From Flavisolibacter ginsengisoli DSM 18119 (GTDB lineage Bacteria > Bacteroidota > Bacteroidia > Chitinophagales > Chitinophagaceae): a DNA stretch of 64,000 bases. Numbering within the stretch: position 1 is the stretch's first letter; the number at the start of each line of letters is the position of its first letter. Where the stretch lies: the NCBI RefSeq assembly GCF_900129295.1, contig NZ_FQUU01000004.1, positions 1 through 64,000 of the forward strand, given 5' to 3'. Made by a program: the position numbers and the translations under genes. Shown here piece after piece: positions 1-64,000 of this stretch. The notes under the pieces are model-generated. The model was not told where the DNA came from. It worked only from the letters and a program-made list of their open reading frames with translations, and did not search any database.

Positions 1-96
1 AAAAGCCCACCAGGGCAGTGGCAAACTTATAAGAAGATGGTAACTGGCTTTATTTATAAGAATATTGGGTTTTTTAAGGCATGTACCGAACGCATA

Positions 97-137
97 ATAA
101 AAAAGTACCAACCTCCTTAAACAAAAAGTTGGTACTA
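97..137 (-). terminator. Rho-independent terminator, minus strand
   Basis: Arms GTACCAAC (105-112) and GTTGGTAC (128-135) pair perfectly. On the minus strand the stem is followed by TTTTTTATTA. No minus-strand protein gene lies immediately upstream, so it may end a small RNA or a gene that has been lost. The 140-210 segment before it is itself rich in short inverted repeats, for example GTGCAG/CTGCAC and TGCT/AGCA. Confidence 0.6.
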
Positions 138-236
138 TGCTATCGGAGCAAGCTATTCCTTGTGCAGATGCTCCCCAGCAGAGCTGCACTCCGCTTGGCT
201 TGCTAAACAAAATTATCTAACTTAATTATTAACTAC

Positions 237-345
237 TGTAAACTTATTCTGGAATAAAGTGTAAACCAAAAATGGTGTACCTGCTAAAATGACAACCATT
301 ATTGGAATAACATTAAAAAGTGACAACCTATTTTGGAACTACACA
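237..345. repeat. Four degenerate ~20-bp repeats, IS21-end-like
   Basis: Repeats begin at 237 (TGTAAACTTATTCTGGAATA), 260 (TGTAAACC...), 290 (TGACAACCATTATTGGAATA) and 321 (TGACAACCTATTTTGGAAC). The shared pattern is TG-A-AC, an AT-rich centre, then GGAA or GGTGTA. Multiple terminal repeats of this shape are characteristic of IS21-family ends in Bacteroidota (family knowledge from memory). No istA or istB reading frame is present, so this would be a solitary remnant or the end of an element lying beyond the window. Confidence 0.35.
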
Positions 346-376
346 GAAGTTACCTGCGTTATGTAACGGCTATGTG

Positions 377-440
377 CCGCCTATGTGCCGCCTATGTAAC
401 GGCTCTGCAACGGCTCTTTAAAGAGGCGGCACAAAGGCGG
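377..440. repeat. GC-rich inverted repeat with internal direct repeats
   Basis: CCGCCTATGTGCCGCC (377-392) and GGCGGCACAAAGGCGG (425-440) are inverted copies with one mismatch. Around them, ATGTAACGGCT (361 and 394) and the 11-mer TATGTGCCGCC (371 and 382) are repeated directly. The segment stands out from the AT-rich surroundings. It is not followed by a T-run, so it is not a typical terminator. Confidence 0.6.
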
Positions 441-634
441 TATATACTCAAAAGAAACCTAAAATAGATACATGGCATTATGACTGTTATATAAGTAACA
501 GCTTAATTAAGAATTGACCTTCTCATGTGGATAATTAAATTTCTATTCATACTCACCCGGACCATATTACCTATATTTTGATACGCCACTACATTAAAAG
601 AGTAATATTTTAGCCTTGAAATATTATTTGCTAT

Positions 635-2320
635 ATGATGTCTGAACTACGAACCAAATACGACCCTGTAAAATACAAGACTCCCAGGGGCAACAATTTA
701 CATTGTAAGGGTTGGATACAAGAAGCTGCATTAAGAATGCTGTTGAATAATCTTGATCCTGAGGTGGCGGAAAGGCCGGATGACCTGATCGTATATGGCG
801 GAAGGGGAAAGGCTGCCAGGAATTTTGAAGCGCTGGACAGGATCATTGCCTCCCTGAAAGTTCTGGAAAATGATGAATCCCTGCTTATTCAGAGCGGAAA
901 ACCTGTTGGTATTTTAAAAACGCATAAGGATGCCCCCCGGGTATTGATTTCCAATTCACAACTGGTGCCAAACTGGGCCAACTGGAAACATTTTGATGAA
1001 CTGGAAAGAAAAGGATTGATCATGTATGGTCAAATGACAGCGGGTAGTTGGATATATATTGGATCACAAGGAATTGTGCAGGGTACATACGAAACCTATG
1101 CTGCTGTAGCTAATAAAGATTTTGGGGGCTCACTGAAGGGTACTTTAAATGTGACGGCAGGCCTAGGAGGTATGGGAGGTGCACAACCCCTGGCCATAAC
1201 TATGAATGGTGGTGTAGCATTGATAGCTGAAGTGGAGGAATGGCGTATTGAAAAAAGGCTGGAGACAAGGTACCTTGATCAAAAGATAACAGATATTGAC
1301 GAAGCAATTGATGTTGCCATAAAGGCAAGGGAATCCGGGAAAGCCCTGAGCATAGGAGTATTATGCAATGCGGTTCATTTATTAGAGCGATTAGTGGAAC
1401 GCAATATTATTCCTGATACACTCACCGATCAAACCTCTGCCCATGATCCTTTGATTGGATACTGGCCGCATGAGATAAGCTATGAAGAAGCCAAACAACT
1501 TAGAACAGATGATCCTGAACGATATATTGCCCTGGCATATAACTCCATGTACAGGCATGTGCAATTGATGTTGACGTTGCAGCAAAAGGGTGCTGTTACA
1601 TTTGATTATGGAAATAATATCAGGGCAAGGGCAAAAGAAAAAGGCCTTGACAATGCATTTGATTTTCCTGGTTTTGTACCAGCTTATATCAGGCCACTTT
1701 TTTGTGAAGGAAAAGGTCCGTTCAGGTGGGCGGCATTGAGCGGTGACCCTTCAGATATTGCTGTAACAGATGAATTAATTGCAGGTATGTTTCCTGAAAA
1801 TGCTTCCTTACAGCGATGGCTTCAGCTTGCAAAAGAACGGATAGCCTTCCAGGGCCTTCCTGCACGTATTTGCTGGTTGGGACAAGGGGAAAGAGAACAA
1901 GCTGGTCTTGCTTTTAATGAGTTGGTAAGAACCGGTAAAGTGAAAGCACCTATTGTTATTGGCAGAGATCACCTGGATACTGGTTCTGTTGCTTCTCCTA
2001 ACAGGGAAACTGAAGCCATGATGGATGGAAGTGATGCTATTGCAGACTGGCCAATATTAAATGCGCTTGTCAATACAGCCGGTGGGGCAAGTTGGGTAAG
2101 CCTGCACCATGGGGGTGGTGTTGGAATGGGGTATAGTATTCATGCAGGTATGGTGATAGTGGCAGACGGAACAGAAGATGCTGCTAAAAGACTGAGCAGG
2201 GTATTGCGCAATGACCCGGGAATCGGTGTGATACGTCATGCTGATGCTGGTTACGAATTGGCGATGGAAACCGCAGAAAAAAACGGTCTAAATTTAGAAT
2301 CGAGACTGGAAGGGCAATAA
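635..2320 (+). CDS. hutU: Urocanate hydratase (urocanase)
   Basis: This 561-aa cytosolic enzyme adds water to urocanate to give 4-imidazolone-5-propionate, the second step of histidine degradation. Length and sequence fit the urocanase family throughout. The NAD-binding glycine-rich stretch [14 protein letters not shown] lies near residue 175, ICWLGQGER near 412 carries the conserved active-site region, and the C-terminal part has [10 protein letters not shown] and a glycine/histidine-rich [11 protein letters not shown] segment. Two ATG codons are adjacent at 635 and 638; either could be used. The pathway partners hutI and hutG follow downstream on the same strand but are separated from it by a lipoprotein gene and otsAB. 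No hutH (histidine ammonia-lyase) is in the window. Confidence 0.97.
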
Positions 2321-2437
2321 TGTTTTAATAAAGAATGGTTGCTATAAATGCACTTTGTATTAGGCCAGGTATTATTACCAGGTAAAAAAACCTGTGTGGG
2401 ATAGCAAAAACACTTATTTGTTTTGCAGGCTGCTGTT

Positions 2438-2445
2438 TACTTTTG
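2438..2445 (+). promoter_or_regulatory. Bacteroidota promoter -7 box for the lipoprotein at 2538
   Basis: TACTTTTG matches the Bacteroidota -7 consensus TAnnTTTG exactly. A TTTG at 2417-2420 sits 17 bases upstream and fits the -33 element. This would place the transcription start near 2452 and give the downstream lipoprotein gene a leader of roughly 85 bases. Confidence 0.6.
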
Positions 2446-2537
2446 TTCAAGGAAAAAAAATTAATATCCTTATTTAAACTTTATTGAAATCACTGCGTCT
2501 ATCTGTGATCAATAAACGAAAAACTAAAACAAGCCCT

Positions 2538-3470
2538 ATGCGAATGAATCTGCGCCTGATGTCTCTATTGACATTAACACTATTCACCACTTTTATTGCC
2601 TGTAAAAAAGATTCCAGCACCACCCAGCAGGACCCAGGACCTGAACTGACTGTTCACGCTGAAGACCAGGCTCGCATATCAGGCGAGATGGATGCTGTGG
2701 ATTATGATTTGAATGTAGCTCTTGAGAACAACCCGACATTCAGCGGAAGGATGTACGAAATGAATAGCCTTTGTGGTGCCGATGTAATACCTGATACATT
2801 AAGCAATCCGCGCAAAATAACTATTACCTATAATGGGGAAGATTGCGAAGGTTTGCATTCGCGCACTGGTAATATAATCATTTCCATGCCTGCGGGTGTT
2901 CATTGGAAAGATGCAGGTGCTGCACTTACTGTTACTTATCAAAACTATAAGGTGACACGCCTGAGCGATAATAAAAGCATTACGATTAACGGAAGCCACC
3001 TGCTTACCAATGTAAGTGGGGGATTGCTTTACCAGCTTCCAACACGTCAAACGATCACCCATACTATTGGAAGCAGCAATCTTTCCATCACTTTTGATGA
3101 TGGAACTAAAAGAGACTGGAGCGTAGCCCGTAAAAGGGTGTATAGCTATAATGGCGGTGCGCCTCTGATCACCATTTATGGAACGCATACTGAAGGTAGC
3201 CAGACAGGAATTGCTGATTGGGGAACAGACAGGTTCGGACGGACTTTCAGCACTGCCATCACACAACCATTAGTGATCAGCTCTGATTGTGATTTTAGAT
3301 TGACAAGCGGACAAGTATTACATACCAGGCAGGGATCCACAGCAGTGGTAACCTTTGGTCTTGATAAAAACGGTAATGCTACTTCATGCCCTGCTACCGG
3401 AAGTTATTATTTTAAATTGGTATGGACAGGAGCAGGCGGCAATTCGCAAACCTTTATAGCACCTTATTAA
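2538..3470 (+). CDS. Putative secreted lipoprotein, function unknown
   Basis: The frame is open from a TTG at 2484, but ATG 2538 (310 aa) puts a normal lipoprotein signal at the N-terminus: a short basic start, a hydrophobic run LMSLLTLTLFTTF, then the lipobox-like IACKK with the likely acylated Cys. The mature part begins with a Ser/Thr/Gln-rich linker and appears rich in beta strands (for example SITFDDGTKRDWSVARKRVYSYNGG). A Cys-containing C-terminal region follows. I do not recognise a named domain. It is probably anchored in an envelope membrane. It lies between hutU and otsAB with its own promoter-like box and a terminator, so it looks like a separate transcription unit. Confidence 0.8.
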   Translation: MRMNLRLMSLLTLTLFTTFIACKKDSSTTQQDPGPELTVHAEDQARISGEMDAVDYDLNVALENNPTFSGRMYEMNSLCGADVIPDTLSNPRKITITYNGEDCEGLHSRTGNIIISMPAGVHWKDAGAALTVTYQNYKVTRLSDNKSITINGSHLLTNVSGGLLYQLPTRQTITHTIGSSNLSITFDDGTKRDWSVARKRVYSYNGGAPLITIYGTHTEGSQTGIADWGTDRFGRTFSTAITQPLVISSDCDFRLTSGQVLHTRQGSTAVVTFGLDKNGNATSCPATGSYYFKLVWTGAGGNSQTFIAPY

Positions 3471-3491
3471 TCATTCACATAGCAGTTCTCA

Positions 3492-3520
3492 AAACCGTGG
3501 GTAAAACTCACGGTTTTTTT
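3492..3520 (+). terminator. Rho-independent terminator after the 2538 lipoprotein
   Basis: AACCGTGGGT and ACTCACGGTT form a stem with one mismatch around an AAA loop, followed by seven T residues. It separates the lipoprotein gene from otsAB. Confidence 0.85.
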
Positions 3521-3602
3521 GTTTCCCTTTAAGGTATAAAAGAAAGCTCATCAGTTCAATGGTCTAATTTTTGGACGTCATATAGGGCATTAGACTGGAT
3601 TC

Positions 3603-5834
3603 ATGAGCAGATTAATAATTATTTCTAACAGGTTGCCCTTTTCAATAGACAAGGAAGGAGATCGCATGACCGTCCGGCAAAGCTCGGGTGGACTGGTATC
3701 AGCCATCAAAAGCTATTTTGAAAGAGAACAGGGCCACTCAACAGGTTATACACATAAGATCTGGGTAGGAAGTATGGATTCCAGCCTGGAAGACTGGGAA
3801 AATGTACAAAAGCAGGGAAATGTTAATGAAGATTTCGAGATAATTCCATTGTTTCCTCCCAAAGAGTGTTATGACGATTTTTACAATGGCTTTTCAAATT
3901 CCACACTGTGGCCGCTTTTCCACTATTTCCCTTCATTAGTTGAAAATAAAAAGGAATATTTTGAAGCCTATAAAAGGGTAAACCAATTATTTGCTGATAA
4001 AATTCTTGATTTCGTAGAGCCGGGAGATGTGATTTGGGTGCATGATTACCAATTAATGCTCCTACCGCAAATGCTTAGGGAAAAACTCCCTGATGCGGCC
4101 ATTGGATTCTTTCTTCATATACCATTTCCTTCTTACGAGATATTCAGGCTGATGCCAACGAATTGGAAAAAACCAATTCTTGAGGGAATGCTTGGTGCCG
4201 ACCTGGTTGGTTTTCATACACATGAATATGTGCAACATTTCCTTCATTCAGCTAAGATGATCCTGAAAGTGGAGTCACAATTCAACAATATTCAATACAG
4301 GGACAGGCTTATTAAGACTGACCTGTTTCCAATAGGTATTGATTATGAAAAATTCAGGGAAGCATGCATTGATGAAACCGTGGTGGAAATAGGCACCAGC
4401 CTTGAGGAAAGGTTTTATAATCAAAAACTGATCTTTTCTGTTGACAGGCTGGATTATACAAAAGGGCTTAATTACAGGCTTGATGGATTTGAAGTGTTTC
4501 TCAATAAATATCCCAAATGGAGAGAGAAAGTAGTGTTCATTTTAAATGTGATTCCATCAAGGGATGCCATCCAAACATATAGTGAAAAGAAAGGAAGCAT
4601 TGAAGAAAAGGTTAGTACCATTAATGGAAAGTTTTCAACGCTGCATTGGCAGCCCCTGATATACAGGTACAACCATTTGACATTTGAAGAATTGTGCGCT
4701 TTATACCAGGTGGCAGATGTTGCACTGATCACGCCCTTAAGAGATGGAATGAACCTGGTGGCTAAGGAATATGTTGCCAGTTGTATTGACAAGGGCGTGT
4801 TGATATTAAGTGAGCTTACCGGTGCAGCCAATGAACTCAATGAAGCCTTATTGGTAAATCCAACGGATGTAGATGAAGTGGCCTCCGCCATTGATACGGC
4901 ATTGAACATGCCTTTAGTGGAACAGCGTTCCAGGTTATCGTATATGCAAAGACGTTTGAAAAATTATGACGTTTTTAAATGGATGGATGAATTTTTAGAT
5001 TGCCTTATAGAAACTAAAAAAGAACAGGAGTCAGTAAAAGTGAATTTATTAAAAGAAACAACCATTGCACAGATCCAGGATGATTTTAATAATGCCAGTA
5101 AGCGTTGCATCCTTTTGGATTATGACGGAACCCTTGCACCTTACCAGAAAGTGCCTTCGTTAGCCTTGCCAAGTGATGACCTGCTGCAGTTATTAAAACA
5201 ATTATCCTCAGATCCTGCCAATGACATGATCATTATAAGTGGGAGAGATGCTCAAACCCTGGATAACTGGCTGGGACATCTGCCATTGACGCTGGTAGCC
5301 GAACATGGTGCGTATGTAAAATACAAGAATGAAGAATGGCGGGAGTATATCACTGTTCCCAATGAATGGAAAGACCAGATACGCCCATTGATGCAATTAT
5401 TTGTAGACCGCTGCGCTGGTTCTTTTATAGAAGAAAAGAACAGTACATTGGCCTGGCACTATAGAAATACGCAACAGGAACTGGGTTTTTCCAGGTCAAG
5501 GGAATTAAGAAACAGCCTGATGCAACTCATTACAAATACACCACTGCAGGTGATCGATGGTAACAAAGTGTTGGAGGTAAGAATGATTGGTGTGGACAAA
5601 GGAGCAACAGCCATGAATCTCATTAATTACCTGAACCCTGACTTTATCTTATGCATTGGTGATGATACTACAGATGAAGACATGTTTCGTTCATTGCGTG
5701 AAAGAGGATATACTATAAAAATTGGCAGGGGAAATACTGCAGCCCAGTATACCATTATGTCCCAAAGAGAGGTATATCCTTTTCTAAGCAGGTTTATTAA
5801 GCCCATTGCTAAACAACAAGCCCAGTTAACGTAA
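3603..5834 (+). CDS. otsAB: Bifunctional trehalose-6-phosphate synthase/phosphatase
   Basis: A 743-aa cytosolic fusion. Residues ~1-465 are a GT20 trehalose-6-phosphate synthase (UDP-glucose plus glucose-6-phosphate to trehalose-6-P): N-terminal LIIISNRLPF, WVHDYQLMLLP, HIPFPSYEIFR and the C-terminal PLRDGMNLVAKEYVAS are all present. Residues ~495-743 are an OtsB-type HAD phosphatase: motif I DYDGTLAP, motif II IISGRD, and motif IV GDDTTDEDMF. Together they make trehalose, an osmolyte and stress protectant. This fusion order is common in Bacteroidota. The gene stands between a lipoprotein and hutI and interrupts the hut genes; hutI begins 58 bases after it, so they could be cotranscribed. Confidence 0.96.
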   Translation: MSRLIIISNRLPFSIDKEGDRMTVRQSSGGLVSAIKSYFEREQGHSTGYTHKIWVGSMDSSLEDWENVQKQGNVNEDFEIIPLFPPKECYDDFYNGFSNSTLWPLFHYFPSLVENKKEYFEAYKRVNQLFADKILDFVEPGDVIWVHDYQLMLLPQMLREKLPDAAIGFFLHIPFPSYEIFRLMPTNWKKPILEGMLGADLVGFHTHEYVQHFLHSAKMILKVESQFNNIQYRDRLIKTDLFPIGIDYEKFREACIDETVVEIGTSLEERFYNQKLIFSVDRLDYTKGLNYRLDGFEVFLNKYPKWREKVVFILNVIPSRDAIQTYSEKKGSIEEKVSTINGKFSTLHWQPLIYRYNHLTFEELCALYQVADVALITPLRDGMNLVAKEYVASCIDKGVLILSELTGAANELNEALLVNPTDVDEVASAIDTALNMPLVEQRSRLSYMQRRLKNYDVFKWMDEFLDCLIETKKEQESVKVNLLKETTIAQIQDDFNNASKRCILLDYDGTLAPYQKVPSLALPSDDLLQLLKQLSSDPANDMIIISGRDAQTLDNWLGHLPLTLVAEHGAYVKYKNEEWREYITVPNEWKDQIRPLMQLFVDRCAGSFIEEKNSTLAWHYRNTQQELGFSRSRELRNSLMQLITNTPLQVIDGNKVLEVRMIGVDKGATAMNLINYLNPDFILCIGDDTTDEDMFRSLRERGYTIKIGRGNTAAQYTIMSQREVYPFLSRFIKPIAKQQAQLT

Positions 5835-5892
5835 TAGGCAGTTTTTCATTAAATATTGCTAAACAAGGCATACAATGTTATTTTAGCAATGT

Positions 5893-7131
5893 ATGACCAC
5901 ATTAATCTATGATATTGGCACTTTGGTCAATGTTAGGCAGGCCCATACTCTTTTATATGGGAAAAATTTAGCGCTACTGCCCTGTATTCACAATGCATTT
6001 CTTATTGTTGAAGATGGGAGGATAACGGACTACGGGCGCATGGAAGACCTGTTTTTCCCTGTAACTGATTTTACGTTCCATTATAGCGCTGAAGGACGAT
6101 GTATTCTTCCTTCATATTGTGACAGTCATACGCACCTGGTGTTTGCAGGTAGCAGGGAAGATGAATTCGTGGATAAAATAAAAGGATTAAGCTACAGCGA
6201 AATAGCGGCTAAGGGTGGCGGCATTTTGAATTCCGCAAGAAAACTACAGGAAACATCTGAAGAATTCTTATATCAACAATCTTATAAAAGGCTGCAGGAG
6301 ATTATCCGGACGGGTACAGGTGCAGTGGAGATCAAAAGCGGTTACGGATTAACAGTAGAGGATGAATTGAAAATGTTGAAGGTGATCCGGAGATTAAAGG
6401 AAAGTTCACCAATCCCTGTTAGGTCAACCTTCCTCGGTGCACATGCACTTCCAGAGAAATATAAAGACAACAGGGAAGGGTATATACAATTGATCATTGA
6501 AGAAATGTTGCCCCGGGTAAGTAAGGAAGGCCTTGCCGATTACATAGATGTCTTTTGTGAAAAAGGGTTTTATACGCCTGAAGAAACCAAAAAGATATGC
6601 CGGGCAGGTAAAGAATTTGGATTAAAGCCAAAAATACATGCTAACCAGTTATATGCATCAGGTGGGGTGCAGGCAGGTGTTGAATTAAATGCTGTTTCAG
6701 TAGACCACCTTGAATCAATGGACGATGATGCGATCGTTTCCCTGGCACATTCCAATACCATCGGCACTTTATTACCTACAGCAGCATTTTTCTTACGAAT
6801 GCCTTATCAACCGGCAAGAAAATTAATTGACAGCAACTGTGCCATTGCACTGGCATCCGACTTCAATCCCGGTTCTTCACCTTCAGGCAATATGAATTTT
6901 GTAGTAGCCATAAGTTGTATTCAAATGCGCATGCTTCCGGAAGAAGCTATCAATGCATCCACACTAAATGGTGCTTATGCCATGGAATTACAGGATGAAG
7001 TAGGAAGTATTAGTAAAGGGAAAAGAGCTAACCTGGTGATGACCGTTCCGGTTCCTTCCATACAATACCTGCCTTATTCATTTGGCAGCAATCTTATTGA
7101 AAAGGTTATGGTGAATGGAGAGTTCATATAA
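5893..7131 (+). CDS. hutI: Imidazolonepropionase
   Basis: This 412-aa amidohydrolase-fold enzyme opens the ring of imidazolone-5-propionate to N-formimidoyl-L-glutamate, step three of histidine degradation. Visible metal and substrate motifs are HTHLVFAG (HxH, ~residue 78), FLGAHALP, KIHANQLYASGG, the DHLES segment and SDFNPGSSPSGNMN near the C-terminus. Length is normal for the family. It starts 58 bases after otsAB and is followed after 161 bases by hutG. Confidence 0.97.
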   Translation: MTTLIYDIGTLVNVRQAHTLLYGKNLALLPCIHNAFLIVEDGRITDYGRMEDLFFPVTDFTFHYSAEGRCILPSYCDSHTHLVFAGSREDEFVDKIKGLSYSEIAAKGGGILNSARKLQETSEEFLYQQSYKRLQEIIRTGTGAVEIKSGYGLTVEDELKMLKVIRRLKESSPIPVRSTFLGAHALPEKYKDNREGYIQLIIEEMLPRVSKEGLADYIDVFCEKGFYTPEETKKICRAGKEFGLKPKIHANQLYASGGVQAGVELNAVSVDHLESMDDDAIVSLAHSNTIGTLLPTAAFFLRMPYQPARKLIDSNCAIALASDFNPGSSPSGNMNFVVAISCIQMRMLPEEAINASTLNGAYAMELQDEVGSISKGKRANLVMTVPVPSIQYLPYSFGSNLIEKVMVNGEFI

Positions 7132-7292
7132 GTTATTATTACTTCCAAAAATTTTAGCTGGTTATTCATGCATTCAGTCGGCCTGGGAAACACTTAAATA
7201 TAAATTCCATATTTATTTGGATTATCATATTATTTAAAAAGAAAAATGATGAAATTGTGGGTCTTGAATTATAAGATCCTAAAGAAATTAAT

Positions 7293-8348
7293 ATGAACCT
7301 AACTCATTTTAAAAGTTATACCAAACAGGATGTACTTTCTTTTGTTAAGATCCGGCGCTTTGAAACCAAATTGGGTGAAAGGGTACAGGTGCTCAATGAT
7401 CCATCTGCAATTGTTGATTCCCTAAAGAATCTTACGGCCCGTTATGTGGTCATTGGCATACCTGAAGATATTGGCATACAGGCAAACTATGGCACTGCAG
7501 GCACCAGTACTGCATGGCTTTCCTTCCTGCAATCATTTCTGAACATTCAAAGCAATGATTTTTTGGAAGGGGGTGAAGTGGCCGTGATCGGCCATTTTGA
7601 TTTTGGTGACATTCAGTTTGTTATTGATAAAAACGCGCATACTGAAGAAGAAAAAATTGAAGCCTACAGGCATGCCGTGAATGCAATTGATGAAGAAGTA
7701 GAAGGCCTGGTAAAACAAATCACTGCCAACAATAAAATTCCTATTGTAATTGGTGGCGGGCATAACAATGCTTATCCTATAATCAAAGGCAGCGCCAAGG
7801 GTTTATTGCAGGCCCAAAAAATCAGTCTTGCGCAAATAAATTGTGTAAACCTGGATGCCCATACCGATTACCGTCCCCAGGAAGGAAGGCATAGTGGTAA
7901 CGCCTTTAGGTATGCAGAAGAGGACAATTTCTTGCAGAAATATTGTATAGTAGGTATTCATGAAAATTACCTGCCACAGAATGTATGGGTTGACATTGTC
8001 AACAATCCTTTTATCGATTGCATAACATTTGAAGACATATTTATTCATGAGAAGCGAAGCTTCCGCCAGGCAGTTTCACATGCCATAGAATTTACAGAAG
8101 ATAACTATGCAGGCATTGAGCTTGACCTGGATAGTGTAGAAGATGTTTTAAGTAGTGCCTGTTCTCCTTCAGGTGTGAGCGTTTTAAATGCGAGGCAATA
8201 TGTGAATTTATGTGCCGCACATGTGAAGGCGGCCTACCTGCACATATGTGAAGGAGCTACCAGGCTGAATAATGGAAAGACGAATGATTCAACCGGTAAA
8301 CTGATAAGCTACCTTGTAAGTGATTTTATAAAGATGCACGAGGTTTAA
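7293..8348 (+). CDS. hutG: Formimidoylglutamase, arginase family
   Basis: A 351-aa ureohydrolase-fold protein. Binuclear manganese-site motifs of the arginase family are visible: GGGHNNAYP (~residue 153), NLDAHTDYRP (~189) and the late ELDLDSVEDV. Next to hutI it most likely hydrolyses N-formimidoyl-glutamate to glutamate and formamide. Agmatinase-like activity on another guanidino substrate cannot be excluded from sequence alone, but context argues against it. The stop codon shares four bases with the stop of the convergent ABC-F gene, and there is no terminator hairpin between them. Confidence 0.9.
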   Translation: MNLTHFKSYTKQDVLSFVKIRRFETKLGERVQVLNDPSAIVDSLKNLTARYVVIGIPEDIGIQANYGTAGTSTAWLSFLQSFLNIQSNDFLEGGEVAVIGHFDFGDIQFVIDKNAHTEEEKIEAYRHAVNAIDEEVEGLVKQITANNKIPIVIGGGHNNAYPIIKGSAKGLLQAQKISLAQINCVNLDAHTDYRPQEGRHSGNAFRYAEEDNFLQKYCIVGIHENYLPQNVWVDIVNNPFIDCITFEDIFIHEKRSFRQAVSHAIEFTEDNYAGIELDLDSVEDVLSSACSPSGVSVLNARQYVNLCAAHVKAAYLHICEGATRLNNGKTNDSTGKLISYLVSDFIKMHEV

Positions 8349-10318
8349 GACTGTTGCTCTTCCAGCGTCATGATCTTTTCGAATACCTTTTCATAGTCAG
8401 CATTAACTGAAGCCAGTTTATCCTTCACTTGCCGGTAAGCATTTTCTGTTTTCTTGAATGCTTCAGGATCGGCATAGGTGGATGGGTTGGATAATTCTGC
8501 TTCCAGTTCGGCTTTTTGTTTATTCAAATCCGCTAATTGCTTTTCTAATTGCTGAAACATTTTTTGTTGTTTCTGCAATTCTTTTTGGGCTTCCTTATTG
8601 ATGGGAGCGTTGGCACCACCAGTTGATGTGGTGGGTTGCCCATTAGAGGAGGCCTTTGGTGTTTCTTTTATTACTTCTTTTACAGGGGCTGATCCGGAAG
8701 CTAAAGTTTGATTCCTTGACTCAGCTCTTTCTTTCCATTCCACCCATTCTTCATAAGTGCCTTTAAATACCTTGATCTTCTTATCGACAATTTCCCAGAT
8801 CTTATTGGCTGTTTTGGAAATAAAGTACCTGTCGTGGCTGACCAGTATAAGGCTTCCCTGGTAACGGTTCAGGGCATCTATCAATAGTTCATTGGAATGG
8901 ATATCCAGGTGGTTGGTAGGTTCATCCAGTAAAAGAAAATTGGCCTTACTGATCATGGTTTTGGCGAGTGCCACCCTGGCTTTTTCTCCTCCACTCAATA
9001 CTTTAATTTTTTTATCTGCATCATCACCGCTGAAAAGAAAGCAACCTAATAATGTCCTTAGTTCAAGCTCTGTTTTTTTAGAGCCGGCTTCTTTCATTTC
9101 ATCCAGGATGGTATTATTAATATTCAGAGCTTCTAATTGATGCTGGGCGTAAAAGGCATCATCCACATTATGGCCCCATTTGCGCTCGCCCTCAAATGGT
9201 TCGGCCCCAGCCAATATCCGTAAAAGTGTTGACTTACCTTTTCCATTAGCACCTATCAGTGCAATCTTATCGCCACGGTCAATTTCAGCCGAAGCATCCT
9301 CAAGAATGTCAATGTTTTTAAAGTGTTTAGAGACATGCTTTAATTCTACCAAAACACGACCGGGAGTTTTATCAACATTGAAGTTGATCTTGATATTAGG
9401 CCTTTCAATAGTTACATCTTCTATCCGGTCCAGTTTATCCAATCTTTTTTGAATACTTTGAGCCTGGGCAGCTTTGCTGGCTTTAGCCTTGAACCTTTCT
9501 ACAAATCGTTCCTGCTGTCGAATGTAATCCTGCTGATTTTCAAAAGCCCTTTGTTGCAATTCGACCCTTTGTTGTTTTTCTACTTCATAAAAATCATAAT
9601 TGCCATTATATATATGTAATTCACGCTGGTATAATTCCACAATCTTCTTTACCATGCGGTTGAGAAAATATTTATCGTGGCTAACTATGATTACAGCGCC
9701 TTTATAATGTTGCAGGTATTTCTCCAGCCATTCAATGGAAGGAAGGTCAAGGTGGTTGGTCGGCTCATCCAGCAACAAAAGGTCTGGTTGCTGAAGGATC
9801 ATTTTTGCTAACAGCACACGCATTCTCCAGCCACCGCTGAATTCACGGTAAGGTCTTTTCAGATCGCTATTGGAAAATCCTAAACCCTGCAGTACTTCCT
9901 CGGTTCTATGTTCAATTGTATATCCACCTGCCTCTTCGTATTCATGCAGTTTCTCACTGTAAGCATGTAATAACTCATCCGTTGTATGCTCTTCAAGTTT
10001 TTTAGTAATTTCCTCCAGTTCTCTTTCAATCTTTTTTGCTTTATCAAACGCATGCAATGCTACCTGGAGAATAGATTCATTGGTATCAAAACTTAGTAAA
10101 TCCTGGTGCAGGTAACCTATGGAGGTGGAGCGGCTTCTTTCAACTGTTCCTGCAGAGGGAGCGTATTCTCCTGCAAAAAGCTTCAATAGGGTTGATTTAC
10201 CGGTTCCGTTATACCCAATTAGCCCAATACGTTCATTGGGATGTATATGCCAGGTAGCATCTTCAACGATTGTCCGGGCGCCAAATTCAAAAGTAACATT
10301 TTGTAAACCTGCCAACAT
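8345..10318 (-). CDS. ABC-F family ATP-binding cassette protein
   Basis: A 657-aa soluble protein with two ABC ATPase domains and no membrane segment, so an ABC-F ribosome-associated ATPase rather than a transporter. Domain 1 has Walker A GYNGTGKST (~35), signature FSGGW and Walker B LLLLDEPTNHLDLPS. Domain 2 has GANGKGKST, LSGGEKARVALAK and LLLDEPTNHLDIHS. Between them lies the helical linker with RQQERFVERFKAKASKAAQ typical of the P-site tRNA interaction motif. A Ser/Thr/Gly-rich linker and a coiled coil (~590-655, KEAQKELQKQQKMFQQLEKQ) close the protein, as in the Uup group. Members assist translation or occasionally confer antibiotic protection; the exact role is not decidable here. Confidence 0.95.
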   Translation of the reverse strand: MLAGLQNVTFEFGARTIVEDATWHIHPNERIGLIGYNGTGKSTLLKLFAGEYAPSAGTVERSRSTSIGYLHQDLLSFDTNESILQVALHAFDKAKKIERELEEITKKLEEHTTDELLHAYSEKLHEYEEAGGYTIEHRTEEVLQGLGFSNSDLKRPYREFSGGWRMRVLLAKMILQQPDLLLLDEPTNHLDLPSIEWLEKYLQHYKGAVIIVSHDKYFLNRMVKKIVELYQRELHIYNGNYDFYEVEKQQRVELQQRAFENQQDYIRQQERFVERFKAKASKAAQAQSIQKRLDKLDRIEDVTIERPNIKINFNVDKTPGRVLVELKHVSKHFKNIDILEDASAEIDRGDKIALIGANGKGKSTLLRILAGAEPFEGERKWGHNVDDAFYAQHQLEALNINNTILDEMKEAGSKKTELELRTLLGCFLFSGDDADKKIKVLSGGEKARVALAKTMISKANFLLLDEPTNHLDIHSNELLIDALNRYQGSLILVSHDRYFISKTANKIWEIVDKKIKVFKGTYEEWVEWKERAESRNQTLASGSAPVKEVIKETPKASSNGQPTTSTGGANAPINKEAQKELQKQQKMFQQLEKQLADLNKQKAELEAELSNPSTYADPEAFKKTENAYRQVKDKLASVNADYEKVFEKIMTLEEQQS

Positions 10319-10472
10319 AAGCTTAATAAAAGTTGCAAAGATAATTGCCTGCCGACAGGTATGTATTCAATTTCGATGAATAGTAGCCAGGGAAGTAAAC
10401 TATTTAAAAAGAATTAACAGGAATATGATGAATAACAACTTATAATCTGTTAAATGGAGTGCTTTAGGGGTT

Positions 10473-10480
10473 TACTTTTG
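10473..10480 (+). promoter_or_regulatory. Bacteroidota promoter -7 box
   Basis: TACTTTTG followed by C fits TAnnTTTG exactly and lies 13 bases before the ATG at 10494. The expected transcript would have a leader of only a few bases. It probably drives the lipoprotein and the overlapping TonB receptor. Confidence 0.6.
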
Positions 10481-10493
10481 CCCAAAAACAGCA

Positions 10494-11084
10494 ATGCACC
10501 GACTTTTATTTTTAGGTTTTTTGCTCCTTACCATCATATCCTGCAATAACGATAACAAAAAAACAACTACTGAAACTCTAGGTCCAAGCAGGCATAGTGC
10601 TGAATTTAATAGATCAATAGAATCATTAATGGGTAGCTATTACCAACTTAGTGAAGCATTTGTCAATTGGGATTCAATCAATGCTGCTACCTTATCAAAA
10701 AGAGTAAAGGAAAGGTTGGACAGTTTACCTATGGAGGAATTAAAAAAAGATAGCTCATCCGAAACAACAATTGGCATTGTGGATGGTGCAAAGAATGATT
10801 TAAATGCTATTAACGCATCAGCAGACATAACCTCTAAAAGACATGCATTTAACGCATTAAGCGATAAATTGTTCCTTTTATTAAATACTGTAAGGTATGA
10901 TCGAAAGAAATTATACCTGCAGGAATGCCCGATGGCGTTTAATGATGAAGATCCTGGTCATTGGTTAAGTCCTGTAGATTCTATTAGAAATCCTTATATG
11001 GGTCTTCACCATCCACGTTATAAAGGAGGAATGGTGGAATGTGGTGAAACAAAAGAGATAATCAATTTTACAGGAACAAAATGA
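10494..11084 (+). CDS. DUF3347-type lipoprotein
   Basis: A 196-aa protein with the lipoprotein signal LLFLGFLLLTIISC (Cys at residue 17). The mature helical part ends in the pattern ECPMAFNDEDPGHWLS, followed by NPYMG and a late MVECG. This is the C-terminal signature of DUF3347 proteins, which are often linked to heavy-metal efflux or copper handling (family knowledge). Cys, Met and His in this tail could bind metal; that is inference. Its stop overlaps the ATG of the next gene by four bases (ATGA), so it is translationally coupled to the TonB receptor and probably works with it at the outer membrane. Confidence 0.8.
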   Translation: MHRLLFLGFLLLTIISCNNDNKKTTTETLGPSRHSAEFNRSIESLMGSYYQLSEAFVNWDSINAATLSKRVKERLDSLPMEELKKDSSSETTIGIVDGAKNDLNAINASADITSKRHAFNALSDKLFLLLNTVRYDRKKLYLQECPMAFNDEDPGHWLSPVDSIRNPYMGLHHPRYKGGMVECGETKEIINFTGTK

Positions 11085-13435
11085 CCTGGAAAAAGATTCT
11101 TCTAATTGTTTTCATTGTATTTACAGGCATTCATTCTTATGCCCAAAATAAATACACGCTTAATGGTTATATCAGGGACAGTGTGAGTGGTGAGTCTATA
11201 CTTTCTGCGAGTATTTCTTTTGGGGGGAAGGTAATTGCCAGCAACTCGTTTGGATTTTATTCCATCACGCTTGATGAAGGAGAATATACAATATTGGTAT
11301 CACACACCTCCTACATGACCAGGGCTGTCAGTGTGCAGCTTACACATGATATTCAACAAAATATTTTACTGGTGCCTAAAGCAGGCGACCTGAATGAAGT
11401 GGTTGTATATAGCAGGAAGCGGGATGCCAATGTGCGCAATGCGCAAATGGGAAAAATAGACCTTTCAATAGGACAAATAAAAAGTATTCCTGCCTTTTTA
11501 GGAGAAGTTGACATACTTAAAGCCATACAATTACTTCCCGGTATACAAACTGCCGGTGAAGGAAACTCAGGTTTTTATGTTCGTGGCGGCGGGCCTGATC
11601 AAAATCTTATCATCCTTGATGATGCGGTGGTATATAATACCGGGCATTTATTTGGTTTCTTTTCAATTTTCAATTCCGATGCTATTAAGAATACTTCCAT
11701 AATAAAGGGAGGTATGCCAGCTCAATATGGCGGCAGGTTATCCTCTGTTCTTGATGTAACCATGAAAGATGGAAACAGTAACCGTTTCCAGGGCGAAGGC
11801 GGCATTGGGCTTATTGCTTCACGACTTTCCATACAAGGACCTCTAAAAAAAGACAAAGCTTCTTTTATTCTCTCAGGCCGCAGGACGTATATAGATGCAT
11901 TGGCCAAACCGTTCATTCCTAAGGAAAGTAATGCCTATGGATCTGGCTATTATTTTTATGATCTGAATGCCAAGGTCAATTACAAAATATCTGAAAAAGA
12001 TAAGCTGTTTCTGAGTGGTTATTTTGGAAGAGATGTTTTTTCATTCCGTGATAAAAAACTGTCTTTCCGTGCTGATATTCCCTGGGGCAATTCTACAGGA
12101 ACCCTGAGATGGAACCACATTTTCAACCCACGGTTGTTTGCCAATACTACATTGGTGTATAATGATTACAATTTCAATTTCGGGGCGGCTCAGAACAATT
12201 TCGAGATCAACCTTTCATCAGGTATTAAGGATGGAACCTTCAAGATGGATTTTGATTTTTATCCTTCCGGCAGTCACAAGATGAAATTCGGGGGGCTTTC
12301 CACATACCATAAATTTATTCCGAACGTCACTTCCGGCCACCAGGATTCTGTGGTATTTCAGCCTAGTAACGGGGGAGAGAAATATGCATTGGAAAATGCC
12401 TTATATATCCAGGATGACTGGGATCTTTCCAGTAAGATCAAGCTGAATTATGGTTTGCGCTGGAGCAGCTTTACACAGTTGGGACCTTATACCAAATTTA
12501 TAAAAGATGACAACCAAAACAAACTGGATAGCACCTATTACAAGAACTTTCAAAAAATAATTACTTATTCCGGTTTAGAACCAAGAGCCACAATCCGCTA
12601 TTCGGTTGATAACACTACCTCAATAAAGGCCTCCGTTACACGCAACCTGCAATTCATTCACCTGGTAAGTAATGCCGGCACTACATTGCCCACAGACCTT
12701 TGGGTGCCAAGTACATTTTTAGTGAAGCCCCAGATAAGTATGCAGTATGCTGCCGGGTTATTCCGGAATTTCCAAAACAATGTCTATGAAACATCAGTTG
12801 AAGTATACTATAAACGCATGCAGAACCAGATCGAATACAAAGAAGGTTATTCGCCTTCATTAAGGGATCCGGAAGAGGAATTTGTATTTGGAAAGGGTTG
12901 GAGCTATGGGTCAGAATGGTTTGTAAACAAAACAAGGGGAAGGTTGACAGGATGGATAGGATATACACTTTCCTGGACGTGGAGGCAATTTCCTCAATTG
13001 AACGAAGGACTTAAATATCCTGCTAAATATGACCGCAGAAATGATCTTTCCGTAGTAGGCATGTTTGAATTGAATAAAAAATGGAAGCTGGGAACCGTAT
13101 TTATATATGCCACAGGCAATGCCACATCACTGCCAGAACGTTTTTATGTACTGAATGGAGTGCTGACCCAGGAATACAGTGCAATCAATAAATACCGTTT
13201 GCCTTCTTACCACCGCCTGGACCTATCTGCAACCTATACACCCGATAAGAAAAAAAAGAAGAAATGGGAAAGTTCCTGGGTATTCAGTGTATATAATTTG
13301 TACAATCGAAAAAACCCTTACTTCATTTATTTCGACCAAACGGGAAACCCGTATAATGGGTCTGTACAGATTCAGGCCAAACAGGTTTCTTTATTTCCGA
13401 TCCTGCCTTCGGTCACCTGGAATTTCAGGTTTTAA
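11081..13435 (+). CDS. TonB-dependent receptor with carboxypeptidase-regulatory-like domain
   Basis: A 784-aa outer-membrane receptor. After a signal peptide (ILLIVFIVFTGIHSYAQ) comes a CarboxypepD_reg-like beta domain (~residues 24-110). A plug domain follows with the motifs ILKAIQLLPGIQTAGEGNSG, FYVRGGGPDQNLIILDDA and GGMPAQYGGRLSSVLDV. The rest is a 22-strand-type barrel ending in an aromatic residue (SVTWNFRF), as expected for BAM-assembled proteins. Such receptors import large or scarce substrates using TonB energy. Coupling to a DUF3347 lipoprotein hints at metal-related uptake, but the substrate is unknown. No SusD partner follows. Confidence 0.93.
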   Translation: MTWKKILLIVFIVFTGIHSYAQNKYTLNGYIRDSVSGESILSASISFGGKVIASNSFGFYSITLDEGEYTILVSHTSYMTRAVSVQLTHDIQQNILLVPKAGDLNEVVVYSRKRDANVRNAQMGKIDLSIGQIKSIPAFLGEVDILKAIQLLPGIQTAGEGNSGFYVRGGGPDQNLIILDDAVVYNTGHLFGFFSIFNSDAIKNTSIIKGGMPAQYGGRLSSVLDVTMKDGNSNRFQGEGGIGLIASRLSIQGPLKKDKASFILSGRRTYIDALAKPFIPKESNAYGSGYYFYDLNAKVNYKISEKDKLFLSGYFGRDVFSFRDKKLSFRADIPWGNSTGTLRWNHIFNPRLFANTTLVYNDYNFNFGAAQNNFEINLSSGIKDGTFKMDFDFYPSGSHKMKFGGLSTYHKFIPNVTSGHQDSVVFQPSNGGEKYALENALYIQDDWDLSSKIKLNYGLRWSSFTQLGPYTKFIKDDNQNKLDSTYYKNFQKIITYSGLEPRATIRYSVDNTTSIKASVTRNLQFIHLVSNAGTTLPTDLWVPSTFLVKPQISMQYAAGLFRNFQNNVYETSVEVYYKRMQNQIEYKEGYSPSLRDPEEEFVFGKGWSYGSEWFVNKTRGRLTGWIGYTLSWTWRQFPQLNEGLKYPAKYDRRNDLSVVGMFELNKKWKLGTVFIYATGNATSLPERFYVLNGVLTQEYSAINKYRLPSYHRLDLSATYTPDKKKKKKWESSWVFSVYNLYNRKNPYFIYFDQTGNPYNGSVQIQAKQVSLFPILPSVTWNFRF

Positions 13436-13532
13436 TGTTTGCAGATGTATCATTTTTAAAATGATCAGAATAGAGTGAAGGCGACTCCAGATCTGAAATT
13501 ATTGGTATCTTCTGCCTTTTAAACAAACGCAC

Positions 13533-15101
13533 ATGAGAAAAATAGTTCTGTTCGGACTTATGCAGTCCGCATTACTGGTAAGTTTTAGCCAGTCAGTTCC
13601 TGACGCTGATATAATAAGTAAGCTAAAGCAGGAAGAATCGCAAAATTCCAAAGTGATGGACATTGCTTTTCATTTAACGGATGTCAGCGGACCGCGATTG
13701 ACTGCATCTCCCAATTTTATGAATGCAGCTAACTGGGCTAAGACCACCTTGAGTGGCTGGGGTTTGGAAAATGCACGACTCGAGCCATGGGGAGATTTTG
13801 GTAAAGGATGGCAGCAAGAGCGTTGTTATATCGCCATGACAAAACCCTATTACACACCCATTGTGGCCATTCCAAGGGCATGGACCGGAAGTACTCCAGG
13901 TAAGAAAATGATCAATGGTGGCATTGTATTACTAAAGGCAAAAGACTCTGCATCACTAGTTCAGTACGCCGGCACATTGAAGAACAAGATCATAATGCTT
14001 TGGGTTGATGATGCATTAAAACCTTCTTTCGAACCCGATGGTGCAAGGTTGGCAGACAGCAGCCTGGCTAAGATGGCAAAGGCTGAAATGAATGTAGCGC
14101 CAGGCCAAAGGCCTGCCAATGACCAGGCGCGCCAGCAATTTATGGCGAGGCAATCTTTTCAACGCAACCTTACAAAATTATTCAATGAAGAAAAACCCGC
14201 ACTGGTTTTAAGCATTAACCCCAGGGGGAACGATGGAACTGTATTTGTACAGGGTGGAGGAGAGTATGGTAAAGATGCGCCTGAAGGTCCTGCAAATATC
14301 ATGTTATCCAGTGATGATTATTTGAGATTACAAAGATTGGTAAATGCTGGTGTTCCTGTGGAAGTTGAGGCTGATGTGAAAACCAGGTTTTTTGATAAGG
14401 ACCTGAAAGGTTATAATGTTATTGCTGAAATACCTGGCACTGATCCGAAATTAAAGGATGAAGTAGTAATGCTGGGTGGCCATCTCGATTCCTGGCAGGG
14501 AGCCACCGGGGCTACAGATAATGCTGCGGGCTGTTCTGTTATGATGGAGGCAGTGCGTTTATTAAAAGCCATGAATTTCAAACCCCGGAGGACTATCCGC
14601 ATTGCTTTATGGAGTGGTGAAGAACAAGGTTTGTTTGGATCCCGCAATTATGTAAAAAATCACCTGGGCGATCCGGCTACCATGAAATTAATGCCGGAGC
14701 AACAAAATATTTCCGCTTACTACAATTTGGATAATGGTACAGGGAAGATACGTGGCATTTACCTGCAGGGCAATGAAGCTGTAAGACCATTGTTTACCAG
14801 TTGGCTGCAGCCTTTTAATGGTGAGGGAGCATCTACTGTAACTATCAATAATACCGGCGGCACTGATCACCTGGCATTTGATGCTGTGGGCATTCCCGGA
14901 TTCCAGTTTATACAGGATCCTATAGAATACGATACAAGGACCCATCATACGAATATGGATACTTATGATCACCTGGTTCCTGAAGATCTGAAACAGGCTT
15001 CAGTGATCGTTGCATCTTTTGTTTACAATACCGCTATGAGAGATGAAAAGATTCCAAGAAAAGAATTACCTAAACCAAGAGAAGGTCAGCGACCAATTTA
15101 G
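13533..15101 (+). CDS. Secreted M28-family zinc peptidase
   Basis: A 522-aa protein with signal peptide (IVLFGLMQSALLVSFSQS). The region ~85-280 resembles a PA-type insert and the catalytic M28 domain covers ~285-510. Zinc-site residues of the family are visible: GGHLDSW (His and Asp), ATDNAAGC (bridging Asp), SGEEQGLFGSRNY (catalytic and ligand Glu), YYNLDNGTG (Asp) and the late THHTNMDTYD (His). It is likely an exported aminopeptidase or carboxypeptidase for peptide scavenging. It is a separate transcription unit ended by the hairpin at 15124-15155. Confidence 0.93.
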   Translation: MRKIVLFGLMQSALLVSFSQSVPDADIISKLKQEESQNSKVMDIAFHLTDVSGPRLTASPNFMNAANWAKTTLSGWGLENARLEPWGDFGKGWQQERCYIAMTKPYYTPIVAIPRAWTGSTPGKKMINGGIVLLKAKDSASLVQYAGTLKNKIIMLWVDDALKPSFEPDGARLADSSLAKMAKAEMNVAPGQRPANDQARQQFMARQSFQRNLTKLFNEEKPALVLSINPRGNDGTVFVQGGGEYGKDAPEGPANIMLSSDDYLRLQRLVNAGVPVEVEADVKTRFFDKDLKGYNVIAEIPGTDPKLKDEVVMLGGHLDSWQGATGATDNAAGCSVMMEAVRLLKAMNFKPRRTIRIALWSGEEQGLFGSRNYVKNHLGDPATMKLMPEQQNISAYYNLDNGTGKIRGIYLQGNEAVRPLFTSWLQPFNGEGASTVTINNTGGTDHLAFDAVGIPGFQFIQDPIEYDTRTHHTNMDTYDHLVPEDLKQASVIVASFVYNTAMRDEKIPRKELPKPREGQRPI

Positions 15102-15123
15102 TTGATGTACCTAATGAGATACA

Positions 15124-15155
15124 GGACCGGGAAAATATAACTTTCCGGTCTTTTT
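15124..15155. terminator. Bidirectional terminator between converging genes
   Basis: GACCGG(G)AAA and TTTCCGGTC form a stem with one bulged base, followed by TTTTTA on the plus strand. The minus-strand gene stop begins at 15154-15156, inside the T tract, so the same hairpin probably serves both the M28 peptidase and the converging secreted-protein pair. Confidence 0.8.
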
Positions 15156-15948
15156 AATTTGCACCAGCGAACCTGGGATCTTCATAGATCACCCGCACCT
15201 GGGCACTGCGTTGTTTGTCGGATTTAAGAAATAACCGGTACTTTCGGTCTGCCGCTGTAATAATGACCATTGCAGTATTAGGTGGAATAGTTCCAAGGTT
15301 ATCAGCTATCATGGTAATTTCCTGCTCCCTATGATCAAGGTCAACTTTCACCTCAAGAGTAAGGGGTTTCAAACCCAATTTCTGATGGCTTAACAAGGGG
15401 CGATTATCCAGTGTTACAGAGATGGAATCTCCATCTATTTCGGCATTATCATAAAAGTCAAGGCGGATCATTCCGGTATCAACTTTTATTTCCTGGATAT
15501 GGTTAAAATCTGATTGTGCCACACGGTGAAGAGTGATTTTACCTGGTGTGCACGGTGCTGTACCATTCATTACCACGCCTCCCCAGTCACCGCTTAAGAT
15601 TTCTTTGTTCCCACTATTGCTGTAGGCTAAACTAAAATACCTGATACATGGGGTGCAGTCTGAAGGAATATGGAATGTAGTTACCTTTTCTTCCTGGATG
15701 TCTATTGTTTTTGTAGCCGCATTATAAAAGCCATTGTAATTCTTCTTCACGTAATTCAACACATCTGAATAATGGTAACAAAACCCAGCCACCTTGTTGT
15801 TGATGATATTTACCTGTAATTCCACATTATATACCGGGAAGCAACCGCCAGCCTGCTGTGTAAGCGTGCCCTTCCAGACACCATTTAATTGTTGCGAAAA
15901 AGCAACTGTTTGCAGGAGGACTAAAATAGTAGTTAGTTGCCACTTCAC
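15154..15948 (-). CDS. Secreted protein of unknown function, paralogue of the next gene
   Basis: A 264-aa protein starting at GTG, with signal peptide (LTTILVLLQTVAFSQQ). Residues ~20-130 form a beta-rich domain beginning LNGVWKGTLTQQ with several Cys residues. Residues ~160-264 form a second domain beginning IRLDFYDNAEIDGDSISVTL and containing DNLGTIPPNTAMVII. Both domains recur in the same order in the neighbour at 16001, which has an additional Pro/Thr/Lys linker. The two are a tandem paralogous pair, probably cotranscribed (52-base gap). Function not recognised. Confidence 0.75.
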   Translation of the reverse strand: MKWQLTTILVLLQTVAFSQQLNGVWKGTLTQQAGGCFPVYNVELQVNIINNKVAGFCYHYSDVLNYVKKNYNGFYNAATKTIDIQEEKVTTFHIPSDCTPCIRYFSLAYSNSGNKEILSGDWGGVVMNGTAPCTPGKITLHRVAQSDFNHIQEIKVDTGMIRLDFYDNAEIDGDSISVTLDNRPLLSHQKLGLKPLTLEVKVDLDHREQEITMIADNLGTIPPNTAMVIITAADRKYRLFLKSDKQRSAQVRVIYEDPRFAGAN

Positions 15949-16000
15949 ACTGGGAAAATAATTGTTTTGGTTTATCCTTTACAAAAAATTATATAAATGG

Positions 16001-17104
16001 TCAATTACCTGCTTTTTGGTACCTGAAGCGGACCATTGCATTTTTTTGTTCTGTTGAAGTTATGCTTACCTGGTACCGCTTATCTCCATCCTGAACGATC
16101 ATGAGTGATGTATTGGGAGGGATCCTGCCCAGGTTTTCTGCTACCATAACCAGTGTATGTTCCGGATTGTTTTCATCCATTTTCAATGTATAGGTAATAG
16201 GAGAAGCGGACAATCTTTTGCTGGCAATAATCAACCTTCCATCAAGGTAAACACTAATAGTATCATCATCGATTTCACCATTGTCGTAAAGCCTGATCGT
16301 TATTACTTCATTGGTAACAGTTAAGGCAGTTGTCAATTCATTCTTTCGTGACCTTGTAACCTGGGGCGCCTGGTAAGGTGGAAGGTCAGCTTTCTTTTCT
16401 ACTATTACCGGCGTTATGGTTTTAGGAACAGGAGAATCAATAGTGGAGCGTTTAGATATTACTGGTGGGGTAGTCGTCTTTTTAACCGGAGCTTTAGCAA
16501 CAGGCTTCGTTGTGGTTTTTTTCTTTGTGGCCAGGGGTGTTTTAGAAGCAGGTTTCACTGTTGTTTTAGTTACGGGAGTATCAGTAGAAGTGATGTTTTT
16601 ATTATTCCGCAGGAATGGTTCCACATAGAAATCAGAAGTAGTAACCTTTCTCAGGTAAACTGTACCTCCGCCACAATCGCCCCATTTTCCATTGTTCTTT
16701 GGATTAGCCCTGTCTTCAGTTTTTCCAACATAGCTACCTTCCAAAAATTCTTCCCTTCCAGAACGTGCATATGCGAATTTATAATTCATCAGGCAGGTGG
16801 CACCTCCACCCATATTTTTTACTTCAACAGTGCGTAATTCCTGGATGGTGAATGAATTGTTTTTGATTGCGAAATTACCCGTCATTGTAGCCTTACCATA
16901 AAACCTTGTATCTAAATAAGAATATGATACACCTGTAACCGTTTTTGACTTTGCCTGCTGCACCTGGAACTCAAGCCTGTAATTTTCACCTGATTCGGTT
17001 ATAAAATATCCCCTCCATATGCCTGTCAGGTTTTGACCCATGCCAATTAAAGGAAATACAGCAGGAAGAAGAAATAAGAGGAGTTTAGACAGGGGTAATT
17101 TCAT
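16001..17104 (-). CDS. Secreted two-domain protein with a low-complexity linker
   Basis: A 367-aa protein. It has a signal peptide (LLLFLLPAVFPLIGMGQ) and an N-terminal domain (~25-155) beginning LTGIWRGYFITESGENYRLE. Residues ~170-265 are rich in Lys, Thr, Pro and Val (for example VTKTTVKPASKTPLATKKKT) and look like a flexible spacer. The C-terminal domain (~270-367) has TIRLYDNGEIDDDTISVYLD and ENLGRIPPNTSLMIV. The layout suggests an exported protein that spans the periplasm or surface layer. It is paralogous to the 15154 gene, differing mainly in the linker. Function unknown. Confidence 0.75.
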   Translation of the reverse strand: MKLPLSKLLLFLLPAVFPLIGMGQNLTGIWRGYFITESGENYRLEFQVQQAKSKTVTGVSYSYLDTRFYGKATMTGNFAIKNNSFTIQELRTVEVKNMGGGATCLMNYKFAYARSGREEFLEGSYVGKTEDRANPKNNGKWGDCGGGTVYLRKVTTSDFYVEPFLRNNKNITSTDTPVTKTTVKPASKTPLATKKKTTTKPVAKAPVKKTTTPPVISKRSTIDSPVPKTITPVIVEKKADLPPYQAPQVTRSRKNELTTALTVTNEVITIRLYDNGEIDDDTISVYLDGRLIIASKRLSASPITYTLKMDENNPEHTLVMVAENLGRIPPNTSLMIVQDGDKRYQVSITSTEQKNAMVRFRYQKAGN

Positions 17105-17164
17105 CTTAAACGCAAATTAATTATTAAGGCTTCTTTAAAACCCCGGTTGTAGCGATTGATTTGT

Positions 17165-17173
17165 TAATTTTGC
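17165..17173 (+). promoter_or_regulatory. Bacteroidota promoter -7 box for thrS
   Basis: TAATTTTGC matches TAnnTTTGC. It ends 8 bases before the thrS ATG at 17182, implying a leader of only a few bases. It also shows why the in-frame TTG at 17161 is an unlikely start: that codon lies upstream of this box and would not be in the transcript. Confidence 0.6.
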
Positions 17174-17181
17174 GGCTCTTT

Positions 17182-19125
17182 ATGAGTGAGTTTATAAATA
17201 TTACATTACCAGATGGTGCTGTCCGTCAATACCCGAAAGGTAGTTCAGCACTTGATATCGCTAAATCCATATCAGAAGGTTTGGCCAGGAAAGTATTGGC
17301 AGCGGATATTAATGGATCGGTTTGGGATGCTACACGACCATTGAATGATGATGCAGCATTGAAACTGCTGACCTGGGAAGATACAAATGGAAAAAGCACA
17401 TTTTGGCATTCTTCAGCCCACCTGATGGCTGAGGCTATAGAAACCATGTTTCCTGGTGTAAAGTTCTGGGTAGGCCCTCCTGTTGAAAATGGATTCTATT
17501 ACGATGTTGACCTGGGCGACAGGACTATCAGTGAAGATGATCTGCGCAAGCTGGAAGTAAAGATGGCTGAACTGGCGAAGCAGAATAATACCTACATAAG
17601 GAAGGAGATTCCAAAAGCCGAAGCAGTTCAATACTTCACCGAAAAAGGTGATGAGTATAAGCTGGACCTTCTGCAAGGCTTGGAAGATGGTGCTATTACA
17701 TTTTATACGCAAGGTGCTTTTACAGACCTATGCCGTGGACCACATATTCCTGCTACAGGCTTTATAAAAGCAGTAAAGCTTACCAACATAGCAGGTGCTT
17801 ACTGGAAAGGTGATGAGAGGAACAAACAGTTAACACGTATCTATGGAGTCACTTTCCCTTCGCAAAAGCAACTGGATGAATACCTGCAAATGCTGGAGGA
17901 AGCTAAAAAAAGGGACCACAGAAAACTGGGCAAGGAGTTAGGAATATTTACCATGGACGATGATGTAGGACCAGGGCTGCCATTATGGATGCCTAACGGA
18001 ACTATTATTATTGAAGAACTGGAAAAACTGGCTAAAGAAACAGAACAGGATGCTGGATATAAGCGTGTGGTTACTCCACATATAGCCAAGGAAAGCATGT
18101 ACATAACCAGCGGTCACCTGCCTTATTACCAGGATAGTATGTATCCACCAATGGAACTGGAGGGTGTAAAATACTACCTCAAGTCTATGAACTGTCCGCA
18201 TCACCACAAGATATTTGCGGCTGAGCAGCATAGTTATAAAGATCTTCCATTGAGATTGGCAGAATATGGTACCTGTTACCGGTATGAGCAAAGCGGGGAA
18301 TTGTTTGGTTTGATGCGGGTACGTTGCCTGCATATGAACGATGCGCATATCTATTGCACACATGACCAATTTGCACAGGAGTTCAGGGCTGTGAATGATA
18401 TGTATCTTAAATATTTTAAGATATTCGGTATTGATAAATACGTGATGCGTTTATCATTGCATGACCCTGCCAAACTGGGACAGAAATATATAGATGAGCC
18501 GGAGTTATGGATTCAAACCGAGGCAATGGTAAGACAGGTGATGACAGAGGCAGGAATTCCATTTGTGGAAGTGCCGGATGAAGCTGCTTTCTATGGCCCT
18601 AAAATAGATGTACAGATCTGGAGCACAATAGGAAGGGAGTTTACACTGGCAACCAACCAGGTTGACTTTGCGCAGGGTCGCAGATTTAAACTTGAATACA
18701 TTAACCAGGAGAACCAGGCTGAAACTCCATTGATCATTCACAGGGCTCCTTTAGGTACCCATGAGCGGTTCATTGGCTTCCTGCTTGAACATTATGCAGG
18801 AAAGTTCCCAGTATGGCTGGCGCCCCTGCAGGTGAAGATTTTGCCTATCAGCGACAAGTTCATGGACTATGCTAAATCTGTACTGGAAAAATTAAAAAAA
18901 GCGGATATTCGTGCGGAAATCGACGACAGGAACGAAAAGATAGGAAAGAAGATCCGGGATACAGAATTAATGAAGGTTCCTTATATGCTGGTAGTGGGAG
19001 AGAAGGAAATGACTGAAGGGAAGGTATCTGTAAGAAGACAGGGGAAGGGAGACCTTGGGGCAAAGTATGTAGATGAGTTCCTTATAGATGTGGTTAAAGA
19101 AGTAAGAGAGAGGGTTGGGGAATAA
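17182..19125 (+). CDS. thrS: Threonyl-tRNA synthetase
   Basis: A 647-aa class II aminoacyl-tRNA synthetase that charges tRNA-Thr. Residues ~1-60 are the TGS domain (MSEFINITLPDGAVRQYPKG). The editing domain follows with HSSAHLMAEAI. The catalytic core carries motif 2 and zinc ligands in MNCPHHHKIFA, RVRCLHMNDAHIYC and IIHRAPLGTHERFIGF (motif 3). The anticodon-binding domain covers ~545-647. ATG 17182 is chosen over the TTG at 17161 because the canonical N-terminus begins there and a promoter box lies in between. infC follows 168 bases downstream, the usual thrS-infC order. Confidence 0.98.
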   Translation: MSEFINITLPDGAVRQYPKGSSALDIAKSISEGLARKVLAADINGSVWDATRPLNDDAALKLLTWEDTNGKSTFWHSSAHLMAEAIETMFPGVKFWVGPPVENGFYYDVDLGDRTISEDDLRKLEVKMAELAKQNNTYIRKEIPKAEAVQYFTEKGDEYKLDLLQGLEDGAITFYTQGAFTDLCRGPHIPATGFIKAVKLTNIAGAYWKGDERNKQLTRIYGVTFPSQKQLDEYLQMLEEAKKRDHRKLGKELGIFTMDDDVGPGLPLWMPNGTIIIEELEKLAKETEQDAGYKRVVTPHIAKESMYITSGHLPYYQDSMYPPMELEGVKYYLKSMNCPHHHKIFAAEQHSYKDLPLRLAEYGTCYRYEQSGELFGLMRVRCLHMNDAHIYCTHDQFAQEFRAVNDMYLKYFKIFGIDKYVMRLSLHDPAKLGQKYIDEPELWIQTEAMVRQVMTEAGIPFVEVPDEAAFYGPKIDVQIWSTIGREFTLATNQVDFAQGRRFKLEYINQENQAETPLIIHRAPLGTHERFIGFLLEHYAGKFPVWLAPLQVKILPISDKFMDYAKSVLEKLKKADIRAEIDDRNEKIGKKIRDTELMKVPYMLVVGEKEMTEGKVSVRRQGKGDLGAKYVDEFLIDVVKEVRERVGE

Positions 19126-19293
19126 AATAGTTCCTTTCCTTTTTGGAAAACATATAGTATTATAAATTAACAGGTGATTGATTTGTAAAGGTTTTTAATC
19201 ACGATTCATTAATTTCGACAATAACTTAAAATAAAAAACAAGTAAAGCCACAATGTTTACCGGTTGTCGACTGTAAACTGTGGACCATTAATT

Positions 19294-19908
19294 ATGGCAT
19301 TACCAAACAGAGGAGGATTCAGACCTGGCGGTGGTGGATTCGGAAGGGGACGATTTGTTCCCCGTAAAGAAGCAGAACACCGCATCAATCATCACATTAG
19401 AGTTCCGCAGGTGCGGTTAGTTGGAGACAACGTTACCGTTGGGGTTTATCCCACACAAGAGGCAATGAAAATGGCCCAGGACCAGCAGCTGGACCTGGTA
19501 GAAATTTCTCCTCAAGCCGATCCGCCGGTTTGTAAAATAATAGATTATAACAAGTTCCTTTACGATAAGAAGAAGAAGGAAAAGGAAATGAAGGCTAAGG
19601 CGAAGACCACAGAAATGAAGGAAATTCGCTTTACTCCTAATACGGACGACCATGACTTTGATTTTAAATCAAAGCATGCAGAGAACTTCCTGAAAGAGGG
19701 CAACAAGGTAAAAGCCTACGTGCAGTTCAAAGGCCGGGCAATTCAATTCAAGGATAGGGGTGAATTATTGCTCCTTAAATTTGCTGACAGGTTAAAAGAT
19801 TTCGGGCAACTGGAAAGCATGCCTAAACTGGAGGGAAAAAGAATGCTGGCGATCTTTACGCCTAAAGGTGGTAAAAAGCCTAAGGCAGAACCAAAGCCCC
19901 AGTTATAA
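19294..19908 (+). CDS. infC: Translation initiation factor IF-3
   Basis: This factor binds the 30S subunit and checks initiator tRNA and start codon. The frame is open from a TTG at 19264; ATG 19294 (204 aa) is preferred. The N-terminus has a Gly/Arg-rich extension (NRGGFRPGGGGFGRGRF) before the canonical IF-3 N-domain RINHHIRVPQVRLVGDN. Next come DLVEISPQADPPVCKIIDYNKFLYDKKKKEK and the C-domain ending FTPKGG. An ATT codon sits in frame directly before the ATG; infC starts at AUU in enterobacteria as part of autoregulation, so the precise start needs proof. rpmI and rplT, its usual neighbours, do not follow; a terminator does. Confidence 0.95.
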   Translation: MALPNRGGFRPGGGGFGRGRFVPRKEAEHRINHHIRVPQVRLVGDNVTVGVYPTQEAMKMAQDQQLDLVEISPQADPPVCKIIDYNKFLYDKKKKEKEMKAKAKTTEMKEIRFTPNTDDHDFDFKSKHAENFLKEGNKVKAYVQFKGRAIQFKDRGELLLLKFADRLKDFGQLESMPKLEGKRMLAIFTPKGGKKPKAEPKPQL

Positions 19909-19915
19909 ATAATTA

Positions 19916-19944
19916 AAAACCGCAGTATTAACTGCGGTTTTTTT
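19916..19944. terminator. Bidirectional terminator after infC
   Basis: AACCGCAGT and ACTGCGGTT form a perfect stem around ATTA, followed by seven T on the plus strand and with an A-run on the other side. The stop codon of the converging gene overlaps the T tract. Confidence 0.9.
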
Positions 19945-21046
19945 ATTGGTACATTCTTTCAGCTAAAAACTTGTAGGGGATATTAGGAAAAACCTCTCTT
20001 TCAACAACTTCTTTCAGGTCCGGTGCATGTACATCGTTTTCTTTAAATGGGCTTGTAATAACAATAAGAGTGATAGCTCCGTCAGGCAATTTCTTATCAA
20101 TAAAACTATTGTTGAAAGTGAAAATTGGCAATTTGAACATCAGGTCCTCATTTTCTTCGTCTGGTTCGTACTCCAGGTGCCCGGAAATTTCATTCAAAGG
20201 TTTTCCATCTTTCAATGGAAGTGCCACGTCTTTATGGCCAAGCCTATAGGCCGGTTGTTTTTTCTCCGAAGGTGAAAGCGCTGCCAGCTTCTTTTCATAA
20301 AATTGCTTTTTCTTTTTTTTGAAAGCATCATATTTCAACATGGCATCATTAATTTTTTGTACCTCCTCTAAAGTTGCTTTCAAAGAAGGATTGATTTTTA
20401 ATGGCGCAAGTTCTTCTTTCATTTCAATTTGATGCAGGCTGTCTTCTTTGATTTCGGCGTTGAGTTTTCCAATATAGTATTTTAAATATTCTTCCCGGTT
20501 AACCGGCCGGAATAAAGCTGACTGTCGTGGATTAATGATGAACATTTTGTTTTTAAATCTATGATCAATGCATTGACCAATCCTATATCCATTTAATTCA
20601 GAATAGGTAAGGGCAAATGTGTCGGTAAACATTACGGGTAGGGAAGATTGTTCAACATTATTAAAAATGCTGTTTTCATCCATCAAAACCCCGGGTTTGT
20701 TTAATATAACACTTACAGCAGGGGATTCTTCTGTATTTGCATGGATTTTTCCAAACTGGTCGCGGTAAAATTCATTCATTGAAAAAATCAATGATCCATT
20801 GTTACCTTGGCTATTATAAAAAATATAATTCTCCTGTATATCCATTCCCTTTGGCTGGCTGAAAAACGCAAGTGTTTCCATGACCTGGAAGAGAGCTTTG
20901 ATTCTGGGTTTAGTAGCCTCCTTTCGTGAATCACGGTAGAGCTTACCAGGTACCTGTGTCAAATCCACCTGTGCATAGGAATGCTTATTTCCTGTAATTA
21001 ACAGAAGCAAAATATATAGCCGTGTCTTTCCCAAGATTTTGATCAC
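19943..21046 (-). CDS. Exported protein of unknown function
   Basis: A 367-aa protein from GTG 21046. The N-terminus has a signal peptide (LYILLLLITGNKHSYAQ). The body is mixed, with a charged, probably helical stretch around residues 200-255 (KKKKKQFYEKKLAALSPSEK). The end, FIDKKLPDGAITLIVITSPF then DVHAPDLKEVVEREVFPNIPY, looks like a folded beta-alpha segment. No family recognised. It is the last gene of a minus-strand run of exported proteins that begins with the OmpA protein at 25306, separated from its upstream neighbour by 108 bases. Confidence 0.7.
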   Translation of the reverse strand: MIKILGKTRLYILLLLITGNKHSYAQVDLTQVPGKLYRDSRKEATKPRIKALFQVMETLAFFSQPKGMDIQENYIFYNSQGNNGSLIFSMNEFYRDQFGKIHANTEESPAVSVILNKPGVLMDENSIFNNVEQSSLPVMFTDTFALTYSELNGYRIGQCIDHRFKNKMFIINPRQSALFRPVNREEYLKYYIGKLNAEIKEDSLHQIEMKEELAPLKINPSLKATLEEVQKINDAMLKYDAFKKKKKQFYEKKLAALSPSEKKQPAYRLGHKDVALPLKDGKPLNEISGHLEYEPDEENEDLMFKLPIFTFNNSFIDKKLPDGAITLIVITSPFKENDVHAPDLKEVVEREVFPNIPYKFLAERMYQ

Positions 21047-21154
21047 TGTTCAATTATTAATGATTGTATCTTTTAATCCAGATCTTTTAACTATTATCTA
21101 TACACACATTATTTGGTTGCCTTTCTTGTTAGGAATAGGTAAGAATAAACCTTA

Positions 21155-23314
21155 TTATTTTTTTACCAGTGGCTTTCTTTTGATATCTGGTTGTTCCAGC
21201 GGCGCATGTACTATCTTGATATGTACCTTGGCCATAGATACTTTCATCCGCGGGTCCTGTTCCCTTGCTGCATTATTGGTCTCGTCAACAAGCGTGTTGT
21301 TGTTATTTTTTGCATCAAAAAGAAAAAGTAATTTATTATTTGTACTGAGCCCGGTCATTGCCAGTTGCTGGTCTTCAAATTCTCTTGCCATATTGTAGTT
21401 TTCCTGCATCCTGTCCAGGCTTGCATACCCGGTAGATTCGGTAAGATGATCGCTTCCAAAATTCGCTAACATTTTTTTCCCAATGGCCTCCATATCGGGA
21501 ACTTTTCCTTCCATTTCTTTCACATTAAAAAATACCAATCCCAGGTAACCCATAAAATCTACAGAGTAGCTGCTACTTACAGAACTGGCCATTGACTCCA
21601 GGTCCTGCTGATACACGGGCATTTCCAGATAAACAGAGTCCATTTTATGATCACAGAAATCTATCCTGAAACTAGGAAAGATCCCATAAATATCTTTGGG
21701 CCCGGAATAGGGCATTGAGATAATTCCTCCTTCATTATTTTTCACTTTTTTAATCCCACCCAATATCTCCATTGGGATCCTGTATTCTTTTTCTTCTGAC
21801 TCGCCATAGTTGGTATTAGTCAGGTGAAGCTGGTATTTGCACTGATTTCGTCCCATGGATACATAGACCGGATCCTTTTGCTTTAACTGCCCTGTAGCGC
21901 TGAGTGTTAACGCTCCATCCGAATCAAATGCTTGCACTTCAAACTCAATGGACATCTCAAGTTTGAAGCGGTTAAATGCAGTGATCATAGCCATATACTC
22001 CATATTGTTACTGCCATCTGAACTTCCAGTCAGTTGCTTCTGCCTTTCCATACCAAGGATGAAGGGCATATTAAATACCAGGTTGTAGTTCTTATTGTCC
22101 ATTTCATGGTGTATAAAATCATCAAAACCTGCGAAATAAGAAGAAAGCCTTTCGTTGAATGAAGAAGAAAGTTTTTCATTTACCCCTATCAGCTGCTTCT
22201 GTCTTTCCATAGCTATGACCATTTCAACGACTACTGGCAATCGCTTGTAGTCCTTACCATACCTTTCTTCCAATAGGGCAAGTTTTTCATCGATCCGCTG
22301 CATGCTAAATTGCAATACCCGCTCCATGTCGGATTGCATCTTTTTCAGTTCTTCTGATTGCGAATCATCCCATCCCAGGGCTATCATACGCATGACACCA
22401 ATGGCTTTCGCGGTTAGCCGGGATTCGTAGTTCGCAAATAATGAATCCCATGTATGTACATCCTGATAATATCGGGTAGCCTGCTTTTCTATATCACAAT
22501 CAAAGCACAGATTCTCTTCTTTGGCGGGAGGAACCGGGAAATCAAGGCCAGGGGCTGCCTCTCTCATTTCCAGGGTTTCCTGGTATGCTTTCCTGATGGA
22601 CTCCATGACCAGGCCGGGACCCTGGAAAATCTCCCCACCTTTGCCTGGTAAATTCGCCTTTTCTTTGGGTAAACTAACCGGAGGAAGTTCGATGGTATTT
22701 TTAAGCATTCCGCTATATCGTTCAGCAATGAAGGACATCTCTTTCAGTGTATTAACTATCAAAGGATAATAAAAGAAACTGTTCTGCATTTTGGCAGTTT
22801 GTTCAACAAACTCTTTTTTCCTTTGCTCAGTTTTCATTAATTCCTGGATCAAAGGACTAAATGGATCTGCGGAAGTTTTTGGTTTAACAATAATCTTATT
22901 ATTTTTCCTGCTGTATACAATGATGTTACCTTTTGTGGTAATAAGCATGGTGTCATTGATCATTTTTCCCTTGTACCAGAGCAAGTGGTCCTTCGCCTGG
23001 GCATTAGTAGGGATGGCCAGGTTTGCTGGAATTTTTACAGAGGTAATAGGAGAAGTAAATGGTGGAAGAGGGGCATCTTTCGTAGCAACCTGGGTTGATC
23101 TTGAATGCAACTGGTTCATTAGTTGTCTGGCCATCTTTGCAGCTTCCGGATCTTCTTTTTCCAATTCATCAATCTCCTTCTGAGCTTGCTGCATTTGTTT
23201 TTGCATTTCAGTGGACCGTTGTTTCATTTTATTGATCTCGGCCTGGGAAGGTTTTTTCTGGGCAGCAGCACCAGTACATAAAAGTATAGCTATGAACAAT
23301 ATAAAAAGTTTCAT
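21155..23314 (-). CDS. Large exported coiled-coil protein, function unknown
   Basis: A 719-aa protein. Signal peptide (LFILFIAILLCTGAAA) is followed by a charged coiled-coil segment (~20-70, NKMKQRSTEMQKQMQQAQKE). Two segments share the phrase MERQKQLIGVNEKL / MERQKQLTGSSDG, suggesting an internal repeat near residues 370 and 425. A pair of Cys in LCFDCDIEK occurs near 265. The C-terminal third appears beta-rich. No catalytic motif is visible. It lies 45 bases downstream of the 23360 gene and probably shares a transcript with it and the OmpA protein. Confidence 0.7.
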   Translation of the reverse strand: MKLFILFIAILLCTGAAAQKKPSQAEINKMKQRSTEMQKQMQQAQKEIDELEKEDPEAAKMARQLMNQLHSRSTQVATKDAPLPPFTSPITSVKIPANLAIPTNAQAKDHLLWYKGKMINDTMLITTKGNIIVYSRKNNKIIVKPKTSADPFSPLIQELMKTEQRKKEFVEQTAKMQNSFFYYPLIVNTLKEMSFIAERYSGMLKNTIELPPVSLPKEKANLPGKGGEIFQGPGLVMESIRKAYQETLEMREAAPGLDFPVPPAKEENLCFDCDIEKQATRYYQDVHTWDSLFANYESRLTAKAIGVMRMIALGWDDSQSEELKKMQSDMERVLQFSMQRIDEKLALLEERYGKDYKRLPVVVEMVIAMERQKQLIGVNEKLSSSFNERLSSYFAGFDDFIHHEMDNKNYNLVFNMPFILGMERQKQLTGSSDGSNNMEYMAMITAFNRFKLEMSIEFEVQAFDSDGALTLSATGQLKQKDPVYVSMGRNQCKYQLHLTNTNYGESEEKEYRIPMEILGGIKKVKNNEGGIISMPYSGPKDIYGIFPSFRIDFCDHKMDSVYLEMPVYQQDLESMASSVSSSYSVDFMGYLGLVFFNVKEMEGKVPDMEAIGKKMLANFGSDHLTESTGYASLDRMQENYNMAREFEDQQLAMTGLSTNNKLLFLFDAKNNNNTLVDETNNAAREQDPRMKVSMAKVHIKIVHAPLEQPDIKRKPLVKK

Positions 23315-23359
23315 TGCACGTAGAAATTAAAAAGGATGATAGTGAAGCATCCCAATGTT

Positions 23360-23980
23360 TTATTTTCCATTCAGTTCATCCAGCCATTTCTGGGCTTCCA
23401 CTCTTGCGGCTTCCACTACAGAACGTCCGGCTCTGAAACACATTTTCCATTCACTTGATTTCTTTTCATACTCAGGCCTTACAAAAGTCCGCGCTGGAGT
23501 TAATGCTGCATCAAAATCAACGTTGGCGGAAACTGCCAGGAAATCTGTCAATCTTTTCCTGATCATATCAGCAGGATCCTGCGGATACTTCTTTTCATTT
23601 TCACCCTTATCAACCTGGTTGTCTATTTTATTGCTGATGATCTTACCAAACTTGGGTAAACCAAGCTTTGTTTTACTATCAGGATTGAGTTTTTCATTTC
23701 TCCACTTTTTATAATCTTTCTTGAAATCTTCTGATAAAGAATATTCATGCGCCAATTGCATCAATTGGCGAATACCTTCAGCTTTATCTTCTTCATTTAA
23801 TTGCCTGGCATTATTTAAGAGATCGGGATGGCCATTCCTGGCTAAATATCCACTGGTAATTGAAATAAGCAGGCACTTTTTAGCATCGTCCTTTGAAATA
23901 TTCAGCGATTCATAAATACTCATTAGCAGGGTAGCTGAAATACATGCAATAGTCAGCAGGCTGAAAACTATCTTTTTCAT
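23360..23980 (-). CDS. Small exported helical protein, function unknown
   Basis: A 206-aa protein with a hydrophobic N-terminus (IVFSLLTIACISATLLMSIY) that could be a signal peptide or a membrane anchor. The remainder is charged and largely helical (for example ARQLNEEDKAEGIRQLMQLA), ending RSVVEAARVEAQKWLDELNGK. No domain recognised. It sits between the OmpA-type protein (39-base gap) and the 719-aa exported protein (45-base gap), so the three probably form one operon acting in the envelope. Confidence 0.7.
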   Translation of the reverse strand: MKKIVFSLLTIACISATLLMSIYESLNISKDDAKKCLLISITSGYLARNGHPDLLNNARQLNEEDKAEGIRQLMQLAHEYSLSEDFKKDYKKWRNEKLNPDSKTKLGLPKFGKIISNKIDNQVDKGENEKKYPQDPADMIRKRLTDFLAVSANVDFDAALTPARTFVRPEYEKKSSEWKMCFRAGRSVVEAARVEAQKWLDELNGK

Positions 23981-24019
23981 TTTTTTGGTTTTGGTATTAT
24001 GGCAGTTATTACAGTATTG

Positions 24020-25306
24020 TCAAATCTTTACGAACTCAACCCTGCGGTTGTTAGCTTTTCCTTCAGGGGTGTTATTATCGGACACAGGTTTGGTTTCACC
24101 CAAGCCATCCGTTTCAAACCTCGATCCGTCTATGCCGAATTCTGTTGTCAGTACAATGCGTACTGATGCTGCCCTTCGCTTGGAGAGGTCAAGGTTTTTG
24201 GCTTCATCTCCATCGCTGTCTGTATGGCCAATGATCTTCACTTTAACATCAGGATTTTCTTTCAATGTGGTAGCGATCTCCTTTAAAACGCCATAAGAAA
24301 TTGGTTTGATTTTATCAGAATTCACATCAAATAAAATTCCTGTAGTGCTCCACTTTCCTTCGGTGATCAGTTTGCTGCGTGTGTCCGGCAATGCTACAGC
24401 CACTTTCAAATTGGATAGATAATAGTCATAGTTTTCCGAACTGCTACCATAAGAACCTGTTTCCATCATGAAACTATTCAGGGCCACATCAGGAGGCAGG
24501 GCTTTTGGAAGATCATAGATCTTGACCTGGTTAATCCAAACCCTTGCCCTTTCTTTCTGCACCCATAAGGCTACATGCACCGGCTTTGATTTGTTGTTAT
24601 ACAATTCACCAATCATCTGGTCTTTGCTTTCCAGAAAACGTTCTCCCTTATTATCATAAGTAACAATGCGGAAGCGGTCAATGCTGTTTTGCTCTGTGCC
24701 CGAACCATAATTGCCGGCCTGTGGCGCAATGAATAACCTGAGGCCAGGAGGATAAGTTGTTTTGGAAGTATTGTTGTAAACAACAAATTCCATATCCGGC
24801 ACCCTCATGCTGGCTTTGAAATTTAAAAGCAGATCAAATTCTACAGTATAATTTTCGGGCAACTTATTTGAAAAAGGAGTTTGATATTTTGTATCGGATG
24901 TCATTTTAAGCCATTTGCCCGGCTGGCCTTCAATGGTCACCACTTCACCGGTGCCATTGGTATTCCATTTCAATGGAAACTCTCCGATCGCATCCTGCGC
25001 AAAATCTTCAGCGTACACTATTTTTTCTCCCGGCACAAAATCGTATTTCGAAAAACTTTTGATGCCTTCCCCCTTACTTTCCGTTTTAACCTTGGTCTCG
25101 TTTCCATCTGTCTTTTCTTTTACTTCTCCTTCATCTGTCTTTGTTTTGCTTTTGCCATCGGTAGCATCATCAATAGATTTATCTACCTTTTCACCGGCTT
25201 TTTGTTCCATTTTTTGTTTGGCCCTGTCGCCAAGCCGTTTTAATAACTGTGCATTAATGGTCGGGCATAAAAAAATAAGGAAGAGTACTGGTAAGAACTT
25301 TTTCAT
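24020..25306 (-). CDS. OmpA-family peptidoglycan-binding protein
   Basis: A 428-aa protein. Signal peptide (FLPVLFLIFLCPTINAQ) is followed by a charged helical stretch (~20-80, rich in Lys/Asp/Glu). A central ~100-300 domain looks like a lamin-G or concanavalin-like beta sandwich (YTVEFDLLLNFKASMRVPDMEF). The C-terminal OmpA domain (~315-428) shows the peptidoglycan-binding pattern IGHTDSDGDEAKNLDLSKRR and NNRRVEFVKI. It probably tethers the outer membrane to the cell wall. It heads a likely operon with the next two exported proteins. The sandwich assignment is inference; the OmpA domain is clear. Confidence 0.9.
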   Translation of the reverse strand: MKKFLPVLFLIFLCPTINAQLLKRLGDRAKQKMEQKAGEKVDKSIDDATDGKSKTKTDEGEVKEKTDGNETKVKTESKGEGIKSFSKYDFVPGEKIVYAEDFAQDAIGEFPLKWNTNGTGEVVTIEGQPGKWLKMTSDTKYQTPFSNKLPENYTVEFDLLLNFKASMRVPDMEFVVYNNTSKTTYPPGLRLFIAPQAGNYGSGTEQNSIDRFRIVTYDNKGERFLESKDQMIGELYNNKSKPVHVALWVQKERARVWINQVKIYDLPKALPPDVALNSFMMETGSYGSSSENYDYYLSNLKVAVALPDTRSKLITEGKWSTTGILFDVNSDKIKPISYGVLKEIATTLKENPDVKVKIIGHTDSDGDEAKNLDLSKRRAASVRIVLTTEFGIDGSRFETDGLGETKPVSDNNTPEGKANNRRVEFVKI

Positions 25307-25403
25307 ATCGGAGGTTTTATGGTTTTTGGAAGCCTTTAAGTTAACAATTATATTTAATCTGTAAAAAATATTTATATGTGTTTAACCTCCCAATTTTAAA
25401 TCA

Positions 25404-25751
25404 ATGGAAATTGAACTATTAAGAAGTTATTGCCTTTCATTACCTGCAGTCACAGAAGATATCAAATGGGGGAATGACCTGGTATTTTCTGTAGGTAGCA
25501 GGATGTTTTGTGTTACTTCGTTGGATCAGCCATTAAAATGCTCATTTAAGGTAAAAGATGATGAATTTGAAGAACTCTGTGCCACGGGGAATTTTTCACC
25601 AGCTCCTTATATGGCAAGGGCTAAATGGGTACTGGTGAGCAATGCTGGCGTCATGCACAATGAAGAATGGAAATCCCGCGTCAAACAGAGCTATGAACTT
25701 GTAAAAAATAAACTAACAAAAAAGGAAAGAACTTCTTTAGGCATTAATTAA
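25404..25751 (+). CDS. MmcQ/YjbR family protein
   Basis: A 115-aa protein of the small MmcQ/YjbR fold, recognised by the N-terminal LRSYCLSLPAVTEDIKWGND, the central LKCSFKVKDDEFEEL and the C-terminal WKSRVKQSYELVKNKLTKKER. The family has a double-wing-like fold and is often annotated as DNA-binding, but its cellular role is not established. It stands alone between the divergent OmpA protein and lepA. Confidence 0.85.
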   Translation: MEIELLRSYCLSLPAVTEDIKWGNDLVFSVGSRMFCVTSLDQPLKCSFKVKDDEFEELCATGNFSPAPYMARAKWVLVSNAGVMHNEEWKSRVKQSYELVKNKLTKKERTSLGIN

Positions 25752-25840
25752 CATCCCTCTTATAAGATTAGTATCTATTACCAGCTTTTAATCACCTGTT
25801 AAAGCAGCCATTTCATCCCTTTTATGCCATCCAAATCTGT

Positions 25841-25848
25841 TACCTTTG
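25841..25848 (+). promoter_or_regulatory. Bacteroidota promoter -7 box for lepA
   Basis: TACCTTTG followed by C fits TAnnTTTG exactly. The predicted leader of about 55 bases contains the small hairpin GCACTTTTAGTGC (25859-25871). Confidence 0.55.
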
Positions 25849-25911
25849 CACGCCTTCTGCACTTTTAGTGCGTCGTGGAAATAGCTTTTAATACATAAGG
25901 GAATACAGAAC

Positions 25912-27702
25912 ATGAAGAACATCCGGAATTTTTGCATCATTGCACATATCGACCATGGTAAAAGCACTTTGGCTGACCGTTTATTACAGACAACCCATAC
26001 GATCAGTGACAGGGAAATGATGGACCAGGTTCTGGATGATATGGACCTTGAGAGAGAAAAGGGTATTACTATTAAAAGCCATGCTATCCAGATAAATCAT
26101 AAGCATAAGGGTGAAGAATATATTCTTAACCTTATTGATACGCCAGGACATGTGGATTTTAGTTACGAAGTGAGCCGTGCGCTGGCCGCCTGTGAAGGTG
26201 CATTGTTATTGGTAGATGCCACACAGGGGATACAGGCTCAAACTATCTCTAACCTTTACCTGGCTATAGATAATGACCTGGAGATCATCCCGGTTATCAA
26301 TAAGATTGATATGGATGGGGCAATGATAGAGGAAGTCAAGGATCAGATCATTGAACTCATTGGATGCAAACCAGAAGAAATTTTATTAGCAAGCGGAAGA
26401 ACAGGTATTGGTGTAGATGCTATCCTTGAAGCCATTATCGATCGGATTCCAGCTCCAAAAGGAAAAGAAGATGCTCCTTTGCAGGCATTAATATTTGACA
26501 GTGTTTTTAATAGCTTTCGGGGTATCATTGTTTATTTCAGGATCGTTAATGGAGTATTAAAGAAAGGAGATAAAGTAAAATTTGTTTCAACTAACCAGGA
26601 GTATGAAGCTGACGAAGTGGGTATTCTGAAATTAGGCCTCGAGGCAAGAAAAGAAGTAAAAACCGGCGATGTTGGTTATATCATTACAGGCATTAAAAAT
26701 GCAAAAGAGGTAAAAGTAGGAGATACGATTACCAATGCACTGAACCCAACACAGGAAATCATTAAAGGGTTCCAGGAAGTTAAACCCATGGTTTTCGCTG
26801 GCATTTTTCCTGTAAATACAGATGAATTTGAAGAGCTAAGGGATTGCATGGATAAACTGCAATTGAATGATGCTTCCCTGACATTTGAACTGGAAACCTC
26901 GCAGGCGCTGGGCTTTGGATTCCGTTGTGGCTTCCTGGGACTTCTACATATGGAGATTATCCAGGAAAGGCTGGAAAGGGAATTCAACCAAACCGTAATT
27001 ACTACAGTTCCGAACGTAAGTTTTATAGCCTATACTACAAAGGGAGAAAAGATTATCGTTAACAATCCTTCTGAGATGCCTGATGCGGTAAAAACAGATC
27101 GTATTGAAGAACCTTTCATCAAAGCTCAGATCATCACCAAACCGGAGTATATAGGGAATATCATGACCCTTTGTTTAAGCAAGCGTGGTATCCTGATCAA
27201 TCAAAGCTACCTCACACAAACAAGGGTAGAACTGGTGTTTGAAATGCCTTTAACCGAGATTGTATTTGATTTTTATGATAAATTGAAGAGCCAAACCCGT
27301 GGTTATGCCTCCTTCGATTACCATCCTATAGGGTACAGGGAAGCCGATATTGTAAAAATGGATATCCTTCTTAATAATGATAAGGTGGATGCCCTGAGCG
27401 CATTGATACACCGTGGTAAAGGACAGGAATTTGGTCGCAAATTATGCGAGAAATTGAAAGAATTAGTTCCCCGCCAGCAGTTCCAGATTGCCATCCAGGC
27501 TGCTATCGGCGCAAAGATCCTGGCTCGTGAAAACATTTCGGCTATGCGAAAAGATGTTACTGCCAAATGCTATGGTGGGGACATAAGCCGTAAAAGGAAA
27601 CTATTAGAAAAGCAGAAAGAGGGTAAAAAGCGCATGCGCCAGATCGGCAATGTGGAAGTACCTCAGGAAGCATTTCTTGCAGTATTGAAACTGGATGAAT
27701 AA
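25912..27702 (+). CDS. lepA: Elongation factor 4 (LepA), GTPase
   Basis: A 596-aa translational GTPase that binds the ribosome and is thought to back-translocate or remodel stalled or misassembled ribosomes. The G domain shows G1 [10 protein letters not shown]2 [11 protein letters not shown]3 DTPGHVDF and G4 NKIDMD. Domain II, the EF-G-like domains ([22 protein letters not shown]) and the LepA-specific C-terminal domain ([25 protein letters not shown]) follow. Length is standard. It is a single-gene unit ended by a terminator shared with the converging gene. Confidence 0.98.
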
Positions 27703-27727
27703 AAAATACCTTTAGATTAAATTATTG

Positions 27728-27756
27728 AAGCCTTGTAATCCTACAGGGCTTTTTTA
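27728..27756. terminator. Bidirectional terminator after lepA
   Basis: AGCCTTGTA and TACAGGGCT pair with one G-T wobble around ATCC, followed by TTTTTT. The stop of the converging minus-strand gene lies at 27754-27756 inside the T tract. Confidence 0.85.
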
Positions 27757-28728
27757 TTCTTTACCTTTCTTTACCTTGGTTTTATTCTGGTCCGTTCGCT
27801 CCTGCAATTTCTTCTCATCGTTGTTCCCATTGGCATCACGAATAGGATCAGGCATTGGGAATTCACCATCCTTTAATTTCTGGTCAAATACTTTATCTAC
27901 ATGCTGCCATTTTCCATTAACCCATTTAAAACCCTCATAATCTCCATCAGGGATCAATGTCCATGGATTATCCGGTTCTTCTGATTCTGAAACTAAATGG
28001 TCTACGAGAATCATTTGTAATTCAGGATCATAATTTAAAGTTGTGGATGCATCTTTTTTATACTCAATGCTGTACCGGTACCTGGGATCTCTTTTAACAC
28101 TGTCTTTATCAAAAGTAAAATAGGCCCCCCCGAAAACTGGCATATTCTTATTATCAAAAGTCATTACCTCAATCCATTTCTTATTGCTTCGAATACTATT
28201 CTCATCATAACCAAATAAGGTGTAATAATTCTTGCCGTTATATTTTGTTTCCACAATATTGTAATACACTGCCCCGATCCATGTATCCTTATTCCGTATG
28301 GAATCCATAGCGTTATCCGCAAATTCAGAATAATCTCTCAACGGCACAAGCCTTAAGTTTCCATTCGGTGTATTATATTGAATTGCTCCTCTTTGCCTTA
28401 CATACATTCCATCATAATCAAGCTGCCAGGTAAATATTCTGAAGGTACTGTCAGGTGCGTATAATTTTGAAACACCTTGTAAAGAATCGAAAGGATAATA
28501 AAATGAATTTTTAACCTGCAGGCTGCGAACAAGTGTGCGGATAAATAAACTATCACTACGCATCCTTCCAGCAGTAAGACTATCAAGAAAAAGGTCTTTC
28601 ATCAGGTGCTTTAAAGAATCTTCCTTTTTCTGAAGCACTTTAACATCACTCAGATTAATATGCTGAACCTGGGAAAAGCTGGTTACCGTATAAAGTATAA
28701 ATGTTAAAATCAGAACTGGCTTTTTCAC
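27754..28728 (-). CDS. Exported protein of unknown function
   Basis: The frame is open from a TTG at 28773, but GTG 28728 gives a tidy signal peptide at once (VKKPVLILTFILYTVTSFSQ), so a 324-aa product is preferred. The mature part starts with a charged helical stretch. A mixed domain follows with many aromatic residues (FRIFTWQLDYDGMYVRQRGAIQYN, YKKDASTTLNYDPELQMILVDHLV). The C-terminal tail is charged and low in complexity. Not assigned to a family. It is the last gene of the heptose and glycosyltransferase run, 59 bases after hddC-gmhB, so a link to envelope assembly is possible but unproven. Confidence 0.7.
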   Translation of the reverse strand: MKKPVLILTFILYTVTSFSQVQHINLSDVKVLQKKEDSLKHLMKDLFLDSLTAGRMRSDSLFIRTLVRSLQVKNSFYYPFDSLQGVSKLYAPDSTFRIFTWQLDYDGMYVRQRGAIQYNTPNGNLRLVPLRDYSEFADNAMDSIRNKDTWIGAVYYNIVETKYNGKNYYTLFGYDENSIRSNKKWIEVMTFDNKNMPVFGGAYFTFDKDSVKRDPRYRYSIEYKKDASTTLNYDPELQMILVDHLVSESEEPDNPWTLIPDGDYEGFKWVNGKWQHVDKVFDQKLKDGEFPMPDPIRDANGNNDEKKLQERTDQNKTKVKKGKE

Positions 28729-28787
28729 AATAGTGGATGCTTTATTATTGCTAAGAACGACAAAAAAAATCAAATATTATCCTAAGA

Positions 28788-30029
28788 TTACAAGGCTTCT
28801 GCAAAAGCAAACAGGCTGGGAAAAATATAGTCTAAATCCCGATGAGGGAAAGGTTGGTCTGGATTGGTAGTGGTAACAAATACTGTATAAGCCCCCGCAG
28901 CTCTGCCAAAGCGCATATCGCTTGGTTTGTTCCCTACCATTATCGTTTTCTCAAGGTCTATGTCCGGAAACTCTTTAATGGCCTGCAAAGCCATACCAGG
29001 ATTGGGCTTACGGTTAAAACATTTATCATCCTTATCAATGCAATAATATATTTTGTCAATTTTGCCACCCACAATTTCCACTTCACGTTGCATTTCCAAA
29101 TGAATGCTTTGCAGGTCTGCTTCAGTCATTATTTCTTTACCTACTCCACGTTGGTTGCTGATAACAATGATCCTTCCAAAACGGTCACTTAACTTTTTAA
29201 ATATATCCAATACACCTTTACTGAATATAAATTCACCCCAGTGTTTTACATATTCTCCAAGAATTTCTTCGTTGATCACACCATCGCGGTCAAGGAATAG
29301 TGTCCAGTCTTTATCGATAACAGAAAGATCAGGTATGGCTTTTTGAAGATCTGCTTGCGCCCTTTTAAAATCTTCAGGTATGCCTATGTCAATGAAATAT
29401 CCATCCTGTACATTGGAATAAAAAGGATCCTGTTTATGATACTTTTCCAGGTAATCTTTTTCAAATGAGAAAACAGTATCGAAATTGTGTTCAAGAAATT
29501 TCTCTTTGTCTAGGATATATAAACCTCCATTTATTAATCCTTCTGTATAAAATTTCTTTTCCTTGAATGAAATGATCCTGCCATCACTATCTGTCATTAC
29601 TACACCATAACGGTCGAAATTCAACATTGGTTTCAATGAAAGAGTACATGTTGATTGGTGTTCATGATGTACTTTCAATAAAGATTCCAGGTCTACTTTA
29701 AATAAAGTATCACCGTTTGCAATAACTATATCTGTTTCTTTAGTTTTCTGCAATGCCAACCTGATAGCACCACCAGTTCCAAGGGGTTCTTCTTCTATTA
29801 CAATTGTGTATTGCAGGGTAGAATAATCGGAAAGCAAGTAGTTTTCAATAACGCCCCATTTATAACCCAGGGAAAACACAAAGCGTTCCACGCCCTGCAT
29901 GCGGAGATAATCAATAACATAAGAAATAAATGGCTTTCCGGCAACAGGTGCCATGCATTTTGGAAGGTCGGGTACGGCTTCCCGCAACCTTGTTCCTAAT
30001 CCACCTGCTAATATGATTGCTTCTTTCAT
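28788..30029 (-). CDS. hddC-gmhB: Fused heptose-1-phosphate guanylyltransferase / heptose-bisphosphate phosphatase
   Basis: A 413-aa fusion. Residues ~1-235 are a nucleotidyltransferase of the HddC type: AGGLGTRLREAVPDLPKCM, then VIANGDTLF and INGGLYIL. Residues ~240-413 are a HAD-IIIA phosphatase of the GmhB type: motif I FLDRDGVINEE, motif II VISNQRGVGKE, NRKPNPGM and VGNKPSDMRFGRAAGAYTVFV. Together they would dephosphorylate heptose-1,7-bisphosphate and add GMP to give GDP-D-glycero-D-manno-heptose. The Cys/His zinc loop of E. coli GmhB is reduced to CIDKDDKCFN, and motif IV has Asn where Asp is usual. Neighbouring gmhA and hddA complete the pathway. Confidence 0.9.
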   Translation of the reverse strand: MKEAIILAGGLGTRLREAVPDLPKCMAPVAGKPFISYVIDYLRMQGVERFVFSLGYKWGVIENYLLSDYSTLQYTIVIEEEPLGTGGAIRLALQKTKETDIVIANGDTLFKVDLESLLKVHHEHQSTCTLSLKPMLNFDRYGVVMTDSDGRIISFKEKKFYTEGLINGGLYILDKEKFLEHNFDTVFSFEKDYLEKYHKQDPFYSNVQDGYFIDIGIPEDFKRAQADLQKAIPDLSVIDKDWTLFLDRDGVINEEILGEYVKHWGEFIFSKGVLDIFKKLSDRFGRIIVISNQRGVGKEIMTEADLQSIHLEMQREVEIVGGKIDKIYYCIDKDDKCFNRKPNPGMALQAIKEFPDIDLEKTIMVGNKPSDMRFGRAAGAYTVFVTTTNPDQPFPHRDLDYIFPSLFAFAEAL

Positions 30030-30061
30030 CTACAATGACGCTACAATATTGAATTAATAAA

Positions 30062-30634
30062 TCAGGAGAAATAATTTTCTTCTACAAGCTGGCAAACAAT
30101 ATGTCCAAGAAGTATATGACTTTCCTGTATCCTTGGTGTATCAGTAGAAGGTATGTTTATGAGATAATCTGATATTTCCTTCATGACACCACCTGTCATT
30201 CCTGTAAAGCCAATGGTGACAATGCCTTTTTCCCTGGCTACCTCAAATGCCCTGACAATATTGGCAGAGTTACCTGAAGTGGATAATCCTACCAGGATGT
30301 CACCCTTATTACCAATACCTTCCATAAGACGTGCATACACTACTTCAAAGCTATAGTCATTGGCTACAGCTGTAAGATAGGATGTGTTGCAATGCAATGC
30401 TTCAGCAGGTAATGCCCTGCGGTCGGTATAAAATCTTCCTGAAAATTCTGCAGCAAGGTGTTGGGCATCTGCTGCACTGCCTCCATTGCCACAGAAATAA
30501 ATGCGTCCACCGTTTTTTAAAGAATTAACAATGGTTTCTGACACCTTAACGATTGTTTGCAGCAATGCTTCGCTTTCCAATACCTGCTGCTTTACGTTGA
30601 TAGATGCCTGTATGATGTTTTTTATTTTTTCCAT
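30062..30634 (-). CDS. gmhA: D-sedoheptulose-7-phosphate isomerase
   Basis: A 190-aa SIS-fold enzyme converting sedoheptulose-7-phosphate to D-glycero-D-manno-heptose-7-phosphate, the first committed step of heptose synthesis. Visible family motifs: YFCGNGGSAADAQHLAAEFSGRF (~45), LHCNTSYLTAVANDY and GLSTSGNSANIVRAFEVARE. Length is normal. It lies 12 bases downstream of hddA and 32 upstream of hddC-gmhB, within one operon. A homologous DnaA-initiator-associating DiaA protein shares this fold, but the context decides for GmhA. Confidence 0.95.
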   Translation of the reverse strand: MEKIKNIIQASINVKQQVLESEALLQTIVKVSETIVNSLKNGGRIYFCGNGGSAADAQHLAAEFSGRFYTDRRALPAEALHCNTSYLTAVANDYSFEVVYARLMEGIGNKGDILVGLSTSGNSANIVRAFEVAREKGIVTIGFTGMTGGVMKEISDYLINIPSTDTPRIQESHILLGHIVCQLVEENYFS

Positions 30635-30646
30635 TTTCTTCGATTA

Positions 30647-31669
30647 TTAAATAGTCCAGGATTTTAAACCATGCTCAGTAAATGCGTAATTGCGGTGTAC
30701 ACCACCAAATTTTTGAAGACTCTTAATTACCTGGTACTTAGTTGTGCCAGGGCAATAAAATATCATGAATCCACCACCACCTGCACCTGATATTTTGCCT
30801 CCGGTTGCTCCTGCTTCCCTGGCTGTTTGATAGATCTCTTCCATCAGGGGATTAGATATGCCTTCTGCCATCTGGATCTTTTGTTGATATCCATAATCCA
30901 GTATTTCGCCAAATTCATGGAGCCTGCCTTTTAAAAGGGCTTCCTTCATCATCTGGGATTGTTGCTTTAGCTGGTGCATGGCTTCAATGGAAGCATCTTT
31001 TTTAGCCACCACATTTTTTGATTGCTGTTCAATGATACGTGCAGATTCCCTGCTTGTGGAAGTATAATATAATACAAGGTTGTTTTCCAATTCAAAAAGA
31101 TACTGCTGTTTGATGCGGAGAGGATTTACGATCACCTTATCGTCTTCATAGAATTCCATGAAGTTCACCCCGCCAAAAGTTGCAGCATACTGATCCTGTT
31201 TTCCTCCGGCCAGGTTCAAATATTTTCTTTCGATCTGGTAGGCATAATGGGCAATATCATATTCACCTAAAGGAAGCCGTAACATTTCTACAAATGCACC
31301 GATAATGGCTACGACAAGGGTAGAGGAGGTTCCTAATCCTGACCCGGCAGGCGCATCAACGAAGGTGGATAATTTGAATCCCTTGCAGTTCAGTTCATAA
31401 TCTTTTTGAATGGCATTATATACGCCTTTTAACAATATCAGCCTGCCATCCAGGGGCAATTCCTTTTCCAGTTCATATTCCTCCTTTTCATTTCGGTCAA
31501 ATGCTTCCAGGACAATCTTTGGTTCATCAAGCAATTCTATCGTGGCCTGGGCATATAAGGAAATAGTTGCATTGAGAATGGCACCTCCATACAGGTCGCT
31601 ATAGGGGCTCACATCTGTACCACCGCCTGCCAATCCAATACGTAAAGGAGCTTTACTTCTATAGATCAT
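30647..31669 (-). CDS. hddA: D-glycero-D-manno-heptose-7-phosphate kinase
   Basis: A 340-aa GHMP-family kinase that phosphorylates heptose-7-phosphate at C1. The N-terminus MIYRSKAPLRIGLAGGGTD is the canonical start, so ATG 31669 is preferred over the upstream frame opening at 31693. The ATP loop PAGSGLGTSSTLVVA (~115) and the C-terminal GGKISGAGGGGFMIFY are both intact. Substrate assignment rests on the GmhA and HddC-GmhB neighbours; related kinases act on fucose. Confidence 0.92.
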   Translation of the reverse strand: MIYRSKAPLRIGLAGGGTDVSPYSDLYGGAILNATISLYAQATIELLDEPKIVLEAFDRNEKEEYELEKELPLDGRLILLKGVYNAIQKDYELNCKGFKLSTFVDAPAGSGLGTSSTLVVAIIGAFVEMLRLPLGEYDIAHYAYQIERKYLNLAGGKQDQYAATFGGVNFMEFYEDDKVIVNPLRIKQQYLFELENNLVLYYTSTSRESARIIEQQSKNVVAKKDASIEAMHQLKQQSQMMKEALLKGRLHEFGEILDYGYQQKIQMAEGISNPLMEEIYQTAREAGATGGKISGAGGGGFMIFYCPGTTKYQVIKSLQKFGGVHRNYAFTEHGLKSWTI

Positions 31670-31715
31670 GATATTTCTGCTTGAACAGTACAACCGGAAG
31701 ATAATTGGAGAAAGC

Positions 31716-32846
31716 TTATAAGCTTTTCGCCAAAGAAATGATCGCTTTAGTTAAATGACTCCAGGAGTACTTTTGCTTTTCACTGCGAAGATGCGGAATA
31801 AAATAATTATCCCCTAATTGATAAAACCGGGTAATGGCATGTGCAATAGATGTGGGATCAGGGTTACAAACCAATCCCGCTTTTTCGTGTGGCACCAGTG
31901 AGGGGAGACCGCCAACATTTGTAACGATCATCGGCTTTTCAAAATGATAGGCGAGGGGGGTTACTCCGCTTTGCGTGGCATTGCGGTAAGGTTGAACAAC
32001 GCAATCAGCAGCACAGAGATAGAATTTTACTTCGCTGTCAGGAATAAAATTCGTTTTTAAGATCACCTGGTCTTGCAGGTTGTATTCGCTGACCAGGTCC
32101 AAATATTGTTTGGCGTCCTCATAAAACTCACCGGCTACCATCAGTTTGATTTCCTGTTGCCGGATCTCTTTATCTGCCATTGCTTTTAATAGAAGATCTA
32201 ATCCTTTATACTGCCTGATAAAACCAAAGAATAAAATGATCTTGCCACCAGGCGAAAGGCCCAGTTGTTTCCGGGCTTCATCTTTTGACATGATGTCTCC
32301 AAAATTATCGTAGAGCGGATGTTGAATAAGTTGTACAGGTTTATTTGTCTCAAATTCAAACAAATCTTTCCGCACTTTCTCACTCATCGTAACAAAGCCA
32401 TCGCAGGATTGTAAAAAATACCTGGTAAATATTTTATCTCCAGGTCTTTTTTCATGTGGCTTCACATTATCAGCGATACATATAATGCGAGTGTACCGGT
32501 TTTTTTTAACCAATCTTAAAATGGTTGCCAGGGCCGGACCCATAAATGGAAGCCAGAAACGCACAACAATGATTTCTGGTCTTTCTCGGCGAAGCTTTCG
32601 TCCAACCAATACCCAATTCAAGGGGTTGATGGAATTTATAATGGAAAGGATCTTTATATTCTGAGGTGCAGGATCAGAAGAATACTGGGTGGTCCCTGGA
32701 AAAAGAAACGAAGGATACTGCAATGAAAAAGAAACAATGGAGCAATCATTTCCGTCCTTATTGAACTCATCTGCCAGGCGCTGGTTAAATGTAGCCAGGC
32801 CTCCTCGCAGTGGGTGGGCAGGACCTATGATGATAATCCGCTGCAT
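31716..32846 (-). CDS. Glycosyltransferase, GT4-like
   Basis: A 376-aa GT-B fold glycosyltransferase. N-terminal GPAHPLRGGLATFNQRLADEF is the acceptor-side domain. The C-terminal donor domain has KIILFFGFIRQYKGLDLLL, the loop DSEVKFYLCAADCVVQPYRNATQSGVTPLA (E-x7-E-like region) and PMIVTNVGGLPSLV. It probably transfers a sugar during lipopolysaccharide or exopolysaccharide assembly; donor and acceptor are unknown. The start codon overlaps the stop of the GT2 gene by one base (TAATG), so translation is coupled. Confidence 0.9.
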   Translation of the reverse strand: MQRIIIIGPAHPLRGGLATFNQRLADEFNKDGNDCSIVSFSLQYPSFLFPGTTQYSSDPAPQNIKILSIINSINPLNWVLVGRKLRRERPEIIVVRFWLPFMGPALATILRLVKKNRYTRIICIADNVKPHEKRPGDKIFTRYFLQSCDGFVTMSEKVRKDLFEFETNKPVQLIQHPLYDNFGDIMSKDEARKQLGLSPGGKIILFFGFIRQYKGLDLLLKAMADKEIRQQEIKLMVAGEFYEDAKQYLDLVSEYNLQDQVILKTNFIPDSEVKFYLCAADCVVQPYRNATQSGVTPLAYHFEKPMIVTNVGGLPSLVPHEKAGLVCNPDPTSIAHAITRFYQLGDNYFIPHLRSEKQKYSWSHLTKAIISLAKSL

Positions 32847-33787
32847 TACAAACCTATTTTATCTTCAATGAGATAGGTGTTCCTGCCGGGCGCATTGCGG
32901 GCAATAAGCTCTGATATAAATCCTGCCAGGAACAGCTGCATACCAATGATCAGGGAGGTAAGTGCTAGGTAAAAACCAGGCCTGTTAGTAAGCGCTACCG
33001 ATGTGTCCACAAACTTAGCTATGATGAGGTACAATGTGATACCTAGTCCTAACATGAAAAATAAAGTGCCCCACAAACCAAAAAAGTGCATAGGTCTTTT
33101 AGAGAACTTACCAACGAAAGTAATGGATAATAGGTCCAGGAAACCATTTACAAAACGCTCCCAGCCAAATTTCGTAACACCATATTTCCTGGGCCGGTGC
33201 TCAACCACTTTTTCACCGATCTTCTTAAAACCTGACCACTTAGCCAGTACAGGAATGTACCTGTGCATCTCGCCATAAACTTCTATACTCTTCACTACTT
33301 TCTTCCTATAGGCTTTCAGCCCGCAATTGAAATCATGCAGTTTTATATGTGAAACCCTGCTGGTAACTGAATTAAAAAATTTGGAAGGAATATTCTTAGT
33401 CAGCGTATTATCAAAACGAACTTTCTTCCAGCCGCTAACCATATCATAACCATCTGTTACGATCATTTTTCGCAGCTCCGGTATCTCATCAGGACTATCC
33501 TGCAGATCAGCATCCATAGTGATCACCACCTCGCCATGCGCAGCTTTAAACCCTTCATTCAATGCGGCAGATTTGCCATAGTTGCGCTGAAATTTTATAC
33601 CCTTTATATTATTATCGGTTATACGCAATTTTTCTATAACATCCCAGGAATTGTCTGTACTACCATCATCCACCATTATGATCTCGTAGGTATACCGGTT
33701 CTCGACGCAAACACGACGGATCCACTCAGCCAATTCTGGTAGCGATTCTTCTTCGTTCTTTAAAGGAATTATGATCGAAAGATCCAT
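32846..33787 (-). CDS. Membrane glycosyltransferase, GT2 (dolichyl-phosphate-mannose synthase-like)
   Basis: A 313-aa protein. The GT-A domain begins LSIIIPLKNEEESLPELAEW and contains VDDGSTDNSW and TMDADLQDSPDEI (DxD motif). Two hydrophobic helices close it (~235-260 FGLWGTLFFMLGLGITLYLIIA and ~270-300). This architecture is that of polyprenyl-phosphate sugar synthases that load a sugar on a lipid carrier at the inner membrane. It overlaps the upstream DUF4199 gene by one base (TAATG) and the downstream GT4 gene likewise, an unbroken coupled operon. Confidence 0.92.
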   Translation of the reverse strand: MDLSIIIPLKNEEESLPELAEWIRRVCVENRYTYEIIMVDDGSTDNSWDVIEKLRITDNNIKGIKFQRNYGKSAALNEGFKAAHGEVVITMDADLQDSPDEIPELRKMIVTDGYDMVSGWKKVRFDNTLTKNIPSKFFNSVTSRVSHIKLHDFNCGLKAYRKKVVKSIEVYGEMHRYIPVLAKWSGFKKIGEKVVEHRPRKYGVTKFGWERFVNGFLDLLSITFVGKFSKRPMHFFGLWGTLFFMLGLGITLYLIIAKFVDTSVALTNRPGFYLALTSLIIGMQLFLAGFISELIARNAPGRNTYLIEDKIGL

Positions 33788-34308
33788 TATACAGCAGGTT
33801 GGTCAAAAGGATTATGAGGTTGTTTTTTTGTAATGGCTGCTCCTAATAAAGATCCGATAGCGCCCACAATTACAAAAACCAATAGTGATCCACCCACTAC
33901 GCCAACCCAGAAGAATTTCCTGGCAATCTCCATTCCTTTATCGATCTGTTCGTCAGTAACATTGGGACTTTGTTCCATTTGCTGGCGTGCCATTTCCAAA
34001 GATTTTTCTTTGATATCTGGAAATAGCAAAAAGAAAATAATAATGAAAACAATATAAAGAGAGGTGAATACTGCCGTGGATTTGAATCCAAAAGCAAACA
34101 GGTCGCCAAAACTTTTGGTGTAATTGTTTGCCTTACCAAACTGGTTAACAAAAAACATGAGCCCACCAATAATGAGCAGGTATTGCAGAAATCCCAGACT
34201 TTTTTGCTGTGTCAATCCGAGGAAATTGGTAATGATTGCAAAAACAATTACCAGGCCTGCAATGACCAATCCTGCAGTAATATGGGTGATAGGCTTCCTT
34301 TCTTCCAT
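33787..34308 (-). CDS. DUF4199 family membrane protein
   Basis: A 173-aa integral membrane protein with four predicted helices: ITAGLVIAGLVIVFAIITNFL, FLQYLLIIGGLMFFVNQF, TAVFTSLYIVFIIIFFLLFP and FFWVGVVGGSLLVFVIVGAIGSLLGA. The charged helical stretch between the last two (KSLEMARQQMEQSPNVTDEQ) matches the DUF4199 pattern found in Bacteroidota next to glycosyltransferases and dihydroorotase. Function unknown. It lies 6 bases after the dihydroorotase-like gene. Confidence 0.85.
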   Translation of the reverse strand: MEERKPITHITAGLVIAGLVIVFAIITNFLGLTQQKSLGFLQYLLIIGGLMFFVNQFGKANNYTKSFGDLFAFGFKSTAVFTSLYIVFIIIFFLLFPDIKEKSLEMARQQMEQSPNVTDEQIDKGMEIARKFFWVGVVGGSLLVFVIVGAIGSLLGAAITKKQPHNPFDQPAV

Positions 34309-34314
34309 GATTTA

Positions 34315-35574
34315 TTAATATTCGTTCAAAAATAGCTTGTCTTTGTTAATAATGCCTATAGCCTTCCCGGTAAGTTCTTTTCCAACGAAAGGACTGTTTT
34401 TAGATTTAGTTTCAAGCTTTTTGACTATCCATTTTTGTTCCGGCAGAAATAAGGTAAAACTGGCAATGGCATTAATATCAATTGAATTCATTTCCAGGTC
34501 GAAGATCCTCCGGGGATTACTGCTTAATAGCATTACTAATTTCTCCAGGGATAACTCCGGCATGCAGGAATGGATAGCAGCAAAACATGTTTCTAGTCCG
34601 GTCATCCCATAATCTGCATATTCAAATTCCAGGAGCTTGTGATCTCTATCCTGGGGTAGGTGATGAGTGGCAATACAATCAACGCTACCATCTTGTAATC
34701 CTTCTCTGACTGCTTCCATATCAGCCCTGGTGCGCAAAGGAGGATTGACCTTTAAATTGGTATCATACTGTGCCATGTCCTCATCACAAAAGCAAATATG
34801 ATAGGGTGTAACAGAACAGGTAACCGCAATACCTTCTTTTTTGGCTGCCCTGATCAGATCAATGGACTTGAGGGTGCTTATTCCAGTCAGGTGAATCTTT
34901 GAATTGGTATACTTAGCCAGCTCTATATCTCTCTGCACCATCAATTCCTCCGCAATGGCAGGCTTTCCCGGAAGACCAAGGCGGGTGGATTCAATGCCTT
35001 CATTCATTAATCCAGTAGCACTGATGGCTTTATCATCCGGAACCTGGATAACCGTTTTATCTATTGCTTTCAGGTATTGTAAAGCTTTTAATAAAATTCC
35101 GGAGGACTGGATAGTATTTGTACCATCGCTGAAAGCTACGGCACCGCTTTCATGCATATCATACATTTCAGCAAGTTCTTTACCCTCTGCGTTTTTTGTG
35201 ATGGCACCTATGGGATGAATAGTAACAGGCAATGACTTACCTTTCTGAACGATGTATTCAATACCTGATTTATTATGTAAAACAGGTGAAGTATTAGGAA
35301 GCACCATTACATCGGTATATCCACCTGCTGCAGCTGCCTGTGCACCAGACTCCAGGGTTTCCTTGTATTCCAGGCCCGGGTCACAAAAATTAGCATATAC
35401 GTCCACCCAGCCTGTAGATACATGTAAACCTTCAATATGAATTTCTTTTGAAGCCGGGGAATCAATTGTACCTATCTGTCCAATCTTTCCATTTTGAATA
35501 AGAATGTCAATTTGTTGCTGATGAAAAGGCGAGGAGGGATCAATTATGCGTACTTGCCTTAATAGAATATCCAT
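34315..35574 (-). CDS. Dihydroorotase-like protein lacking key catalytic residues
   Basis: A 419-aa amidohydrolase with full dihydroorotase architecture: VLPNTSPVLHNKSG, HPIGAITKNAEGKELAEM, SGAVAFSDG, LRTRADMEAVREGL and GLETCFAAI. However the signature HxH of active enzymes (usually D-x-H-x-H-x-R-x-PG) reads VDVYANFCDPG, the PHHL motif reads PYHI, and the catalytic Asp of the DHAPH-like motif reads THHLPQD. A degenerate dihydroorotase of this kind acts elsewhere as a non-catalytic partner of aspartate carbamoyltransferase (family knowledge). It is likely not a hydrolase; a pyrimidine-assembly or structural role is inference. It heads the envelope operon. Confidence 0.88.
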   Translation of the reverse strand: MDILLRQVRIIDPSSPFHQQQIDILIQNGKIGQIGTIDSPASKEIHIEGLHVSTGWVDVYANFCDPGLEYKETLESGAQAAAAGGYTDVMVLPNTSPVLHNKSGIEYIVQKGKSLPVTIHPIGAITKNAEGKELAEMYDMHESGAVAFSDGTNTIQSSGILLKALQYLKAIDKTVIQVPDDKAISATGLMNEGIESTRLGLPGKPAIAEELMVQRDIELAKYTNSKIHLTGISTLKSIDLIRAAKKEGIAVTCSVTPYHICFCDEDMAQYDTNLKVNPPLRTRADMEAVREGLQDGSVDCIATHHLPQDRDHKLLEFEYADYGMTGLETCFAAIHSCMPELSLEKLVMLLSSNPRRIFDLEMNSIDINAIASFTLFLPEQKWIVKKLETKSKNSPFVGKELTGKAIGIINKDKLFLNEY

Positions 35575-35674
35575 TAAGGAGCGAAGATAATGGATTGAAT
35601 GAAAATTCTATAAAATATGGTGTTTTCCCTAGAGGAGAAAGTCCCAAGCATATACCCGGTAGTATTTATAATGA

Positions 35675-36700
35675 TTACTTGGCACGTCCTATTTCTTCTC
35701 CTTGTTTATACTGTTTGCCTACTTTAGCTGTAAGTACCACTTTATCTTTTTGAAACAGCATAATAAAATCTGAACCACCAAAAGCAAAGTATCCGAATTC
35801 AGCTCCCTTATTTAAGGTATCACCTTCATCAACAATAAAATTAACAGAGGATATGTGCCCCATTCCTACTGGAATCAGGGCTATATAACCCACAATAGTT
35901 TCAAGGATCATACATCCCCTCGTATGGGTAAACTGAAAGCCTACATCATCAATATTTTCAAGGGTACCATCGGGCTTTTCCGACTCTTCAATCCAGGTGC
36001 GCCCTGGTATTTTTTTGATTTCCACCACCTTTCCAGTTAGCGGCACATGATAGCGGTGATAATCAGTAACACTTAAAAAGCTATGTGTGAACAGTCCTCC
36101 TTTGAATTTATCCCGGTAGGCACTTTCCCCGAGCAATTCTGTTATAGAATATAAACGGCCTTTTGCCGTTAAAGTAGATTGTTCCTCTATTGGCCATTGT
36201 CCTTTGTACTCACTGTCAGTTGGAGAAACGATTATACTGTCATCACATAAACCAGCTATCGGCCTTTTCCCTGGTTTTATTTGGCGTGCCAGAAATTGAT
36301 TGAAGGTTAGCCACCCACTTGGGGCTTTGACATAATCTTCAATATGGTAATCAGGGTTATCGATAAAGGTAGGTAAGGTTTCAGCAGAGGCAGTAGTATC
36401 CATAAAATCACCCCTGGAAACCACAAACTCATTCATCCACTCATTAAAATCATTATCCTTTTTAAGCAGGTCACCAGGTGACTTCCAAATGACATAATAA
36501 AACTCTCTTACAGAAGGCATTAATTCTTTCTCATTTGGAATGTGAATGAGCAGATTATTTAAATAATCATAAAAATTATGAAGCGAAGTAAGACCAGGCC
36601 TTCCTGCATTTTGCAGGGAGGCTTCAAGCGCATTTTTTAGATCAGCTCTCTTATCAAGAAGGCCTATTAGTTTTTTTACAATTGATTGCTGTTCCGCCAT
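35675..36700 (-). CDS. Phosphatidylserine decarboxylase-like protein
   Basis: A 341-aa protein. The N-terminal ~130 residues are family-specific and helical. The C-terminal two thirds match pyruvoyl-dependent phosphatidylserine decarboxylases: FTHSFLSVTDYHRYHVPLTG, VGMGHISSVNF, KGAEFGYFAFGGSDFIMLF. The Gly-Gly-Ser in the last motif corresponds to the GGST/LGST self-cleavage site that makes the alpha subunit's pyruvoyl group, here with Asp after Ser. It probably makes phosphatidylethanolamine or decarboxylates a related substrate. Typical bacterial psd genes lack the long N-terminal region, so this is the longer subgroup. A cyanophycinase gene lies 70 bases upstream on the same strand. Confidence 0.85.
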   Translation of the reverse strand: MAEQQSIVKKLIGLLDKRADLKNALEASLQNAGRPGLTSLHNFYDYLNNLLIHIPNEKELMPSVREFYYVIWKSPGDLLKKDNDFNEWMNEFVVSRGDFMDTTASAETLPTFIDNPDYHIEDYVKAPSGWLTFNQFLARQIKPGKRPIAGLCDDSIIVSPTDSEYKGQWPIEEQSTLTAKGRLYSITELLGESAYRDKFKGGLFTHSFLSVTDYHRYHVPLTGKVVEIKKIPGRTWIEESEKPDGTLENIDDVGFQFTHTRGCMILETIVGYIALIPVGMGHISSVNFIVDEGDTLNKGAEFGYFAFGGSDFIMLFQKDKVVLTAKVGKQYKQGEEIGRAK

Positions 36701-36770
36701 AAAGTCAATTGGTTGTCAAATAAATGTATACATGATGATTTTATCCAGGAGAAATAATCCTATTATTTTA

Positions 36771-37643
36771 CTATTTGTGTGGAGGATTGATCTGTGGTAT
36801 CATATAGGTATTCCCATCCGATAATAAATGAACAGTGAGGTTTCGGGCAGTTATTGGTTTATCATCCGCGAATTCCCTAATATTAGCCTCTGCGATTTTA
36901 AAGCCTTCTATGATGACAACAAGGCCCGTTCCCAAAACTTGCATCTCCTTTCCTTTTTTTACTAATATACAAGTATCTTCTTCTATTCCTATTCCAATAC
37001 TGGTAGGATTTGTAATAACTACCTGTGCCATGCGCACAAAACGTCCTCGATGTACGAAATGGGTATCGATACACACATCCTTTAGGAATTCAAGACCCAT
37101 AGCTACTTTAATTTGGCCACCCAGTTCCTGCACTTCCTCATTGCCTGCGTAAATCATTGGAGTTGATAAAGCCATAGCACCTGCACTGGTACCACCAATG
37201 ACTATTGGCTCAGTTATATAACGTTGCTTTAATGAGGTTAGAAAGCTTGTGCCACCATATATAGCTGTAAGAAGAAGTTGATCGCCACCCGAAAAGAAAA
37301 ATGCATCAGCATTTTTAACCCTTTCTAACATTTCATCCTCTAAAATTTCTTGCCTTTTTTCGTGGTGGATATGGCCAATGCGGGTAACACCAATCTTACC
37401 GAAAACTTTTTTATAGTCTTCAAATGATTCCGGGCCTTCACTACTTGCTGTAGTGATCACTTCAATCATTGGATCACGCTTATGAGATGATTCCTTAAAC
37501 GCCTGTAAGACTTCAAGTTTAATAAAATCTGAAGGTTTCTTTTTATTTTCAGGTGCTTCGGCACCTTTATTTTCTTTTCCTCCTATTACAACCAATGTAC
37601 CTTCTGGCACCGGTGAGTGATTTTCTGTGGGTCTTTTACTCAA
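36771..37643 (-). CDS. cphB: Cyanophycinase, peptidase family S51
   Basis: A 290-aa serine peptidase-like enzyme. The nucleophile motif GGTSAGAMALS (~150) and the FFSGGDQLLLTAIYGG segment are typical of cyanophycinase, which hydrolyses cyanophycin (Asp-Arg polymer) to beta-Asp-Arg. HFVHRGRFVRMAQVV and GIGIEEDTCILV add support. The start is a TTG (37641-37643); no in-frame ATG fits. No signal peptide is seen, so it is probably cytosolic. No cyanophycin synthetase or isoaspartyl dipeptidase is in the window, so it may scavenge imported polymer or act on another isopeptide. Confidence 0.9.
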   Translation of the reverse strand: MSKRPTENHSPVPEGTLVVIGGKENKGAEAPENKKKPSDFIKLEVLQAFKESSHKRDPMIEVITTASSEGPESFEDYKKVFGKIGVTRIGHIHHEKRQEILEDEMLERVKNADAFFFSGGDQLLLTAIYGGTSFLTSLKQRYITEPIVIGGTSAGAMALSTPMIYAGNEEVQELGGQIKVAMGLEFLKDVCIDTHFVHRGRFVRMAQVVITNPTSIGIGIEEDTCILVKKGKEMQVLGTGLVVIIEGFKIAEANIREFADDKPITARNLTVHLLSDGNTYMIPQINPPHK

Positions 37644-37951
37644 TGCTTTCGTTTTTTATTTTCCTGGTTTCATCAATTGATATGTATGTGTGCAATTATT
37701 AAACCATTCAAATTGTGTTTCAAATTGAAAATCATATAAAGTAAATAGGGCTATATACTTTGAAAGCATACTCTTCCTTTTTAAAACCTGAACTCGTCAA
37801 TCATCTATAAAGGCGCTAAAAGAATGACTGTACTTTAGTTTCAACATTGATGTTCAATGATTTACTGAGCTCTACAGATTTGGGTTTAAAAAAATTAGCA
37901 TCTTTTTTCTGCATAATGAAACATCATTATTTAACCATTAAAATTTTAAAG
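37644..37951. promoter_or_regulatory. Divergent promoter region, no gene
   Basis: About 300 bases between the divergent cyanophycinase and KGG-protein genes. It is AT-rich and must hold both promoters. Near-matches to the -7 box occur on the plus strand (TATACTTTG near 37755, TACTTTAG near 37831), but none has the exact consensus spacing. No reading frame looks coding. Confidence 0.5.
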
Positions 37952-38155
37952 ATGCCAAACAAAAATCAAGGTGGAAATGATAATTCACAACGTGGTTTTG
38001 CCGGGATGGATCCTGAGGAGCATAAGAGAATCGCAAACGAGGGAGGGATGGCCTCTCATGAAAAAGGCACAGGACATGAATGGAATAGCCAGGAAGCAAA
38101 AGAAGCTGGTAAAAAAGGTGGTGAATCTTCTGGCGGTGGAAACCGTGGCCGTTAA
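37952..38155 (+). CDS. KGG-domain stress-associated small protein
   Basis: A 67-aa hydrophilic protein from ATG 37952, not the upstream frame opening at 37847. It contains two KGG-type repeats: RGFAGMDPEEHKRIANEGG and SQEAKEAGKKGGESSGG, with a Gly/Arg tail. Such proteins (YciG/con-10-like) are abundant in stressed or sporulating cells and are thought to be disordered; the mechanism is unknown. It is a monocistronic unit followed by a strong hairpin. Confidence 0.85.
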   Translation: MPNKNQGGNDNSQRGFAGMDPEEHKRIANEGGMASHEKGTGHEWNSQEAKEAGKKGGESSGGGNRGR

Positions 38156-38165
38156 TTATTAAGTT

Positions 38166-38197
38166 ACTACGCTTGAATCATCAGGTTCAAGCGTAGT
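38166..38197 (+). terminator. Hairpin terminator after the KGG gene
   Basis: ACTACGCTTGAA (38166-38177) and TTCAAGCGTAGT (38186-38197) pair perfectly over 12 bp. The following bases are only moderately T-rich (TAATTC), so termination strength is uncertain. Confidence 0.65.
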
Positions 38198-38453
38198 TAA
38201 TTCAAAAGCATAAATGCCATTAAATTGCCAGCATATTGTCCGATCACGTTGCTGTTTTTAGATATTGTATTAAGATTATGCGCTTTCAAAAATAATCTGA
38301 TAAAATAGAATTAATTAGTAGACTGCTATAAGAAGTAGTTCTGTAGTTACACAAGTCAAAAATATATAACCCTTTCCATCTTATTCTACAGCCATATACT
38401 TTGCAATAAGTAGTTGATTGGGAAATGGCTAGATATAATAAAATACTGCCTTG

Positions 38454-38527
38454 TCGGGATGACTGGATTCGAACCAGCGGCCCCGTCGTCCCGAACGACG
38501 TGCGCTACCGGGCTGCGCTACATCCCG
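38454..38527 (-). tRNA. tRNA-Pro (anticodon CGG)
   Basis: Read on the minus strand this folds as a normal 74-base tRNA. The acceptor CGGGATG pairs with CATCCCG, and the D-arm is GCGC...GCGC. The anticodon stem CGTCG/CGACG encloses TTCGGGA, giving anticodon CGG (decodes CCG). The T-arm is GCTGG-TTCGAAT-CCAGT, and the discriminator is A. CCA is not encoded. A partial copy of its 5' half, altered by a palindrome, lies 139 bases upstream in its own direction (38666-38710). Confidence 0.96.
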
Positions 38528-38665
38528 AAGAACAGGACAAATTTATTGGATAGTTATATAATAGATTATGAGCTTTGGCAGAAACACAACAAATGAAATG
38601 TTTGTCAGACCCCTTTGAGTGTTTTCCATGCTACTAATCCATACCGGCATTTTTGAAAACGATAA

Positions 38666-38710
38666 GTGCGCAACCGGTCCCGCCAACAGCGGGATACATC
38701 CCGAAGAACA
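38666..38710 (-). repeat. tRNA-Pro(CGG) 5'-half fragment with a palindrome in the D-arm
   Basis: On the plus strand the segment GTGCGC-AACCGG, then TCCCGC-CAACA-GCGGGA, then TACATCCCGAAGAACA matches tRNA-Pro(CGG) plus its 5' flank (38510-38534). The exception is that the seven bases GCTGCGC of the D-stem side are replaced by a 17-base palindrome. The anticodon and T-arms are absent. The match includes flanking bases GAAGAACA, so it arose by duplication of the neighbouring locus. Confidence 0.75.
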
Positions 38711-38890
38711 CAAAATTATTATTTAGCAGAAAATAGAAAACGATTTTTAGGGAATATAATGAATATTTTATTGTTAGCTGGTTTATCATAAGCAATGACT
38801 AATAGAAATTAGACATCAATATCTTTTGGGTTTCTTGCGCTCTCTATCAAATAATTGAGCTGCATAATTCTCTTCTAATACAAATAAAAT

Positions 38891-38915
38891 GAGGAAGACC
38901 ATAGCAGTCCTCCTC
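38891..38915 (-). terminator. Terminator for the fasciclin gene
   Basis: On the minus strand GAGGAGGAC and GTCTTCCTC form a stem with one G-T pair, followed by ATTTTATTTG. It lies 16 bases after the stop of the fasciclin-domain gene. Confidence 0.75.
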
Positions 38916-38930
38916 ATAAAATAATAAGGA

Positions 38931-39911
38931 TTACGGAATCAATACCCTGTCGATAGCATGAATTACGCCATTAGTAGCAATAACATCGGTTTGAATAATA
39001 TTAGAAGGCATAGAATTGGCACCATCTATTTGCGCGCCATTAGTCAGAGATATAGTAGTCATTCCACCAGACAGCATGGATAACATTTGTCCATTCATAA
39101 GGTCTGATGAAAATGTGCGTCCAGCAACAACATGGTAAGTGAGAATAGGGATCAGTGCAGAACCAGGGGCAGCTTCAATAGAAGAGATGGTTGGAAAACC
39201 AGCATCAATAAACGCCTGGTTGGTGGGCGCGAATACTGTCAGGGGACCAGTGCCTGACAGTGCATCAACAAGTCCTGCTTTTTGTACAGCAGCCACCAGG
39301 TAAGTAAAGTTGGGATTAGCCGCAGCCACTTCCACAATATTACCTGCAGGGGGTAACAGCACGCGGTCAATTGCATGTATAACCCCATTCTTTGCTGCAA
39401 TATCAGCCGCTACTACTGCAGTACCATTGATAAATACACTGGCATCGCGACGAATGATGTAGGCCTTCTGATTACTCAACATGGTAAGTTCTGTATAAGT
39501 TACAGGAACCTGTGCTGCCATTACCTTGCTTCCCAATACATGGTATAGAAGGATGGCTTTCAGCTTTTCTAAGGGAACACTATTGATGGCCTGGCGTGTA
39601 CCCAATCCCAGGGCTGTAAATGCCTCATCGGTAGGGGCAAATAAGGTGTAAGCAAACTTTGGATCGTTTAATTCATTTGCCAGTCCTGCCTTTGCAATGG
39701 CAAATGACAAAAGTTGAAAACTAGCTTGTCGCGGCGTTTTGTTCCTTGCCTGGGAATCCTTGGTTTTATTTAGATCAACAGATAAACTTTGCAATAAGGC
39801 GACGATTCCATCCTGGGATGCATTTACATCCTTTACATCGCTGATGTTTTTTTGACAGGAAATAAATAGCAGGGAGGGCAGCATTATAGCCGCCAATAGA
39901 TACTTCCACAT
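38931..39911 (-). CDS. Fasciclin (FAS1) domain lipoprotein, two domains
   Basis: A 326-aa exported lipoprotein. The signal LLAAIMLPSLLFISC places the acylated Cys at residue 19. Two FAS1 domains follow (~40-190 and ~195-326). Each carries the FAS1 hallmark (YTLFAPTDEAFTALG and LTVFAPTNQAFIDAG) and a terminal GVIHAIDRVLLP / GVIHAIDRVLIP. FAS1 proteins act in adhesion and surface interactions. A second FAS1 gene is cut by the window's right end, on the same strand but far away. Confidence 0.93.
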   Translation of the reverse strand: MWKYLLAAIMLPSLLFISCQKNISDVKDVNASQDGIVALLQSLSVDLNKTKDSQARNKTPRQASFQLLSFAIAKAGLANELNDPKFAYTLFAPTDEAFTALGLGTRQAINSVPLEKLKAILLYHVLGSKVMAAQVPVTYTELTMLSNQKAYIIRRDASVFINGTAVVAADIAAKNGVIHAIDRVLLPPAGNIVEVAAANPNFTYLVAAVQKAGLVDALSGTGPLTVFAPTNQAFIDAGFPTISSIEAAPGSALIPILTYHVVAGRTFSSDLMNGQMLSMLSGGMTTISLTNGAQIDGANSMPSNIIQTDVIATNGVIHAIDRVLIP

Positions 39912-40430
39912 TGGGGTTTGTTTTAATGGTTATAAAAAGTAGGTTTTCCAGGATGATCCAGCTATAGCAGAATGATAAAGTAAATAACAAGTTTGTTGTA
40001 AAAAGGTTGAGAAAAATGAAAGGTTGGGCCCTTTGATTAACACTTAGCTACTTAATGAAAAAAAAGATAAACAAAAAGAAAATATCATCTCTCTGCAGAT
40101 ACATCACACAACCTATTGGAGAGAGTATATCTAATACAATTTATTGGGTTAGGTGCTGCAAATATGTATGTAATAAAAAAGGGCAGTTTTTACGCTGCCC
40201 TCTCTACAAGAGTTAACTTCTTAAGACGAAATAATAAAAACTGATTTAAAAATAAACTTGACTAATAAAAGAAAAATCTAAATAAAAAAACAATAATAAC
40301 TAAAACGAGGCGAGAAGTTAACCGCTTGAATAATAAATATATGCTTTTTATATGACTTTAATGGACTGAACAATGTTTTATAATTATCCTATTAAAACAC
40401 AAACATTTTTACTGATTCATAACCCATATT
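39912..40430. other. AT-rich gene-free stretch with a minus-strand terminator
   Basis: This contains the fasciclin promoter region and, at 40168-40203, a hairpin GGGCAG/CTGCCC followed on the minus strand by TTTTTTATTA. The flank TAATAAAAAA plus hairpin also occurs in the units at 40660-41030, so this is probably the first of a series of related minus-strand terminator elements. No coding frame seen. Confidence 0.5.
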
Positions 40431-40708
40431 GTCGGGCTTTAACCAAATAAGCCCTCCGGATATAGTTTTGCTCAAAATAAAAAACCCGCAATGCTTCGGG
40501 CGTGTCTGGGCGAACCATGACATCCATAGTTGCCCGCGTGATATGATATTCATCCTTGTGGTTTAATGAATAGTTGAAAACAAATAAGGCAACCATTGTA
40601 CTGATTATGAAAGTATACTATCGGGCTTTACCCGACGAAGCCCGCCAGAATCGAGTTATGTACATAATAAAAAAGCCCGCCTTCGCAATAAATGCTTCGG
40701 CGGGCAAA
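40430..40708 (-). repeat. Decayed repeat units with terminator hairpins
   Basis: Two related blocks start TCGGGCTTTAACC (40432) and TCGGGCTTTACCC (40621). Hairpins CCCG-N8-CGGG (40484-40501) and GCCCGCCTTCG...CTTCGGCGGGC (40675-40705) are each followed on the minus strand by a T-run. They lead straight into the tRNA-Pro-derived unit at 40709 and look like older, more decayed members of the same series. Confidence 0.5.
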
Positions 40709-41040
40709 GTCGGGACGATCCCGCCGAATGGCGGGACGACCCCTAGCACCCCATGCTAGTGCCCTTAGCGGGACCGGTCTCGCCATTGGCGTGATACTCC
40801 CCGAAAATTTCCATTAAACCGTGATGTAATAAAAAAGGGCAACCATTTTATTGATTGCCCTTTAACTGGTCGGGACGATCCCGCAGGAATGGCGGGACGC
40901 CCCCCCTGGCACCCCATGCTCCCGTCCTTAGCGGGACCGGTCCCGCCATTGGCGTGATACTCCCCGAAAATTTCCATTAAACCGTGATGTAATAAAAAAA
41001 GGCAACCATTTTATTGATTGCCCTTTAATTGGTCGGGAGT
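40709..41040 (-). repeat. Tandem tRNA-Pro(GGG)-derived repeat, ~163-bp period, two copies
   Basis: Unit 1 is 40709-40868, unit 2 is 40869-41030, and a third begins at 41031. On the plus strand unit 1 has four parts. First is the tRNA 3' acceptor GTCGGGACGA. Next, TCCCGCC-GAAT-GGCGGGA replaces the T-arm. A 26-base exact match to the tRNA variable region and anticodon arm follows (40737-40762). Last is a D-side block with another palindrome (TCTCGCCATTGGCGTGA). Each unit continues into GGGCAA-N12-TTGCCC plus an A-run, a minus-strand terminator. Unit 2 keeps the layout but its anticodon stem has diverged; unit 2 encodes CCA after the acceptor. Confidence 0.8.
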
Positions 41041-41142
41041 GTTGGACAATGTTCGAACGAATTGCTTGAGGATTTGGAGATAATCAATGACTTTTTAGAA
41101 CAAAACAGGACTTTAATGGATTTTATTGAAGATCCATTTTAA
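41038..41142 (+). pseudogene. Possible C-terminal remnant of a lost gene
   Basis: Directly after the repeat block a 34-codon open frame encodes GQCSNELLEDLEIINDFLEQ, continuing NRTLMDFIEDPF and a stop. It has protein-like, amphipathic composition but no start and no upstream coding sequence: the repeat abuts it. I read it as the tail of a gene whose 5' part was replaced by the repeat array. Weak evidence. Confidence 0.3.
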
Positions 41143-41300
41143 CTGACAAGTATTGTGGAGAATACCACCGCTCAGGTCGTAGTGCCAAATTGCCGGCTAA
41201 CTGAGGCTAACTATTAATCCAACACTTCTTTAATCAATAACTTTACGTTTTCAATCTGAAACAGCCGCTTTTTCGTAAACTAGTTAACATCAATTGCAGG

Positions 41301-43574
41301 ATGAGAAATTTTCTATCAATGTCAAGGGTTATACTGCTTTGCGTCTTTCTTGGAAGTAGTTTACTTGCCGTTTCACAAACCAACATCAAAGGCATTTACA
41401 TCATCAATGCGGAGACCAGAGTGCCGGTACAGGAAGCATTCTTACAAAATGAAGATGCCAGTTTTAATATAGAAGCAGACGAAAACGGTTTTGCTTCTTT
41501 TAAAACCCTGCCGTCAACAGCTTCTACATTGACCATCAGCCGGATTGGGTTTGAAACAAAAAAAGTTCATTTAGATACGCTTAGTATTACAAACAATACG
41601 GCCATTATTTATCTCAAGGCAAAAGTTTCCAACCTTCAGGAAGTGCAGGTAAAAGCAACGGCCAGAAGCGGCGTTTTTAAAACCATAAGTGACCTTGATA
41701 TTCACCTTCGCCCGATCAACAATTCACAGGAAGTACTCCGGATGGTTCCAGGGCTCTTTATTGGGCAACACGCCGGAGGCGGTAAAGCCGAACAGATATT
41801 TCTACGAGGCTTTGACTTAGACCACGGGACAGACATCAACCTATCCGTTGATGGAATGCCGGTAAATATGGTAAGCCACGCACATGGACAAGGCTATGCC
41901 GATTTGCATTGGGTGATCCCTGAACTAATAGATAAGGTGAACTTCAACAAAGGACCCTATTTTGCAGACAAAGGCAATTTTACCACAGCCGGCTTTGTGG
42001 AGTTCAAGACAAAAGATTATTTAGAAAATAACTTTGTAAAAGTAGAAGGCGGGCAATTCAACACCTTCAGAGGCATTGCAGGCATCAACCTGCTAAAACC
42101 AAAGGGTGACAGAAGAAGCCAAAGTTTATACTTCGCCGGTGAAGCATCTTACACAAAAGGGTATTTCGACAGCCCACAGGATTTCGGTCGCTATAACGGC
42201 ATTCTAAAGTATCACGGCAGTATCAGCAGCAGCAGCACATTGACCGCGACAGGCACCGCATTTACCAGCAAATGGAACGCATCGGGGCAAATACCCAACA
42301 GAGCTTTAGAAAGCGGCATGGTTGGTTTTTATGGCGCCATTGACAATACAGAAGGGGGCAAAACATCACGGTACAATACCAATTTAGAACTTCTGACAAG
42401 TTTGAATAACGGCGGTGCTATTCGCAATCAGGTATTTTATAGCCGCTACAAGTTTGAACTCTATTCCAACTTTACGTTTTACAAGGAAGACCCGATAAAC
42501 GGCGACCAGATACGGCAAAAAGAAGACCGGAATATTTACGGCTACAATGGTTCCTACCACAAAAACTTTTTCATTGGCAACATGCCTTCTGAAACAAATG
42601 TAGGCATCCAAGTGAGGTATGATGATATTAATAACATTGAACTGACAAGAACAAAAAACAGAACCATCAACACAGCCGGCATCATGCTTGGGGACATTAA
42701 CGAAATGAATGCCGGTGCTTACTGGTCGCAACGTCTTTCCCTGTCAAAACAACTTGATATGACAGGCGCCATTCGATTCGACTACTTTACCAATCGCTAC
42801 AACGACAAACTGTCTTCACAAGTAAGTTCCACTAATGCAACCATCATCAGCCCCAAACTTAATTTCAACTACCGGTTAAATGACAAGGTGCAACTGTATC
42901 TATACAACGGCAGAGGCTTTCACAGCAACGATACACGGGTTGCCGTGCAGGAGGGAGGGAAGAAAGTAGTACCAGCGGCTTATGGCTCCGATTTGGGTGG
43001 CATCTTCAAAGTGGGCAGGAAATTACTTTTCCAATCGGCTCTTTGGTACTTGTGGCTCGACCAGGAATTTGTGTATGTTGGTGATGAAGGAGTAGTGGAA
43101 GCGGGTGGAAAAACAAGGCGCTATGGGTTTGATTTTTCGGTACGATATGAAGTGGCAAAAAACTTGTTTGCTGACGCTGATGTTAGTATGGCTAATCCAA
43201 GAGCATTGGGTGTCGAAAAAGCAGAAAGCTATTTACCCTTGGCCCCACGCTTCTCCAGTGTCGGAGGGCTTACATACAGAAAAGAACAGGGCTGGAACGG
43301 TAGCCTGCGTTACCGCTACATGGCAGACAGACCGGCAAACGAAGACAAATCCATCATAGCAAAAGGCTACTTTGTTACCGACGCGGCGATTAATTACACA
43401 AAAAAAAGATGGGAGTCTGGACTTGCCATTCAAAACTTGTTCAATGTAAAGTGGAAAGAAACCCAATTCGATACAGAAAGCAGGTTGCAAAATGAACCGG
43501 CACCGGTTTCAGAAATTCATTTCACACCCGGAACACCATTCTTTGCAAGAGCAAGTTTTACTGTATTCTTTTAA
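41301..43574 (+). CDS. TonB-dependent receptor
   Basis: A 757-aa outer-membrane receptor. It has a signal peptide (VILLCVFLGSSLLAVSQ), a CarboxypepD_reg-like domain (~27-110), and a plug with LRMVPGLFIGQHAGGGKAEQ, FLRGFDLDHGTDINLSVDGM and VSHAHGQGYADLHWVIPELI. The barrel ends in ARASFTVFF. The histidine-containing plug motif VSHAHGQGYADLH is typical of a Bacteroidota receptor subgroup often linked to metal or small-ligand uptake; the substrate is unknown. It stands alone, flanked by tRNA-derived repeats at 40.7-41.0 kb and 43.8 kb, so it may be an imported cassette. Confidence 0.92.
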   Translation: MRNFLSMSRVILLCVFLGSSLLAVSQTNIKGIYIINAETRVPVQEAFLQNEDASFNIEADENGFASFKTLPSTASTLTISRIGFETKKVHLDTLSITNNTAIIYLKAKVSNLQEVQVKATARSGVFKTISDLDIHLRPINNSQEVLRMVPGLFIGQHAGGGKAEQIFLRGFDLDHGTDINLSVDGMPVNMVSHAHGQGYADLHWVIPELIDKVNFNKGPYFADKGNFTTAGFVEFKTKDYLENNFVKVEGGQFNTFRGIAGINLLKPKGDRRSQSLYFAGEASYTKGYFDSPQDFGRYNGILKYHGSISSSSTLTATGTAFTSKWNASGQIPNRALESGMVGFYGAIDNTEGGKTSRYNTNLELLTSLNNGGAIRNQVFYSRYKFELYSNFTFYKEDPINGDQIRQKEDRNIYGYNGSYHKNFFIGNMPSETNVGIQVRYDDINNIELTRTKNRTINTAGIMLGDINEMNAGAYWSQRLSLSKQLDMTGAIRFDYFTNRYNDKLSSQVSSTNATIISPKLNFNYRLNDKVQLYLYNGRGFHSNDTRVAVQEGGKKVVPAAYGSDLGGIFKVGRKLLFQSALWYLWLDQEFVYVGDEGVVEAGGKTRRYGFDFSVRYEVAKNLFADADVSMANPRALGVEKAESYLPLAPRFSSVGGLTYRKEQGWNGSLRYRYMADRPANEDKSIIAKGYFVTDAAINYTKKRWESGLAIQNLFNVKWKETQFDTESRLQNEPAPVSEIHFTPGTPFFARASFTVFF

Positions 43575-43712
43575 GACATAGTAACTTCTTTAACAGAACA
43601 AGCTTCACCGGCAGCTTTTTACAACACAAGTATTGCCAGTAAAGAACTCTTCAACAGCATCAAATGTCCTACTTGCAACGGTAGTTTCAGCTCATATAGC
43701 GAGGGAACTTGA
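43575..43712 (+). pseudogene. Possible remnant with a CPTC motif after the TonB receptor
   Basis: In frame with the receptor's stop codon, 45 sense codons continue to a TGA at 43710-43712. The end, ELFNSIKCPTCNGSFSSYSE, has a zinc-finger-like CPTC. There is no start codon or recognisable family. It may be the debris of a following gene or chance. The inverted repeat AAGTCCTTTA/TAAAGGACTT (43721-43770) follows. Confidence 0.25.
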
Positions 43713-43782
43713 GAAAATTAAAGTCCTTTACTGTATCAAAACCTGACATTTTGAAACATTAAAGGACTTAATAAGAGATTCG

Positions 43783-43857
43783 TCGGGACGACAAGATTCG
43801 AACTTGCGACCCCTAGCACCCCATGCTAGTGCCCCGCCTCTGGCGGGGCTACGTCCC
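43783..43857 (-). repeat. tRNA-Pro(GGG)-like copy with its D-arm replaced by a hairpin
   Basis: On the minus strand this is tRNA-Pro(GGG) except in the D-arm. GGGACG-TA is followed by GCCCCGCC-AGA-GGCGGGGC, a perfect 8-bp hairpin in place of the 17-base D-arm, then the exact anticodon arm (anticodon GGG), variable region, T-arm and 3' acceptor. The first acceptor pair is lost. Bases 43782-43832 match 44134-44184 of the real tRNA over 51 bases without mismatch. The missing D-loop GG makes a functional tRNA unlikely. The GIY-YIG gene's last codons and stop lie in it. Confidence 0.85.
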
Positions 43858-44095
43858 TCAGTAGTCTTTTAAATGCCTCGCCACCTTTATAGTTCTTTAT
43901 TTGAATTTCTCTCTTCAATGCTGCAGCTTTATCTGGAAATTCCTCCTGATAGATAAGTATAAAAGGTATTCTTGATTTTGTAGAGCGTTGTAAGCCAGCA
44001 TTGTGAAAATTTACTCTTGCCACTACATCGGCAGTGCTGCCTATATAATATCTTCCATCTTTTGAACTTCTTATAATGTATACAAAATAGCTCAT
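43826..44095 (-). CDS. Small GIY-YIG nuclease-domain protein
   Basis: An 89-aa single-domain GIY-YIG protein (UvrC-N / YhbQ-like). The N-terminus FVYIIRSSKDGRYYIGSTAD carries the paired tyrosines and G of the motif, followed by VARVNFHN (catalytic Arg region), FILIYQEEFPDKAAALKREIQIKNYKG (Glu) and a short tail. The last ~12 residues (LLRDVAPPEAGH) and the stop are encoded by the altered tRNA-Pro copy, so the tail is repeat-derived. Its ATG lies 7 bases after the hairpin that follows tRNA-Pro(GGG) on the same strand. It may be a mobile or homing-type nuclease, or a structure-specific nuclease; neither is shown. Confidence 0.88.
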   Translation of the reverse strand: MSYFVYIIRSSKDGRYYIGSTADVVARVNFHNAGLQRSTKSRIPFILIYQEEFPDKAAALKREIQIKNYKGGEAFKRLLRDVAPPEAGH

Positions 44096-44102
44096 AATAT
44101 AA

Positions 44103-44128
44103 AGCCGTCTTCATTTTAGAAGACGGCT
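44103..44128 (-). terminator. Hairpin after tRNA-Pro(GGG), directly before the GIY-YIG start
   Basis: AGCCGTCTTC (44103-44112) and GAAGACGGCT (44119-44128) pair perfectly over 10 bp. On the minus strand it lies 3 bases after the encoded CCA and is followed by TTATATT and the GIY-YIG ATG (44093-44095). It may end the tRNA transcript or gate read-through into the nuclease gene. Confidence 0.75.
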
Positions 44129-44131
44129 CAA

Positions 44132-44208
44132 TGGTCGGGACGACAAGATTCGAACTTGCGACCCCTAGCACCCCATGCTAGTGCGCTACCGGGCTGCGCT
44201 ACGTCCCG
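44132..44208 (-). tRNA. tRNA-Pro (anticodon GGG)
   Basis: On the minus strand: acceptor CGGGACG/CGTCCCG, D-arm GCGC...GCGC, anticodon stem CTAGC/GCTAG around ATGGGGT (anticodon GGG, decoding CCC/CCU). The T-arm is CAAG-TTCGAAT-CTTG, the discriminator is A, and CCA is encoded (44132-44134). All expected invariant parts are present. It is the likely parent of the altered copies at 40709, 40869, 43783 and 44222. The neighbouring trmH product would methylate G18 in this class of tRNA (family knowledge). Confidence 0.96.
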
Positions 44209-44221
44209 AAATTTTAATTAT

Positions 44222-44256
44222 TACCGGTCCCGCCAAAGGCGGGATACGTCCCGAAA
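44222..44256 (-). repeat. tRNA-Pro(GGG) 5'-end fragment with palindrome
   Basis: On the plus strand TACCGG, then TCCCGCC-AAA-GGCGGGA, then TACGTCCCGAAA. The outer parts match the D-loop and 5' acceptor of tRNA-Pro(GGG); GCTGCGC between them is replaced by the palindrome. The substitution point is the same as in the 38666 fragment and in the D-side of the 40709 unit. Confidence 0.75.
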
Positions 44257-44362
44257 GTAAGAAGGTCAAACTATTATTTCATTAAGTCAAACCTCCTGAA
44301 CGGGGGTGCAATTTAGGTAATAATCTGTTTAAAATCATTGTTGTAATGTAGTTTGCAATATT

Positions 44363-44959
44363 ATGACCGAAGAGCGCCGCCAAAAATTTGAAAAGGTGTT
44401 GGCCTGCAGGCAAAATGACCTGACCGTGGTCCTTGAAAATGTAATTGACCCGCATAATATTTCTGCTGTCATGCGGAGTTGCGATGCTGTGGGCATCCAG
44501 GAAATATTTGTCTTGAACACCAGGATACCCAGGCATAAAAAATGGGGCTTTCGCAGCAGCAGGAGTGCCGCCAAATGGGTTACCGTTCATCAGTATGAAG
44601 ATGTTGTTGCCTGTTTTACCGCCATCAGGAATAGCTATTCATCCATTTTCACCACCAGCTTAACTGCTAATTCGATAAGTTTATATAGCATGGAACTGAC
44701 CAGGAGCATGGCGCTGGTTTTTGGTAATGAACAATATGGTGTCAGTGATGAGATCAATGCCCTGGCGGATGGAAGTTTTGTGATACCACAGGTAGGCATG
44801 ATTCAGTCATTGAACATCAGTGTAGCCTGTGCGGTAACCTTGTATGAAGCCTATAGACAAAAACAAGCTGCAGGGCATTATGATCAGCAAAAGCTTACCA
44901 ATGAACATGTCAATACATTATTCAACCAATGGGCATTGAATCGTGAAGAGGATCTCTAA
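44363..44959 (+). CDS. trmH: tRNA (guanosine-18-2'-O)-methyltransferase, SpoU family
   Basis: A 198-aa SPOUT methyltransferase using S-adenosylmethionine. Motif 1 is NISAVMRSCDAVGI (~residue 35, with the catalytic Arg), motif 2 LVFGNEQYGVSDE (~120) and motif 3 IPQVGMIQSLNISVACAVTLYE (~145). The N-terminal RRQKFEKVLACRQNDLTVVLENV and the length match TrmH, which methylates G18 in the tRNA D-loop. It is divergent from tRNA-Pro(GGG). A truncated thioredoxin-like gene overlaps its end by 17 bases. A TAGTTTGC near 44350 resembles a -7 box with short spacing. Confidence 0.9.
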   Translation: MTEERRQKFEKVLACRQNDLTVVLENVIDPHNISAVMRSCDAVGIQEIFVLNTRIPRHKKWGFRSSRSAAKWVTVHQYEDVVACFTAIRNSYSSIFTTSLTANSISLYSMELTRSMALVFGNEQYGVSDEINALADGSFVIPQVGMIQSLNISVACAVTLYEAYRQKQAAGHYDQQKLTNEHVNTLFNQWALNREEDL

Positions 44960-45149
44960 ATATGTAATGATCTTATTCCTGTTCTGTTCTTTACGTGCAG
45001 CAGGGCAGGAGATACCCAGGTGGAAACTGGCAGACCTGGAAAATATCATTAGCAATTCCAACCAACCTTTGATCTTAAACTTCTGGGCCACAATTTGCAA
45101 ACCCTGCCTGGAAGAACTACCGTATTTCCAGGAGTTGTCAGCACAATAG
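44943..45149 (+). pseudogene. 5' fragment of a TlpA/thioredoxin-like gene
   Basis: 68 codons from GTG: signal peptide (YVMILFLFCSLRAAGQE) followed by the first half of a thioredoxin fold, LILNFWATICKPCLEELPYFQ, with an intact CxxC (CKPC). The frame stops abruptly at 45147-45149, ~100 residues short of a full domain. It overlaps the end of trmH by 17 bases. Immediately after the break lies the C-terminal half of a redoxin on the opposite strand, so a rearrangement broke the gene. Confidence 0.75.
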
Positions 45150-45408
45150 TTATTTCCTTTCCAGCGATCATCTCATCAATTGCTTCTTTTAGATGCAGCC
45201 TTTTAACATGACCCGGATCGGATGGGTTGTCATCTGTAGCACCATGATAAACCAGTTTGGATTCTTTATCGAACAGGAAGTTTTCCGGTGTTCGCGTGGC
45301 ATCAAAAGCATCTGCCAAAACTGATTGTTCATCCACCAGGTAATTCCATTTGTATCCCTGCTCTTTTCCAGCGACCGTTTGTTTAATGTTTCTGGTTATG
45401 GCTGATAA
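45150..45408 (-). pseudogene. 3' fragment of a redoxin gene, inverted relative to its neighbour
   Basis: On the minus strand an open frame without a start (TAG at 45409-45411 precedes it) encodes GYKWNYLVDEQSVLADAFDA, then TRTPENFLFDKESKLVYHGATDDN and HLKEAIDEMIAGKEI. This is the C-terminal half of Bacteroidota thioredoxin-like/AhpC-TSA proteins: cis-Pro loop TRTPE, and DDN before a final helix. Homology ends near 45150, where the plus-strand TlpA fragment begins. The CxxC half is missing on this strand. Confidence 0.75.
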
Positions 45409-45967
45409 CTAGACAATACAAAAGGTTGACTAGTTGACTAGTTGAAAAGTTGAAAAGTTGAAAAGGGGAGAGAAGAATTCAAATACAAAACACAGTTAAT
45501 AAACATTTTGTAACATTACTATTAAAGAATTCTGATTGCGATAAAAGTCACGCTATTACCCTGTTCATTCTGAGGCACGAAGGATCTATGGTAACCAAAT
45601 AGAGGACTTTTATATTATTGTAAGATTGTTCGACCTTGAATATAACATGGTTGATTAATTGAAAAAGTTGACAAGTTGACAAGGAATGGCAAAAGCCTCA
45701 TACCTTCTTTTGTGCATAATACAACTCTTCCTATAAAACATTAGCGCCGCTCAAGTTCAGTCCAAAGATCCTTCCTTCGTCAGGATGACAAGCATGGGCG
45801 TTTATATATTGCAGTTAGCTTGCTACTTCAAAGGATATGATTCAATGATGCAAGAAAACGTTTGCATTCAAGATTGCTCTCCAATCAAATCTATTGACCT
45901 ATAGGAAAACCGCAAATAATAGTTCCGTTTGACCTAAAGAACTACAAACCACAAACTACAAAATTCC
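45409..45967. repeat. Gene-free stretch of dispersed repeats
   Basis: It contains two clusters of the simple motif GTTGA(A/C)AA (45426-45470 and 45648-45684). It also holds an inverted pair of the Bacteroidota intergenic motif ending GAAGGATCT: TTCATTCTGAGGCACGAAGGATCT at 45564-45587 on plus, and its relative at 45766-45791 on minus. No coding frame is convincing. Confidence 0.6.
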
Positions 45968-46570
45968 TTAAGCAGCATGCTTAAGCAAAAACAGTGGTAC
46001 CTGGTAATCGGGTGGAAAGTCTCCTTCAAACCTTATCTTCCAGTCATAGTCATCCATGTAAAGCTGTAAGAACTCAGTGTCTTCTTCAGTTAGTGGCGCT
46101 TCTACTTTAATATCGAGCTTATTCTGTGGCTTCTTTTCCTTTTTCTGCTTTGCCTCTTTCAACCTTGCCTCCAGTTCCTCCCCAAAGGAAGATAAAAGTA
46201 GGGTAAACTGCTCCCGGGTTAAAGAGATACGCTCTTGCTCTTCCAGGAAGGCATAGATAGCATTGAATACAGCAGCTTTATCTATTCCCTGCTTTAAACA
46301 GAAAATAGCTATGGTTCTTAACATTGCAAACAGGTGCGTGTGCCTTTTTTTAGTGGGTACAAAACGGTAGATAATGGAAGACATGATATTGCCTGTACCA
46401 AACCTTTCTGCACTTCTGCGGCTTCCTTCAAAGGCAGGATCATTCCAGAAGCGCTTTGAGTCCACTCCGGGCAGCATTCTTACCAGGTAGCCCCACAACT
46501 GATCATAATAAAAGTTGGTGTCGCCATCCACTGTTCCTATTGCCTTAATGTATCCTGTTTGTTTAGCCAT
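45968..46570 (-). CDS. Conserved Bacteroidota hypothetical protein
   Basis: A 200-aa soluble protein. The N-terminal half, MAKQTGYIKAIGTVDGDTNF, then YLVRMLPGVDSKRFWNDPAF and RSAERFGTGNIMSSIIY, matches a family I recall as widespread and multi-copy in Bacteroidota (pattern: MAKQ, G-x-I-x-G-T-x-G, then a GV-x3-R-x3-DPAF block). Function is unknown. The C-terminal half has a Lys/Glu-rich linker (AKQKKEKKPQNK) and an acidic end. No signal peptide or membrane helix. It stands alone in a repeat-rich region, consistent with a mobile or accessory gene. Confidence 0.75.
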   Translation of the reverse strand: MAKQTGYIKAIGTVDGDTNFYYDQLWGYLVRMLPGVDSKRFWNDPAFEGSRRSAERFGTGNIMSSIIYRFVPTKKRHTHLFAMLRTIAIFCLKQGIDKAAVFNAIYAFLEEQERISLTREQFTLLLSSFGEELEARLKEAKQKKEKKPQNKLDIKVEAPLTEEDTEFLQLYMDDYDWKIRFEGDFPPDYQVPLFLLKHAA

Positions 46571-47037
46571 ATGGTATTAGATTTTATTTACTGCAAGATT
46601 TTGAAAATCCATATCAGTTCAAAACCACCATGTCCGTTTTGGCCGCTTTTGGCCGATTTGACCGGAAATATCCGCTTTTGGCCGCTGGAAATATGGTTGA
46701 AAAGTTGAAAGGTTAACAGGTTGAAAAGAAAACAGCTAAAAACTTCTTATTTTATCGGGAATCCTTTGCGATTCTTTGGGCCTTTGCGGCTTTGTGGCTC
46801 TTCTCTTCCTTCATCATTCGATATTCCTTGTTCATCTGTTCGATATTCCCCTCCTTCTCCCTATCTACAGTATACCAACGCCCTACCTGCAGTATAGCTA
46901 CGGTATAGATACTGCGTGATGATCACGCAGTATCTATACCGCAGGTAGTGGGTTGATAGGGGGTAGCTATACTCCAGATAGGTAGTAGGCAGGTTGTTAA
47001 TGGGGAGAATGCCGGGAGTAATCCAGAGAAACAAATA
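46571..47037. repeat. Repeat-rich intergenic stretch
   Basis: From left to right: GC-richer repeats of TTTTGGCCGC (three, 46635-46685); a GTTGAAAAG cluster (46692-46728); CTTTGCG-type repeats (46766-46800); two copies of TTCGATATTCC (46826-46852); and the large nested palindrome at 46861-46985. No coding frame. The minus-strand gene at 46570 should have its promoter in the first ~100 bases. Confidence 0.6.
46861..46985. repeat. Nested palindrome with perfect 19-bp core arms
   Basis: GGTATAGATACTGCGTGAT (46902-46920), one base, then its exact inverted copy (46922-46940). Outside it, CTACCTGC (46883) pairs with GCAGGTAG (46941), AGTATAGCTAC (46891) with GTAGCTATACT (46963), and CTATCT (46861) with AGATAG (46976). 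The arms interleave, so this is more than a simple hairpin. No T-run follows. Confidence 0.85.
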
Positions 47038-48735
47038 TTATATATTCAGCTTCTTCATTTCTTTCACCGCGTAATCACAGGCCCGGGCGGTCAATGCCAT
47101 ATAGGTCAGGGAAGGATTGAGGCAGGAAGAGGAAGTCATGCAGGAGCCATCGGTAATAAACACATTGGGCACTTCGTGCATCTGGTTCCAGGCATTTAAT
47201 ACCGAAGTTTTGGGATCATGCCCCATACGTGCTATGCCCATTTCATGATTGGCATTTCCAGGAAAAGATATACTGCCACGCACGGAAGGATTTTTAAAAC
47301 CTGCTGCATTCAAAATCTCCAGCCCTGTAGCCTTTACATCTTTGTGCATAGCTTTTTCATTATCCCTGAACGCACAGTCAATAGCAATGATTGGGCGACC
47401 CCATTGGTCTTTTTTGGAATGATTTAATGTTATGCGGTTGTCGGCATAGGGCAGGCATTCGCCAAATGCATACAGGCCCATTTGCCATGGTCCCGGCTCA
47501 GTAAGCGCTTCTTTTAATTCCGCGCCAACAGCAATATCACTAATGGCCTTTGTTCTGTAAGCACTGCCACCAAAATGGTAACCTCGGATGAAACCCGGGT
47601 GCTGTTCTGCAATATTTCGAAAGCGGGGAATATAAATGCTTACCGGCCTCCGGCCATAATAATAACTGTCTTCAAATCCTTCCACTTCTGCCGAGAAGGA
47701 GATTCCCTTATGATGGTCCATCAGGTTGCGGCCAACCTGGTCGCTGCCATTACCCAGGCCATTGGGAAAACGATTGGAGGCAGAATTCAAAAGTATAAAG
47801 GCAGTAGCTACTGTAGATGCATTCAGAAAGATCAGCTTTGCATAAAATGTTTCTGTTTGTTTGCTTTCAGTATCTATGATCTCGACACCACTGGCTTTTT
47901 GTTTTTGCTCATCGTAGATCACCTGGTTTACAAGAGAGTGGGGGCGTACTGTAAGGTTACCGGTAGCATAGGCAGCAGGAATGGTACTGGCATTCGTGCT
48001 AAAATAAGCTCCATAAGGACAACCCCTGTGGCAAAGATCACGGGCCTGGCACTGCCCCCTGCCTTTGACAGGCCGTGTAAGGTTAGCCGTCCTGCCCATG
48101 ATCACTTTCCGGTCGTTATAGTTTTTTTCTACCTGCGTTTTAAAATGTTTTTCCACGCAGTTCATTTCGAATGGTGGCTGAAATTTTCCATCAGGTATCA
48201 CGGCTATTCCATCCCTGTTGCCACTGACCCCAATGAATGATTCCACGTGATCATACCAGGGAGCAATGTCACTATACCGGATGGGCCAGTCAACGCCATG
48301 CCCATCTTTTAGATTGGCTTCAAAATCAAGGTCGCTCCACCGGTAGCAGGCCCTTGCCCATAAAAGAGAACGACCACCCACAATATCACCCCTGATCCAG
48401 TCAAAACGTTGGGTTTCTTCATAGGGATTTTCCTGGTCATTGATGTAAAAATGCTTATTGTCCTCACGGAAGGAATAGTGCCGGCTTTGTACAAAATTTC
48501 TTTGTTTGTCCTCCAGAGATAAAGAAAGCCGGTGTGGAAAATCCCATGGGTCTTTTGTCGCTGTGGGATATTCTCCATGAACGACATTTCGCCCACGATC
48601 AAGCAACAATACTTTCAACCCTTTTTCACATAGTTCTTTTGCAGCCCATCCACCACTGATACCCGATCCAACTATAATAGCATCGTAAGTATTTTTTTGT
48701 TTGGATTTGATGTTAAGTAAGGGATCTCCAGGCAT
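47038..48735 (-). CDS. GMC-family FAD oxidoreductase
   Basis: A 565-aa flavoprotein of the glucose-methanol-choline family. N-terminal dinucleotide-binding motif AIIVGSGISGGWAAKELCEKG (~15). A Cys-rich segment CQARDLCHRGCPYGAYFS (~225) is typical of the gluconate/sorbose dehydrogenase-like subgroup. At the C-terminus NANHEMGIARMG carries the likely active-site His and ITDGSCMTSSSCLNPSLTYM closes the FAD site. It probably oxidises a sugar or polyol. The small partner subunit often adjacent to such genes is not present in the 330 bases upstream. No signal peptide is evident, so export would need a partner. Confidence 0.92.
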   Translation of the reverse strand: MPGDPLLNIKSKQKNTYDAIIVGSGISGGWAAKELCEKGLKVLLLDRGRNVVHGEYPTATKDPWDFPHRLSLSLEDKQRNFVQSRHYSFREDNKHFYINDQENPYEETQRFDWIRGDIVGGRSLLWARACYRWSDLDFEANLKDGHGVDWPIRYSDIAPWYDHVESFIGVSGNRDGIAVIPDGKFQPPFEMNCVEKHFKTQVEKNYNDRKVIMGRTANLTRPVKGRGQCQARDLCHRGCPYGAYFSTNASTIPAAYATGNLTVRPHSLVNQVIYDEQKQKASGVEIIDTESKQTETFYAKLIFLNASTVATAFILLNSASNRFPNGLGNGSDQVGRNLMDHHKGISFSAEVEGFEDSYYYGRRPVSIYIPRFRNIAEQHPGFIRGYHFGGSAYRTKAISDIAVGAELKEALTEPGPWQMGLYAFGECLPYADNRITLNHSKKDQWGRPIIAIDCAFRDNEKAMHKDVKATGLEILNAAGFKNPSVRGSISFPGNANHEMGIARMGHDPKTSVLNAWNQMHEVPNVFITDGSCMTSSSCLNPSLTYMALTARACDYAVKEMKKLNI

Positions 48736-49068
48736 GATATAGTTTCTGGTTTATGGTTTTTTGTTTCTTGTTCTTTAACTCTAAGAAACATTATTATAGC
48801 AATGTTTCTTAAGGTCAATGGCAAATTACGGTAAGAGTATTATTTAAAACATTTGGGTCAATTGTTGGGATTATGATTTCAAAGTTTAGAAAGTAACGTT
48901 GAGTAATAGGCCATATTTTCATTTTAACCTACATTATTCATTAGGATTACACTCCTTGTCAACCTGTCAACCCGTTAACTTGTCAACTGTTTATTTTACC
49001 TTCTTCCTTCTCCCTCCTTATCAACCTTTCAACCTGTTAACTTGTCAACTATTTTTCAACTTGTCAAC
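48736..49068. repeat. Intergenic stretch with TTGTCAAC repeats
   Basis: At 48955-49068 the motif TCAACCTGT(C/T)AAC or TTGTCAACT recurs about eight times, the reverse complement of the GTTGACAAG clusters at 45.4-46.7 kb. The rest contains the GMC gene's upstream region and no gene. Confidence 0.6.
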
Positions 49069-49983
49069 TCAAAAACCAAAATGCCTCTTCATAGCAACCG
49101 GGTAGTCGGCAATGGCAATTTCGGGTTTGGCAATTTCCGGGTGCCAGAGCTTTTCCCATTCAAAGCTATAATAACCTTTGTAACCACCTTTTGCAAGGGC
49201 ATCAATGGCTTCAAAGATGGGCACATCTCCCTGTCCCAGCAAGGTATAGTGTGGCTGGCCATCTACTAATTTGGCATCCTTGATATGTGTATGATGAATA
49301 TATTTTCGTAGCTTATTATACACTAACGCAGGTGATTCTTTGTATATCGTCCACATATTGCAAACATCCCATACCAGGCCAACATGCGGATGGGAAGCTT
49401 CATGCATTACCTCAAGGATATCATCTGAGTGGGTCAGATCACCATGGGTTTCCATAAGCACCATTACATTTTTAGTGCTGGCATAGTCCCCCAGTTCCAA
49501 TAAATTCTTGCTGATGCGTTCCATAACCTTCTTTTTTTCCTCGTCTTTGGGGAGGTTATTCGGAAATACACGTATATAGGGGCAATGGATCTCAGTTGCG
49601 AGGTCAATGAAACGTTTTGCTTCTGCGATGTTCTTTTCTCTTTCGCCACCTTCCACATGCATATTTGCAGATGAACCAAGACCGACAAATTGCAGCCCTT
49701 TCCTTTTCATTAGCGATAAGGTATCCTTCCTGTTAGTTGTGGTGTTAAATTCAGGACATTGGTTAAGATCCATCTGGCGTTGTAATCCTCTTATTTCTAT
49801 TCCCCTGTAGCCATGCTTATCTGCAAATTCCGTGATCTGTTCAAGTGTCCAGTCAGGACAACCAAGGGTGGAAAAGGACAACAAAACGGGTTGTTTTCGG
49901 AAGTCAAAAGAGCTACCTATAATCAAGGAACCCAGGAGCAGGGCAGAGGCCTGTATAAATTCTTTACGGGTAGTAGTGTTCAT
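49069..49983 (-). CDS. Exported sugar-phosphate isomerase/epimerase-like TIM barrel
   Basis: A 304-aa xylose-isomerase-like TIM-barrel protein. The N-terminus TTRKEFIQASALLLGSLIIG is a signal peptide that may be of the Tat type (RKEF near the start). Barrel landmarks: HGYRGIEIRGLQRQ, PYIRVFPNN, VLMETHGDLTH (Glu), GLVWDVCNMW (Asp), YIHHTHIKDAKL (His) and YYSFEWEKLWHPE (Glu), a plausible divalent metal site. It probably isomerises or epimerises a sugar in the periplasm. It precedes the GMC oxidoreductase on the same strand by ~330 bases, so they may act on the same sugars. Confidence 0.88.
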   Translation of the reverse strand: MNTTTRKEFIQASALLLGSLIIGSSFDFRKQPVLLSFSTLGCPDWTLEQITEFADKHGYRGIEIRGLQRQMDLNQCPEFNTTTNRKDTLSLMKRKGLQFVGLGSSANMHVEGGEREKNIAEAKRFIDLATEIHCPYIRVFPNNLPKDEEKKKVMERISKNLLELGDYASTKNVMVLMETHGDLTHSDDILEVMHEASHPHVGLVWDVCNMWTIYKESPALVYNKLRKYIHHTHIKDAKLVDGQPHYTLLGQGDVPIFEAIDALAKGGYKGYYSFEWEKLWHPEIAKPEIAIADYPVAMKRHFGF

Positions 49984-50238
49984 ATCAATAAAAAGATAAT
50001 GATATTATTGTTTCAATATACACCATTATGGCTAATGGCAATGGTGTACCATTAATCTTATACCAATGCATGAAGGGACATATTCGCAATTTGATTTGTA
50101 CACAGTAAAAAGGGTTTTAAAGGCCAGTTAATGCTTAGTTATTAACATTTCACAAAACAGTTGGGAACTTACTTGCTTGGTAACAAATCACCCGTTACTT
50201 TAGCCTTGGTTTTTCATAGGATATTGGATTTTACACGA

Positions 50239-50266
50239 GGCTGGATTTCTATCCGGCCTTTTTCTT
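50239..50266 (+). terminator. Terminator-like hairpin without an upstream gene
   Basis: GGCTGGAT and ATCCGGCC pair with one G-T around TTCT, followed by TTTTTCTTT. Confidence 0.6.
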
Positions 50267-50681
50267 TACCACCATCGTATAAAGCTTTCAAATAACCGTG
50301 TTTCAAATTATTTTACTAAGCATATTCCCTATACCCTCACTCGTAGTTTTACGGTTGGTTAAGTAAATACCATAAATAAAAAATCAGGTATTAAAGCTAT
50401 TGTTCAGTAGCAGTCCGGGACTTAGTTTTGTGTCAGAAGTTGATTGATACGAAATCAATCCATCCAGTATCCAGAAAACAACCGTCCAGTAAGTTATTAT
50501 CCAATTCCAAAAGAAAAACCAAAATCCAATATCAGTCAACTTCTATTTTTAATTATTAATAACGATTTTCCATATATCCCTTGAACCCATTAAATCCAGA
50601 TATCCATTTTTCAAATCCTATGAATGCCCAGGCGTCCAATACCGAATAACCTAAACACGAAGTACCGGCGACCTGAAAATA

Positions 50682-50712
50682 TTAATCCCCTCGAAAGAGG
50701 GGATTTAATTTT
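50682..50712 (+). terminator. Terminator-like hairpin without an upstream gene
   Basis: AATCCCCTC and GAGGGGATT pair perfectly around GAAA, followed by TAATTTTTTAT on the plus strand. Confidence 0.75.
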
Positions 50713-50805
50713 TTATAGCTGCTGATTTGTGTTTTCGGTCTTAGAGCACATAGTTTAAAAGTCTAGCACTTTGCAGTCCTGGCTACATAAACAAAAAAGG
50801 AACTA

Positions 50806-51741
50806 TTACTTAGCTTCCTCTTTAATGCGGTTTAGGTTAGATAACGTGACATTGAGTTCGAAGCCCATTAGCACTGCCAAAGCATTTACATATATTAAGG
50901 ACATGACAATGAAAATGGCACTAATGGAGCCATATAGCTTGTTATAATTACTGAAGTTGTTGACATAGAATGAGAACAGAAGGGTTGTAATAATCATCAA
51001 GCCTGTTGCCAGTATAGAGCCAGGTGTAAGAAAAGGCCATTTTTTAGTAATAGAAGGCCCATGTCGGTAAACAAATGAAACTATATAGAATAATAATAAG
51101 ACAATAAAAACCCATCGTGCGTTATAGATAAGACTTTGCCAAAAATGGCTTTTTACACCCAACCAGTTTAAAACCTGGCCCTGTGCGATCAGCAGGAATA
51201 CAAATACCGCTACCAATACAAAAACAATGAGTGTCAGTTGTAAAGCAACTAACCGTCTCCGGACAAACTTCCTTTTCCTGAAACCGGGGTAATTTTTATC
51301 AAAGGCCCTGAGAATTCCCATCATGGCATTACTGGAAAAATAAATGGCAAGCAATAAACCAAATGACAACAAGCCATTGCGGGGGCTACTTAAAAAATCA
51401 TTCAGGAAAGCAATGATGACTGCATTATTCTTTTCTCCAGGGATAATATCCCTTATCAGGGAAAACAGTTCCTGGATAAATTCCCGGGAAATAGGTAATA
51501 AAGGCACAAGGGTAAAAACAAAGATCAGGGTAGGAGGTATGGCCATGACAATATTGAAAGATATACCGCTGGCTCTTTCTGTTAAACTGGTGCGTCGCAA
51601 CTGTGCCAGGAAGGGAGGCCATACTTCATAAATGGATAATCCTTTAAAACCTGGCAAGTAAACCTTTTTGCTTTTGGTTACTATCTGCTGCCCCGGCGCA
51701 GATTCTATGATCTGTTTAGTTATCCTTGTGTGTAAAGCCAT
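50806..51741 (-). CDS. YihY/BrkB-family inner-membrane protein
   Basis: A 311-aa protein with about six membrane helices: SFNIVMAIPPTLIFVFTLVPL, NGLLSFGLLLAIYFSSNAMM, LQLTLIVFVLVAVFVFLLIA, WVFIVLLLFYIVSFV, ILATGLMIITTLLFSFYV and SAIFIVMSLIYVNALAVLMG. The pattern SFNIVMAIPPTLIF and YGSISAIFIVMSLIYVNALAVLMGFELN is diagnostic for the YihY family (once called ribonuclease BN; that activity was not confirmed). Function unknown; possibly lipid or solute transport. It follows mltG by 10 bases. Confidence 0.92.
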   Translation of the reverse strand: MALHTRITKQIIESAPGQQIVTKSKKVYLPGFKGLSIYEVWPPFLAQLRRTSLTERASGISFNIVMAIPPTLIFVFTLVPLLPISREFIQELFSLIRDIIPGEKNNAVIIAFLNDFLSSPRNGLLSFGLLLAIYFSSNAMMGILRAFDKNYPGFRKRKFVRRRLVALQLTLIVFVLVAVFVFLLIAQGQVLNWLGVKSHFWQSLIYNARWVFIVLLLFYIVSFVYRHGPSITKKWPFLTPGSILATGLMIITTLLFSFYVNNFSNYNKLYGSISAIFIVMSLIYVNALAVLMGFELNVTLSNLNRIKEEAK

Positions 51742-51751
51742 TATCAGTAGC

Positions 51752-52780
51752 TTATTTGGCCTTATTTGCTGAATCTCTACGATTCAATGCCTGCTGGTAC
51801 AATTTAGCCTTTTTCAAATGCTCCTCATATGATGTACTAAAGTCATGCTCCTGTTTAAAATCAGGGCTGGCTACGAAATAAAGATATTCTGTTTGTGGAG
51901 CGTTTAATACGGCATCAATAGATTTCTTGGAAGGCGTGCAAATAGGACCAGGGGGCAAGCCTTTATTTTTGTAGGTGTTGTAAGGCGATTCCACGAGCAG
52001 GTATTTCTCATAGATCCTTTTTAATCCAAAATCTCTAAGGGCGAATTTAATAGTAGGATCTGCCTGCAAAGGCATCCCTTTATTCATGCGGTTGAGGTAC
52101 ACACTGGCTATATTCGCTTTTTCATTGTTATTATTGGTTTCCTCTTCTATTATTGAAGCTAAAGTGTAGGCCTGAAGAGGTGTTAATCCATGTGCCTGTG
52201 CTTGCTGCTTTCTTTCACTGGTCCAAAACTTTTTAGATTCGGCATACAATTTCTCAAAAACCACAGATGGAGTAGAATTCCAGAAATAGGTATAGGTGTC
52301 AGGTATTATTGCAGACATGACAGTAGTAGAATCAAGGTCATAACTTTTTAAGGAATCACTGGTGGATAAAAAACGGAGCATTTGTAAAGAGTCAAACTCA
52401 AATTTGTTTCCGGTTAGCCTGGCAAGGTCTTCGCGGGTGCGTAGTTTGGTAATGACCAGCTTTACAGGTGTTTGGTGTCCATTGCGCAGCATTCTTACAA
52501 GGGTAAAAAGACTTGTTCCTTTCTTAACTTCATATTTCCCCGGCTTGATACTCGTCCAATAGTTCATCCATGAAGCCAGCCATTTAAATGTGCTGAGATT
52601 ATAAACAATATTATTCTTCTCAATTGAATCAAGAACTGCCTGCTTTGTTGGTGCTTTTGTCCTGATGTACAATACTTCCTTGTCTGTTGAAAATCCTGTA
52701 GCAGGTCCCAATAAAAACCAACCTGCGCCAATTACTCCAATAAGGAGGAGGATCACTATTGCCCAAACTACATTCTTCAT
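51752..52780 (-). CDS. mltG: Endolytic peptidoglycan transglycosylase MltG
   Basis: A 342-aa inner-membrane-anchored lytic transglycosylase that cuts nascent glycan strands. An N-terminal membrane helix (VVWAIVILLLIGVIGAGWFLLGP) precedes the YceG domain. Catalytic Glu is in LASIIEEETNNNNEKANIASVYLNR, followed by MPLQADPTIKFAL, SPYNTYKNKGLPPGPICTPS and a final EYLYFVA. ATG 52780 replaces the TTG at 52789. A strong terminator for secG sits between the two genes, so mltG needs its own promoter (TACTTTG lies just before the start) or read-through. Confidence 0.94.
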   Translation of the reverse strand: MKNVVWAIVILLLIGVIGAGWFLLGPATGFSTDKEVLYIRTKAPTKQAVLDSIEKNNIVYNLSTFKWLASWMNYWTSIKPGKYEVKKGTSLFTLVRMLRNGHQTPVKLVITKLRTREDLARLTGNKFEFDSLQMLRFLSTSDSLKSYDLDSTTVMSAIIPDTYTYFWNSTPSVVFEKLYAESKKFWTSERKQQAQAHGLTPLQAYTLASIIEEETNNNNEKANIASVYLNRMNKGMPLQADPTIKFALRDFGLKRIYEKYLLVESPYNTYKNKGLPPGPICTPSKKSIDAVLNAPQTEYLYFVASPDFKQEHDFSTSYEEHLKKAKLYQQALNRRDSANKAK

Positions 52781-52796
52781 AGGATTCAAAGTAAAT

Positions 52797-52826
52797 AAAA
52801 AACCCTGTCTTTCAGGACAGGGTTTC
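52797..52826 (-). terminator. Terminator between secG and mltG
   Basis: On the minus strand AAACCCTGTC and GACAGGGTTT pair perfectly around CTGAAA and run into TTTTTTATTT. It fills most of the 63 bases separating secG from mltG. Confidence 0.9.
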
Positions 52827-52843
52827 CAATTATAAAGAATTAA

Positions 52844-53200
52844 TTATTTAGGATTGTTCTGGGGTTGAGCGGGGAAAGTGCCAGTGTTTGGTGCCTGCTG
52901 TGGTTGCTGTACGGGCTGTTGAGCCGGTACCGGACCATTTGTTACATTATCTATACGATCACGAACCTGCTGACCACCAGATATGAAAAAGGTAGAAACA
53001 ATACAAAGAATACCAATAACTGCTGCAAAGATCCATGTACCTTTTTCAAGTACATCTGTTGTTTGCTTTACACCCATGAACTGGTTGCTAAATCCGGCAA
53101 TGTTTCCAGCCAGGCCTCCACCCTTAGGGTTTTGAACCAATACGATCAAACTTAATACTATAGAAGCCACAATAATCAGGATAACAAATAACAAGGTCAT
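52844..53200 (-). CDS. secG: Preprotein translocase subunit SecG
   Basis: A 118-aa protein with two membrane helices (LLFVILIIVASIVLSLIVLVQ and IFAAVIGILCIVSTFFI) and the conserved cytosolic loop VQNPKGGGLAGNIAGFSNQF. It is the small stimulatory subunit of the SecYEG channel in the inner membrane. The C-terminus has a Pro/Gln-rich tail (VPAQQPVQQPQQAPNTGTFP) longer than in proteobacteria. The next gene upstream ends 2 bases before it. Confidence 0.95.
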   Translation of the reverse strand: MTLLFVILIIVASIVLSLIVLVQNPKGGGLAGNIAGFSNQFMGVKQTTDVLEKGTWIFAAVIGILCIVSTFFISGGQQVRDRIDNVTNGPVPAQQPVQQPQQAPNTGTFPAQPQNNPK

Positions 53201-53201
53201 A

Positions 53202-54227
53202 TCAGGAACGCTTTAGATTTTCAATTTTCGTTGCAAAATAAGCCCTTTTAGAGGGATTAAGCAAACTTAATTTGTTATAAACTTCGATAGCTTTTGAAGC
53301 ATTTCCCTGCTTAACCCACACTTCAGCCATTGCTTCCGTCCACACACTGGCATCGTGGATAGAATTCAGCGCCATATTCTGGACCTTTGTTTCAGTACCG
53401 GCATCAACTGAAGCAGTCAACTGCGTAGCTGGTAATCGCTTCATTGTCTTTAACCACTCCGTAAAGCTTTTAACCTGTTTGCCAAATTTATCCTTTGGAA
53501 GTTCTTCCTGGGAGATCTTAATACCCTGCGAAGCAAAATAGTCTACCATATGAAAAGGTTCAAAGCTGATGCCAGTGTCTTTTACTGGTTCGTTTAACTT
53601 ATCTTTTAATAAGCCTGCCACAGGAGCAGGTGGTTGCTCCGTGGTTTCATCAACTGTGGAAATGCCAGTTTCACTTACTGCAGTTATATGGGTATTATTG
53701 ATTTCATTTTCCTTATCCGGTTCCATTAATGTGGGCGGCACTTCCGGTTCAATAGTTACCGGCTCATTATCTGCCTCGGGTTCATGGCCTCGCTCCGGCT
53801 CCTCCATTGGGACTTCAGCTATCTCTAAACCTGTGCCCACTTCAGTTTCTTCTAAAGTAGTATTAAAATCACGGGCATCTTGTTCTTCATTCACAACTAC
53901 AGTGGCAATTGGCTCATCACCGTAAATCTTATCAGCTATTTCAACTGGTGCAATTTCCTGGTCATCAAAACTGATCTCGGTATAATACCTGCCTGAATTA
54001 ATAAAATACTGGAATTGCAATGGGTCCGGATAATATAGAATTGCTTTTTGTAACTGAGCGTTATATGCTTCTGCACCTTCCTGTTTTAATTTTTCAAGCA
54101 AGAGGAATTGTGCAGGAGCAAAATATGGATAGCGTTGTGCCAGTCCTTTTACTTCAGACAGGTCGCATTCATCAATCGTCGCTTTGCCAAACAAATGTTG
54201 AGCCAGTGCATGTGTTCTTTCGCTCAT
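53202..54227 (-). CDS. Conserved protein with acidic linker and C-terminal TPR-like end
   Basis: A 341-aa soluble protein. Residues ~1-105 are helical (HLFGKATIDECDLSEVKGLA, YPYFAPAQFLLLEKLKQEG). Residues ~110-225 are an acidic, low-complexity linker. The end (~275-341) reads SVWTEAMAEVWVKQGNASKA then IEVYNKLSLLNPSKRAYFATKI, resembling a tetratricopeptide repeat. Its place between lptE and secG recurs in Bacteroidota (from memory), which suggests an envelope-related role, but none is established. Confidence 0.75.
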   Translation of the reverse strand: MSERTHALAQHLFGKATIDECDLSEVKGLAQRYPYFAPAQFLLLEKLKQEGAEAYNAQLQKAILYYPDPLQFQYFINSGRYYTEISFDDQEIAPVEIADKIYGDEPIATVVVNEEQDARDFNTTLEETEVGTGLEIAEVPMEEPERGHEPEADNEPVTIEPEVPPTLMEPDKENEINNTHITAVSETGISTVDETTEQPPAPVAGLLKDKLNEPVKDTGISFEPFHMVDYFASQGIKISQEELPKDKFGKQVKSFTEWLKTMKRLPATQLTASVDAGTETKVQNMALNSIHDASVWTEAMAEVWVKQGNASKAIEVYNKLSLLNPSKRAYFATKIENLKRS

Positions 54228-54239
54228 GTCGGCAATTTA

Positions 54240-54779
54240 CTACCAATTGGAAAATATACGGTTGAAAATTTCATCCGTGAGGTTACGTATCATTTCATCA
54301 AGCAAACCTGCCTCAGCCTGTTGCAAGCTTTGACTGGAACTAAAATCAAAACTGCGGCTGATGTCAAACTCCTGCACATGGCTGGAAAGCTGGTTATTCA
54401 AAATGATATGTACAGAAACTGTAAGCCTGTTCAAAGAAGATTGGGCGCGTCCATTGGTATTGGTTACACCAGAAGTGCTGACAGAATAATCGGTGATGCT
54501 TCCGCTGATATCCCAGTTGGCATTATCGTTGGTGGTGCTGGAAAGTCTTGTCTGGCTGGTTATCTTTTGTTTCAACCTATCAGTAAGTGTAGGACTTAAC
54601 TGTGGATTCACATATGGTGCCCTGTTTTCAATAAAATTTACCCGCACCGTTTTAATACTGTCTGGTATAGTGCCAACATCATTAAAACTATAAACTCCAC
54701 AGGAAGAAAATGAAAAATTTATAAGTATTAATATAAACCCAATGCAGAGGAATAAAGCTATTGAAGATCTTGAGCGCAT
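54240..54779 (-). CDS. lptE: LPS-assembly lipoprotein LptE
   Basis: A 179-aa outer-membrane lipoprotein. Signal sequence CIGFILILINFSFSSC places the acylated Cys at residue 27. The mature part, CGVYSFNDVGTIPDSIKTVR then PQLSPTLTDRLKQKITSQTRL and WDISGSITDYSVS, matches LptE, which plugs LptD and helps insert lipopolysaccharide. It lies 45 bases after the sigma-54 activator gene and 12 before the next gene, in a block typical of Bacteroidota. Confidence 0.9.
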   Translation of the reverse strand: MRSRSSIALFLCIGFILILINFSFSSCGVYSFNDVGTIPDSIKTVRVNFIENRAPYVNPQLSPTLTDRLKQKITSQTRLSSTTNDNANWDISGSITDYSVSTSGVTNTNGRAQSSLNRLTVSVHIILNNQLSSHVQEFDISRSFDFSSSQSLQQAEAGLLDEMIRNLTDEIFNRIFSNW

Positions 54780-54824
54780 AATTATTATTTATTTCCCGGT
54801 ATGATTTAGTAAAGCTTTCCGGCT

Positions 54825-56063
54825 TTACTGGTCAATATCATATTCCTTTAATTTACGGTAAAGGGTTCTTTCGCTAATGCCTAAATCCATGGCTGCATCC
54901 TTTCTTTTCCCCCTGTGTTTTTTCAAAGCTTTTATGATTAGTTCCTTTTCTTTATCCATAATGTTCAGGCTTTCTTCAACTTCTTCGTGATCATGAATGT
55001 CACCGGCGTGCATTACCACAGGCTGGGAAGCAGAAGGAACATTTGAAGATACTAAAACAGGTGCGCTTATATCTGAAGTTTGCAATTCCTTAACCTCGTT
55101 CAAAAAACCGGGATTCTGGTGTGCAAGTGAAGGGTTTTGAATGACTTCAAAAAACAATCTTTTCAATTCTGTTACATCTCTTTTCATATCGAAAAAGAGC
55201 TTGTACAAAATATCTCTTTCATTATTAAATTCATGTGATTCCTGTCCGTTCACATGCGCCAAAATGGGCAAACGGTTGGTATTGGTTTCCGGAAGAAAAC
55301 GGCCCAATTCTTTTCCATTGATCTGCCTGTCCACAGCCAACACGGATATCTGCTCAGCAATGTTTTTCAATTCCCTGATATTACCGGCAAAAGGATAATT
55401 CATCAGTGATTGCCTGGCTTCATCATCCAGTTGCACCGGAGAGGTCTTATAGCGTTCTGCAAAGTCTACAGCAAATTTTCTGAATAGAAGTGGAATATCT
55501 TCCTTGCGGTCACGTAAAGAGGGCACCCTGATAGGTACTGTATTCAACCTGTAATACAGGTCTTCCCTGAATTTATGTTGTTGCACCAGTTGCAGCAGGT
55601 CCTTATTGGTTGCAGCAATTACACGCACATCTGTCTTCTGCACTTTAGAAGAACCAACACGGATAAATTCTCCGCTTTCCAAAACACGCAGCAATCGCGC
55701 CTGGGTACCTAATGGCATTTCACCTATTTCGTCAAGAAATATGGTGCCGCTATTGACAGTTTCGAAATAACCTTTACGGCTGTCTGCTGCACCCGTAAAG
55801 GAACCTTTTTCATGACCAAATAATTCAGAATCAATCGTACCTTCAGGGATGGCCCCACAGTTCACTGCAATGAAGGGATTGTGTTTGCGGGATGAAAGAG
55901 AATGAATGATATGCGAGAAGGCTTCTTTTCCCACACCACTTTCACCTGATATTAAGACCGTCAGGTCTGTATTGGCCACCTGCGTTGCTACCTGCAAGGC
56001 ATAGTTTAGCGCTGGTGAGTTACCTATAATTCCAAACCTGTTTTTGATACTCTGTAGATCCAT
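54825..56063 (-). CDS. Sigma-54-dependent transcriptional activator without a receiver domain
   Basis: A 412-aa regulator. The AAA+ domain starts almost at once (~residue 15): Walker A GESGVGKE, the sigma-54 contact loop GSFTGA (Ser where Ala is usual), Walker B GTIFLDEIGEM, and the arginine-finger region FREDLYYRLNTVPIRVPSLRDR. A divergent linker (~265-370) follows. The end is a Fis-type helix-turn-helix KRKDAAMDLGISERTLYRKLKEY. With no sensory N-terminus, activity must be set by expression or partners. Position upstream of lptE and downstream of miaB (9-base gap) suggests it belongs to this operon. Confidence 0.94.
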   Translation of the reverse strand: MDLQSIKNRFGIIGNSPALNYALQVATQVANTDLTVLISGESGVGKEAFSHIIHSLSSRKHNPFIAVNCGAIPEGTIDSELFGHEKGSFTGAADSRKGYFETVNSGTIFLDEIGEMPLGTQARLLRVLESGEFIRVGSSKVQKTDVRVIAATNKDLLQLVQQHKFREDLYYRLNTVPIRVPSLRDRKEDIPLLFRKFAVDFAERYKTSPVQLDDEARQSLMNYPFAGNIRELKNIAEQISVLAVDRQINGKELGRFLPETNTNRLPILAHVNGQESHEFNNERDILYKLFFDMKRDVTELKRLFFEVIQNPSLAHQNPGFLNEVKELQTSDISAPVLVSSNVPSASQPVVMHAGDIHDHEEVEESLNIMDKEKELIIKALKKHRGKRKDAAMDLGISERTLYRKLKEYDIDQ

Positions 56064-56072
56064 TCGTATGGT

Positions 56073-57530
56073 TTAAACTAATTCGCCTAATAATGTAGCC
56101 TGTGTACATTCACTGACCTTAACATGAACATAATCACCTGGCTTGTAATTGGAGCTCCCTTTAGGGAATACGATCACTTTATTCTCTCCTGATCTGCCCA
56201 TCCAGTGCTCTTTGCTTTTTTTAGATTCAGCTTCTATTAATACTTTGAAAGTTTTTCCAAGATCCTTCAGGTTGCTTTCCAGGGAAAGCCGGTTTTGAAC
56301 TTCAACAATTTCCTGCAACCTTCTTTTCTTTATTTCCAGGGGAATGTCATCTTCATACCTGCGCTGTGCGAGGGTTCCAGGCCTTTCGCTGTAAAAAAAC
56401 ATATAGCTCATGTCGTACCTGGCAAATTCCATCATGTCAAGTGTATCCCTGTGATCTTCTTCTGTTTCGGTGCAAAAACCAGCAATGATGTCAGAGCTGA
56501 TTCCACAGCCAGGGAGAATTTCCCTTATTCTTTCCACTTTAGACATATACCATTCCCGGGTATAGCTTCGGTTCATTAACTGCAACATTCTTGTAGAACC
56601 GCTTTGAAGAGGCAGGTGAATATATTTACAGATGTTCTCGTATTTGGCCATCGTATGCAACACCTCGTCAGTAATATCCTTGGGATGGGAAGTGGAAAAA
56701 CGGACCCTGAGGTCTGGGGAGATAAGAGCTACCAGTTCCAAAAGCCGGGCAAAGTTTACAACCCCTGGTTTTATTGCCGGATCACCGGGAATGGTGTTGT
56801 CAACCGCAGTTTCATCAGGAACAAAATAATAGCTATCTACATTTTGTCCAAGTAGCGTAACTTCTTTATATCCCGCATCAAACAAATCCTGGCATTCTTT
56901 CAGTATACTTTGAACGTTGCGACTACGTTCCCTGCCCCTGGTAAAAGGCACCACGCAAAAGGAGCACATATTATTGCAACCCCTCATAATACTTACAAAA
57001 GCTGTGATGCCATTACTATTTAAGCGTATTGGGGAGATGTCAGCATAAGTTTCGTCGCGGCTTAAAAGAACATTAACCCCTTTTTGTCCTCCATCTGCCT
57101 CAGCTATAAGTTGTGGCAGTGTACGGTAAGCATCAGGACCTACTACTATATCTACCAATTTTTCTTCTTCCAGGAATTTTGATTTCAATCTTTCAGCCAT
57201 GCACCCTAAAACACCAATGAGGGTTGAAGGTCTTCCTTTCTTTAGCTTTCTGAATTCTGTCAAACGTTTTCTTACAGTTTGTTCAGCCTTCTCCCGGATA
57301 GAGCAGGTGTTAAGTAATATCAGGTCAGCTTCTTCAAAGTTCCTTGTTGCTCCAAAACCTTCAGCTGATAAAATAGATGCTACGATCTCGCTGTCACTGA
57401 AATTCATCTGGCACCCATAGCTTTCTATATAAAACCGACGCTGGTATAAGTTAGGATCATTATCAAATGGAGCATAAGCTTCTCCCTGTCTTGCCTCATC
57501 ATGCACCTTGGTGGTTGCTACTTCAAACAT
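56073..57530 (-). CDS. miaB: tRNA-2-methylthio-N6-dimethylallyladenosine synthase
   Basis: A 485-aa radical-SAM methylthiotransferase acting on position 37 of tRNAs that read UNN codons. The N-terminal domain binds an auxiliary 4Fe-4S cluster ([30 protein letters not shown]). The radical-SAM CxxxCxxC is in [21 protein letters not shown]. The TRAM domain closes the protein. ATG 57530, preceded by AGAGGA, is chosen over the TTG at 57554 because the latter lies inside a TATCTTTGC promoter box. Confidence 0.97.
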
Positions 57531-57550
57531 AATTTCCTCTAAAATTGGCT

Positions 57551-57559
57551 GCAAAGATA
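57551..57559 (-). promoter_or_regulatory. Bacteroidota promoter -7 box for miaB
   Basis: On the minus strand TATCTTTGC matches TAnnTTTGC exactly. It lies 20 bases before the miaB ATG at 57530 and probably drives the miaB-to-secG operon. Confidence 0.6.
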
Positions 57560-57678
57560 AATAATTAAGACTGTGAAAGTGACAGGATGACAGATTTTAG
57601 GAAATCCATTAGAGAATAAATAAAAAGTAAAACCATGGTTCTTTTTTGCTCATTGTTAAGGTTACTATCCCGGGTAAT

Positions 57679-57686
57679 TATCTTTG
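57679..57686 (+). promoter_or_regulatory. Bacteroidota promoter -7 box
   Basis: TATCTTTG matches TAnnTTTG, with a TTG (57653-57655) 23 bases upstream as a possible -33 element. It ends 6 bases before the ATG at 57693, implying a nearly leaderless message. The TTG at 57684 that opens the frame is part of the box. Confidence 0.55.
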
Positions 57687-57692
57687 AAAGGA

Positions 57693-60101
57693 ATGAAGCG
57701 TTGGGTTTTATTGATTTTTATTGCCGGTTTTTTTAATAGTTGGGCACAGGAAAAAAATGTGGGAATACTTACAGGTGCTGTTTTGGACGAACAAAACAAA
57801 GCACTTGGTGGCGCCACCGTTCAATTGCTCTCTTTCAGGGATACCTTCAATTCAAAGACCGTATTGACAGGAGCCAATGGAGATTTTGAAATGAACAATA
57901 TCCCATTTGGATTTTACAAATTAAAGATTTCTTATACAGGCTTACAGACTGTGGTACTTGACAGCATTTATTTCCGGATGGAACGTTTTGACTTTAACCT
58001 GAATGATATCATTTTGAAACCAAATGAAGCTTCAGGCCTGGATGTGGTTATTGTATATGCAGAAAAACCTTTGATCCAAAGTAAGGATGGAAATATCACT
58101 TTCAATGCCGGTGAATCTGCCCTGAGTGCAGGTAGTAATGCCAGCGATCTATTAGCCAATGTTCCGTTGATATCGAAAGACCCTTCCGGCAAAATAATGG
58201 TGCGGGGCAAATCACCAAAGATCTTAATAGATGACAAGCCTGTTGAATTAAACCTGGAACAGTTACAGGACCTGTTGGAATCAATGCCCGGAAGCTCAAT
58301 TGAGAAAATAGAAGTATTGACCAATCCACCGCCACAATATGCCGGTGAAGAGGGTGGTGTTATCAATATTGTGACCAGAAAAGGCACTGTTGGCATCAAT
58401 GGCAGGGTCAGTGTTTATGCTGGTACAAGGGGAGAGGAAGGTGGTAACATTAGCTTGCAATACCGCAAGCAGGGATTGACATTTTCGATGCATGCAGGCG
58501 CAGGATATAATATTTACGTTGGCAATGGTTATTATAGCAGGATCTATACAAATAATTCTGCATTGCAGTCAGTGAATCATTACCGAAATGATAACCTGAG
58601 GCCTAATGGGCGGGCTTCTGTCAATTATGATGTAAATAAATACCACAACCTGAACTTTGTGCTTCAATACAATCAAAACCATTTCAACAACTTCAATAAC
58701 CTTGAATACATTGCCTCAAATGCAAATGGCGAAATAACCAGGCTTTTTGACAGGACCATTCATAATAAAGGGGTTAACTATAGCCCGGATCTTACCTTAA
58801 GTTATACTGCTAAGACCAGGAGGGCAGGCGAAGCCTTCCAGGTTATATCCAGCTTTAATCGGTCTGATAACACTAGCTCGAGGGAATTTTATGAAGAATA
58901 TTTTAATCCTGACCATAGTGCTTCCGGCAAAGATTCCACCCAAAGACAGGTAATGAACAATTATTACACAGGAAAAAATATCCGGTTGAATTATGACCTT
59001 CCTTTTGATAATAAGAAGACATTTATTTCTTTGGGAAGTTATTACAATACCAGCCGTTCAGATATGAATTCCGATGCTTCTTTTCTCAATACCAGCAGTT
59101 TAAGTTGGGATGCTTTGGAAGCACTCACCAATCATTTTCTTTATTACCAGCACATCACAAATATGCGAGGTTCCATCAGGCAATTGTTTGGAGAGGATTT
59201 TAATATTTCTACAGGTCTCGCGGCAGAGAAGACAAGTTTGAGATTTAATCTATTCAAGAGCAATTCAATTGATAAAAATGCTTATTGGAATTATCTTCCA
59301 TTTGCAAGACTGAGTAAGAACTGGAATAAAATGTATTCACTCAGTTTATCTTACCGTCGCACCATACGGAGGCCTGGTGTGAATGAAATGAACCCCACCA
59401 TAGATTCTTCAGATCAATATAATATAAGGTATGGCAATCTGGGATTAAAACCTTCTCTTTCCAACAATTTTGACCTGGTAGTTGGCAAATCAAAAAATGG
59501 TGCTTACAGCAATATTGCCCTTGGTTATAACCAGTCAGCCGAAGTATTCAGCCAGATAAGGATCAGCCCACAGGAAATTACCTGGCAAAATATCAGCGGG
59601 AGCAGAGAATATGAAATAAGCAGCTGGAATGGATTGTCCATCCATCAAAAAGTAAAGTTGAATATGAGTGGCCGTTATGCCTATAGAATTTATAGTGCTT
59701 ACGACAAAGAAAACAGGAAATTCAAAGATGGAGGTTCATTATCCTTTAACCTGAATGGTAATTACAACTGGAAAGATCTCTATAGCGCAACCGGTAGCTT
59801 TACCTATAATCGTTATGCCAATCCCCAGGGTGCCACAAGAAGTTCTTTAGGTATGAATATGGGCTTCCAGGCAAGACTGCTGGAAAAGAAACTGGTAGTC
59901 AACCTTACTATAACTGATCCTTTTCTGCAACAGGAAAACAGGTCCTGGACCTTTGGTACTGGCTTCACCCAGGAAAATTACAATAGCGCTCAAACAAGGA
60001 ATTTCAGGCTGACACTATCGTATGTTTTTTCCAATAATGGAAGCAGTAAAAAGATGGCTGCTATTAAAAAGGTATTTAATAATCAAAAACCTGCGCCTTA
60101 G
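57693..60101 (+). CDS. Outer-membrane beta-barrel receptor (TonB-receptor-like)
   Basis: An 802-aa outer-membrane protein. Signal peptide (WVLLIFIAGFFNSWAQ) leads into a CarboxypepD_reg-like domain (~22-105, LTGAVLDEQNKALGGATVQL). A plug follows, with DLLANVPLISKDPSGKIMVRGKSPKILIDD and EKIEVLTNPPPQYAGEEGGVINIVTR, and then a large barrel (OMP_b-brl_3 type, SYRRTIRRPGVNEMNP). The barrel does not end at the last residue: a basic tail follows the last strand (RNFRLTLSYVFSNNGSSKK...), as in other members. Substrate unknown. Its stop overlaps the converging gene's stop by four bases. Confidence 0.92.
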   Translation: MKRWVLLIFIAGFFNSWAQEKNVGILTGAVLDEQNKALGGATVQLLSFRDTFNSKTVLTGANGDFEMNNIPFGFYKLKISYTGLQTVVLDSIYFRMERFDFNLNDIILKPNEASGLDVVIVYAEKPLIQSKDGNITFNAGESALSAGSNASDLLANVPLISKDPSGKIMVRGKSPKILIDDKPVELNLEQLQDLLESMPGSSIEKIEVLTNPPPQYAGEEGGVINIVTRKGTVGINGRVSVYAGTRGEEGGNISLQYRKQGLTFSMHAGAGYNIYVGNGYYSRIYTNNSALQSVNHYRNDNLRPNGRASVNYDVNKYHNLNFVLQYNQNHFNNFNNLEYIASNANGEITRLFDRTIHNKGVNYSPDLTLSYTAKTRRAGEAFQVISSFNRSDNTSSREFYEEYFNPDHSASGKDSTQRQVMNNYYTGKNIRLNYDLPFDNKKTFISLGSYYNTSRSDMNSDASFLNTSSLSWDALEALTNHFLYYQHITNMRGSIRQLFGEDFNISTGLAAEKTSLRFNLFKSNSIDKNAYWNYLPFARLSKNWNKMYSLSLSYRRTIRRPGVNEMNPTIDSSDQYNIRYGNLGLKPSLSNNFDLVVGKSKNGAYSNIALGYNQSAEVFSQIRISPQEITWQNISGSREYEISSWNGLSIHQKVKLNMSGRYAYRIYSAYDKENRKFKDGGSLSFNLNGNYNWKDLYSATGSFTYNRYANPQGATRSSLGMNMGFQARLLEKKLVVNLTITDPFLQQENRSWTFGTGFTQENYNSAQTRNFRLTLSYVFSNNGSSKKMAAIKKVFNNQKPAP

Positions 60102-60613
60102 GATGGAACCTGTAAAGGCAGTTTGGAGGCCAACCAGGATTCCTTAACTGGTACGATCCATTTTGATTCCAGGGCTGCTTTATTAAGCACCAGGTTATCA
60201 AAAAACAAGGTATCCCCGTTAATAAACCCATTTTCAAAAGCATATGGCAACTGGCTCATAGGCAATACCTGTATCTTATCCTTAATTACAAAGGCAAGGT
60301 TGGTGCGATTGAGCAGATCAACTCCAAATTTTTCACTCAGGTCCTTAATAAAACGAACAGAAGAATCCGTGCTGCATCCACCAACACCCACCTGCGATTC
60401 GTCAGCCATCAAAACAATGAACTGCCCAAAGAATAAATTGCAATAGGCATTTACTTCTGCACCGTGTGAACGCCATTCAGCAGCAAATTTGTTCAGAAGT
60501 GTTTCGATCTCGAGTGCTTCTGATAAGGTGAACAGCCTGGAGCTTTGATAAATCCATACTTTACTGTTACCTGGAAAGTTATCTGGTAAAAGTTCTCTGT
60601 ATTCTAAATTCAT
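60098..60613 (-). CDS. Conserved Bacteroidota protein of unknown function
   Basis: A 171-aa soluble protein from ATG 60613 (MNLEYRELLPDNFPGNSKVW); the frame is open upstream to 60649, but the canonical start is here. It contains WIYQSSRLFTLSEALEIETLL and a Cys-containing segment GVGGCSTDSSVRFIKDLSEKFG. It then has FDNLVLNKAALESKWIVPVKES. I recall close relatives in many Bacteroidota, sometimes labelled ABC transporter ATPase without any ATPase motif being present; none is seen here either. Function unknown. Confidence 0.8.
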   Translation of the reverse strand: MNLEYRELLPDNFPGNSKVWIYQSSRLFTLSEALEIETLLNKFAAEWRSHGAEVNAYCNLFFGQFIVLMADESQVGVGGCSTDSSVRFIKDLSEKFGVDLLNRTNLAFVIKDKIQVLPMSQLPYAFENGFINGDTLFFDNLVLNKAALESKWIVPVKESWLASKLPLQVPS

Positions 60614-60787
60614 AAGGCAAAGGTAGGCCTCTGGAATAAAAACCTGCAACGGTCAGTTCCCGGATAAGGCAATGAAAACAGCATTCCTGGTATAAATTAT
60701 TGCCAAAAAAACTAATTATAGCTGGCGCTTAAGGACTTAAAACTGAAATCTCTGAATGATAAACAAGATATTAAAGCGGTATTCCCT

Positions 60788-60796
60788 TATTTTTGC
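60788..60796 (+). promoter_or_regulatory. Bacteroidota promoter -7 box for pdhA
   Basis: TATTTTTGC matches TAnnTTTGC. It ends 17 bases before the TTG at 60814. The earlier in-frame TTG at 60793 lies within the box and cannot be the start. Confidence 0.6.
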
Positions 60797-60813
60797 GGCT
60801 CAAAATTGCAGCC

Positions 60814-61809
60814 TTGGCTACTAAATTTTCAAGAGAGACCTACCTGTATTGGTACGAATTAATGCAGCTCATCCGCCAGTTTGAGCTCATGGCAGAAGAA
60901 AAGTATAAGATGGAAGGAAAGATCCGCGGTTTTTTTCATGCCTATGTAGGGCAGGAAGCTATAGCCGCCGGATGCATGACTGCCACGCGACCAGAAGATA
61001 TGTTCATTACTGCTTATCGTGATCATGGTTTGGCTATTGCTAAAGGAATATCAGTTAATTCCTGTATGGCTGAATTGTATGGCAAGTCCACAGGCTGTGC
61101 CAAAGGAAAGGGTGGAAGCATGCACTTTTTTGGCAAGAAGGAGAATTTCTATGGAGGCCATGGTATTGTAGGTGCCCAGATCGGTACAGGTGCCGGACTG
61201 GCCTTCGCAGAGCAATACCGCGGAACAGATAACGTGGTACTGACCTATTTTGGTGATGGAGCTGCCCGCCAGGGTATGTTGCATGAAACCTTTAACCTGG
61301 CCATGTTGTGGAAATTACCAGTGGTATTCATTTGTGAGAACAATAATTACGCAATGGGTACTTCTGTAAGCCGCACCTCTAATATAACTGATATCTATAA
61401 GCTGGCTGATGCGTATGAAATGCCTGCTGATGTTATTGATGGCATGAGTGCCGAAGCCGTTCATGAAGGAGTTTCCAGGGCGGTAAAAAGAGCCAGGGAA
61501 AAAGGCGGCCCCACTTTACTGGAGATCAAAACCTATCGCTATAAGGGTCACTCTATTTCAGACCCACAGAAATACCGGACGAAAGAAGAAGTTGAAGAAT
61601 ATAAGAACCAGGATCCCATCACTGCTTTATTGAAGACCATCTTAGATAATAAACTGGCAACTGAAGAGGAAATCAACCAGATCAATGAACGGGTAAATAA
61701 AGCTGTAGAAGAAAGCGTAAAGTTTGCTGAAGAATCTCCATGGCCATCAGATGATGAAGTGTTGAAAGATGTATACGTTGACCAAAACTATCCGTTTATC
61801 ACGGATTAA
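60814..61809 (+). CDS. pdhA: Pyruvate dehydrogenase E1 component, alpha subunit
   Basis: A 331-aa thiamine-diphosphate enzyme subunit that decarboxylates pyruvate together with E1 beta. Motifs: GFFHAYVGQEAIAAG, FITAYRDHGLAIAKG, KGGSMHFFGKKENFYGGHGIVGAQ, the ThDP motif GDGAARQGMLHETFNLAMLW...ENNNYAMGTS, and the phosphorylation-loop-like YKGHSISDPQKYRTKEEV. No ATG precedes the conserved start; TTG 60814 (ATKFSRETYLYWYELMQLIR) is the best choice. E1 beta is not in the window. It heads an operon with a TPR protein, ribH and a LutA-type protein. Confidence 0.95.
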   Translation: MATKFSRETYLYWYELMQLIRQFELMAEEKYKMEGKIRGFFHAYVGQEAIAAGCMTATRPEDMFITAYRDHGLAIAKGISVNSCMAELYGKSTGCAKGKGGSMHFFGKKENFYGGHGIVGAQIGTGAGLAFAEQYRGTDNVVLTYFGDGAARQGMLHETFNLAMLWKLPVVFICENNNYAMGTSVSRTSNITDIYKLADAYEMPADVIDGMSAEAVHEGVSRAVKRAREKGGPTLLEIKTYRYKGHSISDPQKYRTKEEVEEYKNQDPITALLKTILDNKLATEEEINQINERVNKAVEESVKFAEESPWPSDDEVLKDVYVDQNYPFITD

Positions 61810-61839
61810 TTATTCCACCAAATTAAACAATGAATATTC

Positions 61840-62529
61840 ATGGCTGAAGTTAAACATCCACGCCACCAAGCAGAAAATGAAGAAGTGGTTGAACGGGCTA
61901 AAGATTTCTGGGCTCGATATAATCGTCCCATACTGATGGTATGTGCTGCCATTATTGTGGTAGGAGGCGGATACCTTGCCTATAAATACCTGGTTAAAGC
62001 ACCAAAAGAGAAAAAGGCCGCAGAAGCTATTTTCAAAGCAGAAGAATATTACCGTGCCGATTCACTGAACAAGGCCTTGAAAGGCGATGGACAGTACCCT
62101 GGATTTGAAAAAGTAATAAGCCAATATGGTGGCACTGATGCCGGAAATATGGCAAAGTTCTATGCAGGAACCATTTACCTGAAAACCGGGGATTATGCTA
62201 AAGCAGAAAAATCTTTAAAAGACTTCGATACTGATGCCGAACAGATCAAAGCCCGTTCTTATAAATTACTGGCTGATGCATATGCGGGTGAAGGAAAAAA
62301 TGCAGATGCATTCAGCTATTATAAAAAAGCTGCCCATGAATTTGAAACAGACGAACAAGGTTCTTCAGAGTATTTGTTCCTGGCAGCTTATTTTGCTGAC
62401 CGTGTTTTAAATGATAAGAAACAAGCAATTGACCTGTATAAAGAATTAAAAAAGAAGTTTCCACAAAGTACTTATACCATGGAAGCTGATAAATACCTGG
62501 CACAGGCCGGAGTTTATAATGTGGATTAA
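61840..62529 (+). CDS. TPR protein with one membrane anchor
   Basis: A 229-aa protein. After a charged ~30-residue cytosolic start comes one membrane helix (ILMVCAAIIVVGGGYLAYKYLV, ~32-53). The periplasmic part contains tetratricopeptide-like helices: AGNMAKFYAGTIYLKTGDYA, SYKLLADAYAGEGKNADAFSYYKKA, ADRVLNDKKQAIDLYKELKKKFP. It resembles YfgM-type chaperone-associated proteins. It sits 30 bases after pdhA and 11 before ribH. Confidence 0.85.
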   Translation: MAEVKHPRHQAENEEVVERAKDFWARYNRPILMVCAAIIVVGGGYLAYKYLVKAPKEKKAAEAIFKAEEYYRADSLNKALKGDGQYPGFEKVISQYGGTDAGNMAKFYAGTIYLKTGDYAKAEKSLKDFDTDAEQIKARSYKLLADAYAGEGKNADAFSYYKKAAHEFETDEQGSSEYLFLAAYFADRVLNDKKQAIDLYKELKKKFPQSTYTMEADKYLAQAGVYNVD

Positions 62530-62540
62530 TTGAAATCATA

Positions 62541-63044
62541 ATGGCAGATATTGCTAATAGTAAGCTTTTACAAGAAATTGAGGGCATCCAACAGTTAAAG
62601 GATGCCCTTGTTGTTTTAGTCAAAACTGAATGGAACGCAGCGATTATTGACGAATTGGAAAGTGGTTGCAGGAAGATGTTGGAAGGCTACGGTATTGCTT
62701 CAAAAACTATCGTTGTTCCAGGCGCTATAGAGATACCTTTTGCCATCAAACAATATGCAACCTGTGGCAGCCCTGCAGCAGCAACTGCCTTCATTGCGCT
62801 TGCCTGCGTGATCAGGGGTGGCACACCTCATTTTGATTATGTATGCCAGTCCGTAACTGATGGCATTACCCAATTAAATCTTTTATTGGAAGTACCTGTA
62901 ATTTTTGGTGTACTTACAGTAGATAATGAACAACAGGCAAGGGAAAGGATAGGAGGCATTCATGGTCATAAGGGAGAGGAAGCCGCTGTCACTGCGCTAA
63001 AGATGATGTTATTGAATAAGGAATTTAAGGAAGGAAAACAATAA
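62541..63044 (+). CDS. ribH: 6,7-dimethyl-8-ribityllumazine synthase
   Basis: A 167-aa enzyme making lumazine, the last riboflavin precursor, from a pyrimidinedione and dihydroxybutanone phosphate; family members assemble into pentamers or icosahedra. Motifs: VKTEWNAAIIDELESGC, VVPGAIEIPFAIKQ, ACVIRGGTPHFDYVCQSVTDG (conserved His) and PVIFGVLTVDNEQQARERIGG. The usual HGNKG near the end reads HGHKG. It overlaps functionally with no other rib gene here and is followed after one base by the LutA-type gene. Confidence 0.95.
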   Translation: MADIANSKLLQEIEGIQQLKDALVVLVKTEWNAAIIDELESGCRKMLEGYGIASKTIVVPGAIEIPFAIKQYATCGSPAAATAFIALACVIRGGTPHFDYVCQSVTDGITQLNLLLEVPVIFGVLTVDNEQQARERIGGIHGHKGEEAAVTALKMMLLNKEFKEGKQ

Positions 63045-63045
63045 G

Positions 63046-63765
63046 ATGAATATCCAGCTATTTATTCCCTGTTTTGTTGACCAGCTGTTTCCTGAAACCG
63101 CCTTCAACATGATCAAGGTCCTGGAAAAAGCGGGGTGTAATGTCAGCTACAATACATCCCAAACCTGCTGTGGTCAGCCGGCTTTTAATGCAGGTTTCTG
63201 GGATGATGCACGTGAGGTTTGTACTAAGTTTTTAAACGATTTTGATCCTAACCAAATCATTGTAGCGCCTAGTGCCAGTTGCATTGGCTTTATCCGTAAT
63301 TATTATCCTAAGCTATTTGAAAATTCTTCGCTGCATAATGAAGTAAAAGCTATCGGGCAAAACAGTTTTGAATTGTCTGATTTCCTGGTTAACAAATTGG
63401 GCATTACAAGTTTTGGAGCGTCCTTGCCAGGGAAAGCTACCTATCATGACTCTTGTGCAGGACTTAGAGAATGCGGGATTAAGAACGAACCCCGTTTATT
63501 GCTTTCAAAAGTGAAAGGATTAGAGATAGTTGAAATGGAGGATGTAGAAACCTGTTGTGGTTTCGGGGGAACTTTCGCTGTAAAGTTTGAAGGAATTTCA
63601 ATTGGGATGGCTGAGCAAAAAGTTGAACATGCATTAGCTACCGGTGCCGAATACCTGGTTTCCACTGACCTTTCCTGCCTGATGCATTTGCAGGGATATA
63701 TTGATAACCGGAAACATTCTTTAAAGACCATGCATTTGGCTGATGTATTGGCGCAAGGCTGGTAA
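63046..63765 (+). CDS. LutA-type (Fe-S)-binding protein of lactate oxidation
   Basis: A 239-aa protein with two CCG domains. Repeat 1: FIPCFVDQLFPETAF...TCCGQPAFNAG, ending PSASCIGFIRNYYP. Repeat 2: YHDSCAGLRECGIKNEPRLLL...VETCCGFGGTFAVKF, ending STDLSCLMHLQG. This is the LutA/YkgE pattern; with LutB and LutC it forms an iron-sulphur L-lactate dehydrogenase. Neither partner is next to it here. Being in a pdhA operon fits pyruvate/lactate metabolism. It could also be a stand-alone heterodisulfide-reductase-like subunit. Confidence 0.88.
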   Translation: MNIQLFIPCFVDQLFPETAFNMIKVLEKAGCNVSYNTSQTCCGQPAFNAGFWDDAREVCTKFLNDFDPNQIIVAPSASCIGFIRNYYPKLFENSSLHNEVKAIGQNSFELSDFLVNKLGITSFGASLPGKATYHDSCAGLRECGIKNEPRLLLSKVKGLEIVEMEDVETCCGFGGTFAVKFEGISIGMAEQKVEHALATGAEYLVSTDLSCLMHLQGYIDNRKHSLKTMHLADVLAQGW

Positions 63766-63823
63766 AAACCAGTTGTCGTACCTTATAAAATAAATGATTC
63801 TCAAAGATAATGCAGACTAAATG

Positions 63824-63852
63824 AAGCCGCAAGTTTGTAAAACTTGCGGCTT
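63824..63852. terminator. Strong hairpin between converging genes
   Basis: AAGCCGCAAGTTT (63824-63836) and AAACTTGCGGCTT (63840-63852) are a perfect 13-bp inverted repeat with a GTA loop. The downstream T content is modest on both strands, but its position between converging genes fits a bidirectional terminator. Confidence 0.75.
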
Positions 63853-63876
63853 CGTTATTTATGCTATACCTGGAAA

Positions 63877-64000
63877 TCATTTTGGCATCAGCACTGTATC
63901 TATAACATGGATTACTCCATTACTTTGATTGACATCTGCTATGCTGATCTTTGCTGTATTACCCTTTTCATCTTTTACCCATAGACCTTCTGAATTTTCA
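63877..64000 (-). CDS. Fasciclin-domain protein, C-terminal fragment (cut by the window)
   Basis: The minus-strand frame that enters at the window edge ends KISIADVNQSNGVIHVIDTV then LMPK and a stop. GVIHVIDTVLMP is the standard last strand of a FAS1 domain, nearly identical to those in the 38931 gene. Only about 40 residues are visible; the rest lies beyond 64000. Confidence 0.8.
   Translation of the reverse strand, partial: ENSEGLWVKDEKGNTAKISIADVNQSNGVIHVIDTVLMPK

Follow-up and report, generated by a model that had tools for sequence, protein, structure and literature searches.

The window analysed here, a stretch of 64,000 nucleotides from Flavisolibacter ginsengisoli DSM 18119, probably contains a selfish GIY-YIG element of the homing type that resides at tRNA genes, in one complete copy and several decayed ones, with its cleavage and mobility inferred. 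In the complete copy, a small GIY-YIG endonuclease gene is placed between an intact tRNA-Pro(GGG) and an altered copy at 43783. The copies at 38666, 40709, 40869, and 44222 are most likely remnants of the element. The features, by position in the window, are these:

38453..38527, minus strand: intact tRNA-Pro(CGG), source of the copy at 38666 (ARAGORN, Rfam)
38666..38713, minus strand: 5' fragment of tRNA-Pro(CGG) with a palindrome and copied 5' flank
40709..40806, minus strand: tRNA-Pro(GGG) copy with palindromes in place of its T arm and D side; unit 1 of a 163-bp tandem repeat
40869..40969, minus strand: unit 2 of the 163-bp tandem repeat (94% identity to unit 1 over 136 nt)
43783..43858, minus strand: tRNA-Pro(GGG) copy with an 8-bp GC hairpin (GCCCCGCCAGAGGCGGGGC at 43831-43849) in place of the D arm; 51 nt identical to the intact gene
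43826..44095, minus strand: GIY-YIG endonuclease gene, 89 aa, its final codons overlapping the altered tRNA copy (Pfam PF01541, E=3.1e-16)
44102..44129, minus strand: terminator-like hairpin between the intact tRNA-Pro(GGG) and the GIY-YIG start codon
44132..44208, minus strand: intact tRNA-Pro(GGG), presumed target and neighbour of the element (ARAGORN; Rfam, 60.5 bits)
44222..44256, minus strand: 5' tRNA-Pro(GGG) fragment with a palindrome, directly upstream of the intact gene; likely remnant without a nuclease gene
44363..44959, plus strand: RNA methyltransferase-like gene, which we take to be of the TrmH/SpoU type; synteny anchor for the tRNA-Pro(GGG) locus, outside the element

All five altered copies described by an earlier, sequence-only reading are present. 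The palindrome that it placed between ACCGG and TAC is found in 38666, in 44222, and on the D side of 40709, and we found it in 40869 as well; the D-side palindromes of 40709 and 40869 are imperfect. In these last two copies, which stand away from any tRNA gene, the T arm (CAAGATTCGAACTTG) has given way to a TCCCGC..GGCGGGA palindrome, and in 43783 GCCCCGCCAGAGGCGGGGC stands in place of the entire D arm (GCGCAGCCCGGTAGCGC), both as originally described. The 51 identical nucleotides of 43783 are those that follow its D-arm replacement. The fragments do match their local tRNA gene, and 38666 includes the 5' flank of tRNA-Pro(CGG), GAAGAACA. The description of the pieces as exact does not hold for all: 38666 reads GCGCAACCGG where the tRNA has GCGCTACCGG. 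The arrangement extends beyond the window, with the D-arm replacement of 43783 recurring in six other Pro loci (L073, L074, L077, L051, L112, and L160) and left-hand remnants resembling 44222..44256 in four loci (L073, L078, L004, and L093).

The sequence-only reading proposed recurrent palindrome insertion into tRNA copies, or a tRNA-derived SINE- or REP-like repeat; such copies would arise from RNA or from a mobile palindrome with a preference for tRNA copies. Several tRNA-derived copies do carry palindromes, and the pattern TCCCGC-N3-8-GCGGGA occurs four times in the window, always within altered copies, versus none in 100 shuffles. A search of the whole host genome returned 45 TCCCGC..GCGGGA sites. 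Most of them adjoin T-runs or fall within a 'TTTGTCA[..]TCTTTGG' repeat, and only in the window and at the Val locus are there clear flanks derived from tRNA. Most of the other palindromes have the look of terminators or of an intergenic repeat of another kind, and a general mobile repeat was rejected. Nor do the palindromes form a single family: their sequences vary, the common features being short ends and pairing, which speaks against a palindrome inserting as a mobile unit. Because the copies include non-tRNA flanks, and terminators are duplicated in several loci, they represent duplications at the DNA level. A SINE copied from transcripts was therefore rejected on the 5' flank of 38666 and the duplicated terminators, and a REP or other mobile palindrome was rejected because no single palindrome sequence is dispersed over unrelated intergenic sites. 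The linkage is better explained by the nuclease gene, and we regard the repeat reading as very improbable.

Nuclease and altered copies are associated across genomes. In a scan of the whole host genome, we sought partial tRNA copies, 14 nt or longer, no more than 1.5 kb from a tRNA gene. Each of the four GIY-linked tRNA loci (Pro, Met, Val, and Ser) had same-strand copies, versus none of the 37 other tRNA genes (Fisher p=1e-5), and the same scan gave no opposite-strand copies. Of 78 small GIY-YIG genes in 40 relatives, 38 have a tRNA gene within 300 bp, always on the same strand; about 0.6% of the genome is that near to a tRNA. In a second, validation set, 20 of 29 loci were tRNA-linked and 7 more had hairpin-bearing tRNA copies. 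In both sets and in the host genome, the tRNA-linked nuclease genes sit at their presumed target gene, and the order intact tRNA, nuclease, altered copy holds in 64 of 68 pairs (36/39 and 28/29 by set). Where the nuclease is downstream, the usual layout is tRNA, hairpin, ATG. A window-like nuclease was found in 83 of 150 genomes sampled from the host's order, and homologues adjoin tRNA genes in records labelled Bacteroidota, Patescibacteria, Omnitrophota, and Planctomycetota, among others.

Nuclease clades track tRNA identity (20 changes versus a mean of 39 and a minimum of 33 in 1000 shuffles), and the same arm is replaced within the same nuclease clade across genera. Within tRNA-Pro, for example, the D arm is replaced in the main nuclease clade, and the anticodon arm in the L052/L053 clade and L043. 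The altered copy loses an arm that the intact tRNA beside the nuclease retains. Perfect hairpins occupy 37 of 60 replaced segments versus 1.4% in shuffles, and their arms covary. On one side of the hairpin there is short tRNA homology, and on the other the remaining tRNA, often with its native flank. Ordinary local tRNA duplication and decay, in which chance or slippage produced the hairpins and coincidence put a GIY-YIG gene nearby, would account for copies that are degenerate, such as 40869 and the Ser copy in L223. It is refuted by the comparative data: the hairpin rate, the constancy of the arm within a clade, and the fact that none of the 58 tRNA-linked nuclease genes in both sets lies on the opposite strand. 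The sequence-only reading of recurrent, position-specific replacement of tRNA arms by palindromes is borne out.

The 89-aa protein has a GIY-YIG domain with its catalytic residues present (PF01541; Y6, Y17, G19, R27, H31, and E63); these six and K67 are kept in at least 95% of the 58 tRNA-linked relatives. Its AlphaFold2 model (pLDDT 79) has three strands and three helices, and the closest solved structures are the UPF0213 entries 1zg2 and 1ywl. The nucleases are under purifying selection (for example, dN 0.26/dS 1.84 and 0.04/0.51). Pfam returned GIY-YIG alone and no known toxin family, and PADLOC gave no toxin model, its sole match being a weak 'homing endonuclease', on which grounds a defence gene was rejected. 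The gene, although embedded in the finding, had been overlooked in the sequence-only reading.

We considered whether the locus might be a toxin-antitoxin-like module, in which one particular tRNA, or the gene for it, is the victim of the GIY-YIG protein and the hairpin copy is a transcribed decoy or inhibitor RNA without the cleavable arm. The covariation of the replaced arms fits such a module, as does the predicted fold of 43783..43858, a clean cloverleaf with an 8-bp D arm (-39.9 kcal/mol, z -4.1). The single strand, the tRNA-terminator-ORF layout, and the tandem tRNA-like arrays at L171 and L175 recall type III toxin-antitoxin loci. However, many copies are without the 5' half or the acceptor strand and cannot adopt a tRNA fold (L105, L140, and L060), nuclease-free arrays and solo copies occur frequently, PADLOC found no toxin, and GIY-YIG enzymes are known as DNA nucleases. 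We therefore judge a toxin-antitoxin module unlikely. A known structured RNA family was rejected as well: at the element loci Rfam gave no family besides tRNA (13 loci, E<=0.5), its other hits being neighbouring RNase P RNA and sub-threshold matches.

Another line of evidence is presence/absence polymorphism at an orthologous site. Among relatives, the tRNA-Pro locus at this site is empty in six genomes, bears the nuclease in two, and holds nuclease-free arrays in two. Tandem arrays have periods of 351, 430, and 420 bp. In genome G014, the terminator after the altered copy resembles that of the empty locus in G009, while the terminator after the intact gene resembles those of the empty loci in G006 and G015; a marker gene pointed to no single donor. 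No duplication of the 3' flank could be detected in the window or at some further loci of the Pro clade. We infer the insertion boundaries, because no before/after pair of near-identical strains was found. Cargo of a phage or plasmid was rejected: no window-like GIY-YIG was found in plasmids or in a single-protein IMG/VR scan, and the 13 phage records with a GIY-YIG match are all below 60% identity.

Some features of the hairpins could suggest transposition through folded single-stranded DNA, in the manner of IS200/IS605 or REP, with the palindromes as ends of the moving unit, the GIY-YIG protein as a hairpin nuclease, and tRNA arms as folded targets. Hairpin ends are near-constant and interiors variable, hairpins flank the intact tRNA on both sides in at least 10 loci, and the nuclease-free arrays of G016 share the TGGCGC..GCGCCA palindrome of L052, a GIY locus of that genome. 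Against this, nearly all copies are at the cognate tRNA gene and not at dispersed hairpins, and we know of no precedent for GIY-YIG transposases of this kind. We find this route rather unlikely.

Under the homing explanation, the nuclease would cut its cognate tRNA gene in the arm that is missing from the copy. Recombinational repair from an occupied locus would then bring in the nuclease gene and the altered copy, with one complete tRNA gene kept. The hairpin would mark the junction and render the copy uncleavable; recombination between tRNA copies may have produced the arrays and the solo remnants 38666, 40709, 40869, and 44222; and the nuclease may be expressed by read-through from the tRNA promoter. 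Several points count against homing: the intact tRNA adjoining the nuclease should be a target too, a replacement could confer immunity without taking the form of a hairpin with conserved ends, and the 3'-flank result and the failure to find a before/after pair, both given above, weigh against it as well.

The closest known system is SegB of phages T4/T6, a free-standing GIY-YIG homing endonuclease of the tRNA gene region. In the available portions of its descriptions, the segB gene adjoins tRNA genes, SegB cleaves tRNA-containing DNA (PMC13096335; PMC2988022), and this nuclease drives recombination-dependent amplification of the tRNA+segB unit (PMC13096335). The likeness lies in a GIY-YIG gene next to tRNA genes and in tandem amplification. 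SegB is a phage protein; most of the elements described here are found on bacterial contigs, and they bring with them an altered version of a single tRNA. Hairpin-substituted copies go unmentioned in the same portions. Small UPF0213 or YhbQ-type proteins share the size, Pfam domain, and closest structures, but the relatives' GIY-YIG genes without tRNA linkage fall mostly in a separate part of the tree.

Other known elements share single features. Rickettsia palindromic elements and fungal mitochondrial double-hairpin elements place short GC-rich hairpins in structural RNA or coding genes, whereas here the hairpin replaces an arm in an extra copy, the working tRNA is intact, and a nuclease gene is linked. 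REP/RAYT systems tie GC-rich intergenic palindromes to a nuclease-like gene, a Y1 (HUH) transposase; here the gene is GIY-YIG and the palindrome is defined by its place in the tRNA copy, not by a dispersed sequence. Integrative elements with tRNA attachment sites likewise keep one complete tRNA gene and displace a partial copy to the far side of the insert, but here the insert spans only a few hundred bases and has a single small ORF, and in the displaced part a hairpin takes the place of an exact attachment repeat.

In agreement with the sequence-only reading, which knew of no family of this form, our literature search found no description of a nuclease with a hairpin-altered tRNA copy recurring across many bacteria and tRNA types. 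We hold it evenly balanced whether these loci form an undescribed, widespread class of bacterial mobile element dedicated to tRNA genes, in which an arm-to-hairpin tRNA copy travels together with a mini GIY-YIG nuclease and the conserved-end hairpin is active in mobility or immunity and not a scar. If the homing explanation is correct, a common selfish element lives on genes that are essential and highly conserved, and persists because it keeps them intact. There would be sets of small nucleases, each linked to one tRNA gene and one arm; since each comes with its own naturally altered target, the prediction of homing can be tested directly. Such elements would also account for partial or 'extra' tRNA genes that have seemed puzzling: the window's hairpin copy is named tRNA-Pro by standard finders, both ARAGORN and Rfam scoring 43783 as a tRNA gene.

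The altered tRNA-Pro copies in the window are not isolated: a gene for a small GIY-YIG endonuclease and an intact tRNA-Pro(GGG) gene adjoin two of them. The sequence-only reading had listed five such copies, partial tRNAs with an arm or part of one exchanged for a GC-rich hairpin (38666, 40709, 40869, 43783 and 44222), and re-examination of the window found all five where it had placed them. The parts of the tRNA-Pro(GGG) locus, in minus-strand order, are:

44222-44256, minus strand, 5' fragment of tRNA-Pro(GGG) with a palindrome
44132-44208, minus strand, intact tRNA-Pro(GGG) gene
44102-44129, minus strand, terminator-like hairpin between the intact gene and the nuclease gene
43826-44095, minus strand, GIY-YIG endonuclease gene, 89 aa (PF01541, E=3e-16)
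43783-43858, minus strand, tRNA-Pro copy with an 8-bp GC hairpin in place of the D arm

The last copy overlaps the nuclease gene and encodes its final codons. It folds into a clean cloverleaf and is called a tRNA-Pro(GGG) gene by both ARAGORN and Rfam; hairpin copies like it may inflate tRNA counts in genomes bearing such elements. At a distance of 3 kb from this locus, a doubly altered copy forms a 163-bp tandem repeat (units 40709 and 40869), and the 38666 copy derives from the other gene, tRNA-Pro(CGG), with that gene's own 5' flank included. Upstream of the 40709/40869 array, two more diverged repeats with GC-rich hairpins (40402-40680, about 190 bp apart) are possibly older units of it.

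In the same genome, relatives of the window nuclease also adjoin tRNA-Met, tRNA-Val and tRNA-Ser genes. At the Met and Val loci, hairpins again stand in place of an arm or half an arm of tRNA copies (for example TCCGCC-TGA-GGCGGA after the CAT anticodon, and TTCCGC..GCGGAA in place of the anticodon arm); the copy at the Ser locus is short and has no hairpin. When the 43 tRNA calls of this genome were screened for nearby partial copies (14 nt or longer, no more than 1.5 kb away), same-strand copies were found at 4 of 4 nuclease-linked loci versus 0 of 37 others (Fisher p ~1e-5), and opposite-strand copies at none. The genome also carries a dispersed intergenic repeat unrelated to tRNA genes, TTTGTCA[TCCCGCC..GGCGGGA]TCTTTGGACTGCA (for example at L025:3288 and 3993, L026:1621, L031:1473 and L041:2175); two of its copies flank the GIY-YIG gene at L025, which belongs to the non-tRNA part of the nuclease tree.

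The association extends to related genomes. A GIY-YIG domain search of 40 relatives, blind to tRNA genes, returned 78 distinct small ORFs. For 38 of these a tRNA gene lay no more than 300 bp away, always on the same strand and never on the opposite one. Most of the other 40 were placed in another part of the tree, and others were at contig ends, within tandem arrays, or adjoining hairpin-bearing tRNA copies. A second set comprised 29 loci gathered by protein similarity alone from 150 genomes of the host's order, a few of them in genomes that the first set had also covered: 20 were on the tRNA strand and none opposite, and 7 more had altered tRNA copies. By this search, 83 of the 150 genomes had a window-like nuclease. 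In a third collection the same layout was found beside Pro, Tyr, Thr, Ser, Glu, Gly, Asp and other tRNA genes, in records labeled Patescibacteria, Omnitrophota, Thermotogota, Planctomycetota, Desulfobacterota and others, although many of these are metagenome-assembled and single exotic labels should not be trusted. At one locus (L062, G005:C16:72220) a Met-clade nuclease accompanies a tRNA-Met copy that bears a hairpin, with no intact tRNA nearby; it is a candidate ectopic or relic insertion. Two Streptococcus loci (L094, L096) hold GIY-YIG relatives without nearby tRNA genes, on their own long branch.

The order of parts is regular. The evidence is 72 pairs of tRNA and nuclease that include a hairpin copy, counts that are not fully independent because some loci partly overlap and a few altered copies are themselves called tRNAs. 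Where the nuclease is downstream of the intact tRNA, 36 of 39 pairs have the copy on the right; where it is upstream, 28 of 29 have the copy on the left. The nuclease therefore sits between the working tRNA gene and the altered copy. Hairpin copies flanked both sides at 10 or more loci.

The nuclease clades follow tRNA type, and the protein is under constraint: dN/dS between relatives, where computable, is about 0.08 to 0.27. tRNA identity required 20 changes on the nuclease-domain tree, versus at least 33 in 1000 shuffles, on an alignment of only 74 columns that leaves many deep forks unresolved; Pro, Met, Val and Leu types clustered. The main tRNA-Pro clade has the D arm replaced at every isoacceptor (GGG, TGG, CGG), and other tRNA-Pro clades (L052/L053, L043) the anticodon arm. 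Because arm choice differs by clade within tRNA-Pro, hairpin position is tied to the nuclease and not to the tRNA.

What is conserved in the hairpins is pairing and short ends, not a single sequence. Of 60 distinct replaced segments, gathered without regard to palindromes, 37 contained a perfect stem of at least 6, versus 1.4% of shuffles. In alignments of pattern-picked sequences, which are biased towards pairing, 93% of cells were paired across 16 distinct anticodon-arm replacements, with two-sided changes in 20 cells versus 6.9 in shuffles (0 of 500 reached 20), and pairing was 100% in ten Pro D-arm replacements. The short ends TCCCG..CGGGA and variants occurred in 37 of 99 hairpins in copies, versus 30 of 404 hairpins outside the copies at these loci.

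The tRNA copies agree with the tRNA gene at their own locus, and in many cases with its flank too. Where the nuclease is downstream, the 3' flank of the copy resembled that of the intact gene beyond 200 of 200 shuffles at about a dozen loci; in the same comparison its 5' flank never resembled the intact gene's 5' flank, and 3' flank duplication was not seen at the window's Pro locus. The data show the association with tRNA genes, the order of parts, the tRNA specificity, the constraint on the protein and the polymorphism of the locus. We read these loci as, most likely, a selfish, homing-type element of tRNA genes, in which the nuclease would cut and bring about homing and the altered copy would be immune. 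Among known systems it is most like SegB of T4/T6, likewise a GIY-YIG nuclease at tRNA genes, but phage ones; cutting by SegB, together with recombination, amplifies a 718-bp tRNA-Tyr and segB unit (PMC13096335; PMC2988022). A search of the open-access literature turned up no account of chromosomal elements that carry tRNA copies with hairpin substitutions, which is weak evidence of absence. The sparing of the intact gene and a covarying hairpin with near-constant ends go beyond a homing account, and leave room for a part of the hairpin in the mechanism, through recognition of single-stranded DNA or as an RNA decoy.

The locus is polymorphic within the genus. With the orthologous RNA methyltransferase gene beside it as anchor, six genomes have an empty tRNA-Pro(GGG) locus. 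It is occupied by a nuclease in the window genome and, from a different clade, in G014; two further genomes (G016 and G010) have tandem arrays of hairpin copies without a nuclease. Nuclease arrays elsewhere have constant periods of 351, 430 and 420 bp. The nuclease-free arrays of G016 (L171) carry the same TGGCGC..GCGCCA palindrome as a nuclease locus situated elsewhere in their genome (L052/L120), hinting at mobilisation in trans.

What the first reader, a model, noticed from the sequence alone, without database searches (positions are those of the whole stretch)
43782..44208. GIY-YIG nuclease gene packed between an intact tRNA-Pro and a 51-bp perfect direct repeat of it
Bases 43782-43832 and 44134-44184 are identical over 51 bp with an offset of 352 bp. 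The unit they bound holds only the tRNA terminator hairpin and an 89-aa GIY-YIG gene, whose stop codon lies in the second tRNA copy. The intact tRNA is on one side and a copy with its complete 3' part on the other, as after site-specific insertion at a tRNA 3' end. But there is no integrase; the only enzyme is the nuclease. This suggests a minimal homing-like cassette that uses tRNA genes as targets.
Basis: partly seen in the sequence, partly recalled or inferred. Interest (0 to 1): 0.7.

Follow-up and report, generated by a model that had tools for sequence, protein, structure and literature searches.

The report
Hairpin-tagged nuclease parasite of tRNA genes
A tiny DNA-cutting enzyme gene sits beside a tRNA gene with a damaged, hairpin-tagged copy of that tRNA on its other side; relatives of it sit beside tRNA genes of many kinds in about two thirds of sampled Bacteroidota genomes and in other phyla, so it looks like an overlooked class of mobile element that lives in tRNA genes.

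Summary
The 89-aa GIY-YIG gene lies between an intact tRNA-Pro(GGG) and a second tRNA-Pro copy whose D-arm is replaced by a perfect hairpin. Of the 80 best homologues in a genome collection, chosen by protein sequence alone, 76 have an intact tRNA within 500 bp, always on the same strand; the other four have tRNA fragments or lie at contig ends. They span Bacteroidota, CPR, Ignavibacteria and other groups. Most ORFs lie between an intact tRNA and a partial copy, which often carries a palindrome by insertion or by arm replacement. On the nuclease tree, lineages follow tRNA isotype (34 changes, 76.7 expected) and hairpin class (4 changes, 28.8 expected) more than host group. Tandem arrays (up to 15 units of 360 bp), arrays without the ORF, and empty orthologous sites occur. 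The best reading is a minimal free-standing homing-type element that targets tRNA genes and carries a cognate hairpin. It works like phage SegB, which amplifies tRNA genes, but is not SegB. Cleavage and homing are inferred, not shown. I found no report of the chromosomal family in the open-access papers searched.

The parts
44132..44208 (-). intact tRNA-Pro(GGG), the only GGG isoacceptor matched in this draft genome
44102..44129 (-). tRNA terminator hairpin between the tRNA and the ORF
43826..44095 (-). GIY-YIG nuclease ORF, 89 aa, single domain; its C-terminal residues are encoded inside the second tRNA copy
43782..43858 (-). second tRNA-Pro copy (tRNA') with the D-arm replaced by a hairpin
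43831..43849 (-). cognate palindrome GCCCCGCC-AGA-GGCGGGGC, the same class in the tRNA-Pro clade of other genera
43782..43832 (-). direct repeat copy 1 (51 bp)
44134..44184 (-). direct repeat copy 2 (51 bp)
44223..44253 (-). 5' tRNA-Pro fragment CGGGACGTA-[TCCCGCCTTTGGCGGGA]-CCGGTA just upstream of the intact tRNA; remnant of a second unit without an ORF
40709..41038 (-). two tandem 163-bp units of tRNA-Pro-derived sequence with hairpins and a terminator, without an ORF (non-autonomous copies)
38666..38703 (-). tRNA-Pro 5' fragment with hairpin TCCCGCTGTTGGCGGGA upstream of tRNA-Pro(CGG)

Best explanation
This is one copy of a widespread, compact mobile element that lives in tRNA genes. The element is a single-domain GIY-YIG nuclease gene plus a short palindrome matched to that nuclease lineage; its arms are sequence of the tRNA gene it occupies. 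Proposed mechanism: the nuclease cuts a tRNA gene of its preferred isotype (inferred). The break is repaired from a donor locus, with the conserved tRNA sequence as homology, so that the ORF and hairpin are copied in (inferred). An intact tRNA is kept or restored on one side, and a tRNA copy with one arm replaced or interrupted by the hairpin is left on the other (this end product is seen in the sequence). The hairpin marks the occupied copy, either spoiling the target site or serving as the nuclease's binding site (inferred). Renewed cutting and recombination between the repeats gives tandem amplification, including units that have lost the ORF (arrays seen, cause inferred).
For: Linkage: 76 of 80 homologues chosen by protein sequence alone lie within 500 bp of an intact tRNA, all same strand; of 178 distinct family members 152 are linked, none on the opposite strand. 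Target specificity: tRNA amino acid needs 34 changes on the nuclease tree against a shuffled mean of 76.7; the Pro, Met, Val and Leu clades and one mainly Arg-TCT clade have support of 97-99, and the Leu clade mixes CPR with Bacteroidota. Named rows: isotype 15 changes, never reached in 300 shuffles; host group 17 against mean 19.9. Hairpin: class needs 4 changes against 28.8, and at least three hairpin types occur in the window's own genome, one per nuclease lineage. Perfect stems of 6 or more in 62/92 and 44/56 flanks against 5% in shuffles. Placement is precise: insertion in the D-loop for CCTGCC palindromes; arm replacement in many class B, C and D copies. Empty sites. Tandem arrays: 15 units of 360 bp, most identical; ORF-less arrays of 102 and 113 bp units. 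Purifying selection: excess of third-position changes. Precedent: phage SegB, a GIY-YIG homing endonuclease, makes tandem tRNA-Tyr+segB repeats by breaks and recombination (PMC13096335).
Against: No cleavage, homing or transfer event was observed. The protein has no separate DNA-binding domain (89 aa), unlike SegB or I-TevI, so how it could choose a tRNA gene is unclear. The intact tRNA still carries an uninterrupted sequence, so self-protection is not explained. Conservation of palindrome sequence with nuclease lineage fits a binding site better than a mere scar. 72 of 151 linked loci have no hairpin of the four named classes. The tree rests on 81 columns and many forks are open.
Confidence: 0.6

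Rival explanations
1. It moves by a single-strand, hairpin-recognition mechanism (like REP/RAYT or IS200-type elements, or a site-specific single-strand nuclease) and not by double-strand-break homing: the nuclease nicks beside its cognate hairpin in exposed single strands such as lagging-strand or transcribed DNA.
For: Hairpin class follows nuclease lineage with 4 changes against 28.8. Inner stem pairs vary but stay paired in 18 of 18 class B hairpins. The fold is nearest UPF0213 and SLX1, the latter a branched-DNA nuclease. ORF-less hairpin units exist. A sister GIY-YIG subfamily in the same genome is flanked by dispersed palindromes.
Against: In the one genome checked by pattern search the tRNA-type hairpins are not dispersed as REPs are: the sites read away from tRNAs carry other flanking sequence, mostly a different repeat. 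Isotype specificity needs recognition beyond the hairpin. The enzyme is GIY-YIG, not HUH.
Confidence: 0.22
2. The gene is domesticated: the nuclease serves the host by adjusting or protecting tRNA gene dosage, or by acting on tRNA precursors, and the tRNA' copies are regulatory.
For: Purifying selection, strict same-strand position downstream or upstream of the tRNA, tRNA' keeps a tRNA-like fold.
Against: Patchy presence among related genomes, empty orthologous sites, copy number up to 15 in one array, and several different tRNAs hit in one genome are typical of parasites.
Confidence: 0.1
3. Passive origin: tRNA ends are integration hot spots and the ORF is leftover cargo of integrase-borne islands or prophages.
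For: An intact tRNA next to a partial copy resembles att duplication.
Against: No integrase by the window copy; only ORF plus tRNA repeats in the units read; no plasmid match and one match in 50,697 phage records at 1e-5 for an Arg-lineage query; isotype and hairpin coupling has no reason in this model.
Confidence: 0.04

Closest known systems
SegB, free-standing GIY-YIG homing endonuclease of T-even phages (PMC13096335; PMC2988022)
   Same: GIY-YIG nuclease gene outside any intron, lying among tRNA genes; linked to tandem repeats of tRNA plus its own gene; microhomology between the tRNA 5' end and the 3' end of the nuclease gene
   Different: SegB is phage-borne and the published survey covered phage and archaeal-virus proteins only, with no isotype preference noted; hairpin-tagged tRNA copies are not mentioned in the passages read. 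Here: chromosomal, 80-90 aa single domain, isotype-coupled lineages, cognate hairpins
REP/RAYT systems and REPINs (PMC3116915)
   Same: a small nuclease gene with its own palindrome class and non-autonomous palindrome units
   Different: GIY-YIG and not an HUH tyrosine transposase; palindromes sit in tRNA copies and are not dispersed through intergenic DNA
Ssn, site-specific single-strand GIY-YIG nucleases with NTS repeats (Neisseria; recalled from memory, paper not found in the library)
   Same: GIY-YIG protein with a cognate repeat
   Different: repeats are not tRNA-derived as far as I recall; relation not tested here
UPF0213 proteins (BH0048, PDB 1zg2) and SLX1
   Same: nearest solved relatives by sequence (5e-19; 7e-9 for the plant SLX1 homologue) and by fold (Z 8.0 and about 7)
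   Different: tRNA linkage of these was not tested here; SLX1 is a eukaryotic junction nuclease working with SLX4
tRNA-targeting integrative elements with tyrosine integrases
   Same: an intact tRNA plus a partial copy flank the insert
   Different: no integrase; a tRNA arm is replaced by a hairpin; ORF-sized units in tandem

Membership tests
GIY-YIG nuclease superfamily | GIY-YIG domain with catalytic Tyr, Arg, Glu | tested here: met
   Pfam PF01541 3.1e-16; Y17, H31, E63 and K67 invariant and R27 nearly so in 26 members, Y17, R27, H31, E63 and K67 invariant in 20; model pLDDT 85 matches GIY-YIG structures
Free-standing homing endonuclease element | ORF not inside an intron or intein | tested here: met
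   ORF lies between tRNA copies; intact tRNA uninterrupted
Free-standing homing endonuclease element | occupied and empty alleles at an orthologous site | tested here: met
   SpoU/tRNA-Pro(GGG) without GIY-YIG in same-genus genomes
Free-standing homing endonuclease element | cleaves the empty allele and is copied into it | not testable with these tools
   needs biochemistry and crosses
SegB proper | C-terminal DNA-binding part beyond the GIY-YIG domain (general knowledge of the family) | tested here: not met
   89 aa, the domain fills residues 3-69
REP/RAYT | HUH tyrosine transposase | tested here: not met
   only GIY-YIG found
REP/RAYT | nuclease lineage matched to a palindrome class | tested here: met
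   4 changes against 28.8 shuffled
REP/RAYT | palindromes dispersed in many intergenic sites | tested here: not met
   own-genome palindrome scan: the sites read away from tRNAs carry different flanking sequence; four sites were not read
Tyrosine-integrase tRNA islands | integrase gene | tested here: not met
   none among the flanking ORFs tested
Ssn nucleases | site-specific cleavage of single-stranded DNA | not testable with these tools
   no assay; paper not held

The most novel reading that the evidence does not exclude
A new class of prokaryotic mobile element: an approximately 85-aa nuclease that recognises both a tRNA gene of one isotype and its own hairpin, spreads across phyla by using universally conserved tRNA sequence as homology arms, and swaps whole tRNA arms for its hairpin so that the left-over copy keeps a tRNA-like shape.
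Probability: 0.35. Interest if true: 0.92.

Novelty: new variant of a known kind. Interest (0 to 1): 0.82.

Why it matters
Family members occur in 254 of 389 good Bacteroidota genomes sampled (some of these may be the sister subfamily) and in CPR and other phyla, yet the open-access papers searched do not describe the chromosomal family. It offers many natural pairs of nuclease, target tRNA and cognate hairpin for studying how a minimal nuclease gains sequence specificity. It explains tandem pseudo-tRNAs that tRNA finders call as genes. It suggests a chromosomal counterpart to the recently shown phage SegB tRNA-gene amplification.

Tried and rejected
Integrase-borne island: no integrase by the window copy and only ORF-sized units in the loci read. 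Phage or plasmid cargo: no plasmid match and a single uncultured phage at 1e-5; a laxer phage search with the window protein gave 18 distant hits that were not followed. Assembly artefact: the same layout appears in genomes held as one contig (G015) and in many others. Dispersed REP-like family for these hairpins: other CCGCCNNNGGCGG sites read in this genome carry other flanking sequence, mostly a separate palindromic repeat with TGTCAT or ATGACA ends. A first 26-row alignment was too diverse for a collection scan, so a closer six-row one was used; that set is therefore rich in Arg and Leu. PADLOC, NCBIfam and PHROGs gave only weak hits, mostly to homing-endonuclease models. Hairpin class within the named subset had no power because nearly all are class A.

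Full report
What is there. On the minus strand the window reads: a 5' tRNA-Pro fragment carrying a hairpin (44253-44223), intact tRNA-Pro(GGG) (44208-44132), a terminator (44129-44102), an 89-aa GIY-YIG ORF (44095-43826), and a second tRNA-Pro copy (43858-43782). The two tRNA copies share 51 identical bases. The second copy is full length, but its D-arm GCGCAGCCCGGTAGCGC is replaced by the perfect hairpin GCCCCGCCAGAGGCGGGGC, and the ORF runs into it. It still folds as a tRNA-like shape with z -3.9 and passes the Rfam tRNA cut-off. Further ORF-less tRNA-Pro pieces with hairpins lie at 40709-41038 and 38666-38703.

The same arrangement in the same genome. All seven hits of the window protein have tRNA sequence upstream on the same strand: two in tandem behind tRNA-Met, two behind tRNA-Val, one behind tRNA-Ser, the window copy, and a fragment behind a tRNA 3' end at a contig edge. 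The hairpins differ by lineage: GCCCCGCC..GGCGGGGC (Pro), TCCGCC..GGCGGA (Met), TTCCGC..GGCGGAA (Val). The genome has about 42 intact tRNA genes in 4.68 Mb, so by my estimate only about 0.5% of strand-specific positions lie within 500 bp of one. Two further, weaker GIY-YIG hits (52-54 bits against at least 91 for the six complete tRNA-linked ones) are not tRNA-linked and resemble a separate subfamily.

How general it is. Eighty homologues taken from the genome collection by protein similarity alone include 76 within 500 bp of an intact tRNA, every one on the same strand, usually within 0-80 bp. The remaining four have tRNA fragments beside the ORF or lie at contig ends. They come from Bacteroidota, several CPR groups, Ignavibacteria, Chlorobiota, Elusimicrobia, Margulisbacteria, Omnitrophota, Planctomycetota and Nitrospirota. 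A further sample from the phylum gave 25 of 28. Of 389 good genomes of the phylum, 254 carry a match at 1e-8.

Anatomy. The usual plan is tRNA copy - ORF - tRNA copy, one of the two intact. In layout D (56 cases) the intact tRNA comes first and the tRNA' after the ORF; in layout U (95 cases) the order is reversed and the ORF end usually abuts or overlaps the intact tRNA. The far flank matches the local tRNA with median score 44 against 16 for tRNAs of other isotypes; 81 of 92 U flanks and 48 of 55 D flanks beat every control tRNA tried. Hairpins of six or more perfect pairs occur in 62 of 92 and 44 of 56 flanks against 5% of shuffles. Mapping on the tRNA shows two modes: CCTGCC..GGCAGG is a clean insertion, mostly in the D-loop of tRNA-Arg and tRNA-Leu; TCCCG..CGGGA, TCCGCC..GGCGGA and GCCCCGCC..GGCGGGGC replace part or all of a tRNA arm, in many cases with a hairpin of similar length. 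In 18 class B hairpins the inner pairs vary (A-T, C-G, G-C, T-A) but stay paired; the outer five pairs were imposed by the search pattern.

Coupling. On a tree of 177 nucleases the tRNA amino acid changes 34 times against 76.7 in shuffles; supported clades are Pro (99), Met (99), Val (98), Leu (97), one mainly Arg-TCT (98) and Asp (90). Among named genomes isotype needs 15 changes (never reached in 300 shuffles) while host group needs 17 against 19.9, a weak signal. Hairpin class needs 4 changes against 28.8. In the Pro clade the hairpin is nearly constant while the rest of each tRNA' matches the host's own Pro isoacceptor, GGG, CGG or TGG. So nuclease and hairpin travel together, and the tRNA part appears to be local. 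The tree is short (81 columns) and many forks are open.

Dynamics. Orthologous SpoU/tRNA-Pro(GGG) loci without the gene exist in the same genus. G308 has 15 tandem 360-bp units behind tRNA-Asp, most identical; G010 and G015 have shorter arrays. G010 and G016 have arrays of hairpin-bearing tRNA-Pro copies plus terminator without any ORF, units of 113 and 102 bp. Codon-position differences show protein-level selection (for window versus G017: 19, 18, 36).

Enzyme. The model is confident (pLDDT 85) and is a bare GIY-YIG domain; nearest solved relatives are UPF0213 BH0048 (Z 8.0), SLX1 and its plant homologue HIGLE (about 7), I-TevI (6.9) and UvrC (6.8). Those Z values are modest and show fold only.

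Mechanism and rivals. Phage SegB gives direct precedent: a GIY-YIG free-standing homing endonuclease amplifies tRNA-Tyr plus its own gene as tandem repeats through breaks and homologous recombination, with microhomology between the tRNA 5' end and the end of segB (PMC13096335). I therefore favour a homing-type element targeted to tRNA genes. The matched hairpins keep open a single-strand, REP/RAYT-like mechanism. Cutting, targeting and transfer are inferred.

Novelty. Nine literature searches on this question found the SegB work on phages but nothing on a chromosomal tRNA-linked GIY-YIG family with hairpin-tagged tRNA copies; a tenth looked up REP/RAYT systems. The library holds open-access papers only, and the Ssn paper I recall from memory was not found in it.

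Noticed in passing
L278 and L279 (G000:C23:14934-15167, C15:17599-17835): A second, longer GIY-YIG subfamily, not tRNA-linked, followed within about 350 bp by dispersed palindromes of the type TTTGTCATCCCGCCGTAGGCGGGATCTTTGG (L278 has one upstream too) and by CACAGATCCTTCG..GGATGACAAGG repeats; looks like another nuclease-palindrome pair.
   Followed up: partly
L072 1960-1800 and L237 near 1500 (G025): A TGTCATTTCGACG..GGAGAAATC-type repeat of unknown function lies near some of these loci, and in L237 a CCTGCC palindrome lies inside such a repeat.
   Followed up: no
L042 and L048: Short tandem arrays of hairpin-bearing tRNA-Pro copies plus terminator with no ORF, apparently non-autonomous.
   Followed up: partly
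L004 near 2370-2200: Two extra tandem 5' tRNA-Val copies with the anticodon arm replaced by TTCCGC..GGCGGAA lie upstream of the intact tRNA-Val.
   Followed up: no
L101, L103, L104, L009: tRNA-Pro' copies carry a second inserted hairpin in or near the T-arm, in addition to the D-arm hairpin.
   Followed up: no
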